NCBI GenBank assembly: GCA_028288675.1
Contig: JAQBNG010000064.1
Location: 1-45,190, forward strand
Direction: 5' to 3'
Length of the DNA: 45,190 bases
From: Flavisolibacter sp.
Lineage (GTDB): Bacteria > Bacteroidota > Bacteroidia > Chitinophagales > Chitinophagaceae
Numbering within the stretch: the first letter of the stretch is position 1; every line of letters starts with the position of its first letter. Below the pieces are notes generated by a model. That model saw nothing but the letters and a program-made list of their open reading frames with translations, did not search any database and was not told the origin of the DNA. The translations under genes and the position numbers were made by a program. This document shows, one piece after another, positions 1 to 45,190 of this stretch.

Positions 1-27
1 GGCTGTTTTATAAAGAACACGTTTTAA
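1..27 (+). CDS. C-terminal tail of a CDS entering from upstream (possible)
   Basis: One frame reads GCFIKNTF and then a TAA that overlaps the ATG of the next gene (TAATG). This is the layout expected of a translationally coupled upstream neighbour. Eight codons are too few to identify a family, and chance cannot be excluded. Confidence 0.25.
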   Translation, partial: GCFIKNTF

Positions 28-524
28 TGGGAAAAGTTTATTCACTTGTAAGCAAGCAAACCGTGCCTGTAAGCTTGGAAGAAGTTTGGGCCTTCTTCTC
101 CGATGCAAAAAACCTGACAGCGGTTACCCCACCGCACCTGAATTTAAAAGTTACCAATGAAGTATATGGTGGCGCACTTTATCCCGGCCAGGTAATGACG
201 TATAAAGTAAAGCCTTTGTTAGGCATCCCAATTTCGTGGATGACAGAGATAACGCATGTAGAGCACATGAAATATTTTGTAGATGAACAGCGCAAAGGAC
301 CATACAAACTATGGCATCACCAGCATCATTTTAAAAGTATAAATGGCGGCGTGGAAATGACTGACCTTGTACATTACCGCCTGCCGCTTGGTATATTAGG
401 AAGCCTTGCAAACAGCTTGCTGGTAAAAAACGAATTGAATAAAATATTTGCTTACCGGTATCAAAAAGTAATTGAGTTGTTTGGCAAGTGGGAAGGAGAG
501 GAGATGAAGGTTAATATGCAATAA
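27..524 (+). CDS. SRPBCC/START-like ligand-binding domain protein
   Basis: This 165-residue soluble protein has the size and pattern of a single SRPBCC (Bet v1/START-like) domain. It opens with a strand ending in PVSLEEVWAFFSDAKNL, the typical first strand and helix with a buried aromatic pair. An alternation of strands follows, then a long C-terminal helix containing FAYRYQKVIELFG. Such domains bind hydrophobic ligands in a deep cavity, and the ligand cannot be told from sequence. There is no signal peptide or membrane segment. The start overlaps a possible upstream stop (TAATG), so it may be the last gene of an operon entering from the left. Its stop codon lies inside the arm of an intergenic palindrome. 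The family call is firm; the function is unknown. Confidence 0.75.
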   Translation: MGKVYSLVSKQTVPVSLEEVWAFFSDAKNLTAVTPPHLNLKVTNEVYGGALYPGQVMTYKVKPLLGIPISWMTEITHVEHMKYFVDEQRKGPYKLWHHQHHFKSINGGVEMTDLVHYRLPLGILGSLANSLLVKNELNKIFAYRYQKVIELFGKWEGEEMKVNMQ

Positions 525-572
525 GCAATTGGCAAGATGCAACGAAAGGCTAGTTTGCCAGTTGCTAATTGC
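518..572. repeat. Imperfect palindrome between convergent genes
   Basis: Arm 1 (518-535, GCAATAAGCAATTGGCAA) and arm 2 (555-572, TTGCCAGTTGCTAATTGC) are inverted copies with two mismatches over 18 bp and a 19-nt spacer. Arm 1 contains the stop codon of the SRPBCC gene. Arm 2 ends 7 nt before the stop of the facing TPR gene. It could act as a bidirectional transcript end. The same words recur near 24.46 and 24.75 kb. Confidence 0.7.
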
Positions 573-579
573 CTATTGA

Positions 580-1242
580 CTATCCCGGAATACGTGAAAT
601 GTATTTTTCTATTTGCTTTATCTGATCAACAATCTGTGGTGTAGTGGGCTTTAAGGCTTTTGCTTTCCGAAAGAAATCTTTAGCAGCCCTAAACTCACGT
701 TTGTTCATCATGATAGAACACATCTGCAGGTAAGCGGCTGCGTTATTTTCTTTATCGGGCAAGCCTTTTCGCAAAGCCTGCCTTATGTAGCTTTCGCCTT
801 GTTTTAAATCGTTCTTTTGTAAGGATAACATTCCCATTTGCAACAGGCTGGCGCCTTCGGCTTCCTTCATCGGCATACCGAGATCCAGCCCTTTTTTCAT
901 ATTTATTTCGGCCCCTTCAAAGTCCTGCTTCATCATTGCCAGGTTACCCTTTAACGTATAATAGACCGAGCGGATTGGCTTATATAAAAGGTTAGGAAAT
1001 TTTATGGAGTTTACAATTTTTTCGGCTTCTTCCATATTGCCTTCCTCCATGTGAACCTGTATGAGGCGCAGAGGACCAAAGAAAAAATGACCTGCAATTA
1101 AGATAACTCCAACAAGGTATAATGGAAACACAGGCCAAAAGCCACTGATGGTAAGATTCATGGCAATCCCTGCAACAAGAAGGGCGATTCCTATATATAA
1201 ACGGTATTTTATCAGTAAGTTATAAAACTTCATATCCTGCAA
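580..1242 (-). CDS. TPR-repeat protein with two N-terminal membrane segments
   Basis: The 220-residue product has two closely spaced hydrophobic segments at about residues 15-55 (one contains YIGIALLVAGIAMNLTI, the next LYLVGVILIAGHFFF). A helical tail of TPR-like repeats follows, for example GNMEEAEKIVNSI, GNLAMMKQDFEGAEINMKKG and NKREFRAAKDFFRKAKALKP. This suggests a membrane-anchored protein with cytoplasmic helical repeats that act as a protein-interaction surface. No catalytic domain is visible. It converges on the SRPBCC gene. A second Met at residue 4 (MKFYN) is an equally good start. The role is unknown. Confidence 0.7.
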   Translation of the reverse strand: MQDMKFYNLLIKYRLYIGIALLVAGIAMNLTISGFWPVFPLYLVGVILIAGHFFFGPLRLIQVHMEEGNMEEAEKIVNSIKFPNLLYKPIRSVYYTLKGNLAMMKQDFEGAEINMKKGLDLGMPMKEAEGASLLQMGMLSLQKNDLKQGESYIRQALRKGLPDKENNAAAYLQMCSIMMNKREFRAAKDFFRKAKALKPTTPQIVDQIKQIEKYISRIPG

Positions 1243-1284
1243 TTAAAACGTCGGCAAAGATAAGCGTGAAAGGCCAAGGAGAAG

Positions 1285-1728
1285 TTATTTAGCGTCATTG
1301 ATCTCTATCCACCAGCCATCGGGGTCTTTAAAATAAATCTGTTTTACGCCATCCACTCTTGTCGTAATTGATTGTGGCTTGCCGGGCCAATCCTCGTAAG
1401 CTACTCCCGCTTTATTTAGCCGGGCAACAAAAGCATCTACCGAAGAAACGCTAAAGCACAGGTGGCTATTCTTATCGTGGGAGGTTACCGCAGCAGCGCC
1501 ACTAATTAAATGGAGGGAACTATTTTTACTTAAATAAAACCAGGTGTGACGCCCATCGTGAAATGGTTCGGGAATGGTATCAAGCTGTACCACTTCCCGG
1601 TAAAAGTTGGTGCTCCTTTTAAGGTCTTGCACATAAACGGCTATATGGTTAAGAACTGTTTTCTGTGTAAAGCCCTGGTAGGAAATAAGTAGCACAAATA
1701 CACTAATGCAGGCGGCGTTTTTTTTCAT
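1285..1728 (-). CDS. Secreted VOC-family (glyoxalase/bleomycin-resistance fold) protein
   Basis: The 147-residue protein begins with a signal peptide (MKKNAACISVFVLLISYQGF) and is then one VOC domain. The first half has LNHIAVYVQDLKRSTNFYRE, where the His is a typical metal ligand. The second half has SHLCFSVSSVDAFVARL and ends with IYFKDPDGWWIEIND, where the Glu is the usual last ligand. The pattern resembles lactoylglutathione lyase-like proteins. Export is unusual for a true glyoxalase I, so methylglyoxal detoxification should not be assumed. It is transcribed divergently from the tRNA-Arg gene with about 90 bp between them. Confidence 0.75.
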   Translation of the reverse strand: MKKNAACISVFVLLISYQGFTQKTVLNHIAVYVQDLKRSTNFYREVVQLDTIPEPFHDGRHTWFYLSKNSSLHLISGAAAVTSHDKNSHLCFSVSSVDAFVARLNKAGVAYEDWPGKPQSITTRVDGVKQIYFKDPDGWWIEINDAK

Positions 1729-1771
1729 GTGGTTTAGTTAATTTGATAAATGTAAGTTTTCGGCAGGATTG

Positions 1772-1804
1772 TTTGCGTGATAAACTTCGTATCCTTTATT
1801 TTTG
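1772..1804 (+). promoter_or_regulatory. Promoter of tRNA-Arg, Bacteroidota primary-sigma type
   Basis: TTTG (1772-1775) and TATTTTTG (1797-1804) match the -33 TTTG and -7 TAnnTTTG elements with a 21-nt spacer. The predicted start of transcription falls a few bases before the tRNA at 1818. Confidence 0.6.
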
Positions 1805-1817
1805 TGCCCTTTAAATT

Positions 1818-1892
1818 GGTCCCGTAGTTCAATGGATAGAATAGAAGTTTCCTAAACTTTAGATGCAAGTTCGATTCTTGCCGGGACCACCA
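1818..1892 (+). tRNA. tRNA-Arg (anticodon CCT), CCA encoded
   Basis: A full cloverleaf can be drawn. The acceptor stem is GGTCCCG/CGGGACC, followed by discriminator A and an encoded CCA. The D stem is GTTC/GAAT. The anticodon stem GAAGT/ACTTT closes the loop TTCCTAA, giving anticodon CCT. The T arm is GCAAG-TTCGATT-CTTGC. It decodes AGG. The 3' end of such a gene is a common integration site for mobile elements, and the sulfur module starts about 290 bp downstream. Confidence 0.95.
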
Positions 1893-2180
1893 ATGTCCGT
1901 TTTGGGAAGAAATGGGAAGGTTTGGGCAGATCGGAGACGATAAAGGTCAAAAAGGGATAAACTTTGTAGCTAAAATCGGTTCGATTTATAAAATGAAGGG
2001 TACTATTTCCTCTTAATAAATCTTTACCTCATTCTGTGATCTATTCAACCCTCAGATAAAAGGTTATCTATCTCGATTTGGTAGGAGTATGTATTTTTCA
2101 CTTTTTCCAGCCTTCGGATTTTTCGAATCGCTAATTGCTTACCTAAAAAATTCAACTTTGCGCTGCAACAGCTATAAAGA
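1893..2180. other. Gap between tRNA-Arg and the sulfur module; no gene seen
   Basis: No convincing reading frame, tRNA or Crp-type palindrome lies here. A very short frame (MKGTISS then stop) begins near 1993. CAACTTTG at 2153-2160 resembles the -7 element seen in the sulfur promoters but lacks the palindrome upstream, so the regulator gene itself may not be under the same control. Confidence 0.5.
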
Positions 2181-2813
2181 ATGGACAAAAACTATCTCAA
2201 ACAGCTTTTCCCCGACCTTGAAGAAGGTTTATATAATGAATTGGTAGAACATGGTACTATAAAAGAAGTAAAAGCAGGAGAAACCCTTTTAAAAGTCGGG
2301 CAAACCATCCGCTCCACCATGTTAATATTAGATGGCTTGGTAAAGTTGTACAGGGAAGACGATGAAGGCAAAGAGTTTTTTATTTATCACCTTGATGCCG
2401 GTCAGGCTTGTTCTCTTTCTATGGTTTGCGCAGCTAAGCATGAAACAAGTGAGGTGCTTGCAAAAGCACTTACCGATGCTACAATATTAGCCATTCCCTT
2501 AGAGTTTATGGACCAGTGGATGAGTAAATACAAAACCTGGTATCAGTTCGTTATCACATCATATCGTAACCGGTTTGAAGAATTGCTGAAAACAATTGAT
2601 GCCATTGCTTTTTCAAACATGGATGAACGCCTGGAGGATTATATAAAAAAACAAGTTGCCCGGTTAGGCAACAACGTAAAAATGACACATCAGGCTATAG
2701 CTACTGACCTCAACTCTTCCCGTGAAGTTATTAGCAGGCTGCTAAAAAAGATGGAGGCAAAAGGATGGCTCATCATTCATCGCAACTCCATGGAATGGAT
2801 TAAAAAGGGTTAG
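2181..2813 (+). CDS. Crp/Fnr-family transcriptional regulator of the sulfur module
   Basis: The 210-residue protein has a cyclic-nucleotide-type beta-barrel (about residues 20-115), a dimerisation helix (about 120-150) and a C-terminal winged helix. The recognition helix SSREVISRLLKKME keeps the R-E-x3-R residues that in E. coli CRP contact GTGA half-sites. This fits the three GTGA-N6-TCAC palindromes found downstream. Two cysteines in GQACSLSMVCAAK sit in the sensor barrel and could be redox or persulfide sensors; that is inference. The FNR N-terminal [4Fe-4S] cysteine cluster is absent. The gene runs in the same direction as the module and precedes tauE by 58 bp. It probably activates the module. 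The effector is unknown. Confidence 0.88.
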   Translation: MDKNYLKQLFPDLEEGLYNELVEHGTIKEVKAGETLLKVGQTIRSTMLILDGLVKLYREDDEGKEFFIYHLDAGQACSLSMVCAAKHETSEVLAKALTDATILAIPLEFMDQWMSKYKTWYQFVITSYRNRFEELLKTIDAIAFSNMDERLEDYIKKQVARLGNNVKMTHQAIATDLNSSREVISRLLKKMEAKGWLIIHRNSMEWIKKG

Positions 2814-2822
2814 AAAGGGCTA

Positions 2823-2867
2823 TGTGACATAAATCACTGTAGGTCCACAGTAATGCAATCAAATTTG
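2823..2867 (+). promoter_or_regulatory. Crp-type box 1 and -7 element before tauE
   Basis: Palindrome TGTGA-CATAAA-TCACT (2823-2838) is followed by CAAATTTG (2860-2867). From palindrome centre to the final G is 36.5 nt, which places the box near -41.5 (class II activation geometry). The predicted transcription start falls on or next to the tauE ATG at 2872, so this message may be leaderless. Confidence 0.75.
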
Positions 2868-2871
2868 CATT

Positions 2872-3657
2872 ATGGAAGTCGCAGGCTACATAGCGTCATT
2901 ATTTATCGGAGTATCGTTAGGCTTGATTGGTGGCGGCGGCTCAATACTTACTGTGCCTGTACTCGTTTACCTGTTTGCCATTTCACCAACCATTGCTATT
3001 AGCTACTCACTTTTTATCGTAGGCTTTACAAGCCTTGTAGGTGCGTTTAATTATTACCGCAAAGGCTTGGTCAACTTCAAAACAGTTTTACTTTTCGGTT
3101 CATCTTCTATCACTACTGTTTTCATTGCACGAAAGTTCATCATTCCATTCTTACCAAATGTTTTTTTCAGGCTCGGCTCTTTTGAGGTCACCCATTCATT
3201 ATTTGTTATGGTTGTATTTGCCATACTTATGGTTGCGGCTTCCGTATCAATGATTAGAGGTAAGAAGATTGTAGAAGAAAAGCAAACCAATGAAAAGCCA
3301 TGGATGCTGGTAATATATGGAGTGTTTATTGGTTTAGTAACAGGTTTTTTAGGCGCTGGTGGTGGCTTCTTGCTGATACCTGCATTAGTGATATTAATGA
3401 AGTTGCCGATGAAGCAAGCTATTGGAACATCGCTTTTGATTATTGCGCTTAATTCCTTAATTGGTGTTTTAGGCGACATTGGTCGTCATGCAATTGATTG
3501 GAAATTCATAAGCATAGTTTCTGCCATAGCAATTGCAGGTATTTTCATCGGCGGTTATTTTAATCAGAAAGTAAACAGTAATAAACTAAAGAAAGCGTTT
3601 GGCTGGTTTGTATTGCTGATGGGTATTTACATTATTGTTAAAGAACTGGTTTTATAA
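2872..3657 (+). CDS. TauE/SafE-family membrane transporter, probable sulfite or sulfur-anion exporter
   Basis: The 261-residue integral membrane protein has about eight hydrophobic segments in two similar halves. Each half starts with a glycine-rich turn: SLGLIGGGGSILTVP near residue 15 and GFLGAGGGFLLIP near residue 160. That duplicated motif defines the TauE/SafE (DUF81) family, which moves sulfite, sulfoacetate or related anions across the inner membrane. Its place between a Crp regulator, YeeE-type thiosulfate transporters and a persulfide dioxygenase suggests export of sulfite or thiosulfate made from persulfides; the substrate is inferred. A Crp-type box lies directly upstream and a second one directly downstream. 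Confidence 0.88.
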   Translation: MEVAGYIASLFIGVSLGLIGGGGSILTVPVLVYLFAISPTIAISYSLFIVGFTSLVGAFNYYRKGLVNFKTVLLFGSSSITTVFIARKFIIPFLPNVFFRLGSFEVTHSLFVMVVFAILMVAASVSMIRGKKIVEEKQTNEKPWMLVIYGVFIGLVTGFLGAGGGFLLIPALVILMKLPMKQAIGTSLLIIALNSLIGVLGDIGRHAIDWKFISIVSAIAIAGIFIGGYFNQKVNSNKLKKAFGWFVLLMGIYIIVKELVL

Positions 3658-3663
3658 ATGCTA

Positions 3664-3708
3664 AGTGACAATTATCACACTTATCGAAGGATGATTGCAA
3701 GAACTTTG
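3664..3708 (+). promoter_or_regulatory. Crp-type box 2 and -7 element before the DUF6132 gene
   Basis: Palindrome AGTGA-CAATTA-TCACA (3664-3679) is followed by GAACTTTG (3701-3708), again with 36.5 nt from centre to final G. The predicted start of transcription is near 3713. That excludes an ATG at 3658 as translation start and supports the ATG at 3736. Confidence 0.78.
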
Positions 3709-3735
3709 AAACATCAAAAAGCACAAAAAATTATT

Positions 3736-3954
3736 ATGAAGAATTGGACAATAAATAATAGACTGTATTTCATCGGAGCAGCATTAGGCGCAATAGCAGG
3801 CTTTCTTTATTGGAAGTATGTAGGATGCTTAACGGGCACATGTTCCATCACATCTAATCCAGTAAACAGCACACTCTACTTTGCATTATTGGGGTCAGTG
3901 CTATTTGGAGCATTTAAGAAACAACCAAAGACAACAGCAACAGACAACCAATAA
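3736..3954 (+). CDS. DUF6132-type small membrane protein with a CX5C motif
   Basis: From the ATG at 3736 the product is 72 residues. It has one hydrophobic segment (YFIGAALGAIAGFLYW), a cysteine pair in VGCLTGTCSITSNP and a second hydrophobic segment (TLYFALLGSVLFGAF). An upstream in-frame ATG at 3658 would add 26 residues of poor quality, and it lies before the Crp box and predicted promoter, so I reject it. The family has no known function to my knowledge. Two cysteines beside membrane helices, in a sulfur operon, suggest handling of a thiol or persulfide near the membrane; this is inference. It is followed at 7-nt spacing by the first YeeE half-protein. Confidence 0.75.
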   Translation: MKNWTINNRLYFIGAALGAIAGFLYWKYVGCLTGTCSITSNPVNSTLYFALLGSVLFGAFKKQPKTTATDNQ

Positions 3955-3960
3955 ATAATT

Positions 3961-4524
3961 ATGATAGAATTTTTGAAGCAGCCGTGGGCATGGTATGTAG
4001 CCGGTCCATTAATAGGTTTGATGGTGCCTGCATTATTAATATTAGGCAATAAAACGTTAGGAATATCTTCTTCGCTACGTCATGTATGTGCAGCTTGTAT
4101 ACCTGCAAAAATTCCATTCTTTAATTACGATTGGAAGAAAGAAGCATGGAACTTGGTTTTTGTTGCAGGTATAATTTTAGGTGCTTTTATAGTGGCAACT
4201 TTTTTAAGCAATCCAAACCCTGTTAGCATTAATCCTAAACTGGTTGCGGAACTTAACGGTTACGGCATAACAGACCAACATTCATTATTGCCCGATCAAT
4301 TATTCAATTGGCAGCAATTGTTTACCGTTAAAGGTTTGTTCTTTATGGTATTTGGTGGCTTCCTGGTAGGCTTTGGAACCCGTTATGCAGGAGGTTGCAC
4401 AAGTGGTCATGCAATCATGGGATTATCTAATTTGCAATTGCCTTCTTTGATAGCAACCATCAGTTTTATGGCAGGTGGCTTCCTCATGGCTAACGTTATT
4501 CTTCCCTTTATTTTAAAATTATAA
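3961..4524 (+). CDS. YeeE/YedE-family half transporter (first half)
   Basis: The 187-residue membrane protein belongs to the YeeE/YedE (DUF395) family, known for thiosulfate uptake through conserved membrane cysteines. It carries the hallmark GTRYAGGCTSGHAIMG in the second half and an additional RHVCAACIPAK pair in the first. Full-length YeeE is about 350 residues. Here the family is split over two adjacent genes, as in the two-gene (PmpA/PmpB-like) arrangement. The partner starts 3 nt after this stop, which points to coupled translation and a heteromeric transporter. Whether the cargo is thiosulfate, sulfite or polysulfide sulfur cannot be read from sequence. Confidence 0.85.
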   Translation: MIEFLKQPWAWYVAGPLIGLMVPALLILGNKTLGISSSLRHVCAACIPAKIPFFNYDWKKEAWNLVFVAGIILGAFIVATFLSNPNPVSINPKLVAELNGYGITDQHSLLPDQLFNWQQLFTVKGLFFMVFGGFLVGFGTRYAGGCTSGHAIMGLSNLQLPSLIATISFMAGGFLMANVILPFILKL

Positions 4525-4527
4525 TCA

Positions 4528-5037
4528 ATGCAAACAGCACTTATAAAACCAATACATACAAATACTGATTTTGAAGTAAGGTCATTAGATGTAGTAGACA
4601 ATCAAGAGCCAAAAAAGGAAAGTATTTTAAGTTACCTGAAGTATTTAATAATGGGCTTACTCTTCGGCATTATCCTGGTAAAATCTGAAGTCATTTCATG
4701 GTATCGAATACAGGAAATGTTTAGGCTGCAAAGTTTTCACATGTTTGGTGTAATCGGTTCGGCAGTAGTTACAGGTATTGTATCAGTATGGCTTATAAAG
4801 AAATTCAACATCAAAACAATCAGAGGTGAAAAGATACAATTGCCAACCAAGAAATTCAACAAAGGACAGATTTATGGCGGTTTAATTTTTGGCTTTGGAT
4901 GGGCAATTACAGGAGCTTGCCCTGGTCCTTTATTTGCTCAAATTGGTTCAGGTTTTAGTGTAATTTTTATTACGCTTCTAAGTGCGATTGCAGGCACTTG
5001 GTTGTATGGTTTACTAAGAGAAAAATTACCACATTAG
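4528..5037 (+). CDS. YeeE/YedE-family half transporter (second half, DUF6691 type)
   Basis: The 169-residue protein has a polar N-terminus of about 35 residues and then about four hydrophobic segments. The hallmark GWAITGACPGPLFAQIGSG holds the conserved cysteine that complements the GGCTSG of the preceding protein. The two genes are separated by 3 nt and are very likely one transport unit. The N-terminal start at 4528 is supported by this spacing. A Crp-type palindrome follows 11 nt after the stop, so a new transcription unit begins behind it. Confidence 0.85.
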   Translation: MQTALIKPIHTNTDFEVRSLDVVDNQEPKKESILSYLKYLIMGLLFGIILVKSEVISWYRIQEMFRLQSFHMFGVIGSAVVTGIVSVWLIKKFNIKTIRGEKIQLPTKKFNKGQIYGGLIFGFGWAITGACPGPLFAQIGSGFSVIFITLLSAIAGTWLYGLLREKLPH

Positions 5038-5048
5038 AACAGGTTCTA

Positions 5049-5093
5049 AGTGACAAGTGTCACTAAACAGAAAATAAAGATTAAAGAAGTTTG
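5049..5093 (+). promoter_or_regulatory. Crp-type box 3 and -7 element before the dioxygenase gene
   Basis: Palindrome AGTGA-CAAGTG-TCACT (5049-5064) is followed by GAAGTTTG (5086-5093). Centre to final G is 36.5 nt, as at the other two sites. The predicted transcript starts near 5098, 14 nt before the ATG at 5112. Confidence 0.78.
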
Positions 5094-5111
5094 CAACGTA
5101 AATAAAAGATT

Positions 5112-6464
5112 ATGCAGATAAAACAATTTGAAGATAAAAACCTTTCACACTACAGTTATGCAGTATTGAGCAAGTACGAAAAGAAGATAATTTTGATTGA
5201 CCCGGCACGCAATCCCCGGCAATATTTTGATTACGCAAAAGAACATGGTGCCCAAATAGCAGGTATTATTGAAACACACCCTCATGCGGATTTTGTAAGC
5301 GGTCATTTAGAATTGCATCAAACTACAGGAGCAACAATTTATACAAGCAAAGAGGTTCATGCCTTATATCCGCACCAGGCTTTTGATGAAGGGCAAACAA
5401 TACAATTGGGAAACATAAAATTAACAGCACTTAATACACCAGGTCATTCACCAGATAGCATTAGCATTTTATTGGAACATGATGGAAAACAAAAAGCTGT
5501 TTTTACAGGTGACACACTTTTCATCGGTGATTGTGGCAGGCCTGATTTAAGAGAAGGTGCAGGAAAAATACAAACAACAAGAACGGAACTTGCAAAGCAG
5601 ATGTATCATTCTTTGAGAGATAAACTGATAAAGTTGAAGGATGATGTAACAGTTTACCCGGCACACGGCGCAGGCACACTTTGCGGTAAAAATTTAAGTA
5701 AAGAAAGCAGCAGTACCGTTGGAGAAGAAAAGAAAACAAACTGGAGTTTACAGGAAGCAACAGAAGATGAATTTGTACAAAACTTATTAGCAGACCAGCC
5801 CTTTGTTCCTCATTATTTTCCATTTAATGTAGAACTGAACAGAAAGGGCGCAGCAGGTTTAAAAGGAAGCATTGACAAGATTAAAACTGGTGATATAGCT
5901 GATGAAAAAACCACATCAACTTTGAATAAAACGATATGGGTAATTGATACAAGAGGCGAAGAAGATTTTAAGAAAGGACATTTGCCGCAGTCAATTAACC
6001 TTATGGAAAAAGGCAAATTTGAAACATGGTTAGGTAGTATAATCAAACCCGGTGAACAATTTTATTTAGCAAGCGACAGTAAAGAGCAATTACGAACAAT
6101 GTTGGAAAGAACGGCTGCTATCGGTTATGAAAGCCAGGTAGCAGAAGGCTTTGTGATTGAAAGCGGCTCTATAAAAGAAGAAAAGCTTGATGTAGGCGAG
6201 TTTAAAAATCATCAGCAGGATTATACGATAATTGATGTTAGAAATACCTCTGAAGTGAAAGAAGAAAAGATTTTTCAAAAAAGTATATCTATGCCTTTAG
6301 CAGAAATCAGAAGCCGGGTTAATGAAATTCCAACTGACAAGCCAATTGTTGTTCATTGTGCAGGAGGTTATAGAAGTGCAGCAGCAAGTTCATTGATAAA
6401 TTCTCAATTGAATGGCACTGTAAAAGTTCTTGATTTGGGTGAAGCAATAAAACAGTTTCCATAA
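5112..6464 (+). CDS. Persulfide dioxygenase-rhodanese fusion (CstB-like)
   Basis: The 450-residue protein joins a metallo-beta-lactamase-fold dioxygenase (about 1-235) to two rhodanese domains. The dioxygenase carries ETHPHADFVSGH (His56, His58, Asp60), TPGHSPDS (His112), FTGDTLFIGDCGRPDL (Asp134) and VYPAHGAGTLCG. These fit the Fe(II) 2-His-1-carboxylate site of ETHE1/CstB enzymes, which oxidise glutathione or other persulfides to sulfite. The middle rhodanese domain (about 275-350; VIDTRGEEDFKKGHLP) has no catalytic cysteine. The C-terminal one keeps it in VVHCAGGYRSA (Cys416) and could pass sulfur on to form thiosulfate. This domain order is that of staphylococcal CstB. The protein is probably cytoplasmic and is the core enzyme of the module. 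Confidence 0.9.
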   Translation: MQIKQFEDKNLSHYSYAVLSKYEKKIILIDPARNPRQYFDYAKEHGAQIAGIIETHPHADFVSGHLELHQTTGATIYTSKEVHALYPHQAFDEGQTIQLGNIKLTALNTPGHSPDSISILLEHDGKQKAVFTGDTLFIGDCGRPDLREGAGKIQTTRTELAKQMYHSLRDKLIKLKDDVTVYPAHGAGTLCGKNLSKESSSTVGEEKKTNWSLQEATEDEFVQNLLADQPFVPHYFPFNVELNRKGAAGLKGSIDKIKTGDIADEKTTSTLNKTIWVIDTRGEEDFKKGHLPQSINLMEKGKFETWLGSIIKPGEQFYLASDSKEQLRTMLERTAAIGYESQVAEGFVIESGSIKEEKLDVGEFKNHQQDYTIIDVRNTSEVKEEKIFQKSISMPLAEIRSRVNEIPTDKPIVVHCAGGYRSAAASSLINSQLNGTVKVLDLGEAIKQFP

Positions 6465-6474
6465 AAGTAATAAC

Positions 6475-7092
6475 GTGAATATTTCTGAACAACAACATTG
6501 GGATAAAGTATATAGCACAAAAGCAGAAGCTGAAGTAAGCTGGTTTGAGCCGTACCCAAAAACTTCAATGGAGTTTGTTGAACTTTTCAATCTGCCATTC
6601 GATGCAAACATCATAGACATTGGCGGAGGTGATAGCCACTTTGTGGATGCATTGCTTGATAAGGGATATAACAATATTTATGTTTTGGACATATCAGCAT
6701 ACGCTATAGAAAGAGCAAAACAAAGGTTAGGTGAAAGTGCATCGAGAGTTCATTGGATTATCGCAGAGATAACAGAATTTGAACTACCGGTACAGTTTCA
6801 CTTTTGGCATGATAGAGCAGCATTTCATTTTCTTACCACAGAAGATAAGGTTTACAGGTATGTTTCCCTTGCTGAAGATGCTATCAAGAAAGATGGCTAC
6901 TTAATACTTGGCACTTTTTCAGAAAACGGTCCTACAACGTGCAGTGGTTTAGAAATCAAGCAATACTCCGAAGCATCAATGTCTGCAAGATTTGAAATAG
7001 CCTTTGACAGAATAAAATGTATTGAGGAAAATCACACAACACCTTTTAACACAGTGCAGAACTTTCTGTATTGCAGTTTTAAAAAGAAGTAG
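6475..7092 (+). CDS. Class I SAM-dependent methyltransferase, last gene of the sulfur module
   Basis: The 205-residue protein starts with GTG 10 nt behind the dioxygenase. SAM-binding motif I is IIDIGGGDSHFVDALL, followed by the acidic end of strand 2 in YVLDIS. The pattern SWFEPYPKTS near the N-terminus and HDRAAFHFL plus TCSGLEIKQYS in the second half recur in a family of small bacterial methyltransferases whose substrate I do not know. Its tight coupling to the dioxygenase suggests a sulfur-linked substrate such as a thiol or hydrogen sulfide. This is inference from position only. Confidence 0.8.
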   Translation: MNISEQQHWDKVYSTKAEAEVSWFEPYPKTSMEFVELFNLPFDANIIDIGGGDSHFVDALLDKGYNNIYVLDISAYAIERAKQRLGESASRVHWIIAEITEFELPVQFHFWHDRAAFHFLTTEDKVYRYVSLAEDAIKKDGYLILGTFSENGPTTCSGLEIKQYSEASMSARFEIAFDRIKCIEENHTTPFNTVQNFLYCSFKKK

Positions 7093-7645
7093 AATTATAG
7101 ACCTGGAAAAACTCGAACTTTTTGATGGTCAACTTTACCCGTAATATCTAATAAGGGACACAAATCTCTTAAATCTTGAAGCATTTGGTTCGAGTTTTCA
7201 ACCCTCGGGGCCACCTAAGCAGAATTTTTAAAACGATGTCAGAAATTTTCGTGATTTAATAAGCAGCCGGTTTCATGATGTAAACATCGATATCAACTAC
7301 TCCTCCTCTTCCATACCTTGCTCCTCTATATGCACTTTGAACGTTTGCATAGCCTTACCTAAATGCAGTATGATGATATTAGTTCATCCACATAAATTAA
7401 AGTCATTTAAGCGTACATACTATTCTGACAATCTTAATTACTAAAGGCTGTATTTTTAAAACAATTCATGCTGGTGCTTTTTCTTTCCGCTGCCCCTTTT
7501 TACAAATAGAACAGTCTAAAATAATAGACTAGTACAGAGGTTCGAATAATTCCTTTTTCTGTTTTTTTATTTAGTAGTTACCGCTGCCATAAACAATATC
7601 CTCCGTACATTCAATCCTCATTAACTAAGGCAAGCGAAACTTTTA
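7093..7645. other. Gap behind the sulfur module; contains a tRNA-tail-like fragment
   Basis: No convincing gene lies here. At 7187-7215 a stretch contains GGTTCGAG and ends CTCGGGGCCACC. It looks like the T-loop and acceptor end of a tRNA gene, but a proper T stem cannot be folded and no cloverleaf extends upstream. It could be a relic of a tRNA or an attachment site. The rest is AT-rich leader sequence of the histidine kinase gene. Confidence 0.4.
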
Positions 7646-10522
7646 ATGGAAGCCATTTCTACTAAATCAAGGTTCTCGTTTTTACAAGGCGGCGGCGAGT
7701 TGGGCAGTCTTACCCGTAATTATAACTGGTCTCAAACATCAATTGGTGACCCTGAACAATGGCCGCAAAGCCTGCGTACAACCGTTAGTATTATTCTAAA
7801 TTCTAAGTTTCCCATGTTTCTTTGGTGGGGTGATGAGTTACTTCAATTTTACAATGATGCTTACCGCCCAAGCCTTGGATATAACGGAAAACATCCATCC
7901 GCATTGGGACAAAAAGGAGAAGAGTGCTGGCCAGAAATATGGCCCGTTATCAAACCATTGATTGACCAGGTGCTTGCCGGGGGCGAAGCTACCTGGAGCG
8001 AGGACCAACTCATTCCTATTTATCGCAATGGTTGTTTAGAAGATGTGTATTGGACGTTTAGCTATACCCCTGTAAACGATGAAGAAGGAGACGTGGGCGG
8101 AGTGCTTGTAGTGTGTACAGAAACTACAGACAAGGTAAAAACAGTAGCTACCCTCCGGTTATCGGATAGTCGTTTTCAAAACCTGGTGCGGGAAGCTTCT
8201 GTTGGAATCATTCTTTTGAGCGGTGAAGCAATGATAGTTGATCTGGTTAATGAAAGCTATGGCGGGATAATTGACCGTACCCCTGCAGAGTTGATGGGGA
8301 AACCTTTGTTTACCATTATACCTGAGACAGAAGAAGTTTTTCGGCCGATACTAGAAAGTGTGCGAACAACCGGTGAGCCAATTTACCTCTACGGCCAGCC
8401 CTATCATATTAACTTGTACGGAGTAAAAAAAGAAGGGTTTCTGGATATAGTTTGTCAGCCCTATAAAGAAGGCAACGGAACTATTAGCGGTGTGTTGGTA
8501 CTTTGCCATGATGTAACCCAAACAGTAACAGCCCGCAGAAATATTGAAGAAAGCGAGCACCGGTTTCGCAGCCTGATTGAACAGTCAACTATCGCTACCT
8601 GTCTTTTTACCGGCAGGGAAATGATTATAGAAGTAGCCAATGAAACAATCCTTCGCTATTGGGGTAAAAATCATTTAATTATCGGTAAACCTTTGCAGGA
8701 AGCTGTACCTGAGTTAGAAGGGCAGGACTTTTTACAAATATTAGATGATGTATTTACTACAGGAAAGCCGTATGTAGCAAAAAACTCAAAAGCTTCTCTC
8801 GTCATAGATGGCAAGCTTACCGACGCCTATTTTGATTTTATTTATAAACCAATGTTTAATAAAGCCGGTGATGTATATGGTATTATGGATACCGCGGTGG
8901 ATGTAACCGAAAAAGTGCTGGCTCAAAATAAGATTGAAGAAAGCGAACAAAATTTGCGCAATACAATTTTACAGGCACCAGTAGCCATGTGTATTTTCAG
9001 AGGGCCGGAACATGTAGTGGAAATTGCCAACGACCGTATGTTTGAGCTGTGGGGTAAAAGACTTGAAGACGTAATAAGCAAACCCATTTTTGAAGGATTG
9101 CCCGAAGCTAAAGGGCAGGGGTTTCAAACTTTACTGGACAACGTTTATACAAAAGGTGAAACTTATAAAGCATATGGAGTTGCGGTTATGTTGCCCCGTG
9201 AAAGCAGTATTGAAACCGTTTATCTTGATTTTGTTTACGAGGCGTTTAGGGATGCGGACAACACCATCTCGGGTGTAATGGCTGTAGCTACTGATGTAAC
9301 AGAACAAGTGCTTGCCCGGAAAAAAATTGAAACCAGTGAGGCTCGTTTTCGCCTTATGGCAGATGCTATGCCGCAGTTTGCCTGGACGGGAGATGCAAAT
9401 GGCAACCTTAATTATTACAACCAGGCTGTCTATGACTATTCAGGATTAAGCTATGAACAGATTCAAAAAGATGGCTGGCTGCAGATAATTCATCCCGATG
9501 ACAGGGAGGATAATATAAAGATGTGGATGCATTCTATGGAAACTGGCGAAGATTTTATTTTTCAACACCGTTTTAAAAATGCCGCCGGCGATTATCGCTG
9601 GCAATTGAGCAGGGCCGTGCCACAACGGGACAGCGAAGGCGTAATTCAATTATGGATAGGTACAAGTACTGATATTCATGAGCAAAAATTGTTTGAAGAG
9701 GAATTAGCCAAACAAGTTGAGCAGCGCACCGGGCAGTTAAGTGCGATGAATGAAGAACTGACTATGGTTAACCAGGAATTTGCCGCAGCCAATCAACAGT
9801 TGATACGTTCTAATGAAGAACTGGAACAATTCACTTATGCCGCCTCTCATGATATGCAAGAGCCGCTGCGTAAGGTGCATACGTTCACTACTTTTTTGTT
9901 GGATAATAATTCGGCGCAGCTGGATGAGCGTGGTAAAACCTATCTCGCAAAAATCGGCACCTCTGTCCATCGCATGAAAAATATTATCGACGATTTACTC
10001 AACTACTCCCACCAGACAAGAGAGGAGCAAGAGCTTGAGCCGGTTAACCTTAACAAAATAATTGAAGATATTGAGGCGGATCTTGAACTGGTGATCCAGC
10101 AAAAGAAGGCCGTGATTATTAAAGATGAAATGATACAAATAAAAGCAGTGCCCACGCAAATGACACAGCTTTTTTTCAATTTGTTCAGCAACGCTTTAAA
10201 GTTTTCGAAGCAGGATGTACCGGTGCAAATCAATATACAAAGCGAGCTTCTTTCAGCAGAAGAAGCGGCCCTGCTTACGATGCCCAGCCTGCAACGGAGT
10301 TATGCTAAGATTAGTTTTTGCGATAACGGTATTGGCTTTGGCCAGCAACATGCTACGCAAATTTTCAACCTCTTTAAGCGCCTGCATGGCAAGAGCGAAT
10401 ACGAAGGAACAGGCATTGGCCTGGGCCTTTGTAAAAAAATTGTGCAAAACCACCAGGGCGTTATTTGGGCAGAATCGGAAGAGGATAAAGGGGCGCGGTT
10501 TTATATTGTGTTGCCGGTGTAA
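7646..10522 (+). CDS. Multi-PAS sensor histidine kinase
   Basis: The 958-residue cytoplasmic protein has no membrane segment. It strings together about five PAS domains (roughly 20-160, 175-300, 305-425, 430-555 and 560-690); the last is the PAS_3 type with FAWTGDANGNLNYYNQA and IIHPDDRE. Domains two to four each end in a DVT motif followed by a short helix (for example NIEESEHRFR, KIEESEQNLR, KIETSEARFR), so they look like internal duplications. A coiled coil (about 690-730) leads to the HisKA box YAASHDMQEPLRK with phospho-accepting His735. The ATPase follows, with DNGIGFG and GTGIGLGLCKKI. There is no receiver domain and no adjacent response-regulator gene. It is probably an orphan kinase sensing light, redox or small ligands, unspecified. 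Confidence 0.9.
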   Translation: MEAISTKSRFSFLQGGGELGSLTRNYNWSQTSIGDPEQWPQSLRTTVSIILNSKFPMFLWWGDELLQFYNDAYRPSLGYNGKHPSALGQKGEECWPEIWPVIKPLIDQVLAGGEATWSEDQLIPIYRNGCLEDVYWTFSYTPVNDEEGDVGGVLVVCTETTDKVKTVATLRLSDSRFQNLVREASVGIILLSGEAMIVDLVNESYGGIIDRTPAELMGKPLFTIIPETEEVFRPILESVRTTGEPIYLYGQPYHINLYGVKKEGFLDIVCQPYKEGNGTISGVLVLCHDVTQTVTARRNIEESEHRFRSLIEQSTIATCLFTGREMIIEVANETILRYWGKNHLIIGKPLQEAVPELEGQDFLQILDDVFTTGKPYVAKNSKASLVIDGKLTDAYFDFIYKPMFNKAGDVYGIMDTAVDVTEKVLAQNKIEESEQNLRNTILQAPVAMCIFRGPEHVVEIANDRMFELWGKRLEDVISKPIFEGLPEAKGQGFQTLLDNVYTKGETYKAYGVAVMLPRESSIETVYLDFVYEAFRDADNTISGVMAVATDVTEQVLARKKIETSEARFRLMADAMPQFAWTGDANGNLNYYNQAVYDYSGLSYEQIQKDGWLQIIHPDDREDNIKMWMHSMETGEDFIFQHRFKNAAGDYRWQLSRAVPQRDSEGVIQLWIGTSTDIHEQKLFEEELAKQVEQRTGQLSAMNEELTMVNQEFAAANQQLIRSNEELEQFTYAASHDMQEPLRKVHTFTTFLLDNNSAQLDERGKTYLAKIGTSVHRMKNIIDDLLNYSHQTREEQELEPVNLNKIIEDIEADLELVIQQKKAVIIKDEMIQIKAVPTQMTQLFFNLFSNALKFSKQDVPVQINIQSELLSAEEAALLTMPSLQRSYAKISFCDNGIGFGQQHATQIFNLFKRLHGKSEYEGTGIGLGLCKKIVQNHQGVIWAESEEDKGARFYIVLPV

Positions 10523-10974
10523 TGGTCTGTCTTGGTACACCTTTTTGCAGGTATTGCTTTTTCTCCCGCTAAACTGTAAGCAGTAAATTGCTTTTCTATA
10601 GATGTGTTTCTTTAAAACAACATTCTTTTGACCTAAGATTGTGAAGGCGTCTATCTACCTAATAACTTATCTTTAAAAAGCATTTAAGTTTATTTAACAG
10701 CTTAGCATCTGATTGTTGTTTTTATGATTGTTTCCAGTTTCAATGCTCCTTTTATTATGACTTATAATTATTTATTACCCGTATGCACTCACATATCAGC
10801 AACCTGAACTCAAATAGTATTGAAACAGATTTATATAAAATGTTTTATTCTCCAATTGCACCATTCCGAAAAGTAAAGGCAAACGAATCAGTGTAGCTGA
10901 AGTGAAATACCAGCCCGCACCCAATGCCCGGACATTTAATGCGTTCAGTAACTTAGGCCATCCAGGGTAATATA
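10523..10974. other. Gap with no recognisable gene
   Basis: The stretch is AT-rich in its first two thirds and more mixed from about 10850 on. The only longer frames are on the minus strand and have no family resemblance or plausible start context. No terminator with a clean T-run is obvious behind the kinase gene. Confidence 0.5.
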
Positions 10975-11340
10975 ATGGAAAAGATAAAAACACTTACTAT
11001 GACAGCAAATCTTTCCCAGGAGCATAAACAGCGTTTTATAGAAATTAAGGCCAGCCTGGCAGAATTAGGCTGCCGTGAAGCGGCTTTCATACGTGTGGAG
11101 TTACTTTTTTTTGAAGCGCTAACCATCTCCCGCAGCTATAGCAATAACGAACAGGAAAATAGGCTGCTGGCTGCATTAAAAGATCTGCAGGCTAATGATT
11201 ATGCAGCTGCTTCGGGAAACTTCGCTAAAGCCATTCAGCGGGAGAGAGCCATAAGGCGGTTTGTAAATGGATTTAAAATAATACTTACAAAAGCCGGTAA
11301 AAATTTATTTCTTCAGTTAAATGCGAATGCACTGTTGTGA
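10975..11340 (+). CDS. Hypothetical helical protein
   Basis: The 121-residue product is predicted mostly helical and soluble, with segments such as SQEHKQRFIEIKASLAEL and GNFAKAIQRERAIRRFVNG. I do not recognise a family. The start may be the ATG at 10975 or the second ATG at 10999 (MTANLSQEH). It stands alone between two long non-coding stretches. Amino-acid composition looks like real coding sequence rather than a chance frame. Confidence 0.5.
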   Translation: MEKIKTLTMTANLSQEHKQRFIEIKASLAELGCREAAFIRVELLFFEALTISRSYSNNEQENRLLAALKDLQANDYAAASGNFAKAIQRERAIRRFVNGFKIILTKAGKNLFLQLNANALL

Positions 11341-12067
11341 GAATGCCATTCAGGTATAAATTTATTCGATTTTAATCAGCCTTGTAAACCCCTTTTGTGT
11401 GATCTAGCTAATCTGCACTTCATCCATAAAAAGCTATACTGCTTTAAACTCCGCAAAATCCACCGCTAATTGAGGTTAGAATAGCTGTGCTTCCCTTACC
11501 TCTTTCCCTTTGGCTATAAAAAAATGGTAGTTCTGGAAAAAACTATTTTCTAAAAAATGAAATATCATTTAGAACGCAAAAGTTAATTTTTCTCTACAAA
11601 ATATATTTTGAAAACTTGTTCAATGCCGCAGGTTGCCGGTCTGGTATAGTAGATGAATTTGGCAGGCAATCGATAAATAACCGCAGCTGGAAGAGTGGAG
11701 GAATTATTCCATTCTCAATTTAATACTGCACTCTTCTAACGTGCTGGACTACTTGCCAACTGGTATTTTTGAGTTAGCCGGCCATTATTCGTATTGATAT
11801 GTTATTGCAAATAATAGCATTACAGATACTGAGGATAAAAAATTAACTGCTGTATTGTCTATTTTACCGTTAGATGTAGTACTCTTGCCGTACGATGGGC
11901 AGCCTTCTATTCTATTAAGTAATAAAATAGAAAACGCTTTTAAGCAGCGTAAAAAGAGAAAATCATGCGTCTTCTTGAGCTTGATTTATCATGACCTTCT
12001 TTTTGTAATGACTTTAGGTCTTTTTTTGGCAAGCTAATCGTAATAAAAAATTAAATATAGAGGTTTT
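11341..12067. other. 727-nt gap with no supported gene
   Basis: The frame at 11855-12037 (60 codons) has no family resemblance and a low-complexity lysine stretch; I do not call it. The last 60 nt are very AT-rich and probably hold the promoter and leader of the thioredoxin-fold gene at 12068. Confidence 0.5.
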
Positions 12068-12649
12068 ATGAACGCAGCTAAGAAAGATATAATACCTGTT
12101 ATTCCATCTAAAGAAATCATTGTTGGCGATCCGGCGGCTAAAATAAAGCTGGTGATGTTTGGCGATTATGAAAGTGAGGAAACAGGGCAGGCTACAGAAG
12201 TAATTAAACAATTGCTGGAAGAATATACAGGCAAAGTCAACTTTGTATTTCGCCATTTCCCATTGACTAAGGTTCATCAAAAAGCGCATAAGGCGGCGGA
12301 AGCTGCAATTGGTGCCGGGCAGGAAGAAAAGTTTTGGGAAATGCACCAGTTATTGTTTGCGCATCGTCGCAACCTGGGCGTTATTTCGCTTAAATCATAT
12401 GCAAGGGAAGTTGGGGTTAAAGACAAACGCTTTTTAGATCATTTGATTAACAGCGACTGGGGTGTGCATGTGCAGGATGATCTGAAAGAAGGTCTGGAAT
12501 TAGGCATTAAGGAAATACCGGTGCTTTTTATTAACGGCGAATGGTTTGAGAAAGACATTACCTTAAAAAATACAAAAGCCATTATTGATGGATTGCTAAA
12601 AGCTGATGCTTCTTCTGTAATTAAGCTAAAGAGCAAAAAGCGGGCATAG
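12068..12649 (+). CDS. DsbA-like thioredoxin-fold protein lacking the CXXC active site
   Basis: The 193-residue cytoplasmic protein (no signal peptide) matches the Thioredoxin_4/DsbA-like fold that is also fused to some NhaA antiporters. The usual FGDYxCPYCGxA active site is here FGDYESEETGQA: the two cysteines align with Ser and Thr and the PY between them is EE, with no gap. The remaining landmarks are intact: FRHFPLTKVHQKAHKAAEAA, FWEMHQLLFAH and the cis-proline loop IPVLFINGEWF. It is therefore very unlikely to catalyse disulfide exchange. It may be a structural or chaperone-like descendant. It is followed 52 nt later by a small membrane protein. Confidence 0.82.
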   Translation: MNAAKKDIIPVIPSKEIIVGDPAAKIKLVMFGDYESEETGQATEVIKQLLEEYTGKVNFVFRHFPLTKVHQKAHKAAEAAIGAGQEEKFWEMHQLLFAHRRNLGVISLKSYAREVGVKDKRFLDHLINSDWGVHVQDDLKEGLELGIKEIPVLFINGEWFEKDITLKNTKAIIDGLLKADASSVIKLKSKKRA

Positions 12650-12701
12650 TCTTTATAAGCCTGGAGGATTATATATTTTTTTATTCCCTTAATCTTTTCT
12701 A

Positions 12702-12938
12702 ATGCCTGAAAGCCGCAATCGTCCCGGACATGATTATCAAAAACGTGCCGCTATTCCTGCAAAACAGCGGGTCAAGGGAAGAATAATATGGGCTATTTTA
12801 TTCGCCGTGTTCGGTGTAATAATTGCTTTTTTTTCTGTAGGCGAAAACTACCTGGTGCTTTCTTTAGCTGTCATACTTAGTGCTATTATCGGATATGTTA
12901 TTGGAAAGAGCATGGAGCAGGATGCAAAAAAAATATAA
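12702..12938 (+). CDS. Small two-helix membrane protein
   Basis: The 78-residue protein has a basic, polar N-terminus of about 27 residues and then two hydrophobic helices (IIWAILFAVFGVIIAFFSVG and LVLSLAVILSAIIGYVIG), separated by a short loop, with a charged tail. No family is recognised. It is probably co-transcribed with the preceding thioredoxin-fold gene. Its stop is followed within two bases by an intergenic palindrome-type repeat. Confidence 0.6.
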   Translation: MPESRNRPGHDYQKRAAIPAKQRVKGRIIWAILFAVFGVIIAFFSVGENYLVLSLAVILSAIIGYVIGKSMEQDAKKI

Positions 12939-12939
12939 A

Positions 12940-13010
12940 GTGAAACGTGATACGAAAGATGTAAAAACGAAAATCTCTTAGTCTCACGTTTGGCGTTTTA
13001 CCTCTCATGT
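12940..13010. repeat. Intergenic repeat of the GTGAAACGTGA / TCTCACGTTT type
   Basis: GTGAAACGTGATACG at 12940-12954 faces TCTCACGTTTGGCGTTTTAC at about 12981-13000 in inverted orientation. The element fills the gap between two convergent genes. It shares words with the elements at 32447-32526 and 39806-39825. Confidence 0.55.
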
Positions 13011-13013
13011 CCT

Positions 13014-13445
13014 TCACCGTAAATTCCAACGATTGCGAACAATAAATGTAGTAAGCATGATGCGCATGAATTCAATGGAAATACCTAAATAAAGGGCCGT
13101 TAATCCTATAATCTCACTTTCTGTCTCTGATAGTTCCCCATCGCCTGTCATCAGTTCACATACCATAGCGAACAAGGTTTCTCTAAAACTTTCAGTAATC
13201 AATGGGGCGCTGTGTTCAATTACTATTCGTGAGCCATGAGTTTTTAACATAGGCAACGATTTTTGGGCCAGCGTCTCCAAATCAAAATGCACAAACTTTT
13301 GACTTAATAGCAACATACGTGAGAGGTGTTCGATATGCCTGTTTTGTAACGGCTTTCCACTATGTTGAAGGCAACCGAATAAAATGGCAACGGCAGCCTC
13401 CTGCTCGCTTTGTAATGTCGCATCTTTACCTAAGTGATCGTTCAT
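13014..13445 (-). CDS. TerB-like helical protein
   Basis: From the ATG at 13445 the product is 143 residues and all-helical. Its C-terminal half reads FAMVCELMTGDGELSETESE and then a helix with TALYLGISIEFM. The acidic-loop pattern (DGxLSxxE) between helices is typical of TerB-like domains, which occur in tellurite-resistance and membrane-stress proteins. A longer frame starting at 13520 would overlap the divergent asparaginase-domain gene and add a spurious hydrophobic stretch, so I prefer the internal start, which leaves a 67-bp promoter gap. The function is unknown. Confidence 0.6.
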   Translation of the reverse strand: MNDHLGKDATLQSEQEAAVAILFGCLQHSGKPLQNRHIEHLSRMLLLSQKFVHFDLETLAQKSLPMLKTHGSRIVIEHSAPLITESFRETLFAMVCELMTGDGELSETESEIIGLTALYLGISIEFMRIMLTTFIVRNRWNLR

Positions 13446-13512
13446 CAGGGAAATTAAAAGAAAATAAAAGACTGCAAGAACCCTTCCTGTTTTTATTCCT
13501 AATCTTTGTTGT

Positions 13513-13998
13513 ATGGGCATTAGGATTTTTATTACTGGCGGTACGTTTGATAAAGAGTATAATGAACTGACAGGGCAACTTTACTTCAACGATTCGCACC
13601 TGCCGGAAATGCTTGATTTGGGCCGTAACCTGGTACCAGTGGAAGTAAGAACACTTATGATGGTTGATAGTTTGGAGATGACCATTGAAGATAGGGAACT
13701 GATTGCTGAACACTGTCGCAAAAGCAAAGAAGATAAAATTATTATTACACATGGTACTGATACCATGGCAGAAACGGCAAGGTTGCTCGATAAAGTAGAA
13801 GGGAAAACTATTGTAATTACTGGCGCCATGATCCCCTATAAGTTCGGATCCTCTGATGGACTGTTTAATTTAGGAAGTGCTTTGGCTTTTGTGCAAACTC
13901 TTAAACCTGGTGTGTATGTGGTAATGAATGGCCGCTGTTTTAATGCTGGTAATGTTAGGAAGAATAAGGAAACCGGGGTTTTTGAAGAATTAGAGTAA
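13513..13998 (+). CDS. Asparaginase N-terminal-domain protein
   Basis: The 161-residue protein corresponds only to the N-terminal domain of type I/II asparaginases (full enzymes are about 330 residues). It has the first catalytic loop RIFITGGTFDKEYNELTG and the second IIITHGTDTMAETARLL, holding the Thr, Thr-Asp and other active-site residues, then ITGAMIPYKFGSSDG. Such stand-alone domains are widespread as conserved short proteins, so this is not a truncation by frameshift: it ends cleanly after ETGVFEELE. Activity on asparagine is unproven. It is divergent from the TerB-like gene. Confidence 0.8.
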   Translation: MGIRIFITGGTFDKEYNELTGQLYFNDSHLPEMLDLGRNLVPVEVRTLMMVDSLEMTIEDRELIAEHCRKSKEDKIIITHGTDTMAETARLLDKVEGKTIVITGAMIPYKFGSSDGLFNLGSALAFVQTLKPGVYVVMNGRCFNAGNVRKNKETGVFEELE

Positions 13999-14109
13999 GA
14001 GTTAAAGGATGAAACATAAGCCAGCTAAAACTATTCTTAATAAGAAAAGCTCAATGGGTGCGGCTAAATAGCTAATAGGATCTCTTTGATTAAATTTTAA
14101 ATTTTTTTC

Positions 14110-14766
14110 ATGGCTTTAGATAAATACGGTATTGCAAAACGAATTGCGCAGGAATTAAAGGATGGTATGTATGTGAACCTTGGTATTGGCATTCCTACCC
14201 TGGTGGCGAATTACATTCCGGAAGGAATGTTTATTATGCTGCAAAGCGAAAATGGGTTGCTAGGCATGGGCCCTTACCCTATAGAAGAAGAAATGGACGC
14301 GGACTTAATTAATGCAGGAAAAGAAACGGTAACTACTATTGCAGGCAGTGCCTTTTTTGATAGCGCTGAGAGTTTTGGAATGATAAGGGGCGGCAAAATT
14401 GACCTGACGGTTTTAGGCGCTATGGAAGTAAGTGAAAGAGGTGATATTGCCAACTGGAAAATTCCCGGCAAAATGGTGAAGGGTATGGGCGGCGCTATGG
14501 ACTTAGTAGCAAGTGCTAAAAATATTATTGTGGCCATGATGCATACCAACCCTAAAGGCGAATCGAAACTGTTGCCTCATTGCACACTTCCATTAACAGG
14601 TGTAAGCTGCGTGAAAAAAATTGTTACAGAGTTAGCCTTTCTAGAGGTTACTGAAAATGGATTTAAACTTTTGGAACGAGCTCCAGGTGTAAGTGTGGAG
14701 GAAATAAAAATGAAGACGGCCGGGAAATTAATTATAGAGGGAGATGTGCCGGAAATGAATTTTTAA
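14110..14766 (+). CDS. scoB: 3-oxoacid CoA-transferase subunit B
   Basis: The 218-residue protein is the beta subunit of a class I CoA-transferase. It has the conserved [13 protein letters not shown] and the catalytic glutamate in [10 protein letters not shown] (Glu47), which forms the CoA thioester. Typical substrates are acetoacetate/succinyl-CoA, so it would serve ketone-body or branched-chain catabolism. The alpha subunit normally sits directly upstream; here the upstream gene is the unrelated asparaginase-domain protein and no subunit A is in the window. Its stop overlaps the stop of the convergent response-regulator gene by 4 bp. Confidence 0.88.
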
Positions 14767-15413
14767 TCTACCAAGTTATTCTTTACCGCAAAAAATACCA
14801 GTCCAGCTGTATTCTTAGTACCAAAACGTTCCATCAGCCGGTCTTTAATTGCTTCTACCGTTCTTGGGCTGATCTCCATTTTCTGCGCTATTTCCTGTGC
14901 AGTAAACTCCATGCAAATATATTGCAGCACTTCTTTTTCTTTATCGCTAACGGTGATATCGTTATTTAAAGAAGGCAGTGTTTTTTGTTTGGCGTGTGCC
15001 TTTTTTATAAGGATACGATTTACAAAATTATTCAGGTAATAACCTTTTTCATAGACATCCATTATCGCCCTTTTAATTTCCTGTGGTTCCGCGTTTTTAA
15101 GCAGGTACCCATTAGCGCCATTCTCCATTAAGTGCGATACAAAGCGTTCATCTTCGTGCATGCTTAGTACAAGAACATAAATATTAGGGTATTGCTTGCT
15201 TACTATTTTAGTGGTTTCAATGCCATCTTTACCAGGCATGCGTAAATCCATTAAAATCACATCAGGGGCAGCTTCTGCAATACCAGCTAAAAGCTCTTCA
15301 CCATTTTCGGCTTCTAAAACAAACTTTATGTTGCTGTAGGGGCGCAAAGAAAGAATGACCCCTTTACGAAATATTTTGTGGTCGTCGGCTATCGCTACTT
15401 TAATTACATCCAT
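14763..15413 (-). CDS. NarL/FixJ-type response regulator
   Basis: The 216-residue protein has a receiver domain (acidic pair Asp10-Asp11, phospho-acceptor Asp56 in [12 protein letters not shown], Lys in YLLKNAEP) and a LuxR-type HTH (about 145-210; [20 protein letters not shown]). It follows the histidine kinase gene in the same direction with a 23-nt gap, and these two form a cognate pair. Target genes are unknown. It is the first of three close relatives in 5.3 kb. Confidence 0.9.
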
Positions 15414-15436
15414 AGGAAATTGCTTGTGCTTTAAAA

Positions 15437-16279
15437 TTAGGAATTATAGAGCATCTCTTCAGGTACTTCTTCTCTTGGCACTTCAATGGTTACTTTATAA
15501 TAGGTTTGAGAAGGATCTTTTTCAAAGTTTATTTTCCCCTGCACTACCCGCAAACGGCTGCTGATATTTTTTAGCCCTAAACCGGTTTTGCTCTTATTTA
15601 GCCTGTCAAAATCGCTTTGCACCAAGCCCTTGCCGTCGTGATGTATGCGTATAAAGCAGTTATCGCCCTGGAAATTTTGGGTAAGATGTATAAAGCTGGC
15701 ACTGCTATGTTTTAAAATATTATTGAGCAACTCTTGGATGATTCGAAAAATAATAAGCTCTCTATCTAGTTTCAAACGTTCCTTATAGTCGTGAAAACGG
15801 CTACTGGCGTTGATACTGCCCGATCCACTGATCTTTTGAAAAGAGTCGTTCACAGCTGATTCCAGGCCGAAATTCTTTAATGTAGGGGGCATCAGGCTAT
15901 GACTGATATTGCGAACTAATTGAATCGTATCATCAAGGATTTGTCGTGCCTGGTAAATAGATTGTAATTGGGTAGCCTTATCCTGGTAAATGAGGTTTTC
16001 ATTGAGGTATAAACGGGCGGTCGCCAGTAAGGGGCCTGCATCATCGTGTAGGTCGGCAGCTAAGCGCTGGCGTTCCTCTTCCTGTAGACGGATGCTTGCG
16101 TTCAATAGAATTTTTTGCTGCCTTTTTTCCATTTCCTGAAAGCGCAATTGAAAACGGATAACCTTGCGCTGATGAAAAATAATGAACACGATCAAGCCGA
16201 TGGTCAATACTAACATGCCTAAAGTACCTAAGAGAAGTACAAGGTTATAGCTGGATGAAGTAGCTTGTAAAAGGTACAT
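15437..16279 (-). CDS. Sensor histidine kinase, HisKA_3 type
   Basis: The 280-residue kinase has one N-terminal membrane segment (about 13-35). A HisKA_3 dimerisation helix follows, with EERQRLAADLHDDAGPLL and phospho-acceptor His78. The ATPase domain holds FRIIQELLNNILKHS and TGLGLKNISSRL. This is the usual partner class for NarL-type regulators, and the regulator gene follows directly. The extracellular part is almost absent, so sensing probably involves the membrane or the neighbouring membrane protein encoded just upstream. Confidence 0.88.
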   Translation of the reverse strand: MYLLQATSSSYNLVLLLGTLGMLVLTIGLIVFIIFHQRKVIRFQLRFQEMEKRQQKILLNASIRLQEEERQRLAADLHDDAGPLLATARLYLNENLIYQDKATQLQSIYQARQILDDTIQLVRNISHSLMPPTLKNFGLESAVNDSFQKISGSGSINASSRFHDYKERLKLDRELIIFRIIQELLNNILKHSSASFIHLTQNFQGDNCFIRIHHDGKGLVQSDFDRLNKSKTGLGLKNISSRLRVVQGKINFEKDPSQTYYKVTIEVPREEVPEEMLYNS

Positions 16280-16288
16280 GGAGTTAGA

Positions 16289-16825
16289 TTAGTTTTGACT
16301 GCTTATCTCAAGGTCGTATTGTAAGCTTTCTTTTGATGGTTTAGCATTTATATAAATGCCGATGCAAAAAAAGATATTTTTTAAAATAGAAAAGATATTA
16401 GTAACAATCCAGAATTTTTTAAGTTCGCTTTCAGCTAAATAGCTAGAAAAAAGATAAATGAAAAAAGACCCTGCTAAATATAGTACCATTCCTAAAATTA
16501 TCCAGAAAGCCGGTTTGGTATAAATAAACAATGTAGTAGTATCATTCGTTTGTTCATATAAATAATAAAAGGAGAAAACAAGAATGAGAATTGTTTCAAT
16601 ACCTATGGGCACAGTTACCGCTAAAAAGGCTTTTCTTACAAAAAAGCTATAAAGCCCATAAAAAATTAAATAGAATACACTTGCAATAACAATTGCCAGC
16701 TTAACTTTTCTTGATTTCAAGAGCACCCAAATGAATAAGGCAAAAAGTAGGTATTCAGTTATAGTAACGCTTTCGTATAAAAAGGCATTAGTAGCGTTCG
16801 TAATAACTACAAAATAATTAAGCAC
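16289..16825 (-). CDS. Polytopic membrane protein; start codon uncertain (frame open upstream)
   Basis: From the GTG at 16825 the product is 178 residues with about five membrane helices and a short polar C-terminus (AKPSKESLQYDLEISSQN). The same frame stays open upstream to a TAG near 16994 and continues to look like membrane protein: ENLFIYIDIFSNLLPILFF and then VIILYAILNFVLNYF. Those two added helices give a more usual seven-helix protein, but there is no ATG, GTG or TTG in that stretch. An ATA at 16955-16957 directly before ENLFIYID is the best candidate, either a rare start or a mutated ATG. The gene sits 9 nt upstream of the kinase gene, so it may encode the sensory partner of that kinase. 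No family name can be given. Confidence 0.65.
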   Translation of the reverse strand: MLNYFVVITNATNAFLYESVTITEYLLFALFIWVLLKSRKVKLAIVIASVFYLIFYGLYSFFVRKAFLAVTVPIGIETILILVFSFYYLYEQTNDTTTLFIYTKPAFWIILGMVLYLAGSFFIYLFSSYLAESELKKFWIVTNIFSILKNIFFCIGIYINAKPSKESLQYDLEISSQN

Positions 16826-16957
16826 AAAATTTAATATAGCATAAAGTATGATAACCTTTATACCAATAGATGACTTGCTTTTCTTAAAATAGAGAATGAA
16901 GAAAAGGATTGGAAGTAGGTTAGAGAATATATCTATATAAATAAAAAGGTTTTCTAT

Positions 16958-17642
16958 AGTTTTGGTTTTTGGCCAAATATAGAAAACCTATTGAAGATTT
17001 AAAAGTAATAAACTTTTAAACTCAACTTATTAATTGTCCCACCATCCAAATATATCATCTGGAGGAAAGTTTGGAGGCATAGCTCTGTAAGTCTTAGTCG
17101 GTACCATTTCAGTAAGTTTTTATTACTGTAAAGATGCGTTGTGTGTTTTCTGTACACAAGTCCTTGTACTCCATCTATATTAAATTTAATTGTTATAAGC
17201 TTTGCTGGTAAGCTTTTACGCCAAATAAAAGTAGCCTTACGATTAGAAAACGGGTAGTTATGCTACACTATAAACGTATTTTTACTAAGTATAATTCGGA
17301 GGCTATTCTTTTTGTGAGTGGTTCTGAAAGTAAAACAAGCTATCAAGTTGAGATAATCACAATGAAGTTTTAAACATTATAAAACAAAAGTTTCTTTTGT
17401 TTTATAATTATTGATTTATATCAATAATGCTAAGCTATCTTTTTATCAATAGTGCAACAATACCTTCTGCTATACTATTTTAAGATGCTTTAACTCCATA
17501 GTAAATCTACGATAAGCGCCATCGGAAATTACAAGCGTTTCCCCTCGCAACATCCCGAAATATTCTTATCAAAACTTTGCGGGTACCAAAAAAAAGGACT
17601 TAATTTGTCGCTTACTGTTTAAAGTAAAAAACCAATTTCCAC
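16958..17642. other. Gap with no supported gene
   Basis: Two short frames were inspected. A 25-codon minus-strand frame ends PPDDIFGWWDN near 17034. A 37-codon plus-strand frame at 17260-17373 starts MLHYKRIFTK. Neither has independent support. The region is AT-rich and must hold the promoters of the divergent operons at 16.8 and 17.6 kb. Confidence 0.4.
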
Positions 17643-18299
17643 ATGAATCCCCAAATTATTAAAGTGGCCATAGCCGATGACCACAAAATATTCCGCGATG
17701 GAATAAAGATGGCCCTCAGCGGCCGAGAACACCTCAAATTTTTGTGGGAAGCCGAAGATGGAAAAGACCTGATGCACAAAATCAGGATGAAGCAGCCAGA
17801 TGTGCTGTTAATGGATTTGCGCATGCCGGAGCTCGATGGTATGAACGCCATAGGTCTTATTAAAAAAGAGTATGAAGAAATAAAAATCATTGTGCTAACA
17901 ATGTATGATGATCAGGAGATGATCACAAAAATGATGGAGATCGGAGCCAACGCTTACCTCACCAAAACCACTGATCCGGATGAAATTTATAAGGCTATTT
18001 TAACTTGCATGAATGATGATTTCTACTTTAACGATTTAGTGAATAAAGCAGTATTGCTAAAGCTACAGCATAAAAAGAACGTTCGTCAATACTATCCCAC
18101 CCCGGTAAAGTTTTCCGAAAAAGAACTGCGTATTTTAAAATGCATAGCAGAGGATAAAACAACGGAAGAAATCTCTAAAGACGTTTTTCTAAGTCCTCGT
18201 ACAATAGAGACCATTCGCCAAAACATGAAGCAAAAGATTGGGGCAAAAACTATAGCGGGCCTTGTAATGTATGCTATGAGAAACAGAATTCTAGAATAA
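17643..18299 (+). CDS. NarL/FixJ-type response regulator (orphan)
   Basis: The 218-residue protein has a receiver domain with Asp11-Asp12 region [11 protein letters not shown], phospho-acceptor Asp58 in LLMDLRMPELDG and Lys in YLTKTTDP. The C-terminal LuxR-type HTH includes EEISKDVFLSPRTIETIRQN. No kinase gene is adjacent: the nearest is the pair at 14.8-16.3 kb in the opposite direction. It may be a second target of that kinase or of a distant one. A methyltransferase gene follows 6 nt later, so the two are co-transcribed. Confidence 0.88.
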   Translation: MNPQIIKVAIADDHKIFRDGIKMALSGREHLKFLWEAEDGKDLMHKIRMKQPDVLLMDLRMPELDGMNAIGLIKKEYEEIKIIVLTMYDDQEMITKMMEIGANAYLTKTTDPDEIYKAILTCMNDDFYFNDLVNKAVLLKLQHKKNVRQYYPTPVKFSEKELRILKCIAEDKTTEEISKDVFLSPRTIETIRQNMKQKIGAKTIAGLVMYAMRNRILE

Positions 18300-18305
18300 G
18301 CACTT

Positions 18306-19058
18306 ATGTCGTCCCCGTTAAATATTAATGATGCTTTTTTTCAAAACTCTTATAAAGAAGTTTGGAAAAAGCTCATCCCTCCTGGCGTATCGGAAATTGA
18401 GGCTTCTTTCATTGAAGATGTAGCCCAATTGCAAAATAATGACACCGTTTTAGACCTCATGTGCGGTTATGGCCGTCATGCAATACCCCTGGCAAAAAAA
18501 GGATATGCCGTTACAGCAATTGATAATTCAGAAGCTTACATCAATGAAATTAAAGCTATCGCTTTAGATGAGGACTTACCTGTAGAAGCTATTGTATCAT
18601 CTGCTCTTACGGTTCCTTTGTCCCATCAATATAAAGCGGTTATTTGCATGGGCAACAGCTTTGCTTTTTTTAATAGGGCAGATGCGGTACATCTCTTAAA
18701 AAAGGTAGCTGCTCATTTGTTGCCCGATGGCATATTTATCATCAACTCCTGGATGATTGCTGAAATCGCCATCAAACATTTTAAAGAAAGAGAATGGGTG
18801 AATGTTGCAGGCTATAAATACCTAATGTACTACCAATTTTTTTTTCATCCACACCGTATTGAGTCTGAACATACTTTACTGGCCGCTAATGGAACTGTAG
18901 AAGTGATAAATGGCATTGACTATATTTTTACATTAGCCGAATTAGAAGCCATGTTTCAGGAAGCAGGCTTAACAACAAAGGCCGTTTATAGTAATCCAAA
19001 AAAGAAACCGTTTAAGTTAGGCGACAATACTGTTTACATAATTTTAGGGAAAAACTAA
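18306..19058 (+). CDS. Class I SAM-dependent methyltransferase
   Basis: The 250-residue protein has SAM motif I in VLDLMCGYGRHAIPLAKKG, the acidic residue of motif II in VTAIDNSEAYI and motif-IV-like VICMGNSFAFF. A C-terminal region with MYYQFFFHPHRIESEHTLL is seen in many small-molecule methyltransferases of this type. The substrate is unknown. It is translationally close to the preceding response regulator (6-nt gap), which suggests a shared transcript but not a shared function. Confidence 0.82.
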   Translation: MSSPLNINDAFFQNSYKEVWKKLIPPGVSEIEASFIEDVAQLQNNDTVLDLMCGYGRHAIPLAKKGYAVTAIDNSEAYINEIKAIALDEDLPVEAIVSSALTVPLSHQYKAVICMGNSFAFFNRADAVHLLKKVAAHLLPDGIFIINSWMIAEIAIKHFKEREWVNVAGYKYLMYYQFFFHPHRIESEHTLLAANGTVEVINGIDYIFTLAELEAMFQEAGLTTKAVYSNPKKKPFKLGDNTVYIILGKN

Positions 19059-19262
19059 TCCAAGCTTAAGCAAAATGTATTTATTATTTTTTGCTCAAAG
19101 CAATTTTCTTTCTACTATTTATAAGCATGAATTCTTCTTATTTACCAATCTCTAATCATACAGCCAATCGTATATTTACCAACTTCAAAAACTGGTAAAA
19201 CAATCAAACCAATTGATAAAAAAATCGGAAAAACCTCGGGCAGTATTTTCTGTAAAACCAAA

Positions 19263-19333
19263 TTCCGTACAACTACTCTATACAATACGGAAGGTTCTTA
19301 CCAATTTGCGCTCTTGTTAAACCGTACAAATAC
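19263..19333. promoter_or_regulatory. Possible operator: inverted and direct repeats before a response-regulator gene
   Basis: TTCCGTA (19263-19269) and TACGGAA (19286-19292) are inverted with a 16-nt spacer. CCGTACAACTAC (19265-19276) recurs as CCGTACAAATAC (19322-19333), 57 nt further, 16 nt before the ATG at 19349. Dimeric regulators of the NarL type bind such repeats, so autoregulation is possible. Confidence 0.35.
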
Positions 19334-19348
19334 CACGCAATAAATCTT

Positions 19349-20017
19349 ATGAAAAATATTGACACAAGCGTTATTAAAGTAGCGATTGCTGATGACCATG
19401 CGCTTTTCCGGGCCGGTGTAAAGACTTCCCTCTCTAATCGTAAAGATGTGCAAATGGTAGCTGAAGCTGAAAACGGTATGCAGCTTTTGAATTTATTAAA
19501 GCATATTGTGCCAGATGTGATTTTACTGGATATTCAAATGCCTATCATGGATGGTTTAGCAACCCTGCCTGAAATAAAGCGGCTGCATCCTGATGTTAAG
19601 GTGATCATGCTTTCCATGCATAACGACCACTCTGTAATAACGCGGATGATGGAGGTTGGTGCTAACTCTTATCTTACAAAAGATACCGATTCGGAGATGA
19701 TCTACCAGGCTATAAGAACCTGTCACGACCAGGAATATTATTTTAACGACCTCACCAACAAAGCACTGTTGAACGGTCTTCGAATGAAGCGTCCCGTAGA
19801 ACAGGAAGTGCCTGATATCTCGTTAAATGATAAAGAGGTTACTATTTTAAAATTGATGTGCGAAGAAAAAAGCACAAGAGAGATTGCAAGCGCTGTGGAT
19901 CTAAGTCCGCGTACGGTGGAGGCCATTCGCGATAAGCTAAAAACAAAAACAGGCGCTAAGTCCCTTGCCGGGTTAATCATGTATGCTGTGAAAGCAGGTA
20001 TAGTAGAGCAGGATTAA
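19349..20017 (+). CDS. NarL/FixJ-type response regulator (orphan)
   Basis: The 222-residue protein has the receiver sequence VAIADDHALFRAG, phospho-acceptor Asp61 in ILLDIQMPIMDG and Lys in YLTKDTDS. The HTH contains [20 protein letters not shown]. It is more like the regulator at 17.6 kb (MMEVGANSYLTK versus MMEIGANAYLTK) than the one at 14.8 kb, which suggests local duplication. It stands alone, with repeats upstream that could be its operator and an intrinsic terminator right behind. Confidence 0.88.
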   Translation: MKNIDTSVIKVAIADDHALFRAGVKTSLSNRKDVQMVAEAENGMQLLNLLKHIVPDVILLDIQMPIMDGLATLPEIKRLHPDVKVIMLSMHNDHSVITRMMEVGANSYLTKDTDSEMIYQAIRTCHDQEYYFNDLTNKALLNGLRMKRPVEQEVPDISLNDKEVTILKLMCEEKSTREIASAVDLSPRTVEAIRDKLKTKTGAKSLAGLIMYAVKAGIVEQD

Positions 20018-20036
20018 TTGAGCGTCTAAAATATTT

Positions 20037-20070
20037 AAAAGCCATCTTCCATTACAGGTGATGGCTTTTT
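20037..20070 (+). terminator. Intrinsic terminator of the response-regulator gene
   Basis: AAAAGCCATC (20037-20046) pairs with GATGGCTTTT (20060-20069), a 10-bp stem with a 13-nt loop that ends in a T-run. It overlaps the region before the aminotransferase and excludes a translation start at 20058 for that gene. Confidence 0.8.
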
Positions 20071-20087
20071 TCATTCAATTTTGCGTG

Positions 20088-20918
20088 ATGAACATATGCT
20101 TCAATGGAACCATCCTGTCTGCGACTACTCCTTTACTTTTAGCAAATAACCGGAGTTTTAAATATGGTGATGGATTATTTGAAACGATGAAGGTTTTTAA
20201 AAAAATCCTTTTACTAAGCACACTTCATTTTGAGCGCCTCTTTACAAGCTTGCTACTTTTAGAGATAGAACCTGCACCGGATTTTACCAAAGAGATTTTG
20301 CTGGAAAAAATTCTGAAGTTATGTAGCAAAAATAACTGCGGGGTTGCTGCACGAATACGTTTAGCAGTATACAGGACAGAGGATGGCATGACAGGTTATT
20401 TAATTGAGGCAACTCCTTTATCGGAAGAAGTGAATAAATGGAACGAAGCCGGGCTTTCCATCGATTTGTATCCTTATGCACGAAAAAGTATGGATGCATT
20501 TGCTAATATTAAATCCGCCAACTTTTTACCTTATGTATTGGCCGAAAAATATGCAAGAGAAAATGGTGCAGAGGACGCCATTGTTTTGAACGCCCATAAT
20601 TATTTATGCGATTCATCAAAAGCTAATATTTTTTTAATAAAAGATGGCGAGGTAATTACACCGGCCCTGCACCAGGGATGCATTAATGGTGTGGTGCGCA
20701 GAGTAGTAATTGAAGAAGTTAAAAAGATGGGCTACCATTTACATCAGCAAAAAGTTTCAGAGGCAGATTTAATTGCTGCTGATGAAGTGTTTCTGACCAA
20801 TGCCATTCAAATAATACGTTGGGTGAAGAGCTATGGTGGAATTCATTATAGCTGTCGCCAAACACAGCAAATTTTCAACGCGGTAAAGAAAACCATTTTT
20901 AATGAACTGGTACATTAA
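20088..20918 (+). CDS. Class IV aminotransferase (BCAT / aminodeoxychorismate-lyase family)
   Basis: From the ATG at 20088 the product is 276 residues, the normal size for fold-type IV PLP enzymes. It shows FKYGDGLFETMKV near the N-terminus, the PLP-binding lysine in NIKSANFLPYVLA (Lys142) and the phosphate loop DSSKANIFLIKDG. Further on are CINGVVRRVVIE and EVFLTNAIQIIRWV. Sequence does not separate branched-chain aminotransferase, 4-amino-4-deoxychorismate lyase and D-amino-acid aminotransferase. The 276-residue length and single-gene context lean towards a PabC-like lyase. It converges on mqnD with a 4-bp overlap of stop codons. Confidence 0.82.
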   Translation: MNICFNGTILSATTPLLLANNRSFKYGDGLFETMKVFKKILLLSTLHFERLFTSLLLLEIEPAPDFTKEILLEKILKLCSKNNCGVAARIRLAVYRTEDGMTGYLIEATPLSEEVNKWNEAGLSIDLYPYARKSMDAFANIKSANFLPYVLAEKYARENGAEDAIVLNAHNYLCDSSKANIFLIKDGEVITPALHQGCINGVVRRVVIEEVKKMGYHLHQQKVSEADLIAADEVFLTNAIQIIRWVKSYGGIHYSCRQTQQIFNAVKKTIFNELVH

Positions 20919-21748
20919 CCGATAAATAATTTATCGCTATCTACATTCTTTATTTGATGCAATTGCTGATGAACCGAATATAGTTTTTGGATAGCTTGTT
21001 TGCCTTCTTCGCCTAAATCAATTGAGTAGTCATTTACATAAAGCTCAATATGTTTTCGCATTACTTCTTCATCCATTTCCTGCGCATGTTTACTTACATA
21101 AGATGAAAGTGTTGGATAGCTTTCAAACGCATATTGTAAACTTCTTTTTATCAGGCTATCAACTTTTGTTTGAATAGCAACGGGTAAATTCCTTTTTATA
21201 GCTATGCATCCTAATGGGATAGGTAAACCTTCGCGGCTTTCCCAAACTTCTCCCAGGTCACATATTTTATGCAACCCTTTCTGGTGGTAAGTAAAACGGT
21301 TTTCGTGAATGATAACACCTAAGTCAACTTCGCCATTTAATACAGCATCCTCAATGGATGAAAACAGCATGGGTACTCCATTTTTTACTTGGGGAAAAGC
21401 ATAACGCAGTAAAAAATTGGCAGTTGTATTCTCGCCAGGTATTGCAATTTTACAATGGCTTATGTCAGGCACACCCACCATCTTTTTTGCAATCAGCAGC
21501 GGTCCAACACCTTTGCCTAAAGCAGCACCTGCATTTAATATGGAATATTCATCTGCCCGGTTAAACAAGGCAGGAAAACTAAGTTTTGATATGTCTAACT
21601 TTCCCTCTGCCGCCCAGCCATTTAAAGTTTGTACATCTTCCAAAACAGCATCAAACTCCAATCCTTCCGTATCAATTTTTCGATTGACCAAAGCATCAAA
21701 AATAAACGTGTCGTTCGGGCAAGGGGAAAAGCCAAGTGTTAGTTTCAT
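20915..21748 (-). CDS. mqnD: 1,4-dihydroxy-6-naphthoate synthase
   Basis: The 277-residue enzyme converts cyclic dehypoxanthine futalosine to 1,4-dihydroxy-6-naphthoate in the futalosine route to menaquinone. The N-terminus LTLGFSPCPNDTFIFDALVN is the family signature. The rest is a two-lobe periplasmic-binding-protein fold without a signal peptide, including GEVDLGVIIHENRFTY. Its ATG overlaps the stop of the futalosine hydrolase gene (ATGA), so the two are translationally coupled. The pairing confirms both assignments. Confidence 0.93.
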   Translation of the reverse strand: MKLTLGFSPCPNDTFIFDALVNRKIDTEGLEFDAVLEDVQTLNGWAAEGKLDISKLSFPALFNRADEYSILNAGAALGKGVGPLLIAKKMVGVPDISHCKIAIPGENTTANFLLRYAFPQVKNGVPMLFSSIEDAVLNGEVDLGVIIHENRFTYHQKGLHKICDLGEVWESREGLPIPLGCIAIKRNLPVAIQTKVDSLIKRSLQYAFESYPTLSSYVSKHAQEMDEEVMRKHIELYVNDYSIDLGEEGKQAIQKLYSVHQQLHQIKNVDSDKLFIG

Positions 21749-22389
21749 GTTGTAAAATGATTTATAAATTGCCGTTGCAGTTCAACGTTTAAATTAATAA
21801 TAGCGCCATGCAGGTTCCATTTTGTTTTATCTCTTTCGCCTATATAATTTGAAAGTGAACGGATCTGCATGAAGGGGATGTTCTCCATCAATCCTACGTA
21901 ATGCAAAGCGGCCCCTTCCATAGTTTCAATAGCCGCATGTAGCTGCTCCCTGTAATAATTTATTCTATTGCTGTTTGTAGAAACTTCATTTACTGTTATA
22001 GCATCAACAATAGTAAGTCCTGCATTACGGTATTCCTTTGTAGGGTTCGTAAGCTTTCCTTCATACCAGGGCCACTTGTTTTTATCGGCGAAGCCCATAT
22101 TAAATACAGAGCGAAAGCCCTCTTTTTCCTCTACGCCTAAATCGCCAATGGTATCATTTTCTACTACTACCACATCTCCCAAAAAGAGATCTTTATTAAT
22201 ACAACCTGCAATACCGGCCTGCACTATATATTGAGGTTTAGTTTTGCAGATTTTTTTTGTTAGTTGATACATGGCAGCAGGCAATCCTACCCCAGTGATT
22301 AAAACCTCGACTGCAAAATTATTTGCTTGCAGGAATGTGATCGTAGGAGCAATTTCCATTTCGGTAGCGGCGCAAAGCATGATTTGCAT
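21745..22389 (-). CDS. mqnB: Futalosine hydrolase
   Basis: The 214-residue enzyme belongs to the nucleoside phosphorylase/hydrolase superfamily and removes hypoxanthine from futalosine. It has the short beta-strand start IMLCAATEMEIAPT, the purine-site segment IVQAGIAGCINKDL and the ribose-site motif AIETMEGAALHYVGL, whose Glu-Met-Glu is diagnostic. Together with mqnD it shows that this organism makes menaquinone by the futalosine pathway. It is divergent from the PTPS/QueD gene (70-bp gap). A Met at residue 3 is an alternative start; another is equally likely. Confidence 0.92.
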   Translation of the reverse strand: MQIMLCAATEMEIAPTITFLQANNFAVEVLITGVGLPAAMYQLTKKICKTKPQYIVQAGIAGCINKDLFLGDVVVVENDTIGDLGVEEKEGFRSVFNMGFADKNKWPWYEGKLTNPTKEYRNAGLTIVDAITVNEVSTNSNRINYYREQLHAAIETMEGAALHYVGLMENIPFMQIRSLSNYIGERDKTKWNLHGAIINLNVELQRQFINHFTT

Positions 22390-22459
22390 AACACAAAATT
22401 CGGGGATTTATACAGCTAACCCAACCTTTACCTTTGTTCTTTGTATTTATTCTTAATGT

Positions 22460-22876
22460 ATGAATGAAAAAGTAGCCGTGGTGCGCCGGGAGCATTTTAA
22501 TGCAGCACACCGCTTGTACCGTAAAGACTGGAGCGATGAGCAGAATACTTCCATTTTTGGCAAATGCAGCCTTCCTAATTATCATGGTCATAATTACGAA
22601 CTGGAAGTAAAAGTGGTAGGAGAGGTGGATGCAACAACAGGTTATGTAATGGATATTAAAAAATTGTCGGACCTGGTCAATGAAACCGTTCTGGAAAAAT
22701 TTGACCACCGAAATTTGAATGTAGATGTCGCTGAATTTAAAACCTTGAACCCTACTGCCGAAAACATCGCTATTGTTATCTACAACATTCTTCGGCCGCA
22801 CATCAACGATAAACACGATCTTTTTATCCGGCTATTTGAAACGCCCCGTAATTATGTAGAATATCCTGTTGCTTAA
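22460..22876 (+). CDS. 6-pyruvoyl-tetrahydropterin synthase / QueD family enzyme
   Basis: The 138-residue protein has the zinc ligands His17 (HFNAAHRL), His42 and His44 (NYHGHNYELEV), the catalytic cysteine Cys36 (FGKCSLPN) and the substrate-binding glutamate in FETPRNYVEYP. The spacing C-x5-HGHNY and the ETPRN ending are close to eukaryotic-type PTPS. That leaves two readings: 6-carboxytetrahydropterin synthase for queuosine, or a tetrahydropterin-forming PTPS. The next gene, folE, supplies the substrate for either. The genes are 36 bp apart and co-directional. Confidence 0.85.
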   Translation: MNEKVAVVRREHFNAAHRLYRKDWSDEQNTSIFGKCSLPNYHGHNYELEVKVVGEVDATTGYVMDIKKLSDLVNETVLEKFDHRNLNVDVAEFKTLNPTAENIAIVIYNILRPHINDKHDLFIRLFETPRNYVEYPVA

Positions 22877-22908
22877 ATCTGAAATCCAAAATTTTAAATC
22901 TGAAATTA
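22875..22908. repeat. Short-word repeat AAATCTGAAATCC between PTPS and folE
   Basis: AAATCTGAAATCC and AAATCTGAAATT occur 20 nt apart and fill the gap from the PTPS stop to the folE start. It looks like a member of the intergenic short-word arrays seen elsewhere in the window, here as a direct repeat. Confidence 0.5.
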
Positions 22909-22912
22909 ATTT

Positions 22913-23512
22913 ATGGCTTATCATAAAACAGAGAGGTTCGATGAGGATGTAACAAAGCAATTAGCTGAGTGTTATAAAACAATCATATCATCAACTGGCC
23001 AGGAAGTTGAGCGGGAAGGATTGATAAAAACGCCTGAACGGGCCGCCAAAGCTTTTCAATTCAATACCCAGGGTTACAGCCAGGATGCCGTAGCTATTTT
23101 AAACGCTGCACGGTTTACAGAAGATATCAGCGAAATGGTGATAGTAAAGAACATCGAGCTATACTCTATGTGCGAACATCACCTGCACCCCTTCTTTGGT
23201 AAAGCTCATGTTGCTTACATTCCCAATGGTTACATTACCGGCTTAAGTAAAATTGCACGGGTGGTAGACGTTTTTGCCCGCCGACTGCAAGTACAGGAGC
23301 GCTTAACCACACAAATTTTAGGTGCTTTAAAAGAAAGTCTTAATCCATTAGGGATAGCCGTAGTAATTGAAGCCAAGCATTTATGTATGATGATGCGCGG
23401 CGTTCAAAAGCAAAATTCTTCCACGACTACTTCGGCTTTTGATGGTGAGTTTTTAAACAACCATGTTACCCGGAATGAGTTCTTAAAATTGATTGCAGCC
23501 GGGCTGGATTAG
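22913..23512 (+). CDS. folE: GTP cyclohydrolase I
   Basis: The 199-residue enzyme opens GTP to 7,8-dihydroneopterin triphosphate, the first step to folate, tetrahydropterins and queuosine. Zinc and active-site residues are in [20 protein letters not shown] (Cys87 and His90) and in [13 protein letters not shown]. The segment [20 protein letters not shown] is the usual family core, and the ending [10 protein letters not shown] is standard. It follows the PTPS/QueD gene directly, which forms a pterin pair. Confidence 0.95.
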
Positions 23513-23561
23513 GCGTATTATTTTAAATCTCTTTCTCTATAGTAACCTATTTTTGCCCCTT

Positions 23562-24452
23562 ATGAAGAATGCATTTGTATTTCCCGGGCAAGGGGCGCAG
23601 TATCCGGGAATGGGGAAAACCTATTACGATACGAACTCTTTTGCCAAACGGATTTTTGAACAGGCGAACGAATTGTTAGGCTTTCGCATTTCGGATGTAA
23701 TGTTTACCGGAACTGAAGAAGAATTAAAGCAAACAAATATTACACAACCCGCTATTTTTCTGCATTCTATCATTGCTTTTAAAAGTGTTGAAGCCACAAA
23801 GCCTGATATGGTAGCCGGCCATTCTCTTGGCGAATTTTCTGCCCTTGTTGCTAATGGTACTCTAAGTTTTGAAAGCGGCTTACAGTTAGTAAGTCTTAGG
23901 GCGCAAGCTATGCAGAAGGCTTGTGAAGCAACACCTTCTACTATGGCCGCCGTGTTAGGTTTGGCCGATGAAAAAGTGGAGGAAATTTGTGCCGCTGTTT
24001 CTAAAGAAACCAGGGAAGTTGTTGTGCCTGCCAACTATAACTGCCCCGGCCAATTGGTGATTAGTGGCAGCATCAAAGGAATTGAAATTGCTTGTGAAAA
24101 GTTAAGAGAAGCTGGTGCAAAAAGGGCTCTTATACTTCCAGTTGGCGGCGCTTTTCATTCACCACTAATGGAGCCAGCCCGTAAAGAATTACAGGACGCT
24201 ATTGAGGCAACAAATTTTCATACTCCGTCTTGTCCTGTGTATCAGAACGTGGCAGCCAAAGGTGTTATCAACAAAGATGAGATTAAGCAAAACCTTATTG
24301 ACCAATTAACCAGTGCCGTGCGGTGGACACAATGTATAGAGGCTATGATTGCCGATGGCGCCGACAAGTTTACAGAAGCCGGGCCCGGTAAAGTATTACA
24401 AGGTCTTATTCTTAAAATAAATAAGAATGTTCAAACAGAAGGCGTAAGCTAA
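23562..24452 (+). CDS. fabD: Malonyl-CoA:ACP transacylase
   Basis: The 296-residue enzyme loads malonate onto acyl carrier protein for fatty-acid synthesis. The start MKNAFVFPGQGAQYPGMG is the family N-terminus. The nucleophile is Ser88 in MVAGHSLGEFSALVA, the catalytic histidine is in GGAFHSPLMEPA, and EAGPGKVLQGL closes the fold. A longer frame from 23493 would overlap folE and add an unrelated hydrophobic stretch, so the ATG at 23562 is chosen. No other fab gene is adjacent. Confidence 0.94.
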   Translation: MKNAFVFPGQGAQYPGMGKTYYDTNSFAKRIFEQANELLGFRISDVMFTGTEEELKQTNITQPAIFLHSIIAFKSVEATKPDMVAGHSLGEFSALVANGTLSFESGLQLVSLRAQAMQKACEATPSTMAAVLGLADEKVEEICAAVSKETREVVVPANYNCPGQLVISGSIKGIEIACEKLREAGAKRALILPVGGAFHSPLMEPARKELQDAIEATNFHTPSCPVYQNVAAKGVINKDEIKQNLIDQLTSAVRWTQCIEAMIADGADKFTEAGPGKVLQGLILKINKNVQTEGVS

Positions 24453-24460
24453 AGCTGATA

Positions 24461-24535
24461 TGCAATAACCAATTGCAAAAAGCTAACAAAGACTTTGACA
24501 ACAACTTTTACTTGCATTGCTAATTGCTGTTTGAC
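24461..24535. repeat. Intergenic repeat of the GCAATAACCAATTGC type
   Basis: Words TGCAATAACCAATTGCAA (24461-24478) and TTGCATTGCTAATTGCTG (24512-24529) match the two arms of the palindrome at 518-572. It stands just behind fabD. The arms here are more diverged, so the hairpin is weaker. Confidence 0.55.
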
Positions 24536-24576
24536 TTTCTGCGGCAAAGCTTTTGCATACGTACCCAAAAATAATT

Positions 24577-24744
24577 ATGAAAAAGTTTTCATCCCTTTGG
24601 CTTTCCCTTTTTGTTGTAATAATGACTCTTTCTTCCTGCGAAGTAGTAGGAGGGATTTTTAAAGCTGGCTTTGTAACGGCAATTGTTATTGTTGTTATAG
24701 TGGTAGTATTAATTCTTTGGCTGGTTAACCGGGGCCGCAGATAA
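24577..24744 (+). CDS. Small lipoprotein with one membrane helix
   Basis: From the ATG at 24577 the product is 55 residues. It has a lipoprotein signal (MKKFSSLWLSLFVVIMTLSS followed by Cys), a short EVVGGIFKAGF spacer and a second strongly hydrophobic valine/isoleucine helix ending in NRGRR. Similar tiny proteins are common in Bacteroidota, where automatic annotation often names them phosphatidate cytidylyltransferase. Nothing in 55 residues supports that enzyme. An in-frame start at 24553 would spoil the signal peptide. Confidence 0.6.
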   Translation: MKKFSSLWLSLFVVIMTLSSCEVVGGIFKAGFVTAIVIVVIVVVLILWLVNRGRR

Positions 24745-24751
24745 AGAAGTA

Positions 24752-24784
24752 CAGGCAATTAGTAATTAAAATGCAATTTGCCTG
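24752..24784 (+). repeat. Hairpin of the GCAATT repeat family behind the small lipoprotein gene
   Basis: CAGGCAA (24752-24758) and TTGCCTG (24778-24784) form a perfect 7-bp stem with a loop made of the same AATTAGTAATT/GCAATT words as the elements at 0.5 and 24.5 kb. No T-run follows directly. Confidence 0.5.
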
Positions 24785-24951
24785 TTGCTGCCTTCAGTGG
24801 CAGGTTTATTAAAAGTATTCCTATTGCCTGACGGATGCGGGGAAGTTACTTTCATAAGTATTGCAACACTTTGGAACCTCTTTCCTTATACAACATGTTG
24901 AGAAGGAAAGAGGGAGCAGCTTCAAAAAGCAAAAATTTTATACTTCCTTTA

Positions 24952-24982
24952 TTTGATTTTTTAACTGCAACCCTTAGATTTG
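24952..24982 (+). promoter_or_regulatory. rpsP promoter, near-perfect Bacteroidota primary-sigma consensus
   Basis: TTTG (24952-24955), a 19-nt spacer and TAGATTTG (24975-24982) match the -33 and -7 elements exactly. Predicted leader length to the ATG at 25029 is about 40 nt. Confidence 0.75.
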
Positions 24983-25028
24983 CACCCTTAACAATTATTC
25001 TTTCACCGCATTTAAATTTCTATTTAAG

Positions 25029-25475
25029 ATGCCAGTTAAAATCCGTTTACAGAGACACGGGTCTAAAAAGAGACCCTTCTACTTCATTGTAGTAGCCGAC
25101 GCAAGAGCCCCCCGCGATGGTAAATTCATTCAGAAATTAGGTACGTACAATCCACAAACACAGCCGTCAACTATTCAGTTAGATCGTCAGCGTGCATTGG
25201 ACTGGTTGAGCAAAGGTGCCCAGCCAACTGATACCGTTCGGAAGCTTTTATCGTATAAAGGTGTGTTATACCTTAAGCATTTATTGCGTGGTGTAACACT
25301 TGGTTTGTTTGACGAAGCAACTGCCATGACGAAGTTCCAGACCTGGCATTCCGAGCATGAAGCTCAGATTCGCCGTCGTCAGGACGAAGCTCAAAGAGAA
25401 AGAAGAGCCAGAAGAAACCCGCCTTACCAGCGCCGGGATACACGTCCTGCAGGTAATGCCAGTTCTGAAGGATAA
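25029..25475 (+). CDS. rpsP: 30S ribosomal protein S16
   Basis: The first 85 residues are standard S16, beginning [20 protein letters not shown] and containing [14 protein letters not shown] and [20 protein letters not shown]. The total of 148 residues includes a basic, disordered C-terminal tail of about 60 residues ([17 protein letters not shown]), a usual feature in Bacteroidota. It has its own consensus promoter and its own terminator, so it is monocistronic. The common rpsP-rimM-trmD arrangement is not present. Confidence 0.96.
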
Positions 25476-25502
25476 TTCACATCCCGAGACCTTCAATTAA
25501 TT

Positions 25503-25534
25503 AAGTCCTCCGTCTTGTACGGGGGACTTTTTTT
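25503..25534 (+). terminator. Intrinsic terminator of rpsP
   Basis: AAGTCCTCCG (25503-25512) pairs with CGGGGGACTT (25520-25529) over 10 bp, with one T-G wobble, a 7-nt loop and a T-run to 25534. Confidence 0.9.
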
Positions 25535-25580
25535 GTCTTTGAACTAACTGGATGGTTTGGATTTATGCAATGTTAAGCAT

Positions 25581-25611
25581 AAAAAAGAGCCGTCCATAGG
25601 CGAACGACTCT
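25581..25611 (-). terminator. Intrinsic terminator of ffh
   Basis: Read on the minus strand, AGAGTCGT (25611-25604) pairs with ACGGCTCT (25593-25586), one T-G wobble, followed by TTTTT. It lies about 70 nt behind the ffh stop and faces the rpsP terminator. Confidence 0.85.
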
Positions 25612-25677
25612 CTCGTATTGTTTTTAACTCTTAACATCCTTTTCATCCCTAATATCCCATAAATCCCAGTTCAGAAA

Positions 25678-27000
25678 CTATCGTTTCATCCCCGGCATCA
25701 TCTTGCCCATTGGCATCTTGTTCATCATCTTCATCATTTCCCGCATTTGCTCAAATTGTTTGAAGAAGGCATTTACTTCACTTACATCTTTACCGCTTCC
25801 TTTGGCAATTCGCTTGCGGCGGCTGCCATCAATTTCATCGGGGTTGCCTCTTTCAAATGGAGTCATGGAGTTGATGATGGCTTCCACACCTTTAAAAGAG
25901 TCGTCGCTAATGTCAATATCTTTCATGGCTTTACCTACACCGGGTATCATTCCCATTAAATCTTTTAAGTTTCCCATTCGTTTTATCTGCTCCAACTGTT
26001 GTTTAAAATCGGCAAAGTCAAACTGGTTTTTACGAATTTTCTTTTCAAGCTTTTTTGCTTCCTCTTCATTGAACTGTTCCTGTGCCCTTTCAACAAGCGT
26101 GGTGATATCACCCATGCCCAGAATACGCTGCGCCATCCGTTCGGGATAGAACACATCCAGCGTATCCATTTTTTCGCCACTGGATATAAATTTGATGGGC
26201 TTGTCAACCGTGTATTTAATTGATAGCGCTGCACCACCACGGGTATCACCATCCAACTTAGTTAGCACAACACCACTGAAGTCTAATCTATCGTTGAAAG
26301 CTTTAGCTGTATTAACAGCGTCCTGACCGGTCATGCTATCCACTACAAACAAAATTTCCTGCGGATTAACGGCGGCCTTGATGTCTGCTACCTCAGACAT
26401 CATTGCTTCATCAATTGCCAAACGACCAGCCGTATCTATAATAACGACATTCTTATTTTTTTGGCGGGCTTCTTTAATAGCGTTCAGTGCAATGTCAACC
26501 GGGCTTTTATTTTCCAGTTCTAGATAAACATCCACACCAATTTGTTCACCCAAAATTCTTAATTGCTCCATCGCCGCCGGACGATAAACATCCGCTGCCA
26601 CCAGCATAGGAGAAAGCTTTTTTTGCTTCTTAAGATAATTAGCCAGCTTACCACTAAAGGTAGTTTTGCCGCTACCTTGTAAACCTGCAATCAGGATAAC
26701 AGCAGGTGATCCTTTAGCATTAAAGTCAGCTGCTTCATTGCCCATTAAATCCGCCAGCTCATCCTTCACAATCTTCACCATCAACTGGCTTGGCGAGATG
26801 GCCGTGATTACTTTTTCGCCAAGGGCTTTGTCTTTTACCCTATCGGTAAACTCCTTGGCAATTTTATAATTCACATCGGCATCCACTAAGGCGCGGCGGA
26901 TTTCTTTTACGGTGGCTGCCACATTTAATTCAGTTACACGGCCTTCGCCTTTAAGGCTTTTAAAGGCTCCCTCTAATCGTTCCTGTAATGACTCGAACAT
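25678..27000 (-). CDS. ffh: Signal recognition particle GTPase Ffh
   Basis: The 440-residue protein has the N domain (starting MFESLQERLEGAFKSLKG), the G domain with GLQGSGKTTFSGKLA, AADVYRPAA, DTAGR and TKLDGD, and the M domain. The M domain ends in a methionine-rich helix and tail (MREMMKMMNKMPMGKMMPG) that binds signal peptides and 4.5S RNA. It directs inner-membrane and secreted proteins to FtsY/SecYEG. It lies downstream of rpoD in the same direction, but a strong hairpin separates the two. Confidence 0.97.
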   Translation of the reverse strand: MFESLQERLEGAFKSLKGEGRVTELNVAATVKEIRRALVDADVNYKIAKEFTDRVKDKALGEKVITAISPSQLMVKIVKDELADLMGNEAADFNAKGSPAVILIAGLQGSGKTTFSGKLANYLKKQKKLSPMLVAADVYRPAAMEQLRILGEQIGVDVYLELENKSPVDIALNAIKEARQKNKNVVIIDTAGRLAIDEAMMSEVADIKAAVNPQEILFVVDSMTGQDAVNTAKAFNDRLDFSGVVLTKLDGDTRGGAALSIKYTVDKPIKFISSGEKMDTLDVFYPERMAQRILGMGDITTLVERAQEQFNEEEAKKLEKKIRKNQFDFADFKQQLEQIKRMGNLKDLMGMIPGVGKAMKDIDISDDSFKGVEAIINSMTPFERGNPDEIDGSRRKRIAKGSGKDVSEVNAFFKQFEQMREMMKMMNKMPMGKMMPGMKR

Positions 27001-27030
27001 ATATTAATAAGTTTCTTTAATGTAAATGAA

Positions 27031-27057
27031 AAAGTGAACATCAATGATGTTCACTTT
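27031..27057 (-). terminator. Terminator hairpin between rpoD and ffh
   Basis: A perfect 13-bp inverted repeat (AAAGTGAACATCA / TGATGTTCACTTT) has a 1-nt centre, so the tip must open to a small loop. On the minus strand it runs into TTTTTC. It lies 46 nt behind the rpoD stop and 31 nt before the ffh start. It could also serve as an operator. Confidence 0.7.
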
Positions 27058-27102
27058 AATAACGTTGAGGCAAAGATAATGAGGATGATAGATGCAGGAA
27101 CC

Positions 27103-27978
27103 TTATGTTCCTAAATAACTGCGCAACATGTCACCTTTCTGATGGCTTCTTAATTTAAGAATGGCCTTGTCTTTAATCTGGCGTACCCTTTCCCTTGTTA
27201 AGCTGAAACGTTCGCCAATGTCTTCTAAACTTAATGGATGATCAACCCCGATTCCAAAGAAATAGCAGATGACTTCTTTTTGTCTTTCTGTAAGAGTTTG
27301 AAGGCTGCGGTCAATCTCTGTTTTTAAGGATTGTTTATGTGCCAACTCTCCGTCGGTTTCTTCTGCATTATGATTTTGCAGCACGTCATACAAAGTACCT
27401 TCTTCACCTTCCGATAAAGGGGTATCCATACTTACGTGGCGGGCATGAATGCTAAGAGATGATTGCACCTCGCTTAATTCCATGTTTAGCAATTCGGCTA
27501 ATTCTTCAGCGGAAGGCTCCCGTTCAAACTCCTGCTCTAATTGACTGAAGGCTTTGTGAATACGATTGGTAAGTCCCACTTTGTTTAGGGGCAGCCTAAC
27601 AATTCTCGCTTGTTCGGCAATGGCCTGCAAAATAGACTGGCGAATCCACCACACTGCGTAAGAAATGAACTTAAATCCTTTGGTTTCATCAAAACGCTGA
27701 GCGGCTTTAATTAAACCAAGATTTCCTTCATTAATTAAGTCGGGGAGAGAGAGGCCCTGGTTTTGATATTGTTTGGCAACTGATACCACAAAACGAAGGT
27801 TGGCTTTGGTTAATCTGTCCAAAGCACGCTGGTCGCCTTGCTTAATTAATGTTGCTAAACGTACTTCTTCTTCAGGGGAAATTAATTCTACCTTGCCAAT
27901 TTCTTGCAGGTACTTTTCGAGGCTTTGAGATTCACGATTGGTAATAGATTTCGTGATCTTTAGTTGACGCATACTCAT
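27103..27978 (-). CDS. rpoD: RNA polymerase primary sigma factor (Bacteroidota short type)
   Basis: The 291-residue sigma-70 protein lacks the long region 1.1 of proteobacterial RpoD, as is normal for Bacteroidota primary sigma factors. Region 1.2 is [20 protein letters not shown], region 2 includes [19 protein letters not shown] and [13 protein letters not shown], and region 4.2 is [20 protein letters not shown]. It recognises TTTG/TAnnTTTG promoters such as those called here for rpsP and tRNA-Arg. An alternative start is MRQLKITKS two codons in. Confidence 0.94.
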
Positions 27979-28191
27979 AGGATGAATTTTGATTGGTTAT
28001 TTTAAGACTAGGTTTCTCTAAGTTTTGGTGGGTAATCCCAAAATATCCAACACACATTCTGACTCACAGCAGCAATAGTTTTTATCTAATGCAAAACCAA
28101 ATTAGGTAATAAATCCATATGAAAAATAATTTGTAAAGTTTTTTTCGGCCATTGCTGTAAAATGCAGGATGAAGGAAAATCGTAAAAAAAT

Positions 28192-28221
28192 TTTGATGGT
28201 TGCAGTATTTCATTATTATTG
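28192..28221 (+). promoter_or_regulatory. Putative promoter of the START-like gene
   Basis: TTTG (28192-28195), an 18-nt spacer and TATTATTG (28214-28221) match the -33 and -7 elements with one mismatch. The ATG is at 28249. Confidence 0.45.
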
Positions 28222-28248
28222 CACACCCTGACAGATTAAATATATAAG

Positions 28249-28629
28249 ATGAGTAAAAAACAATTGTACACATTAGAATACCCCGTACGGTGTTCACCCA
28301 CAATCCTATACGAATTTTTAGCCAACCCTACGGGACTGCAGGAATGGTTTGCAGAACATGTTGATGAACGTGACGGAATATTTTATTTTACATGGAATGG
28401 TTCAACAGAAGAGGCAGAAGTAATAGAGCAAGAAGACGAAAAGTACATTCGCTTTCATTGGCTTCATGCGCCAAAAGAGGAATACTTTGAATTCAGCATT
28501 GACAAATCAGAAGTAACCAATCAAACAATTTTGGTGATAAAAGACTTTGCGGAAAAAAGGGAGATTAAAGACCAGACTATGTTATGGGGACACCAGGTAA
28601 AAGACCTTTTCCATCGTTTAGGCGGTTAA
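28249..28629 (+). CDS. START-like (AHSA1/SRPBCC) domain protein
   Basis: The 126-residue protein is one SRPBCC domain: strand YTLEYPVRCSPTILYEFLAN, then PTGLQEWFAEHV, a run of strands and a C-terminal helix (MLWGHQVKDLFHRLGG). The GLQEWFA motif is the usual AHSA1-like signature. This short version is highly conserved in Bacteroidota but its ligand is unknown to me. It converges with the next gene and their ends overlap by 12 bp. Confidence 0.75.
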   Translation: MSKKQLYTLEYPVRCSPTILYEFLANPTGLQEWFAEHVDERDGIFYFTWNGSTEEAEVIEQEDEKYIRFHWLHAPKEEYFEFSIDKSEVTNQTILVIKDFAEKREIKDQTMLWGHQVKDLFHRLGG

Positions 28630-29211
28630 GCCCGCAAACAATTTCCAGCTATCAATAAGTTTAGTTGCTGCCGAATCCCAATCACGAAGGGGCCAACAGG
28701 CAGCAATTTTTATATACGGACCTTCTTCTAAAATCATTGAAAAGGCTTCTTTTGAAAGATCACTGATCGTCCTATAATTATCTTCTCTAAAATGATGCGC
28801 CCAGGGGTCATCGTTAATACAAATAAAATAGTCATTTTCAGATAAATGCTTATACGCCGCATTCAGCCTTGATAAATACTTCTCTTTATACTTACCCGAC
28901 AACTGTAACGTGCTGCTGAAAAAATTCCCCCACCAAAACATGCTTCGCACAAACAGCAGATCATGGCCAGCAGAAATCCTTGGGTAATCAAGAATAATAT
29001 AAGGCAGCCCTAAATAATTTTCACCTTTTGAAATTTTGGGAGAAGGAAAGAAGTGGTATCCTTTTGTTTCCGATTCATTTACCAATACTTCCTGTACCTG
29101 GCTTAAGAGTGAAACAGTTTTTTGAAGAATGCTATTTTTTGTTAAGATAATTTCCGCATTGCTAAACAGACTCATCTCCGCATCCGAAAGCCTTATTTTT
29201 GAACCTTGCAT
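28618..29211 (-). CDS. Conserved hypothetical protein
   Basis: The 197-residue soluble protein has no signal peptide or membrane helix. It is rich in aromatic residues (LFVRSMFWWGNFFS, NDDPWAHHF, IAACWPLRDWDSAA), and composition and length look like a genuine folded protein. I do not recognise a family. The start lies 14 bp from the GTG of the divergent permease gene, so promoters must overlap the coding starts. The stop overlaps the START-like gene. Confidence 0.65.
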   Translation of the reverse strand: MQGSKIRLSDAEMSLFSNAEIILTKNSILQKTVSLLSQVQEVLVNESETKGYHFFPSPKISKGENYLGLPYIILDYPRISAGHDLLFVRSMFWWGNFFSSTLQLSGKYKEKYLSRLNAAYKHLSENDYFICINDDPWAHHFREDNYRTISDLSKEAFSMILEEGPYIKIAACWPLRDWDSAATKLIDSWKLFAGLTA

Positions 29212-29225
29212 TTGTAAAGATAATA

Positions 29226-30647
29226 GTGATAAAAAAATTAGACATACTGGTAATTAAAGCATTCGTAGGCCCCTTTATCGCTACGTTTTTTATTACGTTG
29301 TTAGTGCTGGTGATGCAATTTTTTTGGCTGTACATAGATGACTTTGTGGGCAAGGGTTTGGGCGTAGGATTAATTCTTGAGTTTATCCTGTATCAAAGCG
29401 CCTCGCTGGTACCGTTGGCTTTGCCGTTGGCTGTATTGCTTTCTTCTTTAATGACGTTTGGTAACCTTGGAGAGAGTTATGAACTCGTGGCAATTAAATC
29501 GGCAGGTATCTCACTTTTGCGATTTATGCAGCCTCTTTTTATTGTTAGCCTATTCATTAGCGGTGTTGCCTTTTTGTTTTCTAATTACATTATCCCGGTT
29601 TCTAATTTAAAGAGCCGTACCATGCTTTCCGACATCGTTTATGCCAAGCCATCTTTCGATTTAAAGGAAGGCGTTTTTTATGATAAGATTCCCGGCTTCT
29701 CCATAAAAATCGGGAAGAAGGAAGCCAATGACAGTGTGATACGGGATATTATTATTTATGAGCAGAAAGATGCCCTGCAGGATAACTTTATCATTGCCAC
29801 TGATGGTATCATGCGTATTGCCGCTAACAAAAGAGACCTGGAATTTATTTTAAAGAACGGGTGGCGCTACGAAGAACGGGGGACGCCGCCCGCCAATACC
29901 GACTACATCCGCCTTGGCTTTAAAGAATACACAAAGAGTTTTGACTTAAGCTCCTTTGGGTTACAACAACGCACTGCAGACAGCGTGAATAAAAACAATG
30001 CCCGTATGTTGAGCATGCGCCAATTAAATGTGGCAATTGATTCGATAAGAAAAACGGCTGCAAAAATCGGCGGACGAGTAAGAATTGAAGTGCTGGGGTT
30101 TATGCCTATCACCAATAATTTAGACAGCAACTGGAAAGTTACTGCCAAACCTGTAAGTAAAAAGTCGTTTGCCACTTTCATACCGGATAGTAGTAAGACT
30201 ATTATAAAACAAAGGGCTGGAAGTAAGATAGCTTCTATGCGGGTGGCTAACGAAGCTAATCTCAGTATTTATAAAGACCAGGCAAAAGCCCTTAGATCTT
30301 ACCGGATAGAATGGCATAAAAAACTAACTCTTTCTTTTGCCTGTATTATGTTTTTTATAATTGGCGCCCCGCTTGGCTCTATCATCAGGAAAGGAGGACT
30401 GGGTACGCCTATGATATTTGCTATCGGCTTTTTTATGGTATTTTATTTTACCAGCACTACCGGCGAAAAATTTGTGAAGGCTGAATCGTGGGGGATGGTA
30501 TCAGGTATGTGGTTTCCATTTATGGTGCTTACTCCTATCGGGATTTTTCTTACCAATAAAGCCATGCACGACTCGCAGGTCTTTAATAAAGATTTTTATA
30601 CCCGTCTTATCAAAAAACTTCCTTTCATCAAAAAGCATAGGGTATAA
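29226..30647 (+). CDS. LptF/LptG-family permease
   Basis: From the GTG at 29226 (MIKKLDILVIKAFVGPF) the product is 473 residues. The family pattern is three N-terminal membrane helices (to about residue 120), a large periplasmic beta-jellyroll-like domain (about 125-340) and three C-terminal helices. Landmarks are VLVMQFFWLYIDDFVGKGLG and FFIIGAPLGSIIRKGG. LptF/G move lipopolysaccharide from the inner membrane to the LptC-A-D bridge, powered by LptB. An ATG 27 nt upstream would overlap the divergent gene, so I prefer the GTG. Confidence 0.88.
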   Translation: MIKKLDILVIKAFVGPFIATFFITLLVLVMQFFWLYIDDFVGKGLGVGLILEFILYQSASLVPLALPLAVLLSSLMTFGNLGESYELVAIKSAGISLLRFMQPLFIVSLFISGVAFLFSNYIIPVSNLKSRTMLSDIVYAKPSFDLKEGVFYDKIPGFSIKIGKKEANDSVIRDIIIYEQKDALQDNFIIATDGIMRIAANKRDLEFILKNGWRYEERGTPPANTDYIRLGFKEYTKSFDLSSFGLQQRTADSVNKNNARMLSMRQLNVAIDSIRKTAAKIGGRVRIEVLGFMPITNNLDSNWKVTAKPVSKKSFATFIPDSSKTIIKQRAGSKIASMRVANEANLSIYKDQAKALRSYRIEWHKKLTLSFACIMFFIIGAPLGSIIRKGGLGTPMIFAIGFFMVFYFTSTTGEKFVKAESWGMVSGMWFPFMVLTPIGIFLTNKAMHDSQVFNKDFYTRLIKKLPFIKKHRV

Positions 30648-30674
30648 TGATTGCCTAACTTTGAAAAAAAAGTT

Positions 30675-31424
30675 ATGTCTCCCTTAACCCCAAGAAGAAA
30701 GTTTATCACATCAACAGTAAAAACAGGATTAGGTGTTTACCTCGGTTCTTCCATATTAACCGCATGCTCTTCTTCAAAAGCAATTGCGGGAGCAGTGCCT
30801 GCGGCATTTAATACAGGATTTACACAACAACCATTGCCCTATAGCTACAGTGCATTAAACGAAGCCATTGATGCGCAAACAATGGAGATACATTATTCCA
30901 AACATGCAGCTTCCTATGCCACTAACTTAAATGATGCTGCAAAAGCCGAAGGTGTTGATACATCGAAACCGGTAGAAGATGCGTTAGCAAGAATCTCAAA
31001 GTACTCCGCTAAAATGCGCAACAACGGGGGCGGGCATTATAACCACGAACTGTTTTGGAAGTGTATGTCGCCAAACAATACTGATACTCCGGCGGGTGCT
31101 TTAGGTACTGCACTTACTAGCAGCTTTGGTTCCTTTGAAACATTTAAAACACAGTTTGCCGATGCCGGCAAGAACCGTTTCGGCAGTGGCTGGGCATGGC
31201 TTTTTATAGATGGTGATAAAAAGCTGCGCATAGGCTCTACTCCCAACCAGGACAATCCTTTGATGGATGTTGCTGAAATAAAAGGGTTTCCCATATTAGG
31301 GTTAGATGTCTGGGAACACGCCTACTACCTGCGCTATCAAAATAAGCGCCCCGATTATATTGCTGCCTGGTGGAAAGTAGTAAACTGGAATTATGTAGCC
31401 GGCCGTTATCAATCTTTTATATAA
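30675..31424 (+). CDS. Superoxide dismutase (Fe/Mn) with Tat-type lipoprotein signal
   Basis: From the ATG at 30675 the product is 249 residues. The N-terminus MSPLTPRRKFITSTVKTG has a twin-arginine pair, then a hydrophobic stretch and the lipobox LTACSS, so the enzyme is probably exported by Tat and lipid-anchored. The Fe/Mn SOD domain follows: PLPYSYSALNEAIDAQTMEI, ligand His in MEIHYSKHAASY, GGGHYNHELFW, GSGWAWLF and LGLDVWEHAYYLRYQN with the last two metal ligands. Iron versus manganese cannot be decided. A longer in-frame start (TTG at 30651) only dilutes the signal. It begins a run of genes for oxidative and metal stress. Confidence 0.92.
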   Translation: MSPLTPRRKFITSTVKTGLGVYLGSSILTACSSSKAIAGAVPAAFNTGFTQQPLPYSYSALNEAIDAQTMEIHYSKHAASYATNLNDAAKAEGVDTSKPVEDALARISKYSAKMRNNGGGHYNHELFWKCMSPNNTDTPAGALGTALTSSFGSFETFKTQFADAGKNRFGSGWAWLFIDGDKKLRIGSTPNQDNPLMDVAEIKGFPILGLDVWEHAYYLRYQNKRPDYIAAWWKVVNWNYVAGRYQSFI

Positions 31425-31439
31425 TTACATTAATAATTA

Positions 31440-32450
31440 GTGAAGAAAACACAAAATGCAGGTGCAAGTAATCTGCAGTTGCAGCGTACACTTGCTATGG
31501 TGAGTGCTATTCTGCTTATTGCAAAATTCTGGGCTTATTATGCTACCAATTCTGTTTCTATTTTAACCGATGCCTTAGAAAGTATTGTAAACGTAGTGGC
31601 GGGATTTATTGGTTTATACAGTTTATATGTAGCCGCTAAACCAAGAGATGTAGATCACCCTTACGGCCATGGCAAGGCCGAATTTATATCTGCGGCTGTA
31701 GAAGGAACCCTTGTTTTATCGGCTGGTATTTTAATAATTTACACAGCTATCCGGAACATTTTTCATCCTGTTCCAATTCAAAAGTTGGATGTAGGTATCT
31801 ACTTAGTTGCCGGCACCGCTATTATCAATTGGTTTCTTGGTTATTTTTCTTTACAGCAGGGCAGAAGAAACAATTCATTAGCATTAATAGCCAGTGGTAA
31901 ACATTTGCAAACCGATACGTATTCAACAGTGGCCATTATTGTTGGGTTGCTGCTTTTATCTGCCACCGGGTTTTTATGGATTGACGGAGCCGTAGCTGTA
32001 GGTTTTGGACTTTTTATCATTTACACGGGCTATAAAATTCTTCGTGTTTCGCTGGCCGGTATTATGGATGAAGCTGATATGGTTTTGTTAGAAAAGATGG
32101 TAGATGTATTAGGAAAGAACCGTCCGGAGAATTGGGTGGATCTGCATAACCTCCGTGTAATTAAATATGGAAATGTCTTGCACCTTGATTGTCATTTGAC
32201 GGTTCCCTGGTATTTGAATATTCACCAGGCACATGGCGAAATTGATACGTTGGGTAGGCTGGTGCGGACTAATTTTGGCGAGTCGTTGGAGATGTTTGTA
32301 CATAGCGATGGCTGCCAGTATTTTCAATGCCATATTTGTAAAAAAAGCGACTGTCCTGTAAGGCAGCACGATTTTACAAAGACGGTCGACTGGTCATTAG
32401 ACAATGCCCTGCAAAATGAAAAACATGGATACAGGGAAAGTGAAACGTGA
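31440..32450 (+). CDS. Cation diffusion facilitator with cysteine-rich C-terminus
   Basis: The 336-residue protein starts with GTG 15 nt behind the SOD gene. It has six membrane helices (to about residue 210) and a cytoplasmic CDF domain. Helix 5 keeps the HxxxD pair (KHLQTDTYSTVA). In helix 2 the usual DxxHxxxD reads DALESIVN, with Glu and Asn in place of the second and third ligands, so the metal preference may not be plain zinc. The C-terminus has a CX4CX2CX4C cluster (GCQYFQCHICKKSDCPV), a likely metal-sensing or loading site. Its last codons run into an intergenic repeat. Confidence 0.88.
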   Translation: MKKTQNAGASNLQLQRTLAMVSAILLIAKFWAYYATNSVSILTDALESIVNVVAGFIGLYSLYVAAKPRDVDHPYGHGKAEFISAAVEGTLVLSAGILIIYTAIRNIFHPVPIQKLDVGIYLVAGTAIINWFLGYFSLQQGRRNNSLALIASGKHLQTDTYSTVAIIVGLLLLSATGFLWIDGAVAVGFGLFIIYTGYKILRVSLAGIMDEADMVLLEKMVDVLGKNRPENWVDLHNLRVIKYGNVLHLDCHLTVPWYLNIHQAHGEIDTLGRLVRTNFGESLEMFVHSDGCQYFQCHICKKSDCPVRQHDFTKTVDWSLDNALQNEKHGYRESET

Positions 32451-32526
32451 GACGTCAAACGAGAGAAAGGAGTTCACTACAAAATAGGCGACGCCTAATT
32501 CTCAAGTCTCACGTCTGACGTCTCAC
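32447..32526. repeat. Intergenic palindrome of the GTGAGACGTCA type
   Basis: GTGAGACGTCA (32447-32457) pairs perfectly with TGACGTCTCAC (32516-32526). The interior holds a second palindrome AGGCG-A-CGCCT and further GAGAG/CTC words. Arm 1 overlaps the stop codon of the CDF gene, arm 2 ends 13 nt before the OsmC start. Related words occur at 12.94 and 39.81 kb. Confidence 0.7.
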
Positions 32527-32539
32527 ATAAAAACACATC

Positions 32540-32929
32540 ATGAAAACAACCACTGCCTGGAAAACAGGACATGCTTTTGATTCATATCAAAACAACGCAA
32601 AAATCGAACTGGAATCAGGAGCTGGCTTCGGCCCGAAAGCTTTGCTGTTAACCGGCCTTGCAGGCTGCAGCGGAATTGACGTTGTGGATATTTTAGAAAA
32701 AATGCGGATGCCATTTACTGATTTAGTTATTGATGCGGAAGCTGAACAAACTGATGAACATCCACGGGTTTTTAAAACGATTCATTTAACGTACCATATT
32801 AAAACAGAAGAAGTCAACCGTGACAAAGTAAAAAAGGCGATAGATTTATCACTGGAAAAATATTGCGGAGTCGCTGCAATGTTGAAGAAGAATTCAGAAA
32901 TACTATACGAGATCATCATAACGAAGTAA
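32540..32929 (+). CDS. OsmC/Ohr-family protein
   Basis: The 129-residue protein has the two redox cysteines of the OsmC superfamily, in LAGCSGIDVVDIL (about residue 47) and EKYCGVAAMLKK (about 111). Such proteins are dimeric thiol peroxidases acting on organic hydroperoxides. It belongs to the short YhfA-like branch rather than Ohr proper. Neighbours on both sides (SOD, 1-Cys peroxiredoxin) fit an oxidative-stress cluster. Confidence 0.85.
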   Translation: MKTTTAWKTGHAFDSYQNNAKIELESGAGFGPKALLLTGLAGCSGIDVVDILEKMRMPFTDLVIDAEAEQTDEHPRVFKTIHLTYHIKTEEVNRDKVKKAIDLSLEKYCGVAAMLKKNSEILYEIIITK

Positions 32930-32958
32930 CCAAGTCTTTAAACTAAAACACATTTCTT

Positions 32959-33600
32959 ATGAGCTTACACTTAGGCGATAAAGCCCCTGACTTTACAGCC
33001 CAAACCACCGAAGGCGAACTAAATTTTTACAGCTACTTAGGCGATAGCTGGGGCGTACTGTTTTCTCATCCTGCCGATTATACACCTGTATGTACAACTG
33101 AGCTTGGTAGGACTGCGTTATTGAAAGAGGAATTTAGAAAGCGCAATGTAAAAGTTCTTGCCGTAAGTGTTGATGCGTTGGATAAGCACTTTGGCTGGCG
33201 GGCTGACATCAACGAAACACAAAATTGTAATGTAGATTTTCCCATCATTGCTGATGAAAGCAGGGAAGTGGCAATGTTGTATGATATGATCCATCCGAAC
33301 GCTTCCGCCACAGCTACTGTGCGTTCTTTGTTTATCATCGGCCCTGATAAAGCGGTAAAGCTTATGATTACTTATCCTGCATCTACCGGTAGAAATTTTA
33401 ATGAAGTATTGCGTGTAATTGACTCTTTGCAATTAACTGCAAAGCATAGTGTAGCTACTCCGGCCGACTGGCAGCATGGCGAAGATGTAATTGTAGTGCC
33501 TGCGGTTTCTACAGAGGATGCAATAAAAAAATTCCCCAAGGGTGTAAATATTGTAAAACCGTATTTACGTTATACACCGGTGCCGGATGACAACAATTAA
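32959..33600 (+). CDS. 1-Cys peroxiredoxin (Prx6 type)
   Basis: The 213-residue enzyme has the peroxidatic cysteine in SHPADYTPVCTTELGRTALL (about residue 46), with the Thr and downstream Arg of the peroxidase triad. The C-terminal dimerisation arm typical of Prx6 is present (PADWQHGEDVIVVPAVS, then FPKGVNIVKPYLRYTP). The C-terminal resolving cysteine of AhpC is absent. It reduces H2O2 and organic peroxides with an external thiol. A terminator follows. Confidence 0.92.
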   Translation: MSLHLGDKAPDFTAQTTEGELNFYSYLGDSWGVLFSHPADYTPVCTTELGRTALLKEEFRKRNVKVLAVSVDALDKHFGWRADINETQNCNVDFPIIADESREVAMLYDMIHPNASATATVRSLFIIGPDKAVKLMITYPASTGRNFNEVLRVIDSLQLTAKHSVATPADWQHGEDVIVVPAVSTEDAIKKFPKGVNIVKPYLRYTPVPDDNN

Positions 33601-33624
33601 CAGAGAATAAGTTTCAACAATAAT

Positions 33625-33648
33625 AGCTCCTTTATGGGAGCTTTTATT
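33625..33648 (+). terminator. Intrinsic terminator of the peroxiredoxin gene
   Basis: AGCTCC (33625-33630) pairs with GGAGCT (33637-33642), with a 6-nt loop and then TTTATT. It lies 25 nt behind the stop. Confidence 0.7.
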
Positions 33649-33679
33649 GTCACGGCCTTAGCGCCATTATCAAGCATTG

Positions 33680-33740
33680 TTGCACAGTTTATGCTGAGGC
33701 CTCCGAAGTACACTCTTGTACACTTTGTAAGTCTATTGAG
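33680..33740 (-). repeat. Dispersed repeat, copy A (minus orientation)
   Basis: Read on the minus strand, the 37-nt core (33716-33680) contains CTTCGGAGGCCTCAGCATAA and ends ACTGTGCAA. It differs from the other copies (37.2 and 42.3 kb) only at one or two positions in the core. It is antisense to, and downstream of, the peroxiredoxin gene. Confidence 0.85.
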
Positions 33741-33797
33741 ATTGGGCAACCACTCCTCAAACGTTCAACCTAACTGCTATCCATAGACCCATCTTCG

Positions 33798-33921
33798 TTG
33801 TCATCCCGACAAAGGAGGGATCTTTAAACTGTATTGTAAATGACATTTATGCAATGAGCAAGACTGATTACACCATTCGCTTAATTACTAACCAAAGATG
33901 CTTCGTTCCTCAGCATGACAA
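33798..33921. repeat. MITE-like element with 28-bp terminal inverted repeats
   Basis: The left arm (33798-33825, starting TTGTCATCCCGAC and ending GGATCTTT) and the right arm (33894-33921, starting AAAGATGCTTCG and ending CAGCATGACAA) are equal-length inverted copies that match at roughly two thirds of positions. The interior is about 68 nt without coding capacity. Elements with GTCATGCTGAG/GGATCTTT ends are common short dispersed repeats in Bacteroidota, as I recall. Confidence 0.65.
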
Positions 33922-33973
33922 AATGCAGATGGTGGTTTATAGCAGCTTTTCTATTCTGTAAGAGTAATTCAAA

Positions 33974-34702
33974 CTACTTCTTCACCTGTTTACTAAGCTG
34001 GTTAAGTGTTGCCCGAAGATCTTTTGGTAATGGCGCTTCCAATTTATATTCTTCCCCGCCGATCCCCTTAAAGGTTAGCACAGCAGAATGCAAAGCCAAA
34101 CGATTTAATATTGGACGCTCCTCGTCTTCAGACTGCGAGAGATTGTATTTGCTTTTTATTTGCGATATAAAAACCGGCTTGCCATCGCCATATAACGGAT
34201 CGCAAACAACCGGGTTACCTAAGTACTTCATGTGTACACGTATCTGGTGGGTACGACCCGTAAGAATTTTAAACTGCATCCATGAATAATGCCGGTAACT
34301 TTCTAAAACCTGGTATTCCGTAATAGATTCTTTTCCTTTTCTCCACACAGTCATCAATCCCTTTTTGTTAGGATGTTCTGCAATCGGTTCATTAATTACT
34401 CCTTCAGTTTCTGCAGGTTTGCCAAGCACTAAGCCATTGTAAATTTTGCTGGTTTCTCTTCCTTCAAATTGCAGCGAAAGGTGTTTGTGCATAACCTCGT
34501 TAAATGCAAAAACCACGATACCGCTTGTATCTCTATCAAGCCGGTGTACAGTAAATATTTCTCCAAACTTTGCTTTCAGTAAGCCCTTTAAGGAAACATC
34601 TTTTCCTTCTCTATCAGGTATGGTCAATAATCCGGATGGTTTATTGATTGCTATAAGATCTTTGTTTTGAAAAATGATATGTTCATCTAATTTAATTGCC
34701 AT
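33974..34702 (-). CDS. RluA-family pseudouridine synthase
   Basis: The 242-residue enzyme isomerises uridine in rRNA or tRNA. The catalytic motif is VHRLDRDTSGIVVFA (Asp near residue 57), preceded by IAINKPSGLLTIPD. The RNA-binding part ends with LTGRTHQIRVHMKYLGNPVV and LALHSAVLTF. It has no S4 domain, unlike many RluD proteins. The target base cannot be assigned. Another pseudouridine synthase lies next to it in the same direction, separated by a palindrome. Confidence 0.9.
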   Translation of the reverse strand: MAIKLDEHIIFQNKDLIAINKPSGLLTIPDREGKDVSLKGLLKAKFGEIFTVHRLDRDTSGIVVFAFNEVMHKHLSLQFEGRETSKIYNGLVLGKPAETEGVINEPIAEHPNKKGLMTVWRKGKESITEYQVLESYRHYSWMQFKILTGRTHQIRVHMKYLGNPVVCDPLYGDGKPVFISQIKSKYNLSQSEDEERPILNRLALHSAVLTFKGIGGEEYKLEAPLPKDLRATLNQLSKQVKK

Positions 34703-34716
34703 GCTGATTTGATTTT

Positions 34717-34819
34717 GTGAATGGTCGATGGTGGATTGTGAATATTGTAACCTGCTGTTTTAAATCATAGCCAACCGTTAAATAACTCCCTTATTCACCA
34801 TTGACCATTCACCATTCAC
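34717..34819. repeat. Imperfect palindrome of the GTGAATGGT type
   Basis: Two 28-nt arms (34717-34744 and 34792-34819) are inverted copies with about five mismatches. Both are built from GTGAATGGT/CAATGGT words. The right arm ends 3 nt before the stop of the downstream-facing pseudouridine synthase gene, and the left arm lies just upstream of the RluA-family start. Confidence 0.7.
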
Positions 34820-34822
34820 TAT

Positions 34823-36295
34823 TTACGACCTGCCTTTCTTGAAAAATTTCAAATCCCTTACTTCCTTTTCGGCCAAATAGCGCCACTTGCCGCGGTCAAC
34901 ATTCTTCTTGGTTAAGCCAGCGAAAATTACCCGGTCCAGCGCTTTCACATCGTACCCTAAATGTTCAAAAATACGGCGTACAATTCGGTTGCGTCCTGTA
35001 TGTAACTCTATGCCTAATTGTGTCAGGTCCTGGCCATCAGCAAAAGCTAAAGAATCTATATTGGCTACTCCATCTTCCAATACAACGCCTTTAAGTATCG
35101 CTTCAAAATGAAGTTTTGTAAGGGGCTTATCCAGGGTAACAGAATACACCTTTTTAATTTCATTGCTTGGGTGTGTGAGGCCCTGTGCAAGGTCGCCGTC
35201 ATTGGTAAGGAGTAAAACACCGGATGTATTTCTATCCAACCGGCCCACCGGGTAAATGCGTATTGGCGGTGCGCCTTTCAGTAAATCTAAAACCGTTTTT
35301 CGCTCCTGCGGGTCATCGGTTGTGGTAATGTAGTCTTTAGGTTTATTCAATAAAATGTAAACGAAATCTTTTACGGGATTTAACTTCTTGCCGGATACTC
35401 GTACATCATCTATAACAACCACTTTATGGCCTGGTTCCAAAACCAATTCTCCATTAACTTTTACCTTGCCACTCTTAATTAAATTCACTGCTTCCCTGCG
35501 TGAACAAACGCCACTATGCGCAATGTATTTGTTTAAGGGCATCTCTTCGCCTTCTCCCATTGGTTTACTGATGGTGATAGGCTTTTTAGCCTTAGGTGCC
35601 GGGTCAACCGGGACGTTTACCACTTCGCTACGTACTATTTTTTTAGGTAGATAAGTTTTCTTTTCAACCGGTTTGGGGCCTTCGCTTAGTTTCGGCCCTT
35701 CCTTTTTGTAAATTCTTTTCCCCTGGTTAAAAGCCGGTTTTTGACTATCCGGGTGGGAAGCCGGCTTTTGATTGTTCGATTTGAAAGTTGATTTTTGAGT
35801 TTCCGGGTTTGAACTGAATTTTTGATTGTTCGATTTGAAAGCGGGTTTTTGGGTGTCGGAGTTGGAACTAAATTTCTGATCCTTTGATTTATAAGGTGGC
35901 TTCTGGGAGCTTGGGCTGGAAGTAAATCTCTGGTTGCCCGAGTTAGAACTAAACTTTCGAGTGGCAGAATTCGAACTAAACTTTTGATCACCAGAATTAG
36001 AAGCAGGTTTCTGACGAAGTTCTATTTTTTTCTTGTCACCCCTGTATGATGGAGCAGGTCTTTCATCTCCGCTTTTTTTAAATGATCTTTTTCCGGGTGG
36101 CTCTAAATTATATTTGGGTGGCTCGTTTGAAAATGAGGCTTTATACTGTGCTCTTTTTTCCCGCTTGGAGTTGGCTATCTTTTCTTCCCTTTCTTTCCGT
36201 TCTTTTCTTTTATCCTGTCGAAACTCTTCTTTTTTAGCTCCTCCTGTTTTTTCTCTGCCTTTAAAAAATTTGTCGAAGCCGGAAGCTTTTTTCAT
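34823..36295 (-). CDS. RsuA/RluB-family pseudouridine synthase with repeat-rich basic N-terminal tail
   Basis: From the ATG at 36295 the product is 490 residues. Residues 1-240 are basic and disordered, with an exact 9-residue repeat at 95-193 (consensus QKxxSNSxx and variants, 11 copies). An S4 domain follows (about 250-300; MPLNKYIAHSGVCSRREAVN). The catalytic domain has VGRLDRNTSGVLLLTNDGD with the active Asp and GIELHTGRNRIVRRIFEHLG. It modifies 23S or 16S rRNA. The upstream 24 codons of the frame are rejected because they run into the terminator of the Spy-like gene region and lack coding character. Confidence 0.88.
   Translation of the reverse strand: MKKASGFDKFFKGREKTGGAKKEEFRQDKRKERKEREEKIANSKREKRAQYKASFSNEPPKYNLEPPGKRSFKKSGDERPAPSYRGDKKKIELRQKPASNSGDQKFSSNSATRKFSSNSGNQRFTSSPSSQKPPYKSKDQKFSSNSDTQKPAFKSNNQKFSSNPETQKSTFKSNNQKPASHPDSQKPAFNQGKRIYKKEGPKLSEGPKPVEKKTYLPKKIVRSEVVNVPVDPAPKAKKPITISKPMGEGEEMPLNKYIAHSGVCSRREAVNLIKSGKVKVNGELVLEPGHKVVVIDDVRVSGKKLNPVKDFVYILLNKPKDYITTTDDPQERKTVLDLLKGAPPIRIYPVGRLDRNTSGVLLLTNDGDLAQGLTHPSNEIKKVYSVTLDKPLTKLHFEAILKGVVLEDGVANIDSLAFADGQDLTQLGIELHTGRNRIVRRIFEHLGYDVKALDRVIFAGLTKKNVDRGKWRYLAEKEVRDLKFFKKGRS
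35717..36013 (-). repeat. 27-bp coding tandem repeat, 11 units
   Basis: The pseudouridine synthase tail is 11 consecutive 9-residue units with no gaps, for example QKPASNSGD, QKFSSNSAT, RKFSSNSGN, QKPAFKSNN and QKFSSNPET. DNA units are similar but not identical. Even and odd units in the second half alternate (FKSNN versus SSNPET), so an 18-residue higher-order unit was also duplicated. Confidence 0.85.
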
Positions 36296-36331
36296 GCGTT
36301 GTATTTTTGCTGTTTTGCAACAGTAGTGAGG

Positions 36332-36364
36332 TGCAAAAATAAATAACCCCGCTATATAGCGGGG
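36332..36364 (-). terminator. Intrinsic terminator of the Spy-like gene
   Basis: CCCCGCTATATAGCGGGG (36347-36364) is a perfect palindrome with a GC-rich stem. On the minus strand it is followed by TTATTTATTTTTG. It lies 22 nt behind the stop and before the pseudouridine synthase start. Confidence 0.85.
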
Positions 36365-36385
36365 CATTCATTAAAAGGATATGGA

Positions 36386-37009
36386 TTATAGTATCTCTTT
36401 CCTGTCTTTTTTATGTTTTCCTTTACGAAGGGAGGTCATTTTTGCGGCTTGCTCCGGGGTAAGGATAGCTTTTAAATTTGTTCTGTGCGCCTCAGCTATA
36501 CTCTTGCTTTGCGCTTTCTTTTCATCATTACTTAAAGTACTGTTATTGCGTACAGCATCCATCTTTGTTTTAAACTCGCTGTTTAAAGAAGCGGCTTTAG
36601 TTTTTTGGTCAGCGCTAAGATTTAATTCCTGGGCAAAATCGCGGCCGCCTTCTTTACGATCACCTTTGCTGAATTTTTCACCCCTGCCTTGTTTTCCTGC
36701 TTCTTTAAATTTAGCTTTTTGCTCTTCTGTTAATACCGATTGATACTGCGTTTTGTATTTATCGTGTATGTCTTTCCTGGCAGCTCTATCAGCATCCGTT
36801 TTGCCATCTGCTTTCAAGGCCTGCATTTCTTTTTTCTCGGCCTCTTTGATGCTTTGAAACTTTGCTTTTTGTTCAGCTGAAAGGTTTAACTCTTTCATCA
36901 TTTCGCCACCCTTTCCACCATGACGGCCTTTGGCTCCCTCGCTCGTTTGCGCTTGCGATGCACCAACAAAAAGTAAAATTGCAAATGCGGTTGATAAGAT
37001 TCTTTTCAT
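36386..37009 (-). CDS. Spy/CpxP-like periplasmic protein with two LTxxQ-type repeats
   Basis: The 207-residue protein has a signal peptide (MKRILSTAFAILLFVGASQA, cleavage after AQA). Two copies of a charged helical module follow, each opening with ELNLSAEQKAKF or ELNLSADQKTKA and closing with VLTEEQKAKFKE or ILTPEQAAKMTS. This LTxxQ-like pattern occurs in Spy, CpxP and metal-responsive periplasmic proteins. Chaperone or metal-binding roles are possible. A His/Gly-rich stretch (KGRHGGKGGEM) lies near the mature N-terminus. It is transcribed alone. Confidence 0.75.
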   Translation of the reverse strand: MKRILSTAFAILLFVGASQAQTSEGAKGRHGGKGGEMMKELNLSAEQKAKFQSIKEAEKKEMQALKADGKTDADRAARKDIHDKYKTQYQSVLTEEQKAKFKEAGKQGRGEKFSKGDRKEGGRDFAQELNLSADQKTKAASLNSEFKTKMDAVRNNSTLSNDEKKAQSKSIAEAHRTNLKAILTPEQAAKMTSLRKGKHKKDRKEIL

Positions 37010-37163
37010 AAAATTTATTTGTTTTGTATTGTTTTAAAAGGAACGGAATACAGACGGGGGTTGATAAAACAAGTTTAATGGGAGAGAGGTTAAATAAGGT
37101 TAAGACCTGAGCCACCGGAAACCAACCCCTAAGAGAGCCTTAGCGCACAATAGTTTGCTTCTA

Positions 37164-37262
37164 TGTTCAATAGCGATAAGAATGTACAAGAGTGCACTTC
37201 GGAGGCCTCAGCATAAACTATGCAACAGAAGATTTATAGTACTACTTATGTTGGGTACAAAA
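37164..37262 (+). repeat. Dispersed repeat, copy B
   Basis: The core at 37189-37225 contains CTTCGGAGGCCTCAGCATAA and ends ACTATGCAA. Flanks TTCAATAGCGATAAGAATG and TTTATAGTACTAC resemble copy C. It lies behind rlmN, in the antisense orientation to it, with the rlmN terminator in between. Confidence 0.85.
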
Positions 37263-37263
37263 G

Positions 37264-37292
37264 AAAAAACCTAATCTATCGTTGATTAAGTT
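37264..37292 (-). terminator. Intrinsic terminator of rlmN
   Basis: On the minus strand AACTTAATC (37292-37284) pairs with GATTAGGTT (37276-37268), with one T-G wobble and a 7-nt loop, followed by TTTT. It lies about 50 nt behind the stop. Confidence 0.7.
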
Positions 37293-37343
37293 TTATTATT
37301 TTATTATTTTATTCAATGGGAATTTGTGCACTGGTGCTCTCCT

Positions 37344-38435
37344 TTAAGAGCTGGGGACGTCAGCTGGCTGCTTATTCTTATTCGCTAATTGTCCGCAGGC
37401 TGCATCAATATCTTTACCACGGCTGCGACGGAGGCGGGCATTTACTTTATGTTTTTCCAGGTAAGCCATGAACTCCATCACACGTTCCTCGGAAGGCTTT
37501 TCAAATTTGGCTAAATCAATAGGATTGTATTCAATGATGTTAACCAGGTCAGCAGGCACCTGGCGATAAACTTTTATCAAATCATCGGCATCTTTGATGC
37601 TGTCGTTAAAATTGTTAAAGAGAATATATTCAAGTGTGATCTCGTTCTTCGTTTTTTGGTAGAAGTAATTGAGCGCATCGATCAACGCCTTTAAGTTATT
37701 GCTTTCATTAATGGGCATAATTTCGTTTCGCTTGGCATCATTAGCCGCATGAAGCGAAAGCGCCAGCTTGAATTTTACACCGTCATCACCCAACTGTTTA
37801 ATCATTTTAGCAACGCCAGCCGTAGAAACTGTAATACGCCGAGGGCTCATACCTAAGCCATCTTCAGAAGTAATTTTATCTATCGCTTTTAATACATTTT
37901 TATAGTTAAGCAGTGGTTCACCCATACCCATAAATACAATGTTGCTTAACTTTTTTCCATATACCTTTTGAGTCTGCTGGTTTAGCAAAACCGCTTCGTC
38001 GTAGATCTCGTCAAAGTCAAGATTGCGTTTTCTATCCATGTAGCCGGTAGCGCAAAACTTACAACTTAATGAGCAACCGATTTGCGAGGAAACACAAGCC
38101 GTATAGCGGTTTTCAGTAGGAATTAAAACACCTTCGCACAAGTAACCTTCATGCGTTACGAAACCGGATTTTAAAGTGCCATCAGAACTATGTTGCGTAG
38201 AAGAAACGGTTAGTGCAGGCAGCGTAAAGTTCTCGCCTAATTTTTGGCGAAGCTCTTTACTAAGGTTGGTCATGTCCGCAAAGGTCATAGCGTGTTTGGT
38301 CCACAGCCATTCCCAAACCTGTTTTGAACGGAACTTTTTTTCACCCATTTGCAGGAAAAAAGCCTCGAGTTCTTCGTAGGGCAATTGCCTTATGTTCATT
38401 CCTTTTTTAACCTTAATAGTAGCCATTTCTGCCAT
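37344..38435 (-). CDS. rlmN: Dual-specificity 23S rRNA/tRNA (adenine-C2)-methyltransferase RlmN
   Basis: The 363-residue radical-SAM enzyme methylates A2503 of 23S rRNA and A37 of some tRNAs. It shows the iron-sulfur motif CSLSCKFCATGYMD (Cys121, Cys125, Cys128), SNIVFMGMGEPLLNY and ALSLHAANDAKRNEIMPIN. The C-terminal RRSRGKDIDAACGQL holds the cysteine that forms the methyl adduct. Met4 and Met13 are alternative starts; MNIRQLPYEELEAFF is the usual family beginning. Confidence 0.95.
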   Translation of the reverse strand: MAEMATIKVKKGMNIRQLPYEELEAFFLQMGEKKFRSKQVWEWLWTKHAMTFADMTNLSKELRQKLGENFTLPALTVSSTQHSSDGTLKSGFVTHEGYLCEGVLIPTENRYTACVSSQIGCSLSCKFCATGYMDRKRNLDFDEIYDEAVLLNQQTQKVYGKKLSNIVFMGMGEPLLNYKNVLKAIDKITSEDGLGMSPRRITVSTAGVAKMIKQLGDDGVKFKLALSLHAANDAKRNEIMPINESNNLKALIDALNYFYQKTKNEITLEYILFNNFNDSIKDADDLIKVYRQVPADLVNIIEYNPIDLAKFEKPSEERVMEFMAYLEKHKVNARLRRSRGKDIDAACGQLANKNKQPADVPSS

Positions 38436-38602
38436 GCTACAAAGATACCTTAAAGCCTTTACTTCGATGATTCGTTAGCCTTATCTTGCGAAGGTTTTAA
38501 CACGGGAAAAGTGGAGAAATCAAACTTCAAAAGTGGGATGTAAGAAGCCATTTCTGCATAACTGCAACTCTCATTTCTCCCTTTATCACAACTTACTACT
38601 TT

Positions 38603-39805
38603 ATGCAAAACGTTTATGTTATAGATGCTATCAGAACCCCACTTGGAAAATATGGTGGCGCATTGGCAACTGTTCGCCCTGATGATTTATTGGCTCATGT
38701 GATTAAAGTGCTATTAAAGCGAAACCCGGCTGTTGACCCTACTTGCATCGAAGACGTAATTGCCGGTGCCGCTAACCAGGCAGGTGAGGACAACCGGAAC
38801 GTGGCCCGTATGGCTGCTTTGCTGGCAGGCCTCCCCGCAACTATTCCCGGAAATACGGTTAACCGTTTATGCGCTTCAGGCTTGCAGGCAATTATGGATG
38901 GAGCAAGGCAAATTGAATGTGAGGATGCTGAACTGATTATTGCCTGTGGTGTGGAAAGTATGAGCCGTGCGCCTTTTGTGATGGCGAAGGCAACATCTCC
39001 TTTTCAGCGTACACAGGAAATTTATGATACAACTCTTGGATGGCGGTTTGTGAACAACAAATTGAGTGATGTTCACTATCCATACAGCATGGGAGAGACA
39101 GGCGAGAACGTGGCGAAGAAGTGGAGCATTAGCAGGGAGGCGCAGGACGAATGGGCCCTATCATCGCAGGATAAATATTTTGCCGCTTTGGAAAGAGGAA
39201 CATGGGGAGATGAAATAATCCCTGTTGAAGTGCCGGGCGAAAAGGGCAGCGTAAAAGTTTTCGATACAGATGAACATCCACGTAAAACATCTCTTGAAAA
39301 ATTAGCTTCTTTAAAACCTGCATTTATAAAAGAAGGTGGAACCGTTACTGCCGGAAATGCTGCCGGTTTGAATGATGGAGCGGCAGCCATGCTGTTGGCT
39401 TCTGCAACAGCGGTAAAAAAATATGGATTGAAGCCAATTGCAAAAGTGATCTCTTCTGCAGTAGCCGGCGTTGATCCTTCTATCATGGGAATTGGACCTG
39501 TACCGGCTACACAAAAAGCGCTGCGCCGTGCTTCGCTTTCTATTGCTAATATGGATTTGATTGAATTAAATGAAGCTTTTGCCTCGCAGGTATTAGCGTG
39601 TATTCATGATTTACAGCTCGATAAAACTAAAGTAAATGTGAATGGCGGCTCTATTGCATTGGGACACCCTTTGGGTTGTAGCGGCGTAAGGTTATCAACT
39701 ACACTGGTGCACGAAATGAAGCGCCGGGGAAGCAAGTATGGCCTTGCTACAATGTGTGTTGGGGTAGGACAGGGGGCAAGCATAATTTTTGAAGGAATGA
39801 ATTAG
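38603..39805 (+). CDS. Thiolase (acetyl-CoA acyltransferase / 3-oxoadipyl-CoA thiolase type)
   Basis: The 400-residue enzyme has nucleophile Cys90 ([16 protein letters not shown]), general base His355 ([20 protein letters not shown]) and Cys385 ([16 protein letters not shown]). The segment [12 protein letters not shown] is typical of PcaF/PaaJ-like degradative thiolases, so cleavage of 3-oxoadipyl-CoA or a related beta-oxidation substrate is likely. The specific substrate is not certain. No other catabolic genes are adjacent. The stop codon is followed at once by a GTGAGACGTCA-type repeat. Confidence 0.92.
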
Positions 39806-39825
39806 GTGAGACGTCAAACGTGAGA
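39806..39825 (+). repeat. Single arm of the GTGAGACGTCA repeat family
   Basis: GTGAGACGTCAAACGTGAGA starts on the base after the thiolase stop codon. It contains the arm at 32447-32457 in full. No partner arm is found downstream. Confidence 0.6.
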
Positions 39826-39888
39826 TCAGGGATCGAAAGAATAACGCTTACTTCTTACACTATTACCTAAATCAACTCTTTCATATTT

Positions 39889-40335
39889 ATGAGATCAATT
39901 ATTTTACTCCTGTTCATTTCAACCGCTTTGTATTCCTGTTTTCTTTTTAAAGATTACCGGAAAAAGGAATTCGTTTATTCCAGAAATGGACAAACTGCTG
40001 CCTTGCCTATCATTGTGCCCAAAGGATATTTGAAACAGGAAACCGCGGATACAGCAGGTGTTACATTACACACATTTTATTATACGGGCGGCGCTATTTT
40101 ATATGCTGCTTTTTTAACCGATACAACCGCGGAGTTACAGCCTATATACAGGGTTGATCATCAGCCGCAAATACATCGGCTGGGTGGATTAGTTTATAAA
40201 GGTCAGGACGAGTCTAATTTATATTACCGCGAAATACGACAAGGTCCTTTTCGCTTTGGCTACCGTTTTGTGCCGGAGATTTTGGAGTTCCAGTTTGACT
40301 CGGCTACTAATTTTGCTTCGCTGCAAAAGCGATAG
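39889..40335 (+). CDS. Putative lipoprotein of unknown function
   Basis: The 148-residue protein has a lipoprotein signal (MRSIILLLFISTALYSC, Cys at 17). A mostly beta-strand domain follows, with phrases such as TLHTFYYTGGAILYAAFL and YYREIRQGPFRFGYRFVP. No family is recognised. It faces the FtsX-like gene tail to tail with an 11-bp gap. It is probably anchored in the inner or outer membrane facing the periplasm. Confidence 0.6.
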   Translation: MRSIILLLFISTALYSCFLFKDYRKKEFVYSRNGQTAALPIIVPKGYLKQETADTAGVTLHTFYYTGGAILYAAFLTDTTAELQPIYRVDHQPQIHRLGGLVYKGQDESNLYYREIRQGPFRFGYRFVPEILEFQFDSATNFASLQKR

Positions 40336-40346
40336 TTCTCTAAGCC

Positions 40347-41537
40347 TCATAGACTTTGCAACTGTTTCTTTACCAAACGGTAATTGGTAATGGCCGAAAG
40401 AATAATTAAAGCAATTGCAATAACCACCACTGACCAATGAATAGGCGTACTCAATTCTTCCCTGCTAAACATGGCGAAGCGGTGAAAAGCCCATTGCATT
40501 ATTTGTGTAAGAATTAATGCGCTTAAAACAATCAAAACATAAATCGGAATAAATTTCTTTGACACATTCTTACTAAGCCAAAGGGGCGAATAGCCTAACA
40601 ACAAAAGAAGTTGTAAACTATCGCGGCTGCGGGCAATAACCAGTTGCAGGTAAAAAGAAAATAGCATTAGCGCCATCACTACTACTAACAAACCAAATAC
40701 GCCTAAGCCGGTGAAAATTCCTTGTATCACCTGCTTGGTGCGGCCAAATTTTGTTTTGTCCTTATTTATATTAAACCCTTTCTTATCAATATAATTCAGC
40801 AGCTCGGCGTTGTTGGCATCTTTTGTTTTGATGAAGATGCGACTGTACCCAAATTGTTTATCCGGAGCGAAGGTTTTGTTAGCCCAGTCTAAAAAAGATT
40901 TAGGTACAAGGATGGAATTAACCCGGTCGCTGAAGGCGGATATTTTCGCAATAAACTTTCCCTGCTGACCATTGCCTTCTGCATTAATAATCAGTGGCAG
41001 TCCCGAAATTGTTTCCTGCGACATTTGCGGCAAACCCTGCCCAGGGGCAAAAATATTATAGGCTTCAAAAAAATCCGATGATACAATTACCGGGATATTA
41101 ATTTGTCCTGGTTCCCATTTAAAAGACGGTGGTACCGTATCAATAAATTCATCTTCTAACGACTCTAAAAAAAAGTCGGTTGATACCGGGAGTATTTCGC
41201 CACCGCTAATTTTTATATGAAACTGGCTGGCTACCAAAGGCGATGCCCCATCTAAAAAAGGTTGGCCTTTTATATCGGCTAATTCAGCTTCGCTAAAAGC
41301 ATTTTTCTCCGGCTGCCCCGCGGTTTCATTGGTTACTTTTTTAGTGATGGATATAAAGTCATAACCGGTGCTGCTCACCTTAGCTTCTCCTACTAATTGT
41401 TGTATGTTAATATACATCTGCACAGAACAAAGCAGCAACAATACCCCTACACCGAGACCGATATAAGAGAACCAGCGGGAAGCCGCATTGGTGCCGGTTT
41501 GCAATAAGGGTTGAATGGGTTTAAAGGAAAGCGACAA
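40347..41537 (-). CDS. FtsX-like ABC-transporter permease
   Basis: The 396-residue protein has one N-terminal membrane helix (about 25-45), a periplasmic domain of about 220 residues and three C-terminal helices (about 272-295, 330-350 and 365-385). This is the MacB/LolE-type permease topology, in which ATP hydrolysis drives a mechanical change across the periplasm instead of transport through the membrane. The ATPase gene is directly upstream in the same direction, 45 bp apart, with a short-word repeat between. The cargo is unknown. Compared with LolE the sequence is diverged. Confidence 0.75.
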   Translation of the reverse strand: MSLSFKPIQPLLQTGTNAASRWFSYIGLGVGVLLLLCSVQMYINIQQLVGEAKVSSTGYDFISITKKVTNETAGQPEKNAFSEAELADIKGQPFLDGASPLVASQFHIKISGGEILPVSTDFFLESLEDEFIDTVPPSFKWEPGQINIPVIVSSDFFEAYNIFAPGQGLPQMSQETISGLPLIINAEGNGQQGKFIAKISAFSDRVNSILVPKSFLDWANKTFAPDKQFGYSRIFIKTKDANNAELLNYIDKKGFNINKDKTKFGRTKQVIQGIFTGLGVFGLLVVVMALMLFSFYLQLVIARSRDSLQLLLLLGYSPLWLSKNVSKKFIPIYVLIVLSALILTQIMQWAFHRFAMFSREELSTPIHWSVVVIAIALIILSAITNYRLVKKQLQSL

Positions 41538-41541
41538 GGGA

Positions 41542-41572
41542 GTTTGGGGTTTAGAGTTTAGAGTTTGGGGTT
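41542..41572. repeat. Tandem short-word array GTTTGGGG/GTTTAGA
   Basis: The 31-nt stretch reads as four 7-8 nt words (GTTTGGGG, TTTAGAG, TTTAGAG, TTTGGGG) that form a mirror-like order. It fills the gap between ABC ATPase stop and permease start. Confidence 0.6.
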
Positions 41573-41582
41573 ATTTTGTATG

Positions 41583-42224
41583 CTACAAATGATACAATTT
41601 GGTAAAAGGAAAAAATTCAATGCGTTCCAGGTCGGCAAAGATGATGGCGGCGTTGCGGGCCTTAGCTTCTTCCAGCATAAGGTTCATGGCTAATAAAGAG
41701 TTGTTGTTATCAAGATGGCTGAACGGTTCATCCAGCAATAAAAACCGGAACGGCTGCAGTAAAGAACGAATGATAGCCACACGCTGCTGCTCGCCATAAG
41801 AGCAGGTTTTAGCCAAAGAATTCAGTTTGCTTCCAATGCCTAAGCGCTCCGCCATTTCTGTTATTTTTTCTTTGGAGTGATGAGGATTCAGTTGCCGCTT
41901 GATCTCTAAATTTTGTAAAACAGTTTGTTCTGTAAGGAGGCGCATATCCTGTAATACAATGCTTACACTGTCTTTCCGCTGTACGGCAAAATCTTCTGCA
42001 GTAAAATTCCTGGTTGAAAGTGTATCGTATAAAATTTCGCCGTTATAATCTTTTCTGATGCCGTATAAAAAATGCATCAATGAAGTTTTGCCGCTACCCG
42101 AAGGCGCAACGATCTTTACCATTTCGCCGCTTTCAAACGTAAGGTTTTGACCCCATATTTCTGAGTTCTGCTTACGTGATTCGGGAAAATAAACGGGGAG
42201 TAAATCCTGGATGGTTAGTTTCAT
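41583..42224 (-). CDS. ABC transporter ATP-binding protein
   Basis: The 213-residue ATPase has Walker A in VAPSGSGKTSLMH (about 38-50), Q-loop VLQDMRLL, a signature degenerated to CSYGEQQRVAII instead of LSGGQ, Walker B RFLLLDEPFSHLD, and no clear H-loop histidine near the end (IIFADLERIEFF). It pairs with the FtsX-like permease. The weak signature and missing switch histidine suggest slow or altered ATP hydrolysis. A terminator-like hairpin lies 12 nt before its ATG. Confidence 0.85.
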   Translation of the reverse strand: MKLTIQDLLPVYFPESRKQNSEIWGQNLTFESGEMVKIVAPSGSGKTSLMHFLYGIRKDYNGEILYDTLSTRNFTAEDFAVQRKDSVSIVLQDMRLLTEQTVLQNLEIKRQLNPHHSKEKITEMAERLGIGSKLNSLAKTCSYGEQQRVAIIRSLLQPFRFLLLDEPFSHLDNNNSLLAMNLMLEEAKARNAAIIFADLERIEFFPFTKLYHL

Positions 42225-42230
42225 AAAAGT

Positions 42231-42266
42231 AAAAAGCCACAGTTACAAACTTACTGCAACTGTGGC
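42231..42266 (-). terminator. Hairpin with T-run directly before the ABC ATPase start
   Basis: On the minus strand GCCACAGTT (42266-42258) pairs perfectly with AACTGTGGC (42244-42236), loop 13 nt, followed by TTTTT. The ABC ATPase ATG follows at 42224. It may end the DUF4836 transcript, or work as an attenuator for the ABC operon. Confidence 0.75.
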
Positions 42267-42320
42267 CTTGAAAAGTGAATTGTTTTGATCATCCTTCGAA
42301 GAGGATTAATCAGTTTTTTT

Positions 42321-42425
42321 TGTTGAATAGTGATAAGAACCTTGAAGAGTGTACTTCGGAGGCCTCAGCATAAACTGTGCAAAGAAAGCTTATAGTACCA
42401 CCGTCCGCCGGGTTCAAAAAAAGAA
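42321..42425 (+). repeat. Dispersed repeat, copy C
   Basis: The core at 42346-42382 contains CTTCGGAGGCCTCAGCATAA and ends ACTGTGCAA. Flanks TGTTGAATAGTGATAAGAAC and CTTATAGTACCACC match copy B. It lies downstream of, and antisense to, the DUF4836 gene. Confidence 0.85.
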
Positions 42426-42449
42426 CTTTCTTTCTTATCCTTATCCAGT

Positions 42450-44126
42450 TTAATTATCCGCGTCCACAGCAGGCGGCGCCGACATTACTTTGCCACCATC
42501 GCTATCATCCATATTATTCATATCGTGCATCATAACCATGCGCTGCTGTTTTCTCAGGGCATTCATTTTTTCTGCATAACGGCTTATTTGCTTTAAGCTG
42601 TTTGTTGTTTTATCTACCAGGTTAACAACAAATTCAGACGTCATTGCACCGTTTTTATACTCGCCGCCGGTAGCTATCGCATCCTGCCACATATTGGCCG
42701 ATTCGTTCATGAAAACGTTACCGGTACTATCTTGTGTAAGATTTGATTTTAAGATCTTTTGTATATCTACATACATTCCAAAGGGGTGGCCGCTGATCTT
42801 ACTTGCAAAGGGTTGTTTGCTATTGCCGGCTGCCATAAAACCATCTATAGACCCGGGGTGGTTGCCTGCAACAAACCAGTCATTCGTAAGTTTATAGGTA
42901 AAAGGAAGTGTCGGCATTTTTTGATTCATCACATTAAGCAACTTGTCAAAAGAAGCTTTCTTATTTACGCTGGTAGCAAAAAGAAAGTGCATGTCGGGTT
43001 TGGTAGTTTTGTAAGTGCGGGGCACAGAACTTTCTTCACCATAATTAGGAACTGTATCTATAACATTTTTTACCGACAAGTCGGTTAACGCCATTACAAA
43101 CTCTCCCTTAGTGGCGCTGAATATATCGTCCATCGTAAATTCCTGCTGGGCAAAAAACATGTTCATCAATCCATCCATGCCTAAGGCTTTTACAAATTCT
43201 TTCATTGTTTCCGGATTGAAGTTGGTAGCTAAAACTCCAATTACATTTTGAGAAGGGATACGGTTGATTACGCTTTCGCTGATGCTTTTTGAATCAAATT
43301 TTTCCATCAGCTTCGACATCTCTTTTCCGTAATATTGATTTGCTTTTACAGAAATTTTTCCATCATCGAAATTTAAGGTAGCGGCAGAAATATTGCCTTC
43401 AAATAAACTGCCTACTTTCATCATGCTCATCATAGGTGCCATGCCCGACATTAACTCACCGGTATTCATCCAAAAATGAACATCTCCACTTATTTTAAGT
43501 AAAGAAGTAAAGCGGTCATCATCATCAAGACTTTCGCCGCCGCTAAGCGTCAGTGTTTGTTTAAGGAAGATTTTTAAACTGTCTCCGGAAATTTGCTTCC
43601 GCTCCATAGCGCCACCGCCCATGCCAAACGAGCCGGTTGTATTTAAATCCGGCATGTCGTTGATGTAAGCAAAACGGTCATTATTCCAGGCAACATAAGA
43701 GTTGTTGTCCATTGCGATCATATTCCATTCGCCATCTTTTTCGGCCTTATCTTTTTTGCTTATTTTCTTGTTAAGGGCTTCAAAAGCAGCAGCATCTTTA
43801 ATGCTTCCTTCAAATACGCCATAACCACCGCTGCCTTGCTTTTTCATGAAGAAGGCAAAATCTTTTTTCATATCCATTCCCGCGGCCTCGGGGTTATCTA
43901 AAATTTTAGCGGCGAAAGAATCGCTGTTCTCTTTAGACAGATCCTGGAACCACTGCGTTTTTTTAATTTCATCCCAGCTTAGTTTAGATGAAAGCGAAGA
44001 AGGAGATACCTGTATAACAATGGCTGCATTTTTTGGAATAAATAAGCCTGTTTTTCCACCGCTTTTGCAGGATGCAAAAAGCAGGGTAAAGGCTGCCAGT
44101 ACAAATAAGGCTGCTGTACGTTTCAT
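42450..44126 (-). CDS. DUF4836-family lipoprotein
   Basis: The 558-residue protein has a lipoprotein signal (MKRTAALFVLAAFTLLFASC, Cys at 20) and the family start LFIPKNAAIVIQVSPSSLSS followed by SKLSWDEIKKTQWFQDL. The rest alternates strands and helices, with repeated ATLNFDDGKISVKANQYYG-like segments. It ends in an acidic Met/Asp-rich tail (MMHDMNNMDDSD). The family is common in Bacteroidota and has no known role to my knowledge. It is transcribed from just behind hisS in the same direction, with a 24-bp gap, so it may be in the hisS transcript. Confidence 0.85.
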   Translation of the reverse strand: MKRTAALFVLAAFTLLFASCKSGGKTGLFIPKNAAIVIQVSPSSLSSKLSWDEIKKTQWFQDLSKENSDSFAAKILDNPEAAGMDMKKDFAFFMKKQGSGGYGVFEGSIKDAAAFEALNKKISKKDKAEKDGEWNMIAMDNNSYVAWNNDRFAYINDMPDLNTTGSFGMGGGAMERKQISGDSLKIFLKQTLTLSGGESLDDDDRFTSLLKISGDVHFWMNTGELMSGMAPMMSMMKVGSLFEGNISAATLNFDDGKISVKANQYYGKEMSKLMEKFDSKSISESVINRIPSQNVIGVLATNFNPETMKEFVKALGMDGLMNMFFAQQEFTMDDIFSATKGEFVMALTDLSVKNVIDTVPNYGEESSVPRTYKTTKPDMHFLFATSVNKKASFDKLLNVMNQKMPTLPFTYKLTNDWFVAGNHPGSIDGFMAAGNSKQPFASKISGHPFGMYVDIQKILKSNLTQDSTGNVFMNESANMWQDAIATGGEYKNGAMTSEFVVNLVDKTTNSLKQISRYAEKMNALRKQQRMVMMHDMNNMDDSDGGKVMSAPPAVDADN

Positions 44127-44150
44127 ATTAGTTTTGATTTTATTAAGGTG

Positions 44151-45190
44151 TCAAATAAACGAAAATTGCGGGAGAATAGCGAATGGCACTCTCTCCTGTA
44201 CGCCATTTCGCAGATCTTTTACAACAGCGGTTTTTTCGGCTATCTCTGCTGAGCCGATAATGATGATAAATGGTATCGCTTTCTTTTCGGCATACTTGAA
44301 TTGCTTGTCGAATTTCTGCGGTTCATGAAAAATTTCTGCAGCTACGCCGGCTTTTCTCACTTCCTGTAGTAAGGGATAAGCTGCTTTGCTTTCTTCTTCA
44401 CCCAAATTAAAGAACAGCACTTTTGTTCCTTGTTCGATGGCTTGAGGGAATAAATTCAATTCCTCCATTACATCGTAAATTCTATCCACCCCAAAGGATA
44501 TTCCTACACCTGGAATATTAGGAACGCCGAATAGCCCGGTGAGATCATCATAACGTCCACCGCCGCCGATGCTGCCCATTTTTACACCTATTGTTTTTAT
44601 CTCGAAAATGATCCCGGTGTAATAATTAAGACCTCTTGCTAAGGTTGGATCAATAATAATTTTTGTTGAAGACGATAGGTTTGAGGTTCTTTCTAAAATA
44701 TTTTCTAAATCCAGCAAGCCTGTAAGCCCGGTCTCATTTTTATTGAATAGATTTTTTAATTGTTCTATTGTTGCTTCATTATTTTCTGAACCATTTGCAA
44801 TTGATAAATAGTTGGATATAATTTCAATCTGTTCGATGCCTAAACCGCGTTGTGATAATTCTTCTTTTACTTTATCTATTCCAATCTTATCAAGTTTGTC
44901 AATAGCGATGGTGATGTCCATCATTTTATCACTGCCACCGCATATCTCCGCTAATGCAGTTAAGATTTTGCGGCTATTCAATTTTATTTCAACAGGAATT
45001 TTCAGTTGCTCAAAAACCGTTGCATAAATGTTTGTAAGTTCTATTTCATTCAATAAAGAAGTACTTCCTACCACGTCTGCATCGCACTGGTAAAACTCGC
45101 GGTACCGGCCACGTTGCGGCCTGTCTGCTCTCCACACGGGTTGTATTTGATAGCGTTTAAAAGGAAATGTAAGTTGACTATGATTCATCG
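44151..45190 (-). CDS. hisS: Histidyl-tRNA synthetase, C-terminal part (gene cut by window edge)
   Basis: The frame runs off the right edge. About the first 100 residues, with class II motif 1, are missing. Visible are motif 2 RYQIQPVWRADRPQRGRYRE and FYQCDADVVG, the histidine-specific LARGLNYYTGIIFEIKT, motif 3 GGGRYDDLTGLFG and GVGISFGVDRIYDVM, and the anticodon-binding domain to the end. The ATG near the edge (MNHSQLTFPF) is inside the gene, not its start. The enzyme charges tRNA-His. Confidence 0.95.
   Translation of the reverse strand, partial: MNHSQLTFPFKRYQIQPVWRADRPQRGRYREFYQCDADVVGSTSLLNEIELTNIYATVFEQLKIPVEIKLNSRKILTALAEICGGSDKMMDITIAIDKLDKIGIDKVKEELSQRGLGIEQIEIISNYLSIANGSENNEATIEQLKNLFNKNETGLTGLLDLENILERTSNLSSSTKIIIDPTLARGLNYYTGIIFEIKTIGVKMGSIGGGGRYDDLTGLFGVPNIPGVGISFGVDRIYDVMEELNLFPQAIEQGTKVLFFNLGEEESKAAYPLLQEVRKAGVAAEIFHEPQKFDKQFKYAEKKAIPFIIIIGSAEIAEKTAVVKDLRNGVQERVPFAILPQFSFI

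Follow-up and report, generated by a model that had tools for sequence, protein, structure and literature searches.

The window (the whole 45,190-nt stretch of Flavisolibacter DNA that was analyzed) carries on its forward strand a gene for a Crp/Fnr-type regulator of 210 amino acids (2181..2813; Pfam cNMP_binding 8.3e-11, HTH_Crp_2 1.1e-7), whose recognition helix is SSREVISRLLKKM and whose cysteines include C77 and C83. All genes described below lie on the same strand: tauE, encoding a TauE/SafE family exporter (2872..3657; Pfam TauE 4e-47); a gene for a DUF6132-like small membrane protein (3736..3954), whose Pfam DUF6132 match (1.9e-4, 21.5 bits) is under the 23.2 cut-off; and two YeeE/YedE-type sulfur transporter halves, the first (3961..4524; Pfam Sulf_transp 1.6e-19) a weak match to the solved TsuA (5.8e-5) and the second, DUF6691 half (4528..5037) matching Pfam DUF6691 (4.4e-13) and Sulf_transp (4.2e-11). 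The DUF6132 gene probably starts at 3736 rather than 3658, because an open reading frame (ORF) from 3658 crosses a promoter. The gene at 5112..6464 encodes a protein with a metallo-beta-lactamase fold and a rhodanese domain that resembles 3tp9 (1.9e-67), BpPRF (7.4e-18), and ETHE1 (2.5e-16), and is likely a persulfide dioxygenase. A methyltransferase-like gene (6475..7092; Pfam Methyltransf_25 7.5e-9) lies 11 nt downstream and, as a presumed member of the same operon, is probably cotranscribed with it.

Boxes and Core Elements in the Window

The palindrome GTGAN6TCAC is found by pattern search at exactly three places in the window (2824, 3665, and 5050), each upstream of a gene. Box 1 (GTGACATAAATCAC, 2824..2837, + strand, as are all elements here) is upstream of tauE (2872), box 2 (GTGACAATTATCAC, 3665..3678) is upstream of the DUF6132 gene (probably 3736), and box 3 (GTGACAAGTGTCAC, 5050..5063) is upstream of the dioxygenase-rhodanese gene (5112). 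A gap of exactly 22 nt separates every box from a -7 element of the form NAANTTTG: CAAATTTG (2860..2867) after box 1, GAACTTTG (3701..3708) after box 2, and GAAGTTTG (5086..5093) after box 3. The distance from the palindrome center to the last G is 36.5 nt at 3/3 sites, in agreement with the identical spacing originally described, and the accompanying claim that the window holds no further box also holds when the box is relaxed and gaps of 21–23 nt are admitted across the window. Three boxes compare with 0.41 expected, and 1 of 100 shuffles contained as many as three; order-1 Markov simulations of the window (n = 400) averaged 0.295 boxes each, and the composite (box, 22 nt, NAANTTTG) occurred in none of the 400.

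A flavobacterial start-site map (PMC9723704, available in part) places TAnnTTTG at -12 to -5. With the core in this register and 36.5 nt from the box center to the G at -5, the center is predicted to fall at -41.5, the position of a class II activator, and the map (PMC9723704, in the same part) thereby bears out the class II placement near -41.5 originally proposed. The start sites predicted from this flavobacterial map, rather than from one of this organism, are 2872 (the A of the tauE start codon), 3713, and 5098. A T at -12 is present in 12 of 85 composites versus 102 of 189 other ANNTTTG elements near ORF starts (p 2e-10); composite cores typically read CAnnTTTG instead of TAnnTTTG. No separate -33 element is discernible in 93 aligned sites.

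The whole-genome scan proposed with the original prediction confines the layout, in this bacterium, to the three window sites. The box alone is unenriched across the 4.74-Mb genome, since GTGAN6TCAC occurs at 33 places versus 37 for a backwards control, and none of the remaining 30 genomic boxes, in either orientation, has NANNTTTG at a gap of 22. When two mismatches are allowed, the genome contains 37 composites versus 35 controls, and the only perfect ones are those in the window. One single-mismatch match (C67) was rejected as a fourth site, with no ORF of at least 60 amino acids within reach. Another, with two mismatches (C106), sits upstream of a globin gene and stays a candidate only, because it is one of the 37 matches set against 35 controls.

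Conservation and Target Genes in Relatives

Conservation was assessed in the window plus 149 loci, mostly centered on relatives of the regulator. With both strands searched and overlapping loci kept, box and core lie 22 nt apart in 103 of 132 pairs by the strict definition and in 170 of 212 by the relaxed one; the reversed-sequence control yielded 1 strict pair and 4 relaxed pairs. By locus, the relaxed composite is present in 30/41, 64/80, and 24/29 loci of three sets. The conservation of boxes in relatives, on which the original prediction had staked itself, is thus borne out by the spacing counts, and the arrangement is not a curiosity of one genome. Of the layout first proposed, the spacing stands; the strict box does not hold as a fixed feature, as one half-site varies, and some loci use a gap of 23 nt. 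In Flavobacterium the gap is kept and the box is degenerate, with one half-site free to vary; an absence of the box from this genus is ruled out by several loci that carry GTGATAAATGTTAC or a near variant at the same gap. The composite is missing from 11/41 and 16/80 loci, some of them very close (in L107 the regulator is 82% identical). Some relaxed box is still present in 19 of these 27 loci, and three more distinct strict boxes are followed, 22 nt on, by a core that ends in TTG but lacks the T ahead of it.

Across 395 genomes of the phylum, the presence of the composite goes with that of the regulator (p 1.7e-7, kinship ignored); 91 genomes have a regulator-like match without a perfect composite, and 18 show the reverse. 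A hand tally gave 72 composites (control 24) in the 20 genomes with the best regulators and 10 (control 22) in 20 listed of the 100 genomes without the regulator.

The ORF that follows a distinct site is tauE, a metallo-lactamase/rhodanese gene, yeeE, a member of a small ORF family, or the regulator gene in 159 of 170 cases. Within the upstream 200 nt, a composite precedes 53/77 TauE genes, 38/103 dioxygenase/rhodanese homologues, 9/50 yeeE genes, and 6/112 regulator genes, versus 19/962 other ORFs and 0/1378 in the reversed control. No composite of their own was found in the upstream 200 nt of yeeB (0/49), DUF6132 (0/19), or methyltransferase (0/6) genes, as expected of downstream operon genes; the DUF6132 box of the window is therefore particular to the gene order here. 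Sites away from the regulator also precede genes for sulfide:quinone oxidoreductase (SQR), rhodanese, OsmC, and thioredoxin, so that the “local sulfur regulon” initially proposed would extend beyond the neighborhood of the regulator. Apparently unrelated ORFs follow some distant sites, and an arrangement longer by one nt is found before other genes.

The Regulator and Known Systems

The regulator scores above the Pfam cut-offs of the Crp/Fnr superfamily (cNMP_binding 42.2 bits, HTH_Crp_2 32.1, Crp 28.3). The R-E-x3-R recognition helix noted at the outset is confirmed by 64 homologues, in which R181 and R186 are invariant and E182 is at least 90% conserved. C77 and C83, located where CRP binds cAMP, are invariant in 64/64, whereas no histidine is invariant among the 64. 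E72 and R82 of CRP contact the cAMP phosphate; in the alignment, E72 falls within an insertion and R82 is opposite a glutamate. Assignment to the CRP (cAMP receptor) equivalog was rejected on this ground and by score (NCBIfam PRK11753, 48.7 bits versus a cut-off of 266). So was assignment to the 4Fe-4S oxygen sensor FNR (PRK11161, 35.2 bits versus 228): FNR has four conserved cysteines, and the 64 homologues have no invariant cysteine beyond C77 and C83. These results lend no support to cAMP- or FNR-type sensing. The cysteine pair is not specific to sulfur clusters, because it is also present in homologues L172 and L173 (no sulfur neighbors in the stretch seen) and in PDB 3dv8.

Compared with E. 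coli CRP/FNR class II promoters, the system shares the fold, the GTGA-reading helix, and the -41.5-centered box, but lacks CRP's E72/R82 and an FNR-type cysteine set and has a Bacteroidota -7 core rather than a -10 element. Flp of Lactobacillus and CprK are thiol-redox proteins that likewise bear redox cysteines on the Crp/Fnr fold, with other cysteine positions, targets, and phyla. The closest solved sequence, 3dv8 (5.6e-28 by profile; both cysteines align), is a Crp/Fnr protein from another phylum, its organism being Eubacterium rectale (PMC6955866, available in part). PgRsp of Porphyromonas gingivalis, a Bacteroidota Crp/Fnr protein modeled on 3dv8, is redox-linked and autoregulated (PMC6955866, same part), but is reported to bind heme and to target hmu and bcp; it is likened to the present regulator only through the shared nearest structure. 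CstR, SqrR/BigR, and FisR control sulfide/persulfide genes via cysteine pairs or triads, but have CsoR, ArsR, and sigma-54-activator folds, respectively, and the first two are repressors (PMC9774590, available in part). The hallmark of CstR/SqrR-type sensors, two cysteines conserved within the sensor domain, is found here in 64/64 homologues. In the available part of that 2022 review (PMC9774590), reactive-sulfur regulators are placed on these three folds, and its two mentions of Crp are references on other subjects. No Crp/Fnr persulfide sensor was found in the literature by searches that mostly missed the spelling “Crp/Fnr” and are weak evidence of absence; because the searching was this blunt, novelty is provisional.

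Proposed Mechanism and Alternatives

The targets and the geometry are well supported. Taken with the regulator, they point, with a probability of roughly 0.7, to a class II activator of the Crp/Fnr type, equipped with a dithiol, that turns on sulfide/persulfide detoxification in several families of Bacteroidota, its control of these genes being predicted from the composite promoters. A dimer of the 210-aa protein would read GTGAY-N4-RTCAC centered at -41.5, in place of a -33 element, and recruit RNA polymerase to the weak core (CAnnTTTG), making a class II promoter. In this bacterium it would drive tauE, DUF6132-yeeE-yeeE, and the dioxygenase-rhodanese gene; in relatives, it may also drive SQR, rhodaneses, CoA-disulfide reductase, OsmC, thioredoxin, and sometimes itself. 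The target genes and the two invariant cysteines suggest reactive sulfur as the signal, likely a persulfide or polysulfide acting on C77/C83 in the pocket equivalent to the cAMP site of CRP.

The same regulator and class II promoters could respond instead to heme, to a gas, or to the general redox state, with the sulfur genes answering redox. Such a signal is known for CooA and proposed for PgRsp, a heme-binding protein that influences oxidative-stress genes (PMC6955866, in part); 3dv8, on which PgRsp is modeled, is the nearest solved relative here too, and this genome has a globin gene downstream of an imperfect site. We consider this unlikely, as targets in relatives are mostly sulfide/persulfide enzymes and no histidine is invariant in 64 homologues; moreover, Cys76Ala left the heme spectrum of PgRsp unchanged, so heme there need not use Cys76 (PMC6955866, in part). 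A repressor that blocks these promoters until released by sulfide would resemble CstR and SqrR/BigR (PMC9774590, in part), yet the fixed -41.5 phase, the missing -33 element (93 sites), and the lost -12 T suggest activator-dependent promoters and make repression improbable.

It is very improbable that the neighboring regulator gene is incidental and the boxes belong to a different Crp/Fnr protein of the cell: although the one-nt-longer arrangement before other genes shows that this box type may serve two or more such regulators, only this protein among four HTH_Crp_2 matches in the genome (one a fragment) has R-E-x3-R, the other three lacking its first arginine, and composites go with the regulator across genomes. 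The unenriched box alone would fit a chance arrangement, but the absence of the composite from 400 simulations and its conservation in relatives rule out a chance box and leave coincidence a negligible prospect.

For the proposed dithiol activator, the chances seem about even that the cAMP pocket has become a persulfide sensor and that the protein, acting at promoters with a weakened -12 position, is a main switch that governs how several Bacteroidota families oxidize sulfide, remove persulfide, and export sulfur. If true, a Crp/Fnr-fold regulator would be added to those of sulfide handling, its promoter code (box, 22 nt, weak -7) would be readable from sequence, and what cysteine-pair Crp/Fnr proteins such as 3dv8 sense would become testable.

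Boxes and spacing across Bacteroidota

The boxes (GTGAN6TCAC) that precede tauE, the DUF6132 gene and the dioxygenase-rhodanese gene lie at 2824, 3665 and 5050, where the original prediction placed them, and a direct recount in the window gives the claimed 36.5 nt from box centre to the last G of the core element at all three. The box by itself carries little meaning, since it occurs at 33 places in the 4.74-Mb assembly versus 37 for a backwards control; the perfect box with the core at 22 nt occurs there only at the three window sites. An imperfect composite (GTGACATAAATCAT, 22 nt, CATCTTTG) on contig C106 of the same genome (L089; 17542-17585, minus strand) precedes a truncated-globin-like ORF (Bac_globin, 7.5e-8); it could be a weak fourth site or simply chance.

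Three sets of loci were compared: 40 stretches of about 10 kb (less where the contig was shorter), each surrounding one of the top-scoring matches to the regulator; 80 named loci, kept from the 577 stretches that a single scan of public genomes confirmed; and 29 shorter loci from a phylum sample (L145-L173). The window and these 149 loci, pooled with overlaps between sets left in (1.41 Mb), contain 132 pairs of a strict box, GTGAYN4RTCAC, and a core, NANNTTTG, no more than 40 nt downstream of it. The boxes are kept in the clusters of relatives, as the original prediction would have it, with 103 of the 132 pairs at a gap of 22 nt, 12 at 23 and 2 at 21. For the relaxed box GTRAYN4RTYAC, 170 of 212 pairs have the 22-nt gap, and a reversed-sequence control yields 1 strict and 4 relaxed pairs altogether. 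The relaxed composite (gap 21-23) is found in 30/41, 64/80 and 24/29 loci of the three sets and the strict composite at 22 nt in 26/41, 42/80 and 2/29. The arrangement is carried by, among others, Niastella, Chitinophaga, Pedobacter, Mucilaginibacter, Pontibacter and Saprospiraceae MAGs. Flavobacterium loci have a box that is GTGATAAATGTTAC or near it, and the gap is unchanged where counted. Of the 121 regulator loci that make up the two larger sets, 27 lack the composite, the close relatives L107, L113 and L203 among them, and this counts against the regulon reading.

Among 394 same-family genomes, 294 encode a regulator-like protein at E <= 1e-30, a threshold that takes in paralogues. When gaps of 11-33 nt are allowed in these genomes, the 150 matches listed have a gap of 22 in 72 cases, 23 in 23, 21 in 11 and 29 in 8, with at most 4 for every other gap. 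By hand tally, the 20 family genomes with the best regulators hold 72 matches versus 24 in the control, and 20 listed of the 100 genomes lacking a regulator match hold 10 versus 22. The fixed 22-nt composite has 74 matches versus 8 controls in 395 phylum genomes (hand count); nine of these, nearly identical to each other and all from a single distant family, resemble coding sequence. Both composite and regulator occur in 33 of the 395, the composite only in 18, the regulator only in 91 and neither in 253, so that the composite tracks the regulator (p 1.7e-7, kinship ignored).

The regulator and its predicted promoters

CRP contacts GTGA through the R-E-x3-R residues of its recognition helix, which match R181, E182 and R186 of the 210-residue regulator (2181..2813, plus strand). 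In 64 homologues both arginines are invariant and E182 nearly so, and the only invariant cysteines are C77 and C83. The family HTH_Crp_2 finds three other proteins in the genome; the first arginine is T or P in each, and the cysteine pair is absent from the two whose sensor domain can be read. One other Crp-like protein of this genome (L324, contig C32) is fused to an apparent response-regulator receiver domain, and a histidine-kinase-like frame adjoins its gene. When the regulator is aligned to the CRP variant 4bh9, E72 falls in an insertion and R82 lies opposite a glutamate; ordinary cAMP binding is therefore unlikely. Two points speak against the reading of a sulfide and persulfide regulon: the cysteine pair is also present where no sulfur genes are in view, and in 3dv8, the nearest solved relative; and PgRsp, perhaps a cousin, is reported to bind heme (PMC6955866).

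A flavobacterial start-site map (PMC9723704) gives TAnnTTTG at -12 to -5. If the last G is set at -5, the box covers -48 to -35 and its centre falls at -41.5, which bears out the class II position originally proposed. Alignment of 93 strict sites shows no separate -33 element. The +1 base is A in 61% of them; the core begins with C in 56% and with T in 12%. In a wider count, T stands at -12 in 12 of 85 composites versus 102 of 189 other ANNTTTG elements that lie shortly before ORFs of these loci. For tauE of the window (2860-2874, from the core to the start codon) the predicted transcript start is the start codon, so its message may be leaderless; this offset occurs in 6 of 72 TauE sites, window included, and the start codon lies 11-14 nt further on in 41. 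In L112, L125, L127, L129 and L131, boxes stand upstream of the regulator gene with no corresponding core 22 nt later, which hints that the regulator may control its own gene from a different promoter layout.

Four loci (L233, L250, L259 and L255, from MAGs of Saprospiraceae, a Mucilaginibacter MAG and an oddly titled one) have a 23-nt gap before sulfur genes; the phase therefore varies with lineage or locus. Boxes of the same kind with this gap also stand before a different set of genes: ten sites hand-picked from 23 listed (L313-L322) precede glyoxalase-like (4), short-chain dehydrogenase (2), L-PSP, SnoaL and flavodoxin-2 genes and one gene with no Pfam match. These look like a second Crp-type regulon, set apart by one nucleotide, and a Crp-like ORF lies near the L321 site.

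Predicted target genes

In loci centred on the regulator, 170 of 176 distinct sites have an ORF after them: 73 TauE, 62 of one metallo-lactamase/rhodanese cluster, 10 yeeE, 8 of a small-ORF family that no Pfam model matches, 6 the regulator gene and 11 others. Because of this centring, genes were compared within the loci, the relaxed composite being scored in the 200 nt upstream of each ORF. It precedes 53 of 77 TauE genes, 38 of 103 dioxygenase/rhodanese homologues, 9 of 50 yeeA and 6 of 112 regulator-like genes, against a background of 19 of 962 other ORFs (reversed control, 0/1378). It is absent from this upstream interval in yeeB (0/49), the other transporter half, in methyltransferase genes (0/6) and in DUF6132 genes (0/19), where the window's own copy scores as a miss because its ORF start was taken at 3658, upstream of the box.

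A second set, of ORFs that follow 22-nt composites located by the box rather than the regulator, comprises 26 from the phylum sample and 29 from hand-picked stretches. Among the 25 of 42 Pfam families listed for these 55 ORFs are Rhodanese (9), YgaP-like_TM (7), TauE (5), Lactamase_B (5), OsmC (4), Pyr_redox_2 (4), OEP (2) and Thioredoxin (2); the others are single, and some of them (e.g., FTHFS, a tRNA synthetase) seem unrelated. By coordinates, several of these sites adjoin a regulator-like gene after all (e.g., L175, L190, L191, L192), and some sit inside long open frames. The L293 ORF, whose composite lies on a different contig from its genome's regulator, matches a solved sulfide:quinone oxidoreductase (3e-103), and a second such ORF (L140) lies 5.8 kb from the regulator. 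A CoA-disulfide reductase with a rhodanese domain (L134) scores 477.5 bits, below the 578.8 cut-off. The metallo-lactamase/rhodanese enzyme of the window matches persulfide dioxygenase structures.

The finding of a sulfur regulon, originally proposed as local, holds and extends further than proposed. As read from sequence, it is a predicted class II regulon of the Crp/Fnr type that would serve the handling of sulfide and persulfide in several Bacteroidota families.
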